Assembly (NCBI GenBank): GCA_944323685.1
Contig: CALUTJ010000026.1
Span: 1-34,117 of the forward strand
Direction: 5' to 3'
DNA from: Candidatus Gastranaerophilales bacterium
GTDB lineage: Bacteria; Cyanobacteriota; Vampirovibrionia; Gastranaerophilales; Gastranaerophilaceae
Length of the DNA: 34,117 nucleotides
In this document: piece by piece, positions 1-34,117 of the stretch
Layout of the letters: each line of letters starts with the position of its first letter
Position numbering within the stretch: the first letter of the stretch is position 1
Notes under the pieces: model-generated
Database searches by the model: none
The model's input: the letters and a program-made list of their open reading frames with translations, nothing else
Told to the model about the DNA's origin: nothing
Position numbers and translations under genes: made by a program

Positions 1-300
1 AGTGCTGCTACCTTCCTCCATCTCGACTTGACATTTAGTCAACTCTCGACGGAGTCCTTGCCACAAAGGCATTAGTCTAGCAATGTACCAAGGGAGTGCT
101 GCTACCTTCCTCCATCTCGACTTGACATTTAGTCAACTCTCGACGGAGTCCTTGCCACAAAGGCATTAGTCAGCAATGTACCAAGGGAGTGCTGCTACCT
201 TCCCCACTCGTCAATACTCAATTGACCCGCGGGACCCTGCCACAAAGGCCTCAAACTGAGCCCCTGCCACAAAGGCTTGTTTTGCCCGTCAAATTTATAT
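1..300. repeat. structured tandem repeat array, about 94-bp unit, about 2.5 to 3 copies
   Basis: Unit 1 (1-94) and unit 2 (95-187) are identical by eye except for one deleted base near the end of unit 2. A third, divergent unit starts at 188: it keeps the first 16 bases (AGTGCTGCTACCTTCC), then differs. Each full unit holds an imperfect hairpin. In unit 1 it is CTCC 16-19 with GGAG 51-54, TCGA 23-26 with TCGA 46-49, and TTGAC 28-32 with GTCAA 38-42. The third unit replaces it with a different perfect stem, GTCAAT/ATTGAC, so structure is kept while sequence changes. A small stem-loop, TGCCACAAAGGC, occurs four times (59, 153, 238, 265). The array is visibly more GC-rich than the rest of the window and has no credible ORF. 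It may continue left of base 1. Its function is unknown. Confidence 0.85.
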
Positions 301-317
301 TTAGTTTTCAAAAAAAT

Positions 318-389
318 TGCCGAAGATAGGAATCGAACCTACAACCTACGGTTTACAAAACCGTTGCTCTACCATTGAGCCACTTCGGC
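318..389 (-). tRNA. tRNA-Thr (anticodon UGU)
   Basis: The minus strand folds into a full cloverleaf of 72 nt. The acceptor stem is GCCGAAG/CTTCGGC with discriminator A at 318, the D arm is GCTC/GAGC, the anticodon arm is ACGGT/ACCGT with loop TTTGTAA, and the T arm carries TTCGATT. The anticodon TGT reads threonine ACA codons. CCA is not encoded. A strong promoter sits immediately upstream (398-426). Confidence 0.95.
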
Positions 390-397
390 ATAGGATT

Positions 398-426
398 ATA
401 ATATTAAGGACATGTTTAAGTGTCAA
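398..426 (-). promoter_or_regulatory. sigma-70-type promoter of tRNA-Thr
   Basis: On the minus strand a perfect -35 box TTGACA (421-426) is followed by a 17-nt spacer and a -10 box TATTAT (398-403). The predicted start falls about 7 nt further on, at the 5' end of the tRNA. The promoter lies just after the stop codon of the TPR gene (431). Confidence 0.75.
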
Positions 427-430
427 GTCC

Positions 431-1912
431 TTAAACGGATTTTTTAAGTTCCTCATAGATGTTCTCTACTACAGGTGCCCAATCCCAGTGTGTTTTTTGT
501 TTAACAATAGTTACACTGTCATACCATGGTGTGGTCTTTACATCATTGAACCATCTCCACTCACTTGCATAAGGCAGTAACAAAAATGTTTTTACACCAA
601 GAGCACCGGCAAGGTTTGCTGCTGCCGTATCGATTGTAATAAATAAGTCAAGATTCATTAATTTTGACGCCGTATCCGCAAAGTCTTTTAAATCTGTTCC
701 TATATCAACAATCTGCGGGTATTCTTTAATCTGATTTAATTTGTCTTCTTTAACAAAACCGTAAAATTGTGCATTTTCTGTATCTAACAATGGTGCCAGC
801 TCTTTTAATGCAATAGCTCTGTTTTTATATCCGTCATAATTCCCCTGCCAGAAAAGACCTATCTTTTTTTTGTTTGTATCAAAACGTTTGTCGTCAGATT
901 TTTTTGCTTTTAAATACCCTTTAGAATATGGAATATTATCAAAATCCATACCAAGATGATAGTTAAGATACATTATGTTGTCACTGTAATCGTAATTTCC
1001 GTCATTATTTAGTACAACTTCAATATCACTGAAATTATTTTTAAACAGATTGAATAAAGAAGCATGCGTAAACATTTTAACCTGTTTAAAGTGTTTTTTG
1101 ACGATGTTTAAGTATCTGCAAAACATTATCTGGTCGCCAAAGCCGGAATCATAGTACACAAGCAGAGTTTTGTCTTTATGTTGTGTACCGTCCCAATGGT
1201 TTTTATAAAGGGATTGTACTTCGGGTTTTTTGGTCATGTAATATTTGTAACCGTTTTTAAAGTCTTTTTGTGACAGATACGACATTCCAAGTGCCAGAAG
1301 GGTCTTTTCTGATGAGGGTTGGAGTTTTAAGGCTTTTTTCAGACAATTTATTGACTCTTGAAAATTTCTTTCGACTCTGTATAATACGCCGAGGTTGTGT
1401 TGTGCCTCATAATTATTTTTAATTTTTAAAGATTTTATATATGATTCTTTAGCGGCTGTGTAGTCATGTTTTTGTTCGTATAGCAGTCCTAAATTGTTCA
1501 GTCCTATAGGGTCATCTGGGGCTATATTGAGAGATTTTTGGTAAAATTTTATTGCATAATCCGTTTGTTGGGCTTTTTGAGCCATTTTTGCAAAATTTCT
1601 TATAAAATCAACATTGTCAGGCTCGTATTCAATAGCTTTTTCAAAGCAGGGCATTGCTTTTTCGTATAATTGTTGTTTATAAAACGCAAATCCTAAGTTT
1701 TGATAGTATTCCGCGCAAGGAAAGCCTTCTGTTGCATATTCAAAATACTTTTGTGCGGATTCATACTTTTGAGTATTCAAATAAATAAGCCCCAAAAGGT
1801 TTGATACATCAGGCTGTTTTGGGTTTTCATTTAAAAACTCCAGATAAATTTTTCCGGCTTCTTCAAATTTACCCTGCATTTGCAGATTAAGAGCCTCTTG
1901 TATGTCTGCCAT
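431..1912 (-). CDS. TPR protein with C-terminal glycosyltransferase-9 (heptosyltransferase-like) domain
   Basis: The protein has 493 residues. About 1-215 is a run of tetratricopeptide repeats (many A-x-x-x-[YF]-x-x-A-[LI] and P-x-x-x-x-x-x-N-L-G patterns). The rest resembles glycosyltransferase family 9: DSGFGDQIMFCRYL near residue 255, GLFWQGN near 350, and the hallmark DLFITIDTAAANLAGALG near 430, followed by the LLPYASEWRW segment common in this TPR-GT class. No signal peptide is seen, so it is probably cytoplasmic. The start is supported by GAGGG a few bases upstream. It lies 9 nt after the preceding minus-strand gene and is probably cotranscribed with it. The likely role is transfer of a sugar to an envelope or surface polymer or to protein; substrate unknown. 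The flagellar-type gene at 2795 makes flagellin glycosylation possible, but that is inference. Confidence 0.8.
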   Translation of the reverse strand: MADIQEALNLQMQGKFEEAGKIYLEFLNENPKQPDVSNLLGLIYLNTQKYESAQKYFEYATEGFPCAEYYQNLGFAFYKQQLYEKAMPCFEKAIEYEPDNVDFIRNFAKMAQKAQQTDYAIKFYQKSLNIAPDDPIGLNNLGLLYEQKHDYTAAKESYIKSLKIKNNYEAQHNLGVLYRVERNFQESINCLKKALKLQPSSEKTLLALGMSYLSQKDFKNGYKYYMTKKPEVQSLYKNHWDGTQHKDKTLLVYYDSGFGDQIMFCRYLNIVKKHFKQVKMFTHASLFNLFKNNFSDIEVVLNNDGNYDYSDNIMYLNYHLGMDFDNIPYSKGYLKAKKSDDKRFDTNKKKIGLFWQGNYDGYKNRAIALKELAPLLDTENAQFYGFVKEDKLNQIKEYPQIVDIGTDLKDFADTASKLMNLDLFITIDTAAANLAGALGVKTFLLLPYASEWRWFNDVKTTPWYDSVTIVKQKTHWDWAPVVENIYEELKKSV

Positions 1913-1921
1913 ACCTGCCCT

Positions 1922-2548
1922 CTATTGCCTTAACTCTTCGTGGTAAATGCCGCCGCCGCAGATAGTTTCTATAACTTTGAGCAAAAATTCTCTCGGAGCG
2001 TCCATGTGGTTTATATAAAACTCTTTATTGCCGAGGTGGTTTATCTTTATAATGCAATTTTGTCCGCGTTCCGCAGGAATGAACAATGAAGCCACCTCCT
2101 GCTCAAGCACTGCTTGCAGCTGGTTTTCTTCGTTCACGCCTTTAACAACCTCGTTGAAGTTCCCTTTAAGTGCAATTATTCTGTTTGAAATCATGGGCAT
2201 TTCAACACCGCGGTAAAGTGCCTGCGGCTGGTTGTTCCATCTTGTGGTAAAGCTTATTGTGTGCCACAAAATATGCAGGATTAAAACTGTTTTTGACTCA
2301 TCCGATTCAAAATAGATATTATCTGTGGCCACGCCTCTTGCGGCAAATGATTGTTTAAGATATTCAACGGTAGCTTGCATGTTATCCGTAATTTTTACAA
2401 AAGTTTCCGCAGCATTCATTGTCGAGCGCTGATATTCCAAAAACTGTTTGTACATGTGGGTTGAAACAAGATTAATCCTCTCTTGAATAACGGAAGATTT
2501 TCTTATTGATGTTTCAAGGTTATCAAAGCTGTTGAAGTTGTTATCCAA
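1922..2548 (-). CDS. conserved-looking hypothetical protein, 208 aa
   Basis: I do not recognise this protein. It is soluble, with no signal peptide or membrane segment. The N-terminal half is helical and hydrophilic; the C-terminal half is mixed and ends CGGGIYHEELRQ. The start is TTG at 2548: the codons that follow give D-N-N-F, and AGAGAGA sits about 6 nt upstream, whereas no ATG fits. The stop lies 9 nt before the TPR/glycosyltransferase gene, so the two are probably an operon. The divergent neighbour across a 246-bp gap is the YvyF-like flagellar gene. The gene is real by its length, ribosome binding site and tight spacing. Confidence 0.75.
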   Translation of the reverse strand: MDNNFNSFDNLETSIRKSSVIQERINLVSTHMYKQFLEYQRSTMNAAETFVKITDNMQATVEYLKQSFAARGVATDNIYFESDESKTVLILHILWHTISFTTRWNNQPQALYRGVEMPMISNRIIALKGNFNEVVKGVNEENQLQAVLEQEVASLFIPAERGQNCIIKINHLGNKEFYINHMDAPREFLLKVIETICGGGIYHEELRQ

Positions 2549-2750
2549 ATTATCTCTCTTATAATCTAGTGTCTTTTATTTTGAAATGGTTCATTTGACA
2601 CTTGTAACAATATTGTATACAAAATTTTACATTACAGGTACATAATTTTTAATTTTTTTTACAATACAATACACTTATACTATTTGTAATGATTTTTTGT
2701 CAACATAATTGATTTACAGTGAATGTATGTTGCTTTTTGGTTATCGTTCA

Positions 2751-2756
2751 TATAAT
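2751..2756 (+). promoter_or_regulatory. -10 box for the 2795 operon
   Basis: A consensus TATAAT lies 38 nt before the 2795 start. The best -35 candidates (TGTTGC at 17-nt spacing or TTGCTT at 15 nt) are poor. The rest of the 246-bp divergent gap (2549-2794) is AT-rich; I see only AATCTAGTGTC at 2563-2573, which matches the first bases of the dispersed repeat at 17957 and may be chance. Confidence 0.4.
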
Positions 2757-2794
2757 ATTTTATCGAAAAGCTTTTTAATAAAAGGTAAATTGTC

Positions 2795-3139
2795 ATGGCA
2801 AATGTTGCTAATTGTAAAAAGTGCGGAGCATTGTTTTTGCAGACCTCTAACCGGATAGAAGTCTGTGATAAGTGTTTTGAGGAACAAAATAAACTCTTAA
2901 GCGAAATTAATACTTTTGTAATAATGTATCCCGAAGAACACATAGCACTGGAAGATATACTTAAAAAATTTAATCTTACAATAGACGAATTTGAGTCATT
3001 TTTTTCTGCCGGCAAATTTGTTAAAATTGCACAAAAAGTAACAATGAAATGTGCTAAATGCGGAAAAATAGTCCCTATTGCCGGTAAAACAAATATGCTC
3101 TGTTCGGCATGTGCAAAGAAATTACAAAACGAAATCTGA
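2795..3139 (+). CDS. YvyF-like flagellar-operon zinc-ribbon protein
   Basis: This 114-residue protein has two CxxC pairs at each end: C7/C10 with C24/C27, and C86/C89 with C103/C106. Between them is a helical stretch (about 30-80). The start MANVANCKKCGALF and the overall plan match the family first noted in Gram-positive flagellar operons (YvyF, TIGR03826), whose members sit with flagellar regulatory genes. The residues and spacing are direct; the flagellar role is from the family. It is probably a cytoplasmic metal-binding regulator. It is followed after 6 nt by the formyltransferase gene, so they likely share a transcript. The two flagellin genes lie about 23 kb away on the same strand. 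Confidence 0.7.
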   Translation: MANVANCKKCGALFLQTSNRIEVCDKCFEEQNKLLSEINTFVIMYPEEHIALEDILKKFNLTIDEFESFFSAGKFVKIAQKVTMKCAKCGKIVPIAGKTNMLCSACAKKLQNEI

Positions 3140-3145
3140 TAATTA

Positions 3146-4105
3146 ATGAGAATAGTAGTAGTCGGTTATGATAAAATGTTTTCCAACCTTATTTTGGGTT
3201 CACTGGAGTCTAAAAATAAGGTAGTAGGCGTTTTCCGGCATGAACGTGTGAGAATACACCCTTTGTTGTTGTTTTTTAAAGATATTATCGCACCGGGGAA
3301 GGATTATTCTTTTATAAAAAGTTTAAATTTGCACGAAATAAAAGCCCGAAGCGTTAATTCTTCTGCTTTTAGAAAAGAAATATTAAGACTAAATCCCGAT
3401 GTTATACTTGTCGGTTCGTGGAGTGAAAAATTCAAAAAACCTATTATTGAGCTGCCTAAAATAGGTACAATAAACTGTCATCCGTCACTTTTACCAAAGT
3501 ATAGAGGGCCTAATCCTTATATAAGAGTTATTATGAACGGAGAAACTCAAACAGGGATTACTTTTCATCTTATGGACGAAAATCTTGATACCGGCCCGAT
3601 TCTTTTACAAAAAAAGATATCTGTTCTGCAAGGTTTTTGCGGTGATACCGGAGAAACCTTGAAAAACAAATGCTGTAATCTTGCTAAAACAGGGGTGAGC
3701 GAGCTTTTAACAGCGATGAATAATGAAATGATAATACCGACAAATCAAAGTGCAAAAGATGCGTCATATTATCCTCAAATCTGTGAAAAAGACATATTAA
3801 TAAATTTTGATAAAACAGCAGAAGAGATAAATCGTCTTGTAAGAGCCTTAACCCCGTGGCAGCCGGCTTATATAGCACATAAAAATGCTTTTTTGCAGGC
3901 AGGTAAGATTAAATTTTTTGAAAACAAAACCAAATTTAACAAACCTGGGTTGGTCTTGAAAAAAAACAACAACACTCTCTGGGTAATTACGGGAGATAAC
4001 AAAATAGCCAAAATTAAAGGTCTAAAGCTTTTTGGCTCTTTTGGACAAATATTCACACCGTTTTATATGAAATTTTGTGTAAAAAGCGGAGATGTTTGCC
4101 GCTAG
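3146..4105 (+). CDS. Fmt-like formyltransferase family protein
   Basis: The 319-residue protein has the N10-formyltetrahydrofolate-dependent formyltransferase fold. The catalytic triad is visible as N110 and H112 (in INCHPSLLPKYRG) and D148 (in ENLDTG). The C-terminal third resembles the Fmt C-terminal barrel, as in RALTPWQPAY. It could be methionyl-tRNA formyltransferase, but the PAGRG-type loop usual after the first beta strands is absent and the HPSLLPKYRGPNPY version is typical of divergent paralogues, including sugar or amino-acid formyltransferases. A true fmt usually sits by def, which is not here. It begins 6 nt after the YvyF-like stop with no clear Shine-Dalgarno sequence, suggesting translational coupling. 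It converges with the MscS gene 38 bp downstream. Confidence 0.75.
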   Translation: MRIVVVGYDKMFSNLILGSLESKNKVVGVFRHERVRIHPLLLFFKDIIAPGKDYSFIKSLNLHEIKARSVNSSAFRKEILRLNPDVILVGSWSEKFKKPIIELPKIGTINCHPSLLPKYRGPNPYIRVIMNGETQTGITFHLMDENLDTGPILLQKKISVLQGFCGDTGETLKNKCCNLAKTGVSELLTAMNNEMIIPTNQSAKDASYYPQICEKDILINFDKTAEEINRLVRALTPWQPAYIAHKNAFLQAGKIKFFENKTKFNKPGLVLKKNNNTLWVITGDNKIAKIKGLKLFGSFGQIFTPFYMKFCVKSGDVCR

Positions 4106-4143
4106 GATTAAACAAACTCTTACAAATTGAGTCAATTTTATGT

Positions 4144-5010
4144 TCAAACATTTTCTTTGACCATATGAACGGTTGTTTGCGGAAATGGTATTTCAATACC
4201 TTTTGCGTCAAATTTTTCTTTTATTGCCTTGTTAAATGCACGACCCACTTCCCACTGTTTTATCGGTGTTGTTTTAATTCTTGCTTTTACAATAACGGCA
4301 GAATCATCGAATTTATCTACCCCGAGAATTTCCAGAGGGGCAAGTACATGATTTTTTGCCGGCGAATTTGCTCTGAACTCTTCGTCAGCTTCTTTTAAGG
4401 CCTGCATGACGTAATTTATATCCGCATCGTAACTTACACCCAAATCAAATACATAGTATGAAAAATCTCTTGTGTAATTAACTATTATATCGACCATACC
4501 GTTTCTTATGTAATGAACCCTGCCTTGTAAATCTCTGATTTGAATAAGACGTATATCTATTTTTTCAACAACGCCTTCGTGGCCGGAAACTTCTATATAA
4601 TCGCCCACGCGTACCTGTCCTTCTAAAAGCAGAGAAGCACCTGAGATAATGTCTTCAAAAAATCTTTTTGCACCGAAACCAACGGCAACACCCAGAACAC
4701 CTGCTGCGGTAAGTATAGGTCTTATATCCACACCAAGCACATTTAATATGTATATTGCGGCGAACATTATTATTATAGTGTCTACAATTGATTTTGCTAT
4801 GGATTTTAGAGTAATAAGCTGTTTTTTAAACTCAAAATCATCTTTATACTGGCCTATTTTTTCAAGAAATTTATCAATAAAAAGGTTAGCAACTTTTATT
4901 AATAACGCAAAGATAAATAAATTGATTACCATTAAAGTCCATTTGTTGTGTAAAAAATCAGGCAGTACAGTAAAAATAAAATGATGATGATTGTTTATAA
5001 AAGAAAACAT
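4144..5010 (-). CDS. MscS-family mechanosensitive channel
   Basis: The 288-residue inner-membrane protein has about three transmembrane helices (roughly 25-45, 70-92 and 95-120). The pore helix is glycine/alanine rich (AAGVLGVAVGFGAKRFFEDIISG), the pattern that identifies small-conductance mechanosensitive channels. After it come the beta domain (VRVGDYIEVSGHEGVVEKIDIR) and a C-terminal alpha/beta vestibule domain ending near FPQTTVHM. The length is the usual MscS size. The role is release of solutes on hypo-osmotic shock. The start is supported by TAGGAG about 7 nt upstream. It is downstream of the nitroreductase-like gene on the same strand with an 86-bp gap. Confidence 0.88.
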   Translation of the reverse strand: MFSFINNHHHFIFTVLPDFLHNKWTLMVINLFIFALLIKVANLFIDKFLEKIGQYKDDFEFKKQLITLKSIAKSIVDTIIIMFAAIYILNVLGVDIRPILTAAGVLGVAVGFGAKRFFEDIISGASLLLEGQVRVGDYIEVSGHEGVVEKIDIRLIQIRDLQGRVHYIRNGMVDIIVNYTRDFSYYVFDLGVSYDADINYVMQALKEADEEFRANSPAKNHVLAPLEILGVDKFDDSAVIVKARIKTTPIKQWEVGRAFNKAIKEKFDAKGIEIPFPQTTVHMVKENV

Positions 5011-5096
5011 ACAAAACTCCTAATTTTAGGCTGACTTAACAGAATAAATAATATAAAATACACGCCTAAAATGCAATAAAACTTACGGATATTCTT

Positions 5097-5621
5097 TTAT
5101 TGAGGATATCCGACCGCAATAATCGTCAAAACTCTGGCAGGTTTTGTCAAACCTAAAATCTCTGCAAATTCTTTATGAGCACTCAGTTGAGGAGTGAGCT
5201 CGTGGATATCAAGCCCGTAAACTTTGGAACATACGCTCATAGAATGCATCATGTCGTTTAATTGCATATCAAAAGGTGATTTTTGGTGCAATGCAATGAC
5301 AACGGGTGCTTTAATAAACGAGGTTGTATAGTGCATGTAAGCGTGCAGTTTTGCTTTATCAATTTCGTTTTCGGCTTTTTCATATAATTTTTGAAACATC
5401 TCTTCTGAGGCTTGAACCATACGGGTTTTCATTTTTTCATCATATATTACGGTAAAATCTATCCTTGCGGATAATTCAGCCGGCAAAGAGGCTTTAGCTG
5501 TTTCGACAATTTGTGAAATAGCCTCTACGGGGGGTGTTATATTTTTAAAATTTCGAGTACTTTTAGCTGTACTGAGTAAATTTGCAAAATTTTTTGCAGG
5601 GGCTTGCGCTGCTGCACACAT
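5097..5621 (-). CDS. nitroreductase-family-like protein
   Basis: The 174-residue protein resembles small FMN-dependent nitroreductases. It has an N-terminal K-S-T-R-N-F segment (about 20-25, the flavin phosphate-contact position), a central helical region with APVVIALHQK, and the closing LTKPARVLTIIAVGYPQ, which matches the family pattern of ...A-x-x-x-I-A-x-G-Y-P near the C terminus. The usual proline-glycine catalytic loop is not obvious, so the flavin site may be altered. The start is backed by GGAG 9 nt upstream. It is transcribed divergently from the vWA gene with only 28 bp between the two starts, so their control regions must overlap or lie inside coding sequence. Confidence 0.65.
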   Translation of the reverse strand: MCAAAQAPAKNFANLLSTAKSTRNFKNITPPVEAISQIVETAKASLPAELSARIDFTVIYDEKMKTRMVQASEEMFQKLYEKAENEIDKAKLHAYMHYTTSFIKAPVVIALHQKSPFDMQLNDMMHSMSVCSKVYGLDIHELTPQLSAHKEFAEILGLTKPARVLTIIAVGYPQ

Positions 5622-5649
5622 AATACTTAACTCCGAGATTTAACACGTT

Positions 5650-6375
5650 ATGAAAACTACATCCAGTAAACTACTTGTTATATTTATAGTACTTTTTTTA
5701 ATTTTTGTAAAGAGTACATTTGTAAAATCGGCGCCGTATCAGGATTTTAGCCTTAAAAATAACGAAGATGAATTTATACTTTTTATTGTTGATTTTTCAA
5801 ACAGCATGAGCGAAAAGCTCCACGGTACCAGCAAAATAAACATGGTATTGGACACTTTGCAGGAAATAATCCCCAATCTGCCTTACGAAAAAAGGGTAGG
5901 ACTCAGAGTTTACGGTCATAAAGGTGGGTCTATAATTCCTGATTCCGCATGTAAAGCAAGTTCTCTTATCGTACCGATGTCAAAAAACAGCGGGGCTGCT
6001 ATACAAAGTGCACTATTTAGTCTTAGGCCTACAGGCTGGACTCCGATTACTTATTCTTTAAAACAGGCAGTTAATTCGGATTTTGCCGGTGTAAACGGTC
6101 AAAAAAGGATTATACTTCTTTCTGACGGGGGAGAGAATTGTGACGAGAGTCCTTGCGATTATGTTTTAGAGCTTACAAAAACCAGACAGGATATATTTAT
6201 AGATGTAATTGCCTTTAACATTTATGATACTGAAGCAAATAACCAGCTAAAATGTACTGCTCTTGTTACGGGCGGTAAATTTTACAGTGCAAACACGTCC
6301 GCAGAGCTTTTAGAGAGTTTGCAAAATTCCTTCGGCGCGAGAAAAGAAGTGCAGGGCAAAGTTCTTTTACATTAA
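5650..6375 (+). CDS. exported von Willebrand factor A domain protein
   Basis: The 241-residue protein begins with a long hydrophobic segment (about 8-28), either an uncleaved anchor or a signal peptide. A single vWA domain fills most of the rest. All three metal-ion-dependent adhesion site elements are present: D48-x-S50-x-S52 (VDFSNSM), T131 (GWTPI) and D159 (LLSDGGENC). The domain probably faces the periplasm and binds a protein ligand through a divalent cation. No transmembrane helix follows the domain, and no MoxR ATPase or BatA-like partner is adjacent. It starts 28 bp from the divergent nitroreductase-like gene. The Shine-Dalgarno sequence is weak (GAG about 12 nt upstream). Confidence 0.82.
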   Translation: MKTTSSKLLVIFIVLFLIFVKSTFVKSAPYQDFSLKNNEDEFILFIVDFSNSMSEKLHGTSKINMVLDTLQEIIPNLPYEKRVGLRVYGHKGGSIIPDSACKASSLIVPMSKNSGAAIQSALFSLRPTGWTPITYSLKQAVNSDFAGVNGQKRIILLSDGGENCDESPCDYVLELTKTRQDIFIDVIAFNIYDTEANNQLKCTALVTGGKFYSANTSAELLESLQNSFGARKEVQGKVLLH

Positions 6376-6442
6376 ATAATTTCGTATAAAGCGATATGAA
6401 ATAAAAACTTTGTGATAAAATAATAAGGCGTCACAATTATAG

Positions 6443-6536
6443 TTGTCCGAGAAAATTTGTGATAAAAATATTTTGCCTGACAAAACAGCCGGTTGCAGGT
6501 TTTGTGAGAGGCAAGACGCAAACTGCGGCACCAGAT
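6443..6536 (-). repeat. dispersed structured repeat, divergent inverted copy
   Basis: Read on the minus strand, the first 17 bases (AATCTGGTGCCGCAGTT) match the start of the element at 17955 at 15 of 17 positions. The other end (TATCACAAATTTTCTCGGACA) matches that element's end near 18107-18128 with one substitution and one indel. The middle is unrelated in sequence but again a hairpin: TTGCCT/AGGCAA outside ACAAAAC/GTTTTGT. It lies in the gap between the vWA gene and rsfS. A second TTTGTGATAAAA copy sits just outside at about 6410. Confidence 0.65.
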
Positions 6537-6555
6537 TAAGAAAAGGAAAAAGAAG

Positions 6556-6954
6556 TTGGCTCAGATAAGTTCATACAAGCTTGCAAGTGTAATTGCAAGA
6601 ATTTTAGACGACAAACTTGCAAAGGATATTGCAATTTTGAACATAAGTAATGTTTCCGTACTGGCAGATTATTTTGTAATATGTTCCGCCGATACAAATA
6701 CGCAGGTAAAAGCATTGACAGGTTATATTCGTGACAGAATCAAACATCTTTTTGACCGTATTCCGTCGGGTGAAGAAAATGACCTCAAAAACAGATGGAA
6801 CCTGCTTGATTACGGCGACGTAATCGTACATATACTGCACAGGGAAGAAAGAGAAACTTATGCAATAGAAAAATTCTGGTCACATGCCCACAAAATCGAA
6901 AGACAGGACTGGGAAGCGGAATCAAAAGAATATTCGGAATACGAAAATAAATAA
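6556..6954 (+). CDS. rsfS: ribosomal silencing factor RsfS (Iojap/YbeB family)
   Basis: The 132-residue protein is a full-length RsfS. The family core is visible: DIAILNISNVSVLADYFVICSA, then RIPSGEENDLKNRWNLLDYGDVIVHILHREERETYAIEKFW. RsfS binds L14 on the large ribosomal subunit and blocks subunit joining when nutrients are short. The start is TTG at 6556, supported by AAGGA at 6543-6547; no ATG gives the family N terminus. It follows the inverted repeat element and ends in a strong terminator that overlaps its stop codon, so it may be monocistronic. Confidence 0.93.
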   Translation: MAQISSYKLASVIARILDDKLAKDIAILNISNVSVLADYFVICSADTNTQVKALTGYIRDRIKHLFDRIPSGEENDLKNRWNLLDYGDVIVHILHREERETYAIEKFWSHAHKIERQDWEAESKEYSEYENK

Positions 6955-6980
6955 GAGGCGAAAAAAACCGCCTCTTTTTT
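6953..6980 (+). terminator. rho-independent terminator of rsfS
   Basis: The stem AAGAGGCG (6953-6960) pairs perfectly with CGCCTCTT (6969-6976) around an 8-nt A-rich loop, followed by a T-run. The stem begins inside the rsfS stop codon. It may also stop minus-strand transcripts from the Cys-rich gene, although the T-tract on that side is poorer. Confidence 0.9.
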
Positions 6981-7008
6981 ATTTTTTATGTCATCAGGTT
7001 TATGCTAA

Positions 7009-7599
7009 TCAGCAGCCGCATTTATCGCCTTTTGTGAGTTTTTTGTATTCATCTTTCTGACACTGGTTCAAAAGTTCCATAAAACATTTTTTGTGGTCTT
7101 TTTGTTTATCTTTTATTTCAGATTTTATATCTTTTATCTTTTGTTTTTGTTCGTGTTTGGCGCGCCAGCTGCATTTTTCGCATTTCATTTTTTCGAGTTT
7201 AGCTTTTTCCTGTTTGCAGCACATTTTTAAGGGAGCGATTTCATCAAAGAATTTTTCGTCAATACATTTGCCTTTTACTCTCTGTTCCTGACTTAAGCCA
7301 AGTTTTGTATAGATTTCGCATCTTTTTTCAAAGTATTTTGTTTTCAGGTTTTGAAGTTCTTCGCAGGAATCAAACACCGGAGCACTGCCGCAGTTGCAGT
7401 CAGTCTTGCCGCAGGTCGGGCAGGGGTCTTTTTTTTCTTCACAGGTTTGATTGCACGGTGATGATGCAGGACAAACTATCGGGATAACGGAGGCTTGTGA
7501 AGGGGAGGGGATTGAAGCCATAGGCGGGGTAGGTACGGCAAAACTTGCTGTTGCGGTGCATAACATTGTTGCACAAAGGGTGATTGCGGTTTTTTTCAT
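7009..7599 (-). CDS. exported cysteine-rich protein, possibly Spy/CpxP-like
   Basis: The 196-residue protein has a clear signal peptide (MKKTAITLCATMLCTATASFA, cleavage near 21). A proline/serine linker follows, then a segment with CxxxxC, CPTCGKTDCNC and further cysteines: I count 18 Cys in the mature part. The C-terminal half is highly charged and helical. LGLSQEQR followed by paired helices recalls the LTxxQ motif of the Spy/CpxP/CnrX periplasmic chaperone and metal-sensing fold; this is a pattern resemblance only. AAGGAG precedes the ATG. It lies downstream of the Fur-family gene and has its own promoter with a long inverted repeat, so regulation by that repressor and a role in metal or redox stress are plausible. 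Confidence 0.7.
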   Translation of the reverse strand: MKKTAITLCATMLCTATASFAVPTPPMASIPSPSQASVIPIVCPASSPCNQTCEEKKDPCPTCGKTDCNCGSAPVFDSCEELQNLKTKYFEKRCEIYTKLGLSQEQRVKGKCIDEKFFDEIAPLKMCCKQEKAKLEKMKCEKCSWRAKHEQKQKIKDIKSEIKDKQKDHKKCFMELLNQCQKDEYKKLTKGDKCGC

Positions 7600-7610
7600 A
7601 TAAATTCTCC

Positions 7611-7673
7611 TTAACTTTAAATAACCTTTGTTATTTATAAAGTTAATTATAGAGATTGCAGCATTTCAGTAAA
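7611..7673 (-). promoter_or_regulatory. promoter with long inverted repeat upstream of the Cys-rich gene
   Basis: On the minus strand a -35 box TTTACT (7668-7673), a 16-nt spacer and a -10 box TATAAT (7646-7651) precede an inverted repeat at 7611-7646. Its arms are TTAACTTTATAAATAAC and GTTATTTAAAGTTAA around an AAAG loop: 15 pairs with a 2-nt bulge. It overlaps the expected transcription start and ends next to the AAGGAG ribosome binding site. It could be an operator for the adjacent Fur-family protein or an mRNA leader hairpin. Confidence 0.6.
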
Positions 7674-7698
7674 CGACAGCAGGGGAAGGCCTGTCAGG

Positions 7699-8130
7699 CT
7701 ATTTTTTGTCTTTACGGGCGCAGTTTTCACATTCTCCGTAAAGCTCAAACTTGTGGCCAGTTATATTAAACCCTGTTTTATCGGCTATAATTTTTTCCAG
7801 TTCTTTTACTGGGCAGTCGTCAATTGGTATCATTTTTTTGCATTTTACACAAATCATATAATGATGATGGGTGTGAGAATCTTTTATTATTTCGTACAAA
7901 GCTTTGTTGTCATCAAGCGTTGTAACTTTGTGAACAATGCCCAGATTTACTAATTTTTCAATGATTCTGTATACGGTTGAAAGGGATATTTTGTTATTTG
8001 TTTTTTTTATTTTTTCATATATATCTTCCACAGATACAGGCGTGCTGCTGTTTTGGAGAATACAAATTACGTCGTCCCTGTTTTTGGAAGCTCTTAGACC
8101 TTTAAGTTTTTCAGCGATTTTGTCTTTCAT
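7699..8130 (-). CDS. Fur-family metalloregulator (Fur/Zur/PerR type)
   Basis: The protein has about 143 residues. The winged-helix DNA-binding half carries SLSTVYRIIEKLVNLGIV (about 50-66). The dimerisation half carries a His cluster (H87, H89-H91, numbered from the upstream ATG) and the structural zinc Cys4 site C95/C98 and C135/C138. Sequence alone does not separate Fur, Zur and PerR. Two adjacent ATGs exist (8133 and 8130); GAGG sits only 2 nt before the first and 5 nt before the second, so I place the start at 8130. It is divergent from speE and upstream of the Cys-rich exported protein on the same strand. Confidence 0.88.
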   Translation of the reverse strand: MKDKIAEKLKGLRASKNRDDVICILQNSSTPVSVEDIYEKIKKTNNKISLSTVYRIIEKLVNLGIVHKVTTLDDNKALYEIIKDSHTHHHYMICVKCKKMIPIDDCPVKELEKIIADKTGFNITGHKFELYGECENCARKDKK

Positions 8131-8188
8131 CATATCCTCTATTAAAAAATTTTAACACAGTTTTTAGATAGTGTGTTAATGAGCTTTA

Positions 8189-8216
8189 TTTTACTTTATA
8201 CTGGTTGTGTTATAAT
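8189..8216 (+). promoter_or_regulatory. extended -10 promoter of speE
   Basis: TGTTATAAT gives an extended -10 (TATAAT at 8211-8216), with a weak -35 TTTTAC at 8189-8194 and a 16-nt spacer. It lies in the 124-bp divergent gap with the Fur-family gene. Confidence 0.55.
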
Positions 8217-8254
8217 CAAAAACACCAATCAGTTAACAAGAGGGAATTGCATTT

Positions 8255-9094
8255 ATGTTAGACATGAGATATTGCGAACTCAGCAAAGACGGCTTTGGCT
8301 GCTGTATGACCGTAAAAGAAACTTTGTTCAGCGGACAATCGGAGTTTCAAAAGGTAGATGTTTTTGATACGGAATCTATGGGCAGAGTGCTTACGTTAGA
8401 CGGTTTGATGATGACTACCGAACGTGATGAATTTTATTATCATGAGATGATTGCCCATATTCCGATGATGAACCATAAAAAACCGGAATCCGTTCTTGTA
8501 ATAGGCGGCGGCGATGGCGGTACAATAAGAGAAGTATTAAAACACGATACGGTTAAAAAAGTTGTACTCTGTGAGATTGACGGAATGGTTGTTGATGCTT
8601 GCAAAAAATATCTCCCGACCATAGGTTGTGAGCTTGATAACCCGAAGGTTGAAGTAAGAATTGAAGATGCAATTGAATTTATTAAAGATAAAAAAGCCCG
8701 ATATGACGTTATATTGATTGACTCAACAGACCCCATGGGCCCCGGTGAAGGCTTGTTTACAGAAGAATTTTATACAAATGTAAAAGAAGCTCTTAAAGAA
8801 GGCGGTATTATGTCTGCTCAGTCTGAATCTCCGTTTATTAATCAGGCTGAAATGAAAAAAATGTATCCTCTTTTAAGAAAAGTATTTCCTATAGTTGATA
8901 CTTATACAGGGCCTATCCCTTCATATCCGGGCGGCTACTGGAGCTGGTGTTTTTGCTCTGAAACTGTCAAACCGTTGAGCTATATTGATGAAGCCAGAGC
9001 GGAAAAAATTGCAAAACAATGTAAGATTTATAACAAGGAATATCACCTTGCACGTTTTGCGCTGCCCAATTTTGTTAAAGAACTGGTAAAATAA
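8255..9094 (+). CDS. speE: spermidine synthase (polyamine aminopropyltransferase)
   Basis: The 279-residue protein is full length for SpeE. It transfers the aminopropyl group of decarboxylated S-adenosylmethionine to putrescine in the cytoplasm. Visible motifs are the nucleotide-binding GGGDGG (84-89), the acidic cluster EDAIEF, the catalytic Asp in LIDSTDP (D156, with D159), and the conserved GPIPSYPGGYWSW near residue 225. No speD or speA homologue lies in the window. AGAGGG precedes the ATG. It is followed after 10 nt by a small exported protein gene, probably cotranscribed. Confidence 0.95.
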   Translation: MLDMRYCELSKDGFGCCMTVKETLFSGQSEFQKVDVFDTESMGRVLTLDGLMMTTERDEFYYHEMIAHIPMMNHKKPESVLVIGGGDGGTIREVLKHDTVKKVVLCEIDGMVVDACKKYLPTIGCELDNPKVEVRIEDAIEFIKDKKARYDVILIDSTDPMGPGEGLFTEEFYTNVKEALKEGGIMSAQSESPFINQAEMKKMYPLLRKVFPIVDTYTGPIPSYPGGYWSWCFCSETVKPLSYIDEARAEKIAKQCKIYNKEYHLARFALPNFVKELVK

Positions 9095-9104
9095 AGGGAA
9101 CATA

Positions 9105-9665
9105 GTGAAAAAGTTTTTAAGCGTATTGTTTTGTTTTCTTATTTCAAGTATGAATTTGTCTGTCTGTGCGGCAGATACACTTGTCAAAGAAGCGGTAAAT
9201 CAAGAGGTAACACAAGATGCGGCAGAGGCTCCTGTTTGGAGTGATTATGTCCCTAAAAAATATGAAAACCCCCGCTATTTTACAAGAGGAAAATCCATTG
9301 CGGAATTATCCGTCGGTATTTTTCTGACAGATTTAATAATAACCTGCCCTATCGGAATTCCTATGATAGTTCATTCAACTACAAAACTAAAAAACAGAGG
9401 TTATTATGAAAGAAAAGTAAAATTTGAAGAAGGTCTGGCAGAGGCGGAAAAAATAACGGATCCGGTGGAAAAACAAAAATATTATGACAGGCTGATTAAA
9501 GACTGCAAACTTGATATCAACAGAAAGTATAAAAAAGACCAAAAAGAAGCCAAACAAGCCGCAAAAGAGGCTAAAAAACAGGAAAAGGCCGTGGTGTCAG
9601 AGGATTTTTCCAAAGATACGGAAATAAATAAAGAAAACAAAGAAAATATAAAAAATAACGAATAA
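9105..9665 (+). CDS. exported or membrane-anchored hypothetical protein, 186 aa
   Basis: I do not recognise it. The start is GTG at 9105 with AAAGGGAA upstream. Residues 1-22 form a signal peptide (MKKFLSVLFCFLISSMNLSVCA). A second hydrophobic stretch at about 65-88 (ELSVGIFLTDLIITCPIGIPM) could span the membrane. The C-terminal half is a very charged Lys/Glu-rich probable coiled coil ending in a KENKENIKNNE tail. It may be a small envelope protein. It is 10 nt downstream of speE, but nothing links it to polyamines. Confidence 0.7.
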   Translation: MKKFLSVLFCFLISSMNLSVCAADTLVKEAVNQEVTQDAAEAPVWSDYVPKKYENPRYFTRGKSIAELSVGIFLTDLIITCPIGIPMIVHSTTKLKNRGYYERKVKFEEGLAEAEKITDPVEKQKYYDRLIKDCKLDINRKYKKDQKEAKQAAKEAKKQEKAVVSEDFSKDTEINKENKENIKNNE

Positions 9666-9732
9666 ACAAAAATTAACCCAAGACATATTACTAAAATATT
9701 AAGTTTTGTCACCGCTAACTTGTTAAAAAGTC

Positions 9733-9761
9733 TTTAAAGTAGCGTCTATTTACTATATACT
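9733..9761 (+). promoter_or_regulatory. possible manC promoter
   Basis: TTTAAA (9733-9738), a 17-nt spacer and TATACT (9756-9761) lie 37 nt before the manC start. Spacing is ideal; the boxes are four to five of six from consensus. Confidence 0.45.
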
Positions 9762-9797
9762 TTTGTAAGAATCAAATAATCTTAGGAGTTAGTATTT

Positions 9798-11255
9798 ATG
9801 GAAGTCAGTAACATTTACGCAGTAATACTTGCCGGCGGTTCGGGCAGCAGATTGTGGCCGTTGAGCAGAGAAGTCCACCCCAAACAGCTGATGAAGATTG
9901 ATTACAACTACACACTGTTTCAGGCAGCTTTTATGCGTTTGATAAACTGCGTGGATGACAAAAATATTTTAAGCGTAACAAATGTAAAGCTTGAAAGTCA
10001 GGTCAAAAACCAGCTTAAAGAAATGCAGGAAAAATTTTGCAGAAAATCAAGCTATAGAATTATTACCGAACCTGAAGGCAAAAATACGGCTCCCGCCATT
10101 GCTCTGTCTGTTAAATTTATTGAAAAATTACAAAAAGACAGAAACTCCAAAGATGACCCGATTATTGTTGTTGTACCTTCTGACAACTTGATTTTAGATA
10201 ACGAAAAATATTGCAAAGCAATTACTGACGGTATAAAGCTGGCTCAGGACAATTATATTGTTACTTTCGGTGTAAAACCCGATAAGGCTGATGCAGGGCT
10301 TGGATATATTAAAGCAAAAAATAATCGCAAAATCAGAGCGGTTGCCCCTAACGGGATGAAGGTTGAAGAATTTGTCGAAAAACCTGATATCGAAACCGCA
10401 AGAGAGTTTGTGGATTCCGACAGATATTATTACAACAGCGGAATGTTTGTGTTTAAGGCATCTGTTATGATGGCAGAACTTAAGAAATTTCAGCCTGAAA
10501 TTTATAACATAATAAAACACTCAAAACTTTCTTCGCAGATTCCGACTATTCCTTATCAAGATTTTAAGGAAATGCCGGATATTTCCATTGATTATGCAGT
10601 TATGGAAAGCAGTAAAAAACTTGCAATGATTCCTCTGGAATGTGACTGGAAAGATGTCGGTTCCTGGGAGGCAGTATACGATATTTCCGAAAAAGACGAC
10701 GACGGAAATTACATAATGGGCAATGTTTTAGATTTAGACAGCAAGGATTCTCTTGTTTATTCAACCTCAAAACTTGTCACCACAATCGGTTTGAATAATA
10801 CGGTCGTGGTAGAAACAGAAGACGCAGTGCTTGTCTGTGACAGAGAAAGGGTCAACGATGTCAAAAAAATAGTAAGCCACCTGAAAGAAATTGATGACGA
10901 AACCCAGTACTCGCACAAAACCGTGTACAGACCGTGGGGATATTATCAGGTTTTGAATACCGGCAAAGGCTTTTTGACAAAATGTATTTATGTAAACCCC
11001 GGAGCAAAGTTAAGTTTGCAATTGCATCATCACAGATGCGAACACTGGGTTGTGCTTGAGGGCAAAGCGTTTGTTATCAAAGGTGAAGAAAGCTTTGAAC
11101 TCGATAAAGGTGAAAGTATTGATATAGAAGTAGAAGAAAAACATTCTTTGCAAAACCCTTATGAAGAACCTTTAATGATTATGGAGGTTCAGCAGGGTGA
11201 CATACTGGACGAAAACGATATTGAACGTTTTGAAGACATGTACGGCAGAGTTTAA
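9798..11255 (+). CDS. manC: mannose-1-phosphate guanylyltransferase / mannose-6-phosphate isomerase
   Basis: The 485-residue bifunctional-type enzyme has an N-terminal nucleotidyltransferase domain (to about 355) with the signature AVILAGGSGSRLWPLSREVHPKQL (from residue 8) and FVEKP near 195. A C-terminal type II phosphomannose isomerase cupin (about 365-485) carries HHHRCEHWVVLEGKA and the PYEEPLMIMEVQ region. It makes GDP-mannose for surface polysaccharide. TTAGGAG precedes the ATG. No other nucleotide-sugar gene is adjacent. It converges with the helicase gene; the two stop codons are 5 bp apart and an AT-only palindrome (11252-11271) spans both, which may be a weak terminator. Confidence 0.93.
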   Translation: MEVSNIYAVILAGGSGSRLWPLSREVHPKQLMKIDYNYTLFQAAFMRLINCVDDKNILSVTNVKLESQVKNQLKEMQEKFCRKSSYRIITEPEGKNTAPAIALSVKFIEKLQKDRNSKDDPIIVVVPSDNLILDNEKYCKAITDGIKLAQDNYIVTFGVKPDKADAGLGYIKAKNNRKIRAVAPNGMKVEEFVEKPDIETAREFVDSDRYYYNSGMFVFKASVMMAELKKFQPEIYNIIKHSKLSSQIPTIPYQDFKEMPDISIDYAVMESSKKLAMIPLECDWKDVGSWEAVYDISEKDDDGNYIMGNVLDLDSKDSLVYSTSKLVTTIGLNNTVVVETEDAVLVCDRERVNDVKKIVSHLKEIDDETQYSHKTVYRPWGYYQVLNTGKGFLTKCIYVNPGAKLSLQLHHHRCEHWVVLEGKAFVIKGEESFELDKGESIDIEVEEKHSLQNPYEEPLMIMEVQQGDILDENDIERFEDMYGRV

Positions 11256-11260
11256 TTTAT

Positions 11261-13705
11261 TTATAAATTAAGATATCCTGCAAGGCTTTGTATATATTCA
11301 GCAGGTTTTACCGAGGCGTAAGGCTCAAAACTCAGAACGTTAAGATATTTTTTTGCACGGCTCACTGCAACGTAAAACAGCCTTAGGGCTTCGTTAGCTC
11401 CTCTGGGTTTTTGCCAAAGTTGTTTATAAATCAGCGCTTTCGGGGTGGGTTTGCCTTTGTGTTTATTGGCAATAATTCCGAACCCCGGTTTGTTTCCGTA
11501 TTGCATATCAAAAATTATATTTGATTTGTCAGGTGTTTTAGAGCTGTTTGCAATACTTAATACAAATACATACGGATACTCCAGCCCTTTTGAGGCATGG
11601 ATAGTGAGGATTTGTACGGCATTTACTACATGTGAATCTATTGAAGGCAATTCAAAATTGCGGTCATCTTTGATTTGTTCAAGATAGTCAATCAGGCTGT
11701 TTACGCTGATATAGCTCTCATTTTGTTCAAAGTCATCAATTATTTTTTCTAATATGCTTAAATTGTTATTTAAACTTATTGTGTCGGTGGCTTGGGTTTC
11801 TTCTTTTATGTTGAATACCGGCAGTTTTGTTTTAATTATTTCAAAAATTTGCAGCAGTGTAAGAGAGTTTTTGTTTTTTCTCAAATAATTTATTGTTTCA
11901 TAAATCTTCTCTGCCTGTTCATTCTCAGCTTTTTGCATTTGTTTGAGGGTTAAAAACTTTTGTGCAAAATTCAGACGTTTTATTTCATCGGCTGTCATTG
12001 TTTCTTTAAGCTCAGAGTCGAATTCTTTTTTCATTTTATAAATTTCGGCGTCAGAGCTGTTGACTTTTAAAAGTCTTATCAGCGCTTGTTCATCCTCGGA
12101 GTTTTTGATTAGCCGCAGGGCCGAGACAACATTTTTTACAACAGGTTCCTCAAAAAAGCCTGTATTAACCTTTTTGACAGAGGGGATATTTCTTTTTTTC
12201 AGTTCTTTTTCTACAATATCAGCCTGAGCGTGTGATTTTACAAGCACTGCAAAGTCTTTGTACTGGGCGTTGTCGCGTTCTAAAAGTTGTCGGGTTTCTT
12301 TTGCAATGTAGTCGGCTTCAGCTATTTTTTGTTCGTAGGCGTTTTCAAAACCTTCAATAACCGTTACTTTAACGTCTTTTGACGTGTCTGGAAAATCAAT
12401 ATTCGGGTTAGGGTTAAGGTTTTCGTCTTTGAGTTTTAATTCGTTTTGTGTAACAAAGTTTACCGCATTCAATACTTCCGGCGTTGAACGGTAGTTTATG
12501 GAAAGGTTTACGGGTTCATATTTACGGCTGTATTTATCTTCAACATTTTTATGCAGCACATCAAGGTTCTCCATCTGTGCGTATCTAAAACCATAGATAG
12601 ACTGTTTTCTGTCGCCTACAAAGGTCAAATCTGCATGTCCGGGGTCAAGTAATAGCTCTATCAACTCAAGCTGTGCACCGTTTGTGTCTTGAAATTCGTC
12701 CACGATAATGTGTTTAAAATACTCTTGATAATATGAACGAACAAGCCTGTTATTTTTAAAAATTTGTATTGTTTTGTTTATCAAATCATCAAAGTCTGCA
12801 ATATCGGCTTTTTCAAGTTCTTTTTGATAAAGGTCATAAATCTGCGCTATGATTTTTGTAAGCAAAAGTTCTGTTTGTTCTATCTGAGGTATATTTTCAG
12901 GGAACCCCTGCGCCATGCCAAATTCACTTGCTTTGTTTTTTCCGTTTTTGTCAAGTATAAGCTTTTCTTTGGCTATTTTGCCAAAAATGTCTTCGTTGAG
13001 CATAAAGCTGTCATCTGTGTATGGGTTAAAATGTCTTGCCCAGCTGTAGACGTAATCTTCTTTTGTATCAAATTTAAACGGGGTAGACATCAAAACTTGT
13101 GAAAATTCTTTTGTCGAGGCGGCTGCTTTTTCTAAAAATTCTTGAGGCGAAATGCCTAAGGATTTAATTTTTTTGATTATGCCGTAAATATCTTCAAGAA
13201 CGGTATCTATATCGTTTATTTTACCAAGCTGTGATACTTCGTTTATGTCTATGATTTCACCGTATTTTATGCGTTTTATAAGCCTGTCATAGATTTGTTT
13301 AAGCTCTTTTTCATTAGCCATTTTAAAAGACGGAGAAAGCCCCGCTTCGATTGAATATTTTTTTAAAATACGCATACAAAAACTGTGGAATGTAGAAATC
13401 CACAAATCTTCAACACCCAGTGCTTTTATTCCGTTAGCTTCAAGCGTTTTTACGATTCTGTCTTTCATCTCGCCGGCGGCTTTGTCCGTGAAAGTGATTA
13501 CAAGAATTTTGGATTGCGGATTTTCAACCCCCTGTTTTATTAAATCCAGCACAAGCTTTGTGAATCTGCGTGAGATTATTTGAGTTTTGCCTGTGCCTGC
13601 GCCGGCTACTATTTTTGTGCACGAGTCGTAAGGGTTGAGCACTGCCTGCTTTTGTGCCTCGTTTAAGCCGTTTGCAATATTTTCAATAACACTTGTATCA
13701 CTCAT
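11261..13705 (-). CDS. AddA-like UvrD-family (superfamily 1) helicase without nuclease domain
   Basis: The 814-residue protein has the superfamily 1A motifs in order: Walker A AGAGTGKT (about 34-41), ITFTDKAAGEM, DEFQDTNGAQ (about 335), the AddA/RecB-style GDRKQSIYGFR, INYRS, TIHASKGLEYPYVFV and RLFYVAVSRAKK (about 785). It ends shortly after motif VI. Classic AddA has about 1,200 residues with a RecB-like nuclease at the C terminus, which is absent here. The start codon overlaps the stop of the upstream nuclease gene by one base (TAATG), so the two are translationally coupled. Probable role: DNA-end unwinding in double-strand break repair upstream of RecA. Confidence 0.88.
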   Translation of the reverse strand: MSDTSVIENIANGLNEAQKQAVLNPYDSCTKIVAGAGTGKTQIISRRFTKLVLDLIKQGVENPQSKILVITFTDKAAGEMKDRIVKTLEANGIKALGVEDLWISTFHSFCMRILKKYSIEAGLSPSFKMANEKELKQIYDRLIKRIKYGEIIDINEVSQLGKINDIDTVLEDIYGIIKKIKSLGISPQEFLEKAAASTKEFSQVLMSTPFKFDTKEDYVYSWARHFNPYTDDSFMLNEDIFGKIAKEKLILDKNGKNKASEFGMAQGFPENIPQIEQTELLLTKIIAQIYDLYQKELEKADIADFDDLINKTIQIFKNNRLVRSYYQEYFKHIIVDEFQDTNGAQLELIELLLDPGHADLTFVGDRKQSIYGFRYAQMENLDVLHKNVEDKYSRKYEPVNLSINYRSTPEVLNAVNFVTQNELKLKDENLNPNPNIDFPDTSKDVKVTVIEGFENAYEQKIAEADYIAKETRQLLERDNAQYKDFAVLVKSHAQADIVEKELKKRNIPSVKKVNTGFFEEPVVKNVVSALRLIKNSEDEQALIRLLKVNSSDAEIYKMKKEFDSELKETMTADEIKRLNFAQKFLTLKQMQKAENEQAEKIYETINYLRKNKNSLTLLQIFEIIKTKLPVFNIKEETQATDTISLNNNLSILEKIIDDFEQNESYISVNSLIDYLEQIKDDRNFELPSIDSHVVNAVQILTIHASKGLEYPYVFVLSIANSSKTPDKSNIIFDMQYGNKPGFGIIANKHKGKPTPKALIYKQLWQKPRGANEALRLFYVAVSRAKKYLNVLSFEPYASVKPAEYIQSLAGYLNL

Positions 13706-16266
13706 TATTCATCCTCTCCGTCGCAAAGGTATTTGTAGGCACAATTGTCGCAGCCCCAGCCTTTTTCCGGTTTAAAATCAGTTTCTTCAAGAATTTTATC
13801 TATAACGGTTTCTTTAAGGTTTTGTATAATTTTGGCTTTGTATTGCTCCAGACGCTGCGCACTGACAAAATCTTCATTGCAGCCGTTGTCTTTTGATTTT
13901 GGTCTTATATAAACAAGCCCGAGCTGTGTTATTTTATCTTTAAATTCCGCTAAATCTTTGCTGTTTTGTACAGCCAGATAATATAAAGGAATTTGATAAT
14001 CATACGCCTTTTGAAGACTTTCAATATTTGACGGGTCTTTTCCGCTTTTTAATTTAAAGTTTACTCCGTACTCGCTTATGGCATAATCAAGCGTGTTTGT
14101 TTTGTCTTTGCCTGTTTTATAGTCTATAACACTTGTAGTGCCATTGTTATCCGTAATGATTGCATCTATTCTGCCGTCAAAGGTTACATTTGGCAGCTCG
14201 GGCAAAGTGAAAAAGAAGGATTTTTCACAAACAGCGTTAACGGGTGTGGCGTCAAAACCGCCTGTATGGTCGTAATCCGTAACAGCTTCTTTAAAATTAT
14301 TTTTCATCTCGGCAAGCGACAGCTCGCTTGCAGTTTTTACAAGCTCAATGTCAGTATCGGAAAATCCCGCCTGTTTTGCTTTTTCTTCGTCCTGTGCAGA
14401 GTTAAAAAGGATATCCGCAAGCGAAAGAGCCGTATCTTTGTTGTATTTATCTTTAAAATTAGTGTTTAAAACCTGAAATACGGCATGGACTATGCTTCCG
14501 TAGCTTGCAGAAAACGTGTAGGGCTCTTTTAGATTTAAAAGGTTTTTATAATAGTATTTTCTGGGGCAATTTAGGTAAGTGTTAATAGCGGACGGGTTGA
14601 GCCTCAGCGTGTCATCAGGGTTGATAACGGTTTGTTTTTCTTTTAACACCGGAGTTTGCAGCTGCGATGTTTTTGCCGCCTGTTCTTGCGGCTTTGTTTC
14701 TACTGCTTTAAAATTTGTTTTATCGCTGTTTTTAAGCAAATTAAAAAATACGGACGGCTGGGTTTGTTTTTTTGCTTCGTAAGAGTGGGTTGTTAGGGTA
14801 AGCTTGTTCTGTGCCAGCGACATAACGTTGCAAAAAGCAGACAACTGCTGTAGGAAATGGATTTCGTCCGTTTTTAAAAAGTATTTTATGTCAGGGTTGA
14901 TTTTTTGCAATTCTTTTAAAAGGGCAGTATCAGTTTGTGCTGAAACATACGGGTAAGAGGTATTTGCCCCCGGATAATTGTTTTGTGTAAGCCCTGCTAT
15001 ATAGACGTATTTTATATCTTTTAACTTTTTTGTATCCGTTGTAACAGAGGCAAGAAACACGGCATTTTTAGCGAGTTCATCATCTTTCGGCAGTCCCTGC
15101 ATTATTTCTTTAAAAGAGTCAAACTCGGGTGTTGCATCGAGGTTTTCAAAAAGTTTTTGAAGGTCATTAAGGCTCTTGATTTTTCCGAGCAGCGAGTCTT
15201 TAACCTTTGTGTTTTCAAATTTTGAAAGATTCTTTTTTATAAGAGTTTCTATGGCTTTTGCGTAGTTTCCTGTTTTGTAATCTTCATAGAAATTTTTTAT
15301 TGAGTTAAATTCATTGCTCAAAGAAGTTTTGTCGTTTTCTTCAAAGGTATTCCAGAGGGTAAAGATAGTTTCGATTAAAGATTTTTGATTATTTTCTTTC
15401 TGTGTAAAAATTTTATCGGCGCTGTAAGGGTTTTCTACAACACCAAAAACAATTGTTTTAAACAGTTCGTCAAGTTCTTCAAAACTAATTTCTTTTTGCG
15501 CTTTTGACGAAATATTTATGTTTTTTATTGCATCATAAGAAAATTCTTCGAGTTGTAATTCAAGAAAAACATCGCTAATTTTTTGATAGAGATTTATTTT
15601 ATTTTTTAAATTTTCATAGTCCTCGTTATAGATACTGCTTATAACAGGCAGTTTTTGTGCTTTTATAAGGTCTAAGAATTTTTTTCTTGCCTCTGTTTTG
15701 TCAATAAATACCGCTATTTGAGAGTAACTTGCCTTGCCTGATTCAACAAGGGATTTAATCTCATCAATTATGTAGAGAATTTCACTCTGGATATCGAAAA
15801 ATTCAACGTACTCAATGCAGCTTGAAGGTTCGGTTTCAAAACTTTGCACTGTTTCGGCGTTAAAACTGTTGAATAAAAAATCAACACGTTTTTTGATGTC
15901 TTCATTTTGTGTGTTGAACAGAGCATTAATACTGTTAACACCGAAAGGCAGTTTATAGCTGTTTTGCTGCATTATAGCTATATATGTTTTATAAAGCTCT
16001 GAAATCAACAAAAGCCTGTTAATATCAGTATCGGATGTTTGAATATTTTTAATAGTTTCTTCAAATTTTTGCGGGGTAATCCCGAGCTGATACATAGCAT
16101 TAAGTGTATTTGACAGCTCCTGAAAAAAATAATCCGACTTTGACAGGCAAACAAGAGCGCTGTTGTCTTTAAACAGTGTTTTTGCCTTTGCTTTCAGAAT
16201 ATTAAAAGCAAAAAAGCGGTAATTTATTTTGTCTTCATTGATATTTTGAGGTGCAGTTTGTTCCAT
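13705..16266 (-). CDS. AddB-like PD-(D/E)XK nuclease with iron-sulfur motif
   Basis: The 853-residue protein has an AddB/Cas4-type nuclease at its C terminus. Visible are H in GSIVHAVF (about 592), D in FDGRIDAI (about 700) and the D-Y-K core in VIDYKTGK (about 715). The Cys set that frames a 4Fe-4S cluster is also present: one in NCPRKYYY (about 567) and C839-x2-C842-x5-C848 at the very end. The N-terminal 550 residues look like a decayed helicase scaffold, with no Walker A. AddB is normally about 1,100 residues, so this is a shortened version. It starts 2 nt after the GNAT stop and overlaps the helicase start. Probable partner of that helicase in resecting broken ends. Confidence 0.82.
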   Translation of the reverse strand: MEQTAPQNINEDKINYRFFAFNILKAKAKTLFKDNSALVCLSKSDYFFQELSNTLNAMYQLGITPQKFEETIKNIQTSDTDINRLLLISELYKTYIAIMQQNSYKLPFGVNSINALFNTQNEDIKKRVDFLFNSFNAETVQSFETEPSSCIEYVEFFDIQSEILYIIDEIKSLVESGKASYSQIAVFIDKTEARKKFLDLIKAQKLPVISSIYNEDYENLKNKINLYQKISDVFLELQLEEFSYDAIKNINISSKAQKEISFEELDELFKTIVFGVVENPYSADKIFTQKENNQKSLIETIFTLWNTFEENDKTSLSNEFNSIKNFYEDYKTGNYAKAIETLIKKNLSKFENTKVKDSLLGKIKSLNDLQKLFENLDATPEFDSFKEIMQGLPKDDELAKNAVFLASVTTDTKKLKDIKYVYIAGLTQNNYPGANTSYPYVSAQTDTALLKELQKINPDIKYFLKTDEIHFLQQLSAFCNVMSLAQNKLTLTTHSYEAKKQTQPSVFFNLLKNSDKTNFKAVETKPQEQAAKTSQLQTPVLKEKQTVINPDDTLRLNPSAINTYLNCPRKYYYKNLLNLKEPYTFSASYGSIVHAVFQVLNTNFKDKYNKDTALSLADILFNSAQDEEKAKQAGFSDTDIELVKTASELSLAEMKNNFKEAVTDYDHTGGFDATPVNAVCEKSFFFTLPELPNVTFDGRIDAIITDNNGTTSVIDYKTGKDKTNTLDYAISEYGVNFKLKSGKDPSNIESLQKAYDYQIPLYYLAVQNSKDLAEFKDKITQLGLVYIRPKSKDNGCNEDFVSAQRLEQYKAKIIQNLKETVIDKILEETDFKPEKGWGCDNCAYKYLCDGEDE

Positions 16267-16268
16267 AG

Positions 16269-16766
16269 TTACAATGTGTATTCGTAAATGTAATCATCCA
16301 TTATATAGCCGTTTCCGATATCAAATTCTTTTGACTCAACTCTGTCAAAGCCTAGTCTTTCATAAACCATTATGGAAACGAAGTTGTATTTGTTGACTGT
16401 CAGCGTAATTTTAGGCAGTTCAAGTTCTCTTGCTCTGGGAATAATTGCGTTTACTATAGCTTTTCTTCCGTAGCCTTTGCCTCTAAAGTCTTTTTTTATG
16501 TAAATTTTAGAGAGGAAGAGATTATCTTTTTGACGCTGGATTCCAAAGTAGCCGATGTTTTCATCGTCTTCTTGAAGAAAATAGTATTCATATTTTTGAA
16601 ATTTAATCTGGTCTTTTACAACGCTTTCGGATTGAAATTTTTCGAGCATATAGTTTATTTGTTCTTCGGAAATAAAACAGATGGAATACTCGTGCCAGAT
16701 TTCTTTAGCAAGCGCGCAAAGTTCTTTTATTTGTTCATCGGTTTCTATTTTAATCCAATCAAACAT
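16269..16766 (-). CDS. GNAT-family N-acetyltransferase
   Basis: The 165-residue protein has the acetyl-CoA pyrophosphate-binding motif RGKGYGRKAI (about 97-106) after LFLSKIYIKKDF, and the closing VYERLGFDRVE of GNAT motif B. The length fits a single GNAT domain. The substrate is unknown. AGGGAG sits 6 nt before the ATG. It lies between recA and the AddB-like gene, 2 nt from the latter, so it is probably first in the GNAT-addB-addA operon; a link to DNA repair is suggested only by position. Confidence 0.88.
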   Translation of the reverse strand: MFDWIKIETDEQIKELCALAKEIWHEYSICFISEEQINYMLEKFQSESVVKDQIKFQKYEYYFLQEDDENIGYFGIQRQKDNLFLSKIYIKKDFRGKGYGRKAIVNAIIPRARELELPKITLTVNKYNFVSIMVYERLGFDRVESKEFDIGNGYIMDDYIYEYTL

Positions 16767-16797
16767 TGGTTTCTCCCTCTGGAATATGTTTTTAGAT

Positions 16798-16826
16798 AAA
16801 AGTGCGGTGCGCCGTTTGACGCACCG
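16798..16826 (-). terminator. hairpin after recA, probable terminator or attenuator
   Basis: On the minus strand CGGTGCG (16820-16826) pairs with CGCACCG (16805-16811) around an 8-nt loop; a short T-run (TTTT) follows. It separates recA from the GNAT gene. The T-run is short, so some read-through into the downstream genes is possible. Confidence 0.65.
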
Positions 16827-16837
16827 TACAAACTTTT

Positions 16838-17863
16838 TTATCTTTCAGCAGCAAGGCGTTCTCTTACTTTAGCTTCAACTTCTTCGAGTACTTCGGGGTG
16901 GGCTTCAAAGTATTCTTTTGCTTTTTCACGTCCCTGACCGAGTTTTTCATCGTTGTAGCTGAACCATGCGCCTGCTTTTTTAACAATATCCATGTTCACG
17001 GCAACATCTAAGATACAGCCGAGTTTGCAAATACCTTTGCCGAAGATGATATCAAATTCGCAGGTTTTAAACGGCGGAGCAACTTTGTTTTTAACAACTT
17101 TTACTCTTACTCTGTTACCGATATCCTTGTCATCTTTTTTGATAGAGTCACATCTTCTTATATCAAGGCGTACTGACGAGTAATATTTAAGAGCGTTACC
17201 GCCTGTTGTTGTTTCGGGGTTGCCGTACATAACACCGATTTTTTGACGCAGCTGGTTGATGAAAATAACGGTTGTATTGGTTTTGCCGACAATACCCGTT
17301 AATTTTCTCAATGCTTTACTCATTAAACGTGCCTGCAAACCCATTTGCTGGTCTTCCATTGCGCCTTCGATTTCTGCTTTGGGAACAAGAGCCGCAACAG
17401 AGTCGATAACAACAACGTCAACCGCGGCAGAACGTACAAGTTCTTCCGCTATTTCAAGAGCCTGTTCGCCTGTATCAGGCTGAGAAATAAGAAGTTCATC
17501 AACGTTAACCCCTAAAGCTCTTGCATATTCAGGGTCAAGAGCGTGTTCAGCATCGATAAATGCAGCAATGCCGCCTCTTTTTTGACATTCTGCAACAACG
17601 TGCTGTGCAAGTGTTGTTTTACCTGAAGATTCAGGCCCGTAGATTTCTATTACACGTCCTCTCGGTACACCGCCTATTCCAAGCGCAATATCAAGCGCGA
17701 GTGCGCCTGTAGGTATTGCCTCGCAGGCAACGGCTGTTTTGTCGCCGAGTTTCATAATAGAACCTTTACCGAAATCTTTTTCTATCTTTTCAATAGCAAG
17801 TTTCAGTGCTTTATTTTTTTCATCGGAAACAGCAACTGTTTCTTCTTTTTCTTTTACTGCCAT
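16838..17863 (-). CDS. recA: recombinase RecA
   Basis: The 341-residue protein is a full-length RecA. It has Walker [10 protein letters not shown] (76-84), the [18 protein letters not shown] Walker B strand, the L1/L2 loop signatures ([39 protein letters not shown]) and the C-terminal domain ending VRERLAAER. It catalyses strand exchange and co-protease activation. GGGGAG precedes the ATG. It is divergent from mfd, and the dispersed repeat lies in between. I see no GAAC-N4-GTTC-type LexA box in its upstream region, so damage control by that sequence is not supported here. The helicase/nuclease pair follows on the same strand. Confidence 0.98.
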
Positions 17864-17918
17864 TAGTTTTCTCCCCTTTAAATAAGTGATTAATCTTTAT
17901 TTTACATTATTTAAGCGT

Positions 17919-17948
17919 TTTATACAAATATAATTTTATCAGCTACAA
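17919..17948 (-). promoter_or_regulatory. probable recA promoter
   Basis: On the minus strand TTGTAG (17943-17948), an 18-nt spacer and TATAAA (17919-17924) lie 56 nt before the recA start. The whole gap between recA and mfd (17864-18189, 326 bp) holds this promoter, the dispersed repeat and a possible mfd -10 box (TATTAT at 18166-18171). Confidence 0.5.
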
Positions 17949-17956
17949 TTATCTAA

Positions 17957-18129
17957 TCTAGTGTCGCAGTTGCTGCCTCGAGCCTTCGAGCCGTCACTGC
18001 TCACCTTTGCCTTCTTTTTCGGCTGAACTGTGGTGAAGCCTGAAAAATGGCTTCACTATGTGAACAATGTGTCACTCCAAAAATTTGTTCACGTCGCTTT
18101 GCTCCTTATCACGAATTTTTCTCGGACAG
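17957..18129 (+). repeat. dispersed structured repeat, complete copy
   Basis: The first 104 bases (17957-18060) match 34014-34117 with two mismatches by eye. Three stems are visible: CTCGA/TCGAG with a 4-nt loop near 17978-17991; the perfect 8-bp GTGAAGCC (18033-18040) with GGCTTCAC (18049-18056); and 8-bp GTGAACAA (18060-18067) with TTGTTCAC (18085-18092). The far end (TTATCACGAATTTTTCTCGGACA, 18106-18128, two blocks) is shared with the inverted copy at 6443. One of the loop differences in the second copy leaves its stem intact. There is no ORF. The outer ends show a weak inverted match (AGTGTCGCAG with ACTGTCCGAG, 7 of 10), which would fit a small non-autonomous mobile element but is not strong. 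Confidence 0.85.
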
Positions 18130-18189
18130 TATTTATTTTTGATTTTTCGTTGTCTGTATGAATTGTATTATGCATGATATCATTTTTTT

Positions 18190-21100
18190 ATGAACGAAAT
18201 TCTGCAAAAAATTAAAGATAAAAGAATATTAAACGATGAAAAACTTTTTGCTTTTTTGAAAAAAAATTATTCATTTTCAATAAGCGGGCTGACGTCTTTT
18301 CTTCGTTTACTTTTGCTTGCGCAGGTGTTTTCTCAAAAACGTACGGTTTTTATAACAAATACCGAGCAGAGTGCGTTAAAATACAAACATGACCTTGAAA
18401 AATTTTTTGATATTGAATCCACTATTTTTCCGTATCAGGATATATCCGTGTATGACGGTGTAGAGCCTAACTTGTATAAATATGCAAGACAAACGGAAAT
18501 CTTATCAAATCTTGAAAATATAAAGCTGTTAATAGTGCCGGTTAAAGCTCTGCTTGAAAAATTTCCGGACAGAGATTTTTATAAAAAACACAGCATTAAT
18601 ATAAAAATCGATGATGAAATTGATACCTCTGAAATTGCCCAAAAGCTTGTTAATATGGGCTACAAACGGGTAACTATGGTGTCTGATATAGGCGAATTTT
18701 CAATACGCGGTGATATTATAGATGTTTTTTCTCTTAACCGGTACGCTGTCCGTATAGAGCTGTGGGGCGATACTGTCACTGATATAAGATATTTTGATAA
18801 TAAAACGCAAAGAAGCGTAAAAAAAACAAAAGAAACAACGATTCTGCCCGTTTATAAATTTGTGCTTGATAAAAACATTACAGAGACCTTTAAAAATGAA
18901 CTAACAGAGGCAACAGTACAGACAGAAGTCGGGGAAAACGCTGATATTATCAGAGAAATGCTGGGAGAAACTCTCGAAAAAATTGACGGGGAAATGTATT
19001 TTGACGGTATAAATTATTTTCAATCTTACTTTAATAAAAAGATGAAAAATTTAACCCGGCTTGTATCAGATTGTGAAAATCCGCCCGCCATAATTCTCGA
19101 TGAATCGTCCGAGATATTTTCAAAATTTGCCCAGATTGATGAAAATTATAAAAAACAGATTGAAGAAAACACACAAAAAGCCCTTGAACTTCCCTTAAAA
19201 AGTACGGCTCATCTGGAGTTTGAAGATTTTCAAACGAGTATTGCAAAGCTTCAAAAAGTATTTTTTGACAATTTTCTTGACAGCGTGCCGGATTATAAAA
19301 TAGAATTTGACAGCTCGCTTATTCCCGGATTTTCGTCAAAAATGGAAGATATCCTGACTTTTTGCGAGCAAAAAATTAAAGACGGCTACAAAGTTGTTAT
19401 TGCAACTGATTATAAAAATAGAGTTGAAGAGGTTTTTGAAAATTTTGAACTTGCTGTTTCAAATAACTTTGAAAACCAAAAAGAAATTTATTTAACCGAT
19501 AACCTTGCTCTGGGCGGGTCATTAATTGAAGATTTAAAACTCATTGTCCTGACGGACAGAGAGCTTTTTAACAAAAAATCAAAAGATATTACTGCTAAAA
19601 AACAGACTTATCATAAAGAAAGCGCAGAATATATTGAATCCGTTAACGACATAAAAGAAGGCGAATATGTTGTACACCAGATTCACGGCGTCGGGCTGTA
19701 TAAGGGATTGTCAAAACAGGAGATAGACGGGCAGCTTAAAGACTACCTGACTATTGAATACGCACACGGCGACAAACTGCACATGCCCGCAGAACAGATT
19801 AACCTGCTTGTCAGATACAGAGGCTCGGGTTCTGTGGCGCCAAAACTTTCCAGAATGGGCGGTAATGACTGGAACATAACCAAAACCCGCGCTAAAAAAG
19901 CCATAGAAGACATAGCAAAAGACCTTTTAAGCCTTTATGCAAAACGTGCAACGGCACAGGGTATTGCTTTTGAACCTGATACCGTATGGCAATATGAGAT
20001 GGAGGAAGCTTTTGAATATACAGAAACTCCCGACCAGATGAAGGCTATTCAGGAAACAAAAGCTGACATGGAAGATATAAAGCCTATGGACAGACTTATT
20101 TGTGCGGATGTAGGGTTTGGTAAAACGGAAATCGCTATACGCGCCGTGTTTAAAGCGGTTATGTCAGGCAAGCAGGCTGCTGTTGTTGTTCCGACGACAA
20201 TCCTTGCAATGCAGCACTATCAAACTATATCGGAAAGATTTAAACCCTTCCCCGTAAAAGTGGAATTGCTTTCAAGATTCAGAAGTGCAAAAGAACAAAA
20301 AGAAATAGTAAAAAAACTTTTAACAGGTGAGGTTGATGTTGTAATAGGCACGCACAGACTTTTGCAGGACGATATTATTTTTAAAGACTTAGGATTACTT
20401 GTTATTGACGAGGAACACAGGTTCGGCGTTAAACATAAAGAAAAACTCAAAATGATGCGCAAAAACATAGATATTTTGAGTATGTCCGCAACCCCTATCC
20501 CCAGAACTCTTTATATGTCACTATCAGGCATAAAAAATATGTCAGTGATTAACACTGCACCTATGAACAGACTTCCCGTAAAAACTTATGTCGGTCAGTA
20601 TAACGAAACTTTTGTCAAAAACGCAATTAACCATGAACTTGATCGGGACGGTCAGGTGTTTTTCCTTTACAACAGGGTGGAAACAATTTACGAATTTGCG
20701 GCTGAGGTGCAAAAAATCGTACCAAACGCAAGAATTGCCGTTGCACACGGGCAGATGGATGCAAAAACTCTTGAAAATATCATGCTGGAATATGCAGAAC
20801 ATAAGTACGATATCCTGTTATGTACAACTATCATTGAATCAGGGCTTGATATACCAAACGCCAATACAATGATAGTTTATGACGCTGACAGGTTCGGACT
20901 TGCACAGCTTTATCAGTTGAGAGGACGTGTCGGACGTTCTGACAGGCAGGCTTACTGCTACTGTTTTTATCGCGACAGAAAAAAACTTACTGCTGACGCT
21001 CTGCAAAGGCTTAATGCCATTAAAGAGTTTTCAACCCTTGGCGGCGGATACCAGATTGCGCTTCGGGATATAGAAATCAGAGGGGTAGGAAATATCCTCG

Positions 21101-21690
21101 GCACAAAACAGCACGGTCATATGACAAGTGTAGGCTTTGATACATATTGCCAGCTTTTGGAAGAAACAATAAACGAACTGCAAGAAAAAGGCGAAAAACC
21201 TCAGCCGCCTGCGATTGTGGATATAAATGTCACAGCGTTTATCCCTGATGACTGGGTTGGTTCTAAAGAACAAAAAATGATTGAATACAAACGTCTTGCG
21301 GATGTTAAGACGCTTGAAGAGCTCGATGCCATACATCACGAGTGGATTGACAGATTCTCAAAAATACCCGAATCCGTTGAAAATTTGATTAAAATAATCA
21401 ATTTGAGACTGCTTGCAACGAGTGCAAAAATTTCGCTTATTCGTGAAACTCCGGAGAACATAAGAATTTACATGCCCTACAACAAGGCAGAGTGGGCTAT
21501 TATTGCTTCACGTTTAGACAGAAATATTACAAAATATATAAAATATACCATTGCTCCCAAGTCGTGTCAGGAAGGCAATTCTATTCTGCTTTTTAACAAT
21601 TCCGTACTTAGCTTTAAAGAAGTATTTAACATATTGTCTGATTTATTTTATTATATTAATAAAATCAGTTTTGAATACATAAATAAATAG
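18190..21690 (+). CDS. mfd: transcription-repair coupling factor Mfd
   Basis: The 1,166-residue protein is full length. It has an N-terminal UvrB-like region with FPYQDISVYDGVEPN near 95, the RNA-polymerase-interaction region starting EYVVHQIHGVGLYKGL (about 490), Walker A ADVGFGKTE (about 638), DEEHRFGVKHKE (about 740), SATPIPRTLYMS, and the translocation motif LRDIEIRGVGNILGTKQHGHM (about 957). It strips stalled RNA polymerase and recruits UvrA. No Shine-Dalgarno sequence is visible before the ATG (the upstream run is mostly T), and no better start is in frame. It is followed 17 nt later by the foldase lipoprotein gene, preceded by AAGGAG. Confidence 0.97.
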   Translation: MNEILQKIKDKRILNDEKLFAFLKKNYSFSISGLTSFLRLLLLAQVFSQKRTVFITNTEQSALKYKHDLEKFFDIESTIFPYQDISVYDGVEPNLYKYARQTEILSNLENIKLLIVPVKALLEKFPDRDFYKKHSINIKIDDEIDTSEIAQKLVNMGYKRVTMVSDIGEFSIRGDIIDVFSLNRYAVRIELWGDTVTDIRYFDNKTQRSVKKTKETTILPVYKFVLDKNITETFKNELTEATVQTEVGENADIIREMLGETLEKIDGEMYFDGINYFQSYFNKKMKNLTRLVSDCENPPAIILDESSEIFSKFAQIDENYKKQIEENTQKALELPLKSTAHLEFEDFQTSIAKLQKVFFDNFLDSVPDYKIEFDSSLIPGFSSKMEDILTFCEQKIKDGYKVVIATDYKNRVEEVFENFELAVSNNFENQKEIYLTDNLALGGSLIEDLKLIVLTDRELFNKKSKDITAKKQTYHKESAEYIESVNDIKEGEYVVHQIHGVGLYKGLSKQEIDGQLKDYLTIEYAHGDKLHMPAEQINLLVRYRGSGSVAPKLSRMGGNDWNITKTRAKKAIEDIAKDLLSLYAKRATAQGIAFEPDTVWQYEMEEAFEYTETPDQMKAIQETKADMEDIKPMDRLICADVGFGKTEIAIRAVFKAVMSGKQAAVVVPTTILAMQHYQTISERFKPFPVKVELLSRFRSAKEQKEIVKKLLTGEVDVVIGTHRLLQDDIIFKDLGLLVIDEEHRFGVKHKEKLKMMRKNIDILSMSATPIPRTLYMSLSGIKNMSVINTAPMNRLPVKTYVGQYNETFVKNAINHELDRDGQVFFLYNRVETIYEFAAEVQKIVPNARIAVAHGQMDAKTLENIMLEYAEHKYDILLCTTIIESGLDIPNANTMIVYDADRFGLAQLYQLRGRVGRSDRQAYCYCFYRDRKKLTADALQRLNAIKEFSTLGGGYQIALRDIEIRGVGNILGTKQHGHMTSVGFDTYCQLLEETINELQEKGEKPQPPAIVDINVTAFIPDDWVGSKEQKMIEYKRLADVKTLEELDAIHHEWIDRFSKIPESVENLIKIINLRLLATSAKISLIRETPENIRIYMPYNKAEWAIIASRLDRNITKYIKYTIAPKSCQEGNSILLFNNSVLSFKEVFNILSDLFYYINKISFEYINK

Positions 21691-21707
21691 AAATAAGGAG
21701 TATAAAG

Positions 21708-22847
21708 ATGAGTAAGTTTAAACTATTTGCAACAACGATTGCAGCATCAGCAACGCTGCTGTTGTGCGGTTGCGTAAATCATAATGCGGTTGTTACCGTT
21801 AACGGCGAAGCTATTACAAAAGCACAGTACGAAAAAGCTTTTGATGCTATTGCAAACAACTCTATGTTCACTCAAATGGGTATTGATGTAAAAAAAGACC
21901 CCAACAGCTTTATGCATTTGATGATTAAAGACAGGGTAATTAACGAACTTATTATTAAAGAACTTTTAGATCAGGATATAGAAAAGAAACATATAAAAGT
22001 TTCCAAAGAAGATTTGGATAAACAAATAAAAATCATTATCGATAAAGTCGGTTCAAAAGAAAAATTCAACCAGCTGCTTAAAGAAAACGGAATTTCTCCG
22101 GCGCAGTTTAAAAAGGACTTAACAGACGAGGTTAAAATCCAAAAGCTTGTTGACACAATTGCAACTATTTCCGTAACTGATAAACAGGCAGAAAAATTCT
22201 ATAAAGAAAATCAGGATAAATTTAAAACTCCTGATCAGGTAAGAGCTTCTCATATTCTTGTAAGCTCAAACCCTGAAGAAATTAAAGCAAATATCCAGTC
22301 TAAAGACGGAAATGAAAAAATGTCCGAAGCTGACTTAAAAGCAGCAGTTGAAAAACAAATGGCAGCTAATAAAGCCAAGGCAGAAGAAATTCTTGTTGAG
22401 GTTAAAAAGAATCCAAAAGCATTTGCTAAAGTTGCAAAAGCCGAATCTGACGATACACAAAGCGCAAAACAGGGCGGTGATTTAGGGTTCTTTGGCAAAG
22501 AAGAAATGGTAGAACCGTTCTCTAAAGCTGCTTTCTCTATGAAACCGAATACTCTGAGCGGAATCGTCCAAACTCCTTACGGTTATCACATTATTTATGT
22601 TACTGATCGTAAAAAAGCCGGAGTTGAGCCGTTTAGCAATGTGAAAGAAGAAATCAAAGAATATCTTACTAATCAGGGTAAGATTGAAGCTCTGCAAAAA
22701 TATGTCGATACCTTGAAAAACAATGCAAAAATCGAATATACAGACCCGAGCTTTGATCCCAATACAATTAAAAAACAGTTAAAAGAACAATCTAAAACAA
22801 ATCCGGCTGCACTTGTTCCGGATTCTCAAAAATCTGCTAAAGACTGA
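21708..22847 (+). CDS. PrsA/SurA-like peptidyl-prolyl isomerase lipoprotein
   Basis: The 379-residue protein has a signal sequence ending in a probable lipobox (LLCGC, Cys about 22), so it should be lipid-anchored outside the inner membrane. An N-terminal SurA-N-like helical chaperone region (about 25-170) is followed by a parvulin domain: VRASHILVSS (about 180), GGDLGFFGKEEMVEPFSKAAFSM, and VQTPYGYHIIYVTDRK (about 290). There is a long Lys-rich insert in the parvulin domain (about 190-235). It assists folding of exported proteins. It probably shares the mfd transcript and ends at a terminator. Confidence 0.88.
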   Translation: MSKFKLFATTIAASATLLLCGCVNHNAVVTVNGEAITKAQYEKAFDAIANNSMFTQMGIDVKKDPNSFMHLMIKDRVINELIIKELLDQDIEKKHIKVSKEDLDKQIKIIIDKVGSKEKFNQLLKENGISPAQFKKDLTDEVKIQKLVDTIATISVTDKQAEKFYKENQDKFKTPDQVRASHILVSSNPEEIKANIQSKDGNEKMSEADLKAAVEKQMAANKAKAEEILVEVKKNPKAFAKVAKAESDDTQSAKQGGDLGFFGKEEMVEPFSKAAFSMKPNTLSGIVQTPYGYHIIYVTDRKKAGVEPFSNVKEEIKEYLTNQGKIEALQKYVDTLKNNAKIEYTDPSFDPNTIKKQLKEQSKTNPAALVPDSQKSAKD

Positions 22848-22856
22848 TAGCAATAC

Positions 22857-22887
22857 GGGGTACACTTTTAAAGTGCGCCCCTTTTTT
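22857..22887 (+). terminator. rho-independent terminator after the foldase gene
   Basis: GGGG (22857-22860) pairs with CCCC (22878-22881), with an inner CACTT/AAGTG stem, followed by six T. It ends the mfd transcription unit. Confidence 0.85.
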
Positions 22888-22944
22888 GCTTTTTGTACAA
22901 ATTATCCGGCAAAAATTCATGATAAGGAATAACGGGAGTTTTTT

Positions 22945-23970
22945 ATGAACAAAATCTTGAAAAACAAACTTTTTGAACACATCGACAAATTTAAAGAGTC
23001 TAAAATACTCGTTGTCGGGGATATTATTCTTGATGAATATATCTGGGGTATGGCCAATCGCCGTTCACCCGAGGCTCCCGTACCGGTTTTGCAGGTCAAG
23101 CGCAAAACCTACCTTTTAGGCGGTGCGGCTAACGTTGCAAACAATATTGCTGCAATGGGGGCTAAAGCTATTCTGGCAGGTGTAATAGGAGAAGACCCCT
23201 ATAGCAGTGTAGTTCTTGATATGCTTAAGAAAAGTCATGTTGATACACAGTTTGTAATTAAGGATAAAACACGCCCCACAACGGTTAAAACCAGACTTAT
23301 TGCGCAAAATAACAGACATCTCGCCCGTGTGGACAGCGAGTCTTTAGAGCCTATAGGTGATGAACTTTCTAAAACTATTTATGAAAATATAGAAAAAGTT
23401 ATAGATGAAGTTGATTTGATTATACTCTCTGATTATATCATCAGTGTTTTAAGCGCCAAACTTATCAAAGATGTTGTAAAACTTGCCAACAGGCATGACA
23501 AAACCGTTTTAATGGACCCCAAAGGTCAGGATTTTGCCAAGTATTCCGGTGTAGATGTGCTTGTGCCCAATATGGAAGAAGCCTTGATTGCAACAAAATC
23601 TTCTGCGGACAAACCGATTAAAAAAATAGCGACAGCTCTTCGAAAAATTGCAGATAAGGTCATCATCACGCGCAGTGCAAACGGAGTTTATTATTTTGAC
23701 GGTGCTGATGAAATAAATCTTGACTCTTTCAGCGTTGATGTTGTTGATGCCACGGGGGCAGGCGGGTCGTTTGTGGCAATGCTCGGGTTAACCCTTGCAG
23801 CTTCGGGTTTTGATTATGCGGAATCTATTGAAATGGCAAATTATGCGGCAGCTGCTGCGGTGCGCAAAGTCGGTACCTTTGCAATAAAACCTGTTCAGCT
23901 TAAAGAGATTATTGAAGTTGCCTACAATAACTCGCTTAAAGGCGCAAAAACCAAAAAGGCGGCTAAATAA
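22945..23970 (+). CDS. rfaE1: heptose-7-phosphate kinase-like protein (RfaE domain I) with altered active site
   Basis: The 341-residue PfkB-family protein aligns along its length with the kinase half of HldE: VVGDIILDEYIWG, RRSPEAPVPVLQV, GGAANVANNIAAMGA, MDPKGQDFAKYSG and VLVPNMEEA. In the family the catalytic base is the Asp of the GAGD motif. Here the motif reads DATGAGGSF, with Gly274 where Asp is expected (codon GGG at 23764-23766). The usual SDYxKG is also changed, to SDYIIS (from D163). The kinase may be inactive, weakened, or have a different catalytic arrangement, unless the read is wrong. CGGGAG precedes the ATG. The stop overlaps the rfaE2 start by one base. Confidence 0.85.
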   Translation: MNKILKNKLFEHIDKFKESKILVVGDIILDEYIWGMANRRSPEAPVPVLQVKRKTYLLGGAANVANNIAAMGAKAILAGVIGEDPYSSVVLDMLKKSHVDTQFVIKDKTRPTTVKTRLIAQNNRHLARVDSESLEPIGDELSKTIYENIEKVIDEVDLIILSDYIISVLSAKLIKDVVKLANRHDKTVLMDPKGQDFAKYSGVDVLVPNMEEALIATKSSADKPIKKIATALRKIADKVIITRSANGVYYFDGADEINLDSFSVDVVDATGAGGSFVAMLGLTLAASGFDYAESIEMANYAAAAAVRKVGTFAIKPVQLKEIIEVAYNNSLKGAKTKKAAK

Positions 23971-24449
23971 TGGGAAAAGTTGTTGAAAGAAAAAATATCG
24001 CAAAACTTGTCCAAGATTTAAAATCTCAGGGCAGAACAATAGTGACGACAAATGGCTGCTTTGATATTTTGCATGTCGGGCATGTGAGATATTTACAGGC
24101 AACAAAAGCTTTTGCAGATGTGATGATTGTTTGTTTAAACTCCGATGTATCAGTAAAAAAAATAAAGGGGCCGGACAGACCAATAAACAACGAAAACGAC
24201 CGCGCAGAAATTTTATGCGCGCTTGAGTGTGTTGATTATGTTGTGTTGTTTGACGAATCCTCTCCGGTTGACCTCTTGTGCGAAATAAAACCCGATGTTT
24301 ATACAAAAGGCGCTGATTATACAATAGAAACACTTCCCGAGGCAAAACCGGTTATGCAAAACGGCGGCAGAGTCGAGTTCATCAGTTTTGTTGAAGGAAA
24401 ATCCACAACAAATGTTATAAAAAAAATAGAAGAACACTCACACGCTTAA
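23970..24449 (+). CDS. rfaE2: heptose-1-phosphate adenylyltransferase (RfaE domain II)
   Basis: The 159-residue protein corresponds to the C-terminal half of HldE. It has TTNGCFDILHVGHVRYL (about 25-41, the HxGH nucleotidyltransferase motif), LNSDVSVKKIKGPDRPIN, YTKGADYT, and the closing FVEGKSTTNVIKKI. These are intact, unlike the kinase partner. It would make ADP-heptose for LPS-type glycan. The start codon overlaps the kinase stop (TAATG), so the two are coupled. It shares a bidirectional terminator with the convergent map gene. Confidence 0.92.
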   Translation: MGKVVERKNIAKLVQDLKSQGRTIVTTNGCFDILHVGHVRYLQATKAFADVMIVCLNSDVSVKKIKGPDRPINNENDRAEILCALECVDYVVLFDESSPVDLLCEIKPDVYTKGADYTIETLPEAKPVMQNGGRVEFISFVEGKSTTNVIKKIEEHSHA

Positions 24450-24463
24450 TTTTAAATTCAAAT

Positions 24464-24498
24464 AAAAAGACCTCTAATTAAAATTTAGAGGTCTTTTT
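24464..24498. terminator. bidirectional terminator between rfaE2 and map
   Basis: A perfect 14-bp stem, AAAAAGACCTCTAA (24464-24477) with TTAGAGGTCTTTTT (24485-24498), has a 7-nt loop. T-runs on both strands let it serve both convergent genes. Confidence 0.92.
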
Positions 24499-24513
24499 AT
24501 GTTGTATTTTAAC

Positions 24514-25266
24514 TTACATTAGTTTTGTCAAAATTTCAGCTTCGCCCTCTGTTACGTGGATTGTATGTTCAAAGTGTGCGGAAGGTCTGCCGTCATTTGT
24601 AACAACAGTCCAATCGTCTTCAAGAGTATGAACATCATCACCTCCAAGATTCAACATTGGTTCAATAGCAATAGTCATACCGTCTTTGATAACAAATTTG
24701 TTGCCGACTCTGTAATTGAATACAAAAGGCTCTTCATGCATTTCTCTGCCAACACCGTGTCCGCCGTACTGGCGTACAATACCAAGACCTTTTTCGTTGG
24801 CAACATCTTCAACCGCGCCTGATACGTCATCAAGCAGGACATTGTCTTTCATAACAGCAATAGCCGCCATAAGAGCTCTTTCTGTTGTGTCTAACAACAT
24901 TTGACATTCGTCGGAAATTTTGCCGACAGGATAAGTCCAGGCACCGTCACCAACAAGCCCTCTGTATGTTGCACCTACGTCTATTGAGATAATGTCACCT
25001 TCTTTTAAAATGCATTTTTCATTAGGTATCCCGTGAACGACTTCGTGGTTAAGCGAAGCGCATATAGAAGCCGGAAACCCGTGATAACCTAAAAATGTCG
25101 GAACAGCCTTATTTGCTTTTATTATTTTAAAAGCGGCCTCATCAAGGTCTTTTGTACTTATTCCGGGTTCAATTATTCTTTTCATTTCCTGATGAACAAG
25201 TGCGACAATATTGCCGGCTTCTCTCATCAGTTTTAATTCTTCTCTTGATTTTTTATGTACTGACAT
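24514..25266 (-). CDS. map: type I methionine aminopeptidase
   Basis: The 250-residue protein is full length. All five metal ligands are visible: D96, D107, H170, E202 and E233, with H78 of VVHGIP for the substrate. It removes N-terminal methionine from nascent proteins. It starts 18 nt after the adk stop on the same strand, in the adk-map order often found in ribosomal-protein operons; here no secY or infA flanks the pair, so it has been separated from that operon. Confidence 0.97.
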   Translation of the reverse strand: MSVHKKSREELKLMREAGNIVALVHQEMKRIIEPGISTKDLDEAAFKIIKANKAVPTFLGYHGFPASICASLNHEVVHGIPNEKCILKEGDIISIDVGATYRGLVGDGAWTYPVGKISDECQMLLDTTERALMAAIAVMKDNVLLDDVSGAVEDVANEKGLGIVRQYGGHGVGREMHEEPFVFNYRVGNKFVIKDGMTIAIEPMLNLGGDDVHTLEDDWTVVTNDGRPSAHFEHTIHVTEGEAEILTKLM

Positions 25267-25284
25267 ATTTTCTTCCCAAAGAAG

Positions 25285-25941
25285 TTATTTGATTACTTCT
25301 TTTAATTTAGCATATATTTCATCAACTGTACCTGTTGCATCGATTTTTACAAGATTGCCTCTTTTTTCGTAAAAATCAATCAACGGAGCTGTTTGTTTAA
25401 AGTAAGTATCAAATCTGTTTTTGGCGATTTCTTCTGTATCATCTTTTCTTTGAACAAGTTCGCTGCCGCATACGTCACAAATACCCTCTTTTTTAATAGG
25501 CATTGTTTTTAAGTTGTAAATAGCGCCGCATTTGGGGCAAGAACGTCTGTAAATAATTCTTTCCATAAGGTTTTCGATAGGTACATCGAAGTAAATAACC
25601 TTTGTGCTGACTTCTTTGTCGGCATCTATTTCTTTAAGCATAGCATCAAGCATATCAGCCTGTTCCAGACTGCGTGGAAATCCGTCAAGGATAAAGCCTT
25701 TTTGAACATCATCTTGAGAGAGTCTGTCTTTGATAATTTGTGCAACTACTTCAACAGGAACAAGAGCGCCTTTTTCTACATAGTCTTTTGCAATTTTGCC
25801 GGCTTCTGTGCCTTTTGCCATAGCTTCTCTGAGTAATGAACCCGTATCAACATGCACAAAACCGGTTTCGGCAGAAAGTTTTTTTGTTTGAGTTCCTTTA
25901 CCGCTGGCAGGCGGGCCCATAAAAATTAATTCTTTTTTCAT
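25285..25941 (-). CDS. adk: adenylate kinase with zinc-type lid
   Basis: The 218-residue long-form enzyme has the P-loop GPPASGKGT (9-17), DGFPR (86-90) and a lid with four cysteines (C135, C138, C155, C158) that should bind zinc, as in many Gram-positives and thermophiles. It interconverts ATP + AMP and two ADP. AGAGG sits upstream of the ATG, and a good promoter is at 25977-26005. It leads the adk-map unit. Confidence 0.97.
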   Translation of the reverse strand: MKKELIFMGPPASGKGTQTKKLSAETGFVHVDTGSLLREAMAKGTEAGKIAKDYVEKGALVPVEVVAQIIKDRLSQDDVQKGFILDGFPRSLEQADMLDAMLKEIDADKEVSTKVIYFDVPIENLMERIIYRRSCPKCGAIYNLKTMPIKKEGICDVCGSELVQRKDDTEEIAKNRFDTYFKQTAPLIDFYEKRGNLVKIDATGTVDEIYAKLKEVIK

Positions 25942-25976
25942 TTGTTTTACCTCTGTTTACTCTCGATTGTAACTCG

Positions 25977-26005
25977 ATTTTATCACGTGTATGTCTCATG
26001 TACAA
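25977..26005 (-). promoter_or_regulatory. adk-map promoter
   Basis: On the minus strand TTGTAC (26000-26005), a 17-nt spacer and TAAAAT (25977-25982) lie 35 nt before the adk start. The gap to the divergent flagellin gene is 293 bp. Confidence 0.65.
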
Positions 26006-26101
26006 GAAATCTGCGAATCTGATATACCTCACATATAAAAAATATATGTAGTTTTGTAAAAAATGTATTTGTAAAGGGTTTAAGAATAACAAAAATAAAA
26101 C

Positions 26102-26117
26102 TATACTAAAGTTGTAG
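26102..26117 (+). promoter_or_regulatory. shared 16-nt box upstream of flagellin 1
   Basis: TATACTAAAGTTGTAG occurs here, 118 bp before the flagellin 1 start, and again exactly at 27149-27164 before flagellin 2. It contains CTAAAGTT, like the -35 half of flagellar sigma-28 promoters (TAAAGTTT), but I find no GCCGATAA-type -10 at the usual spacing after either copy. Confidence 0.5.
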
Positions 26118-26194
26118 GAATAAAAGTCATTTCCTGTTATAGTCCGGTTTTTACCTGTACTACTTTTGTATATTAAAGTTTGCGTATCGTTTGA

Positions 26195-26227
26195 GGTCTA
26201 TGGATTAGGCCGTTAGTTTGTAAAGGA
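26195..26227 (+). promoter_or_regulatory. flagellin 1 leader with GGA hairpin, CsrA-like
   Basis: GGTCTATGGATTAGGCC (26195-26211) folds into a 6-bp stem (one U-G pair) that presents UGGAU in the loop, the geometry that CsrA binds. A second GGA at 26225-26227 is the Shine-Dalgarno sequence (AAAGGA), 23 nt downstream. Two such sites, one on the ribosome binding site, are the classic arrangement for CsrA repression. Confidence 0.5.
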
Positions 26228-26234
26228 TTTTATT

Positions 26235-27107
26235 ATGTCTATCGTCATTAATACAAATATGGGTGCATTGTATACCCAAAATGCCATTAACAAAGCAATG
26301 AACAGCCTAAATGAATCCGTAAAAAGATTATCAACCGGTTATAGAATTAACAGTGCAAAAGACGATGCTGCGGGGTATTATATTGCTTCAAAACTTGATA
26401 CTCAGATTAGAGGATTGAATAATGTCAGCCGGAATGTTCAAATTGCAGGCAATGTTCTGGATACGGCTGCCGGTGATTTAAGCACTATTACTGAGCAATT
26501 GAAAGAAATAAGAGATTTAACCGTTCAGTATTCGTCTTCAATTTATGACGAAGAAAATCGTAACGCTATTAAAGCAGAGGTACAACAGCGTGTGGACGAG
26601 ATTAACAGGATAGCTGCTTCTTCAAGCTTCAACGGCAAAAACTTGTTGGATGGCACCGCGCAGGACTTAAGAATTCAGGTTGGTACCGGAGCTGACCCTG
26701 CGGCGAATGCTATTGTGATAAGCGGTGATGTGTTTGCTTTAGCTGACGCTCAGGGAATTAACCTTATCGGAGGAACGGGACAATATTCTTCAATTGATGA
26801 GGCTTTTGCCAATGCTACGGCAGCTGCTGCATTTATCAATGATATTGATACGGCAATTAATGATGTTACGTCGCGTGCTTCTCAAATAGGAACATACAGC
26901 TCAAGACTCGAATCTGTTGTTGATTCTGTTGCCGTTCAAAAAGAAAACCTCACAGGTGCATACTCAACCATAATGGATGCGGACATAGCAGAGGAAACGG
27001 CAAACGTGACAAAACAAGAGATTCTGGCTCAGACTTCTCTTGCACTGTTTTCACAGGTTAATAAACTACAGTCCTCTATGGTGCTGTCTCTTATAAATTC
27101 TTTATAA
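26235..27107 (+). CDS. flagellin, short form (copy 1)
   Basis: The 290-residue protein has a complete N-terminal D0/D1 region (MSIVINTNMGAL, RLSTGYRINSAKDDAAGYYIASKL) and C-terminal D1/D0 region (STIMDADIAEETANVTKQEIL to SLINSL). Only about 60 residues (about 140-200) separate them, so the variable D2/D3 domains are almost missing. Flagellins have no cleaved signal; they leave through the flagellar export channel. It has its own long leader. No flagellar chaperone, hook or capping gene is near. It differs from the second copy in many positions, so both are probably used as distinct filament subunits. Confidence 0.96.
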   Translation: MSIVINTNMGALYTQNAINKAMNSLNESVKRLSTGYRINSAKDDAAGYYIASKLDTQIRGLNNVSRNVQIAGNVLDTAAGDLSTITEQLKEIRDLTVQYSSSIYDEENRNAIKAEVQQRVDEINRIAASSSFNGKNLLDGTAQDLRIQVGTGADPAANAIVISGDVFALADAQGINLIGGTGQYSSIDEAFANATAAAAFINDIDTAINDVTSRASQIGTYSSRLESVVDSVAVQKENLTGAYSTIMDADIAEETANVTKQEILAQTSLALFSQVNKLQSSMVLSLINSL

Positions 27108-27148
27108 CATACAAAAGTATGGTTTTATCACAAAAGTGCCAAACTTTT

Positions 27149-27178
27149 TATACTAAAGTTGTAGATTTTTACAACTTT
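27149..27178 (+). promoter_or_regulatory. shared box and hairpin upstream of flagellin 2
   Basis: The 16-nt box seen before flagellin 1 recurs at 27149-27164. Here its core forms one arm of a perfect 9-bp stem, AAAGTTGTA (27155-27163) with TACAACTTT (27170-27178). The 335-bp gap between the flagellins (27108-27442) also holds a 12-nt palindrome, ACAAAATTTTGT (27249-27260), and the leader described next; I see no ORF in it. Confidence 0.45.
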
Positions 27179-27361
27179 ATGTCAGTTTAAATAAACAAAA
27201 TCATACTTTAATATGAGAATGTCAAACAAAATTTTATACAAAACCCGTACAAAATTTTGTAAGATGTCTAAACAGATAAATTCCCCATTGATAGAATCTC
27301 ATTTTTCAACAGCCTGAAACTTTGTCTGTGAATAGTGAGTTATGCTAATCTCCGGCATATT

Positions 27362-27435
27362 TGCCTGAGGTTTAGTTGGAATGTAATGATTTAGGCACGG
27401 ACAAGGATGTACTAAAAACGGATATGCGAAAGGAG
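27362..27435 (+). promoter_or_regulatory. flagellin 2 leader with CsrA-consensus site
   Basis: ACAAGGATGT (27401-27410) is an exact match to the ACARGGAUGU core of the published CsrA consensus. Two other GGAs flank it: one in the loop (27378-27380) of a TGCCT/AGGCA stem (27362-27366 with 27393-27397), and one in the Shine-Dalgarno AAGGAG (27430-27435). This fits post-transcriptional control of flagellin by a CsrA-type protein, which is not encoded in the window. Confidence 0.55.
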
Positions 27436-27442
27436 ACAATGC

Positions 27443-28300
27443 ATGGCAATTATCGTTAACACAAACTTATCTGCACTAAGGACCCAAAACAATCTTAACA
27501 AAGCTTCCAACTCTTTAAACACTGTACTGGAGAGAATGTCTACCGGTTATAAAATTAACAGTGCAAAAGACGGTGCAGCTGATTTATTTGTTGCAACAAA
27601 TTTAGAAAAACAAATAAGTGCATCAAAGATTGCACAAAGCAACGTGTCTATGGGGATGAATGTTTTAGATACGGTAGAAGGCGACCTTGACGTTATTCTT
27701 GATAACTTAAGCAGAATCAGGGATTTGACGGCACAGGCTGCTAACGGAATTTATGATGATGATTCTAAAGAAGCGCTCGCAAACGAAGTTTCTGCACGCA
27801 TGGATGAAATAACAAGGGTTGCAAACGCTTCAAACTTTAACGGTTTGCAACTTTTAAACGGTTCTATTACAAATGATTTGAGATTGCAGGTCGGTGCGGA
27901 TTCTGATCCTGCCGCCAACAGTATAAGTATTACAAAAGATGTATTTGCTTCTAAAGACGCAGAAGAACTCGGCTTAGACCCGACAAATATTTCCACGGCG
28001 TTTGCAACAGCTACCGCAGCTGCTAAATATCTTGACGTTGTTGATGAAGCAATTAAAAATATAAATACAAGTAAAGCAACAATCGGTGCTGTACAAAACA
28101 GGCTCGAGGCAGCTTCCGACTCATTAACAACGACTATAGAAAACGCTACTGCCGCAAAATCAACAATTATGGATGCCGATATTGCAGAGGTGTCGGCAGA
28201 ATATACAAAGCAGCAAATCCTTTTGCAAACCTCATCGGCATTACTGTTACAGGCTAACTCAATGCCGTCTATGGCGCTCACTCTGGTATCTGGAATTTGA
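27443..28300 (+). CDS. flagellin, short form (copy 2)
   Basis: The 285-residue protein is also a minimal flagellin: MAIIVNTNLSALRTQNNLNKA and RMSTGYKINSAKDGAADLFVA at the N terminus, STIMDADIAEVSAEYTKQQILLQ at the C terminus, ending LLLQANSMPSMALTLVSGI. The central part is short. The D0/D1 ends are conserved with copy 1 while the rest is well diverged, so it is an old duplicate. AAGGAG sits 7 nt before the ATG. A strong hairpin terminator follows the stop. Confidence 0.96.
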   Translation: MAIIVNTNLSALRTQNNLNKASNSLNTVLERMSTGYKINSAKDGAADLFVATNLEKQISASKIAQSNVSMGMNVLDTVEGDLDVILDNLSRIRDLTAQAANGIYDDDSKEALANEVSARMDEITRVANASNFNGLQLLNGSITNDLRLQVGADSDPAANSISITKDVFASKDAEELGLDPTNISTAFATATAAAKYLDVVDEAIKNINTSKATIGAVQNRLEAASDSLTTTIENATAAKSTIMDADIAEVSAEYTKQQILLQTSSALLLQANSMPSMALTLVSGI

Positions 28301-28353
28301 CCTTTTATTATCAGGTGAAGGCTTAAACAAAAAGTAGTTAACGATAATTACTT

Positions 28354-28386
28354 CCGGAGAAGACTTGTCTTCTCCGGTTTCTCTGT
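28354..28386 (+). terminator. terminator after flagellin 2
   Basis: A perfect 10-bp stem, CCGGAGAAGA (28354-28363) with TCTTCTCCGG (28368-28377), has a CTTG tetraloop and a T-rich tail (TTTCTCT). Confidence 0.8.
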
Positions 28387-28409
28387 ACTATTTATTGTCT
28401 TTATTTCTG

Positions 28410-28574
28410 TTAAACATTTTTTTCATAAGATACAGTTAAAACATACTGTGTATCAGTGACATCAACAATCGCCCACCTTAATGGCGAGATATTAAATTTA
28501 GAAAGTTCGTTTTCAATATACGAACTTTCTAAATTTTCTGTTTTATCAATTTTAAACTCATCTGTTAAAATCAT
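28410..28574 (-). CDS. small hypothetical protein downstream of glmS, 54 aa
   Basis: I do not recognise this family. Reading from the ATG at 28574 gives 54 residues starting MILTDEFKIDKTENL and ending RWAIVDVTDTQYVLTVSYEKNV. The start is 7 nt after the glmS stop, with AAGAG overlapping that stop as a possible ribosome binding site. An upstream ATG at 28628 would overlap the glmS end by 47 nt and is less likely. It has no signal or membrane segment. The C-terminal half has the alternating pattern of beta strands. A 16-bp perfect inverted repeat lies inside the gene. It is probably cotranslated with glmS. Confidence 0.65.
   Translation of the reverse strand: MILTDEFKIDKTENLESSYIENELSKFNISPLRWAIVDVTDTQYVLTVSYEKNV
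28494..28536. repeat. 16-bp perfect inverted repeat inside the small gene
   Basis: AAATTTAGAAAGTTCG (28494-28509) and its exact complement CGAACTTTCTAAATTT (28521-28536) flank an 11-nt loop. It encodes part of ENLESSYIENELSKFN in the minus-strand gene. No T-run follows on either strand, so it is not an obvious terminator. Confidence 0.85.
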
Positions 28575-28581
28575 AATGCTC

Positions 28582-30429
28582 TTATTCAACGGTAACTGAT
28601 TTTGCGAGGTTTCTTGGCTGGTCAACATCTTTACCTAAAAATTCCGCAATGTAGTATGCTAACAGCTGCAACGGTACAGAAGCAATTACTGGTGATAAGC
28701 ACTCGTCAACTGCGGGTACTTTTAAAATATATTCAAAAACATCTTCCAGATGAGGGTCTTCAGCAGAAGTCAGCGCAATCATTCTTGCATTTCTTGCCTT
28801 TGCCTCTTCTGCATTTGAGAGAACTTTTTCATAAACTATGCTGCCCGGCATGAGTATTGCAAGCACCGGCATTGTTTCATCAAGCATTGCAATAGGCCCG
28901 TGTTTTAATTCCCCTGCCGGATATCCTGTTGCATTAATATAGCTGATTTCTTTTAATTTTAAAGCACCTTCAAGCGCTGTAGGATAATTTATTCCTCTTG
29001 CTATATAAATAAAGTTTTTATAAGAAGCAAAAGCTCTTGCGCATTTGATAATACTTTCTTCGTGCGAAAGAATTGTTTCTATCTTTTGAGGAAGCATCAT
29101 CATTTCGTGTTTGAGCTGTTCAATTTTTGCACTGTCGTAAGAGCCTTTTATTTCTGCAATATACATAGTGAAAAGATATAAAGCTATCAACTGTGCGTTA
29201 AAAGATTTTGTTGCCGCTACGCTGACTTCTATACCTGCGTTGACGGGAATCAAACTGTCGGCTTCACGCGCCATAATTGAATCAGGTCGGTTTGTAATAA
29301 TTAAAACATGCGAGCCTACAGCCTTTGCCTGTCTGATTGCAGTGATTGTATCCGAAGTTTCACCTGATTGAGAAATACCGATAACCAGCGTATTTGCATC
29401 GGTAACTGTTTTTCTGTATATATATTCGCTAGACGGTTCCACATCAACAGGGATATTTGTGAAAGCTTCTAAAATATATTTAGCGACCATCGCTGCATGC
29501 AAAGATGTACCGCAGGCAATTATCTCTATTCTTTTTAAATTTTTAATCTGTTCTTTTGTTAGTTTGACTTCATCTAATACAATCGGTTTTGTAATATCCG
29601 GCAACTTTCCGGAAAGAACGTTTCTTATAACATCGGGCTGCTCGTGGATTTCTTTGAGCATAAAATGTTTGTAACCCATTTTGCTCATTGCAACGGGTTC
29701 CCATGGCAAAATTTCTTCTTTTTTAGTTACCTGTTTACCTGCTATATCCGTAACCAGAACACTTGTAGGTGTTAATACCGCAAACTGGTCATCGTCAAGA
29801 TAAATTACGCGTTTTGTGTACTCAATAATAGCAGGAGAGTCAGAGGCAAGGAAATTTTCGCCCATACCCATTGCAACAATTAAAGGCGCATTTTTTCTTG
29901 TACCTACAATCATGTTAGGGTCGTCCTGATGCATTACGCACAAAGCGTAAGCACCTTTTAATCTTTTTGCTGCCGCTCTTACAGCTTTGGGCAGGTCATT
30001 TAATTTGCCGTATTCATGTGCAATCAAATGCGCAACAACTTCCGTATCTGTTTCTGATTTAAATACACAGCCGTAACTGATTAACTCTTCTCTTAATTCT
30101 TTATAATTTTCGATAATACCGTTATGAACAATTGCAAGTTTTCCGCAATTGCAAGAGTGAGGATGTGCATTAACAGTAGACGGTGCACCGTGTGTAGCCC
30201 AGCGAATATGCCCTATGCCGGCTGTTGTATTTGTTATTTCGCTTCTGTGTGACTCCAGTAAATCTTTGAGGTTTTGCAATTTGCCTTCGGCTTTATAAAT
30301 TTTTATTTTACCGCTGCTGTTTATTGCAACTCCGGCAGAGTCATAACCTCTGTATTCGAGTTTGCTCAAACCGTTAGTTAAAATATCTATAACAGATTTT
30401 GATCCTACATATCCGACAATTCCACACAT
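28582..30429 (-). CDS. glmS: glutamine-fructose-6-phosphate aminotransferase (isomerizing)
   Basis: The 615-residue protein is full length. It starts MCGIVGYVGS with the nucleophile Cys2 of the glutaminase domain (RGYDSAG, GHIRWATHG, HPHSCNCGKLAIVHNG). Two SIS isomerase domains follow (about 290-430 and 460-600), with IGISQSGETSDT and the C-terminal DQPRNLAKSVTVE. It makes glucosamine-6-phosphate for peptidoglycan and LPS. The ATG has GAGG about 9 nt upstream. The leader after the TATAAT at 30458-30463 is only about 20 nt, so there is no room for a glmS ribozyme. It follows murT on the same strand. Confidence 0.97.
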   Translation of the reverse strand: MCGIVGYVGSKSVIDILTNGLSKLEYRGYDSAGVAINSSGKIKIYKAEGKLQNLKDLLESHRSEITNTTAGIGHIRWATHGAPSTVNAHPHSCNCGKLAIVHNGIIENYKELREELISYGCVFKSETDTEVVAHLIAHEYGKLNDLPKAVRAAAKRLKGAYALCVMHQDDPNMIVGTRKNAPLIVAMGMGENFLASDSPAIIEYTKRVIYLDDDQFAVLTPTSVLVTDIAGKQVTKKEEILPWEPVAMSKMGYKHFMLKEIHEQPDVIRNVLSGKLPDITKPIVLDEVKLTKEQIKNLKRIEIIACGTSLHAAMVAKYILEAFTNIPVDVEPSSEYIYRKTVTDANTLVIGISQSGETSDTITAIRQAKAVGSHVLIITNRPDSIMAREADSLIPVNAGIEVSVAATKSFNAQLIALYLFTMYIAEIKGSYDSAKIEQLKHEMMMLPQKIETILSHEESIIKCARAFASYKNFIYIARGINYPTALEGALKLKEISYINATGYPAGELKHGPIAMLDETMPVLAILMPGSIVYEKVLSNAEEAKARNARMIALTSAEDPHLEDVFEYILKVPAVDECLSPVIASVPLQLLAYYIAEFLGKDVDQPRNLAKSVTVE

Positions 30430-30457
30430 ATTATAAAATCCTCAATTATCTCTTTTA

Positions 30458-30493
30458 ATTATACGATTCTATTTCAAAAAACAGTTTTTGAAA
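30458..30493 (-). promoter_or_regulatory. glmS -10 box and upstream hairpin
   Basis: On the minus strand TATAAT (30458-30463) lies 28 nt before the glmS start with no convincing -35. Just upstream is a perfect 9-bp stem, TTTCAAAAA (30472-30480) with TTTTTGAAA (30485-30493), with a 4-nt loop. It could end murT transcription or be a protein-binding site. Confidence 0.4.
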
Positions 30494-30555
30494 AGGGTAT
30501 TAAAATTAATATTTTATAAAGATTTGTTTTGAACTGTACAATAAAAATCCTGTAT

Positions 30556-31920
30556 TTATTTTTTGTTATTTAAAAATTTTTGCATTTCTAACAAAGCTGT
30601 ATAAGTCGGCATTATCAAAAGCTGTTCGCCTTCGTTAATGCTGTTAACTGAATTGATGAAAGCTGTTTTTATATCTTCCGTTACTTCAATTTTGCTTACA
30701 TCAAAGCCGGCGTATTTCATTCTTACAGCCATGTCATAAGCTCTTGTTCCGCTTATAACTATATTATCAGGGTAATCTTTTAACAATTCAAAATCAGCGT
30801 CCCACAGCCATGAAACATCACGTCCGTCAGCATAGTTGTCGTTAATAATAATCAAAACCTTAGCAGAAGTATTTTTATTAACGGTTCTTAATACCTCGGA
30901 GGCGCCTGTGGGGTTTTTAATTAACTGTACAAGTATATTTCTGCCGTTGTATTGAAATTTTTCCGCACGTCCGAAAACGGATTTGTACGAATGCAGCGCC
31001 TGCTGTATAAGATAAGGCGAAATACCGAGCTCCAACGCCGCACTTATGGAAGCTAGAGCGTTATAAGCGTTGTACAAGCCTATTAAAGGCACCCTGAAAT
31101 AGAGTTCTTTTGATTTGTCTTCATTTTTTCTTTGAAGATAAAGCTCGGAAAAATTATCATAAATAATTACAGAACCTTTGTAATCAGGCTCGGGTCTTTT
31201 TTTTGCACAATTTGTACATTTGTATTTGCCAATATGGGCATAATATCTTTGTTCGTAAGATAAATCGGCTCCGCAGGAGCAGTTGACGGCTTCGGCCGGA
31301 GCTTGTGAATTAACAATATTTGTTTTGTATGTGATTTGTTCAAATCCGTAGAAGATTTTTTTATTGCTGCTGCCTAAATCAGAAAGCATAGGGTCATCAG
31401 CGTTAATAAAGATTTTCAATTCAGGATTTTTGTTGATGGCTTCCTGTATTTTTTTTGCTGTGGTGTCAAGCTCTCCGTATCTGTCAAGCTGATCTCGAAA
31501 AAGGTTTGTAACAAGCAGATAGTCTGCATTTATGTAATCATACAGTTTTGTGAGGTAAGCCTCGTCGGATTCCAGTACCGCATAATCAAATTTGGAAAAA
31601 GGTTTGTAGCTGACGGCAAGAGAACTTGCTATGCCGGAGAGCATATTGGCTCCTTTTTCATTATGTAAAACGGAATTTTTGGCTGTTTTTAAAATATGTG
31701 CAAACAATCCTGCCGTTGTCGTTTTTCCGTTGGTACCGGTGATTGTTATAATGTTTTTTTCGCAATAGCGTGATAAAAAAGACAAAAAGTTTTTTGAAAT
31801 TTTAAGTGCAACAACTCCCGGTAGTGATGTGCCGGCTCGTTTTATCAAATGAAGACCGAAATTCACAGATTTTGCAGCAAATAATGCTATGTAAAAACTT
31901 AATTTTTCCGTTGTATCCAT
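30556..31920 (-). CDS. murT: MurT-like Mur ligase (lipid II isoglutaminyl synthase subunit)
   Basis: The protein has 454 residues from the ATG at 31920. It has the Mur ligase P-loop TITGTNGKTTT (about 59-69), the MurT-specific four-Cys zinc ribbon (C214, C216, C235, C238), and the C-terminal MurT domain with LIKNPTGASEVLR and NDNYADGRDVSWLWD. With its glutaminase partner GatD, MurT amidates D-glutamate of lipid II. No GatD-like gene lies next to it, unlike the usual murT-gatD pair. A start at 31977 is possible but would put the promoter inside the gene; MDTTEKLSFY fits the family N terminus. With the promoter at 31928-31956 the message would have almost no leader. Confidence 0.88.
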   Translation of the reverse strand: MDTTEKLSFYIALFAAKSVNFGLHLIKRAGTSLPGVVALKISKNFLSFLSRYCEKNIITITGTNGKTTTAGLFAHILKTAKNSVLHNEKGANMLSGIASSLAVSYKPFSKFDYAVLESDEAYLTKLYDYINADYLLVTNLFRDQLDRYGELDTTAKKIQEAINKNPELKIFINADDPMLSDLGSSNKKIFYGFEQITYKTNIVNSQAPAEAVNCSCGADLSYEQRYYAHIGKYKCTNCAKKRPEPDYKGSVIIYDNFSELYLQRKNEDKSKELYFRVPLIGLYNAYNALASISAALELGISPYLIQQALHSYKSVFGRAEKFQYNGRNILVQLIKNPTGASEVLRTVNKNTSAKVLIIINDNYADGRDVSWLWDADFELLKDYPDNIVISGTRAYDMAVRMKYAGFDVSKIEVTEDIKTAFINSVNSINEGEQLLIMPTYTALLEMQKFLNNKK

Positions 31921-31927
31921 ATTTTCG

Positions 31928-31956
31928 ATTATATCGTAAAATGTGTAGTATGGAAA
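31928..31956 (-). promoter_or_regulatory. murT promoter, apparently leaderless
   Basis: On the minus strand TTTCCA (31951-31956), a 17-nt spacer and a consensus TATAAT (31928-31933) end 7 nt before the murT ATG at 31920, so transcription would begin at or next to the start codon. The -35 box overlaps the first codons of the divergent folC. Confidence 0.6.
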
Positions 31957-33221
31957 ATGAAAACTACCAAAAAGCAATAAATTTAATTACCTCGCAGGAA
32001 AAATTCCATATCTGTCTTGGTTTAGACAGAATTTTAAAGGTGCTTGAACTCTTAGGCAACCCTCAGGAAAAACTTAACATTATTCATGTTGCGGGTACGA
32101 ACGGTAAAGGGTCAACCTGTGCGATTCTGTCTAAAATATTAACCTGTGCGGGATACAAAACAGGATTGTATACAAGCCCTCACATACTGGAATATGTTGA
32201 AAGAATTAAAATTAATCAGAGAAATATATCTAAAACTGATTTTGCGGATTTGATTACGGAAATTTCTATTCTGGCAAAAATTAACGGGATTTATCTCACT
32301 GAATTTGAACTTTTAACTGCTGCCGCTTATAAATATTTTGCCGACAAAGAAACAGACATTTGTATTATTGAAACCGGTCTGGGCGGAAGGTTAGACGCAA
32401 CAAGCGCTATAAGTAAAAATCTTTTATCGATAATTACCTCCGTAAGTCTTGATCACGTTGACAGGCTGGGCAATACTGTTGAACAAATTGCTTATGAGAA
32501 AGCAGGAATAATAAAAGAAGGTTATCCCCTGTTGATAAGTCAGGATAACAAAGGTTTTGACACAGTTCAAAAAATTGCACGCGAAAAAGGCAGCATCGTT
32601 TTAACCCCTCAAAATAAGGTTGAACTGTCTTTTGAAAATCAAAAAAATTATGCAATATACAACGGTGAAAAATATGAATTTAATCTTCTCGGATTGTGGC
32701 AAAAGGAAAATCTTGAGCTGGTTTTTGAAGCAGTTAACTATTTGAATACAAACGGATATGAAATCTATCGTGATGCGCTGAAGAAAGCTTTAAAAGAAAT
32801 AAGCTGGGCGTGCAGAATGCAATATATTCCAAAATTTAATCTGCTTATAGACGGCACTCACAACCCTGACGGAGCAAGAGTTTTAAGACAGAGTTTGGAT
32901 TATTATTTTCCGGATAAAAAAAGAGTCTGGATATATGGTTCTTTAACAACAAAAGACTACAAAAAAGTTATGTCAACTTTGTTCAGACCCGAAGACGAAG
33001 TATATTTTTACAACTTCGATTATCCAAACAGTGTGCCGTTTGAAAAATTGAAAGAAATTTTTTCTGAAGGACTGCCGCTGAATATGAGAGAACTTGAGTA
33101 TTTAATAACGGAAAATAAGCGTTCATTGATTGTTATTTCAGGGTCATTTTATATGATAGGACAAATTTTGAATTCAAGTAATCTTTTCCAAAATATTGCC
33201 GAGTTGGTTAATATCTATTAA
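31950..33221 (+). CDS. folC: folylpolyglutamate synthase / dihydrofolate synthase
   Basis: From the ATG at 31950 the protein has 423 residues, the normal FolC length. It has the P-loop HVAGTNGKGST (46-56), YTSPHILEYVERI, the central IIETGLGGRLDATS, SLDHVDRLGNT, and the C-terminal DGTHNPDGARVL. It adds glutamate to folates. An alternative ATG lies 9 nt upstream (31941); neither has a Shine-Dalgarno sequence. It is divergent from murT, with 29 bp between start codons. The formyltransferase at 3146 would use the folate this enzyme helps make. Confidence 0.92.
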   Translation: MENENYQKAINLITSQEKFHICLGLDRILKVLELLGNPQEKLNIIHVAGTNGKGSTCAILSKILTCAGYKTGLYTSPHILEYVERIKINQRNISKTDFADLITEISILAKINGIYLTEFELLTAAAYKYFADKETDICIIETGLGGRLDATSAISKNLLSIITSVSLDHVDRLGNTVEQIAYEKAGIIKEGYPLLISQDNKGFDTVQKIAREKGSIVLTPQNKVELSFENQKNYAIYNGEKYEFNLLGLWQKENLELVFEAVNYLNTNGYEIYRDALKKALKEISWACRMQYIPKFNLLIDGTHNPDGARVLRQSLDYYFPDKKRVWIYGSLTTKDYKKVMSTLFRPEDEVYFYNFDYPNSVPFEKLKEIFSEGLPLNMRELEYLITENKRSLIVISGSFYMIGQILNSSNLFQNIAELVNIY

Positions 33222-33270
33222 ATTTTTAATCGTTAATAATGTCATGAGCTCAAAAAAATATTGTTCCCCA

Positions 33271-33296
33271 CAAATTTAAATTCAGGTTTAAATTTG
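33271..33296 (+). promoter_or_regulatory. 10-bp perfect inverted repeat upstream of the response regulator
   Basis: CAAATTTAAA (33271-33280) and TTTAAATTTG (33287-33296) flank a 6-nt centre, 25 bp before the start codon and just ahead of AAAGGA. It could be an operator, for example for autoregulation, or a leader hairpin close to the ribosome binding site. Confidence 0.55.
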
Positions 33297-33321
33297 ACAT
33301 TCGAGAAAGGAAAAATCTGAC

Positions 33322-34011
33322 ATGTTAACGACAACTTACGCACAGGATACGGAATTAATTAATGTAGTTATTGTAGAGGATTACAAATTAACAAGAGTAG
33401 GGCTGCGCTCTACAATTAACGAATTTGAAAATATTAAAGTCGCTGGCGAAGCCGAAGACGCGATTAAGGGTCTTGAAATCATACAAAAAATCAAACCGCA
33501 GGTAGTTTTGATGGATTTGGGGCTGCCCGAGATGAACGGTATCGAAGCTACGCAAAAAGTAAAAGAAATTTCACCGGAATCAAAAGTTATAATTCTTACT
33601 TCTCATGACAGAGAAGAAGAAGTTCTTGCGGCACTTGGCTCGGGGGCATCAGCGTACTGTTTAAAAGATATTGACCCTAAGACCCTTTCTTCTGTAATAA
33701 GAAATGTTGCAAAGGGTGCTTGCTGGTTAGATTCCGCAGTTGCTCAGGCGGCATTGAATCTTTTCCCGAAACCGGAAAATACAATTCTGCAAAACGGGCT
33801 GGAAATTTCTGACGCCAGAGCGCAGCTGACAGAAAGAGAATTTGAAGTTTTAAGACTGCTTGTCAAAGGTAAAAGTAATACGGAAATAGCAAAAGAATTA
33901 ATAGTTTCCGTTCATACAGCAAAAGCCCACGTTTGCAGTATTTTACAAAAACTGTGTGTAGATGACCGTGTGCAGGCTGCCGTTAAAGCTATTAAAGAAA
34001 ATATTATATGA
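33322..34011 (+). CDS. NarL/FixJ-type response regulator
   Basis: The 229-residue protein has a receiver domain (about 13-130) with the acid pair E19/D20, phosphoacceptor D65 (VLMDLGLP), T93 and K115 (YCLKD). A LuxR-type helix-turn-helix domain (about 168-225) carries LTEREFEVLRLLVKGKSNTEIAKELIVS and TAKAHVCSILQKL. It is a DNA-binding regulator phosphorylated by a histidine kinase that is not encoded in the window, so it is an orphan here. AAGGA precedes the ATG. Its stop is 2 nt before a dispersed repeat copy. Target genes are unknown. Confidence 0.93.
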   Translation: MLTTTYAQDTELINVVIVEDYKLTRVGLRSTINEFENIKVAGEAEDAIKGLEIIQKIKPQVVLMDLGLPEMNGIEATQKVKEISPESKVIILTSHDREEEVLAALGSGASAYCLKDIDPKTLSSVIRNVAKGACWLDSAVAQAALNLFPKPENTILQNGLEISDARAQLTEREFEVLRLLVKGKSNTEIAKELIVSVHTAKAHVCSILQKLCVDDRVQAAVKAIKENII

Positions 34012-34013
34012 TA

Positions 34014-34117
34014 TCTAGTGTCGCAGTTGCCGCCTCGAGACTTCGAGCCGTCACTGCTCACCTTTGCCTTCTTTTTCGGCTGAACTGTGGTGAAGCCTGA
34101 AAAATGGCTTCACTATG
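34014..34117 (+). repeat. dispersed structured repeat, second copy cut by window end
   Basis: These 104 bases match 17957-18060 with two mismatches by eye. One lies in the loop of the CTCGA/TCGAG stem, so the stem is kept; the 8-bp GTGAAGCC/GGCTTCAC stem is unchanged. The copy begins 2 nt after the response regulator stop and continues past the window edge. Confidence 0.9.

Follow-up and report, generated by a model that had tools for sequence, protein, structure and literature searches.

A truncated tandem array in a tRNA-Thr operon

The window analyzed here (34,117 nucleotides) is the whole of contig C26 in an assembly of 44 contigs and 2.3 Mb from a Candidatus Gastranaerophilales bacterium, referred to below as G000. 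Its sole tRNA gene, tRNA-Thr(UGU), lies near the contig start on the minus strand, so that the minus strand is also the biologically meaningful strand of the neighboring array; read this way, the array lies downstream of tRNA-Thr(UGU). Positions 1 to 210 form a 94-bp tandem repeat; a divergent third unit comes next (at about 179-249), then a fourth copy of TGCCACAAAGGC (Table 1).

Table 1. Features of the tRNA-Thr operon and its array at the start of the window, in minus-strand order
Feature	Position	Strand	Basis
Sigma70-like promoter TTGACA-17-TATTAT, just upstream of tRNA-Thr(UGU)	398..426	-	11/12 consensus positions; consensus match only
tRNA-Thr(UGU), first gene of the operon	317..390	-	ARAGORN/Rfam
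First tRNA-Thr(GGU) 5' echo GCCTTTGTGGCA	265..276	-	Comparison with intact tRNA-Thr(GGU) in L051-L062
Minimal hairpin CTCAGTTTGAG, between echoes 1 and 2	250..260	-	Sequence
Unit 3, 5' echo	238..249	-	TGCCACAAAGGC search
Unit 3, type-B hairpin (outer stem, internal loop, inner stem, TGAGT pentaloop) at the D-loop position	201..238	-	53.7 bits to model R1, by construction, since this hairpin is among the model's own sequences
Unit 3, tRNA-Thr(GGU) D-loop to anticodon piece	179..199	-	Sequence, comparison with relatives
Unit 2, 5' echo GCCTTTGTGGC	154..164	-	Repeat alignment
Unit 2, M1 palindrome AAGGACTCC..GGAGG	109..153	-	M1 comparison, folding
Unit 2, D-loop to anticodon piece	86..106	-	Sequence, comparison with relatives
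Unit 1, 5' echo GCCTTTGTGGC	60..70	-	Repeat alignment
Unit 1, M1 palindrome	15..59	-	M1 comparison, folding
Unit 1, D-loop piece, ended by the contig end	1..12	-	Contig start; remaining array and tRNA-Thr(GGU) absent from the assembly

A first-pass annotation had described a GC-rich array of about 94-bp units beside tRNA-Thr, two of them nearly identical and a third divergent, and the measurements agree: two units are 100% identical across 77 nt, at a spacing of 94 start to start, and GC content is about 50% in the array versus 25-41% across most of the first 2 kb. The same annotation had noted a stem-loop recurring four times and the replacement of a stem in the third unit. TGCCACAAAGGC is indeed found exactly four times (0.22 expected with one mismatch allowed), and the stem pairs differ, being AAGGACTCC..GAGTTGACTAAATGTCAAGTC..GGAGG in units 1 and 2 versus AGGGTCCCGCGGGTCAATTGAGTATTGACGAGTGGGG in unit 3. 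Folding of the minus strand gives z values of about -3.9 for units 1 and 2, -2.2 for the third unit and -4.1 for positions 1-316. Since position 1 of the window is the start of the contig, the array is truncated and 'two units plus one' is a lower bound.

The units are partial tRNA-Thr(GGU) genes

On the minus strand, every unit consists of the 5' half of tRNA-Thr(GGU), TGCCTTTGTGGC ... GGTAGCAGCACTCCCTTGGTA, from position 1 to the anticodon loop, with a palindrome of about 45 nt in place of the D-loop. This identity rests on the genes of relatives, with which the unit is collinear through the acceptor strand, D-arm and anticodon strand; in two of them (G013 and G020), an intact tRNA-Thr(GGU) (TGCCTTTGTGGCGCAGAGGTAGCGCACTCCCTTGGTAAGGGAGAGGCC...) directly follows a unit. 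The T-arm and the acceptor 3' strand are missing, and ARAGORN and Rfam report no full cloverleaf in the array units. No tRNA-Thr(GGU) was found in the G000 assembly; a contig break within the array is the simplest explanation. The tie to tRNA that the first-pass annotation suspected is therefore stronger than it was put there, because the unit itself is tRNA sequence. Its hint of SRP RNA does not survive: the likeness comes down to the short string GGAAGGTAGCAGC, which in the array is the D-arm and the 5' half of the anticodon arm of tRNA-Thr(GGU), and Rfam gives no SRP match (RF00169) at the gathering score or at E up to 10.

The first-pass annotation had also proposed a search for further units. 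Scanning genome contigs with GGTAGCAGCACTCCCTTGGTA returned 12 contigs: nine from Candidatus Gastranaerophilales, one from Cyanobacteria UBA1221 and two labeled 'uncultured bacterium'. Homologues in many congeners and named MAGs rule out a family limited to one assembly. Where contigs are long enough, the operon reads tRNA-Thr(UGU)-[1-3 or more units]-tRNA-Thr(GGU)-tRNA-Tyr. Among 46 further Thr(GGU) loci, units occur in some genera (g1, g9, g13, g31, g42, g49 and g51) whereas many others lack them and mostly have a short spacer. A strict unit pattern overlooked many variants.

The tRNA part of the unit tracks the variant of each species: TGCCTCTGTAGC in G059, GCCCTTGTGGC in G030, GCCCTTGTGGCTC in G004 and G009, and TGCCCATGTGGC in G070. 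Nearly all Thr units nevertheless have GTAGC-A-GCAC in common where the tRNA has GTAGCGCAC, which suggests shared descent and concerted change rather than repeated insertion at this locus. At six loci (L071, L072, L074, L075, L077 and L083), a bare 11-12-nt tRNA-Thr start (GCCCTTGTGGC) abuts tRNA-Thr(GGU) with no hairpin, possibly the remnant of a lost unit.

Echoes of tRNA ends across genomes

Self-echoes of tRNA genes, of which the Thr array is one case, form a pattern that is genome-wide and restricted to certain lineages. We scanned 700-bp flanks of the tRNA genes of eight genomes, with other tRNAs masked, for exact 12-nt matches to the same tRNA on either strand. In G000, 17 of the 32 tRNA genes have an exact self-echo of at least 12 nt nearby, with 1.8% in the mismatched control. 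Echo-bearing tRNAs amount to 12/33 (G006), 18/34 (G077), 5/30 (G155) and 14/31 (G030) in other array genomes, and to 0/43 (G027), 1/35 (G041) and 0/33 (the class outgroup G058) in genomes without arrays; these denominators are the tRNA genes taken in, not always the full set of a genome, contig ends remove some flanks, and the array genomes were partly picked for having Thr units, so that the fractions are no survey of the order. Across the scan, mismatched tRNA/flank controls gave 0.3-2.3%.

On the sense strand the echoes are strictly polar: 5' echoes are found upstream only and 3' echoes downstream only, the swapped combination occurring 0 times in all eight genomes. Echoes of the 5' end (at least 12 nt) start at position 1 in 31 of 45 cases and usually end at 12-20; those of the 3' end usually start 12-20 nt from it and run to the end in 39 of 46. 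Breakpoints fall mostly in the D- or T-arm, and a hairpin module with a T[AG]A[AG]T loop and a covarying stem is often found there. The nearest 5' echo begins 85-106 nt upstream in 20 of 25 tRNAs. In many units an inner tRNA arm is present in antisense as well, covering about positions 7-32 in upstream pieces, the nearest of which lie 36-45 nt ahead of the tRNA, and mostly -34 to -10 in downstream pieces. A direct repeat of the tRNA end flanks the insert, as at an integrative element; direct-repeat lengths vary, with no fixed target-site duplication, and the units are too short for a gene and hold no integrase gene.

Downstream of tRNA-Lys, -Met and -Arg in G000 (L160, L164, L172 and others), arrays repeat the T-stem/acceptor 3' end and a terminator-like trailer with an antisense T-arm piece in between, at periods of about 109-136 bp. 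Many tRNA genes, unrelated to one another, have a recurrent AT-rich leader (like TGAAAATTGAATA) that separates +1 of the tRNA from the last unit.

Comparison of congeners distinguishes filled from empty sites. The distance from conserved upstream sequence to the tRNA is 237 nt in G000 versus 7 nt in G006 at tRNA-Val, and 171 versus 6 nt and 166 versus 14 nt at two tRNA-Met genes, the extra DNA in G000 being the array. In G006 the conserved sequence includes, as judged by eye, promoter-like sequence. The arrays are therefore lineage-specific differences lying between promoter and tRNA, and may most simply be read as gains; from this position, 5' arrays are probably transcribed as a leader.

Assemblies seem to break at tRNA-end arrays. 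In G077, a tRNA gene lies no more than a few hundred bases from the end of 12 contigs (C2, C4, C10, C14, C18, C19, C20, C24, C27, C29, C33 and C40), and Rfam finds 32 tRNA matches in G000 versus 38-43 in seven other genomes.

Hairpin modules at tRNA genes and elsewhere

The first-pass annotation had proposed that structure is conserved while sequence changes, and the type-B hairpins confirm it. Over 14 hairpins, pairing of the inner stem holds in 100% of alignment cells, with 23 double-sided changes versus 7.8 in shuffles, and slid controls are at most 55% paired; this stem was picked after folding, and the alignment was trimmed to the region around it. In most, the loop reads T[AG]A[AG]T and is bordered by an internal loop rich in GA and a CTCC/GGAG-type outer stem. 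Model R1 was built from ten hairpins hand-shortened to equal length and therefore scores at those loci by construction; over 29 genomes it found mainly tRNA-associated units, at Thr, Leu(UAA), Pro(CGG) and Pro(UGG), and one locus with no tRNA. Pentaloop hairpins upstream of tRNAs lie on the tRNA strand in 23 of 25 cases; downstream, 16 of 26 lie on the opposite strand, several of the others being the upstream array of the next gene or AT-rich chance matches.

Close relatives of the type-B hairpin, M1 (AAGGACTCC...) and M2 (ACTCTGCCGA...), are dispersed. M1 ranges from no copies to more than 10 per genome within the genus, and many copies are not close to any tRNA. In one dispersed scaffold, the same hairpin loop is empty (L123, L130), filled with M1 (L037, L107, L120) or filled with M2 (L113). 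When inheritance at each tRNA was compared with spread within genomes, module core identities were 0.69, 0.65 and 0.69, values that favor neither.

A dispersed structured element, TGTTCGAGAAAAATTCGTGATAAG ... GACACTAGATT, consists of mosaic hairpins with differently filled loops (L037, L039, L107, L113, L120, L123 and L130). In G000 itself, a pair of nearly identical palindromic repeats, each a mosaic of a few hundred bp, contains M1- and M2-like hairpins (L003 and L004, at G000:C18:36007 and C2:26956).

Three other accounts of M1 were set aside. That M1 always sits in an inverted repeat is weakly supported by flank complementarity, which is slightly enriched overall (p 0.025, with flanks that are not independent). 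A phage-borne repeat is at odds with viral contigs, where the M1 core has no exact match. As for a REP/RAYT system, the number of Y1_Tnp copies does not go with that of M1 within the genus: as far as these incomplete assemblies go, the M1-rich G010, G015, G018 and G019 have no PF01797 match and the M1-poor G000 has three. The latter Y1_Tnp (IS200/IS605-type) matches lie at G000:C43:111-476, C11:41036-41311 and C11:46594-46869, two of them with an internal TAG.

Origin of the arrays

Broken self-copies at about half of the tRNA genes of G000 suggest a hairpin element that targets tRNA genes. The reading we favor, to which we give about an even chance, is that a loop-inserting palindromic element duplicates tRNA ends and that tandem expansion follows. 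The targets of the palindrome would be hairpin loops, those of the D- and T-arms of tRNA genes among them; either its insertion or a local duplication coupled to it would keep a whole tRNA on the inner side, with the displaced end of the gene on the outer side, and recombination would then multiply the tandem units. RNase P, cutting at +1, would probably remove a 5' array together with the leader. The fixed features of the hairpin (outer stem, GA-rich internal loop and T[AG]A[AG]T pentaloop) may reflect recognition by a putative enzyme or binding protein, with the inner stem free to covary. Support comes from the identity of units and tRNA, the echo scan and its polarity, the filled and empty sites, dispersed M1, the loop-filling scaffold, hairpin orientation and covariation. 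Against it stand the lack of tracking between Y1_Tnp and M1, the weak complementarity of M1 flanks, the variable direct-repeat lengths and the antisense inner-arm copies, which simple insertion does not explain; repeated insertion at the Thr locus is further opposed by the GTAGC-A-GCAC that nearly all its units have in common. We found no transposase or recombinase linked to the arrays.

The near-constant length of 5' units is unaccounted for by this mechanism. Under selection, the units could be structured leader or trailer RNAs of tRNA operons, tRNA-like and multi-hairpin, that control transcription, folding or processing of pre-tRNA by RNases. Such a role, which we consider rather unlikely, would fit the strong covariation around a fixed loop, a unit length of 85-106 nt maintained over many tRNAs and several genera, the promoter-array-tRNA order, and the many units that fold with the acceptor strand of the echo re-paired to a new complement (for example, GGGC..GCCC). 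However, occurrence within the genus is patchy, tRNA-Val and both tRNA-Met sites being filled in one species and empty in another, many genera have no arrays, and copy number ranges from 0 to 3 or more. Moreover, several 3' units are placed after terminator-like hairpins, and modules also occur away from tRNAs.

Partial tRNA copies are known from integration (PMC9897764), and the polarity and breakpoints are consistent with att-site scars of integrase-driven islands or phages that targeted the D- or T-loop, rebuilt the tRNA end and left tiny decayed elements. We regard this origin as improbable: the nearest units, hairpin stretches of about 70-250 bp, are too small to house an integrase gene, tandems reach three near-identical copies, several tRNAs are affected at both ends, and no viral contig holds the core palindrome by exact match. 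Replication errors alone, in which a polymerase stalling at tRNA hairpins switches template and duplicates or inverts arms, leaving hairpins as non-mobile by-products, could yield the D- and T-arm breakpoints and the antisense tRNA-arm copies near junctions, but are very improbable given the strong lineage restriction and the recurrence, at unrelated tRNAs and other loci, of a small set of module families that share conserved ends (AAGGACTCC, ACTCTGCCGA) and the pentaloop.

Returning to the loop-inserting element, a more specific version is possible, though we hold it tentatively: a dedicated, undescribed mobile system of Gastranaerophilales, which would rely on the symmetry of the acceptor stem to let its hairpin elements recognize a tRNA gene from the 5' or the 3' side. 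The elements would enter in a fixed orientation, at a D- or T-arm site 12-20 nt in from the end, and duplication of that end would restore the tRNA, yielding genome-wide echo arrays. If insertion is the correct reading, a very small palindromic element, by copying or displacing the tRNA end, has struck about half of the tRNA genes of some of these bacteria close to their termini, with the gene kept. This would provide a natural assay for the targeting of nucleic-acid hairpin loops and a covarying hairpin set with a near-invariant pentaloop, usable for seeking a binding partner, and would account for assemblies that break and tRNAs that go missing. If the arrays are instead selected leaders, they would represent a new class of tRNA-operon leader RNA.

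Relation to known systems

We found no direct precedent in the open-access literature for small hairpin units that repeat the terminal sequences of numerous tRNA genes; several known systems share parts of the pattern. At the E. coli tyrT locus, 178-bp repeats hold about 19 bp of the tRNA-Tyr 3' end; these are likewise tandem repeats downstream of a tRNA gene with a piece of its 3' end, but at a single locus, whereas the echoes described here are genome-wide, involve 5' and 3' ends and come with hairpin modules. Palindromic repeats associated with transposases are also known, as in REP/BIME with RAYT. Like these, and like Rickettsia palindromic elements and MITEs, our modules are dispersed, multi-copy and sometimes mosaic hairpins. 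They differ in their location at the D- and T-arms of tRNAs, where they accompany duplication of the gene's end, in their conserved T[AG]A[AG]T loop on a freely changing stem, and in showing no correlation with a Y1 transposase. Finally, integrative elements leave partial tRNA genes as att sites, and there too a partial copy stands beside the complete gene and the tRNA end is directly repeated; however, those cases flank elements of about 9-23 kb (PMC9897764), whereas here, with no recombinase gene seen, hairpin units of 70-250 bp lie, often in tandem, 5' or 3' of many tRNA genes.
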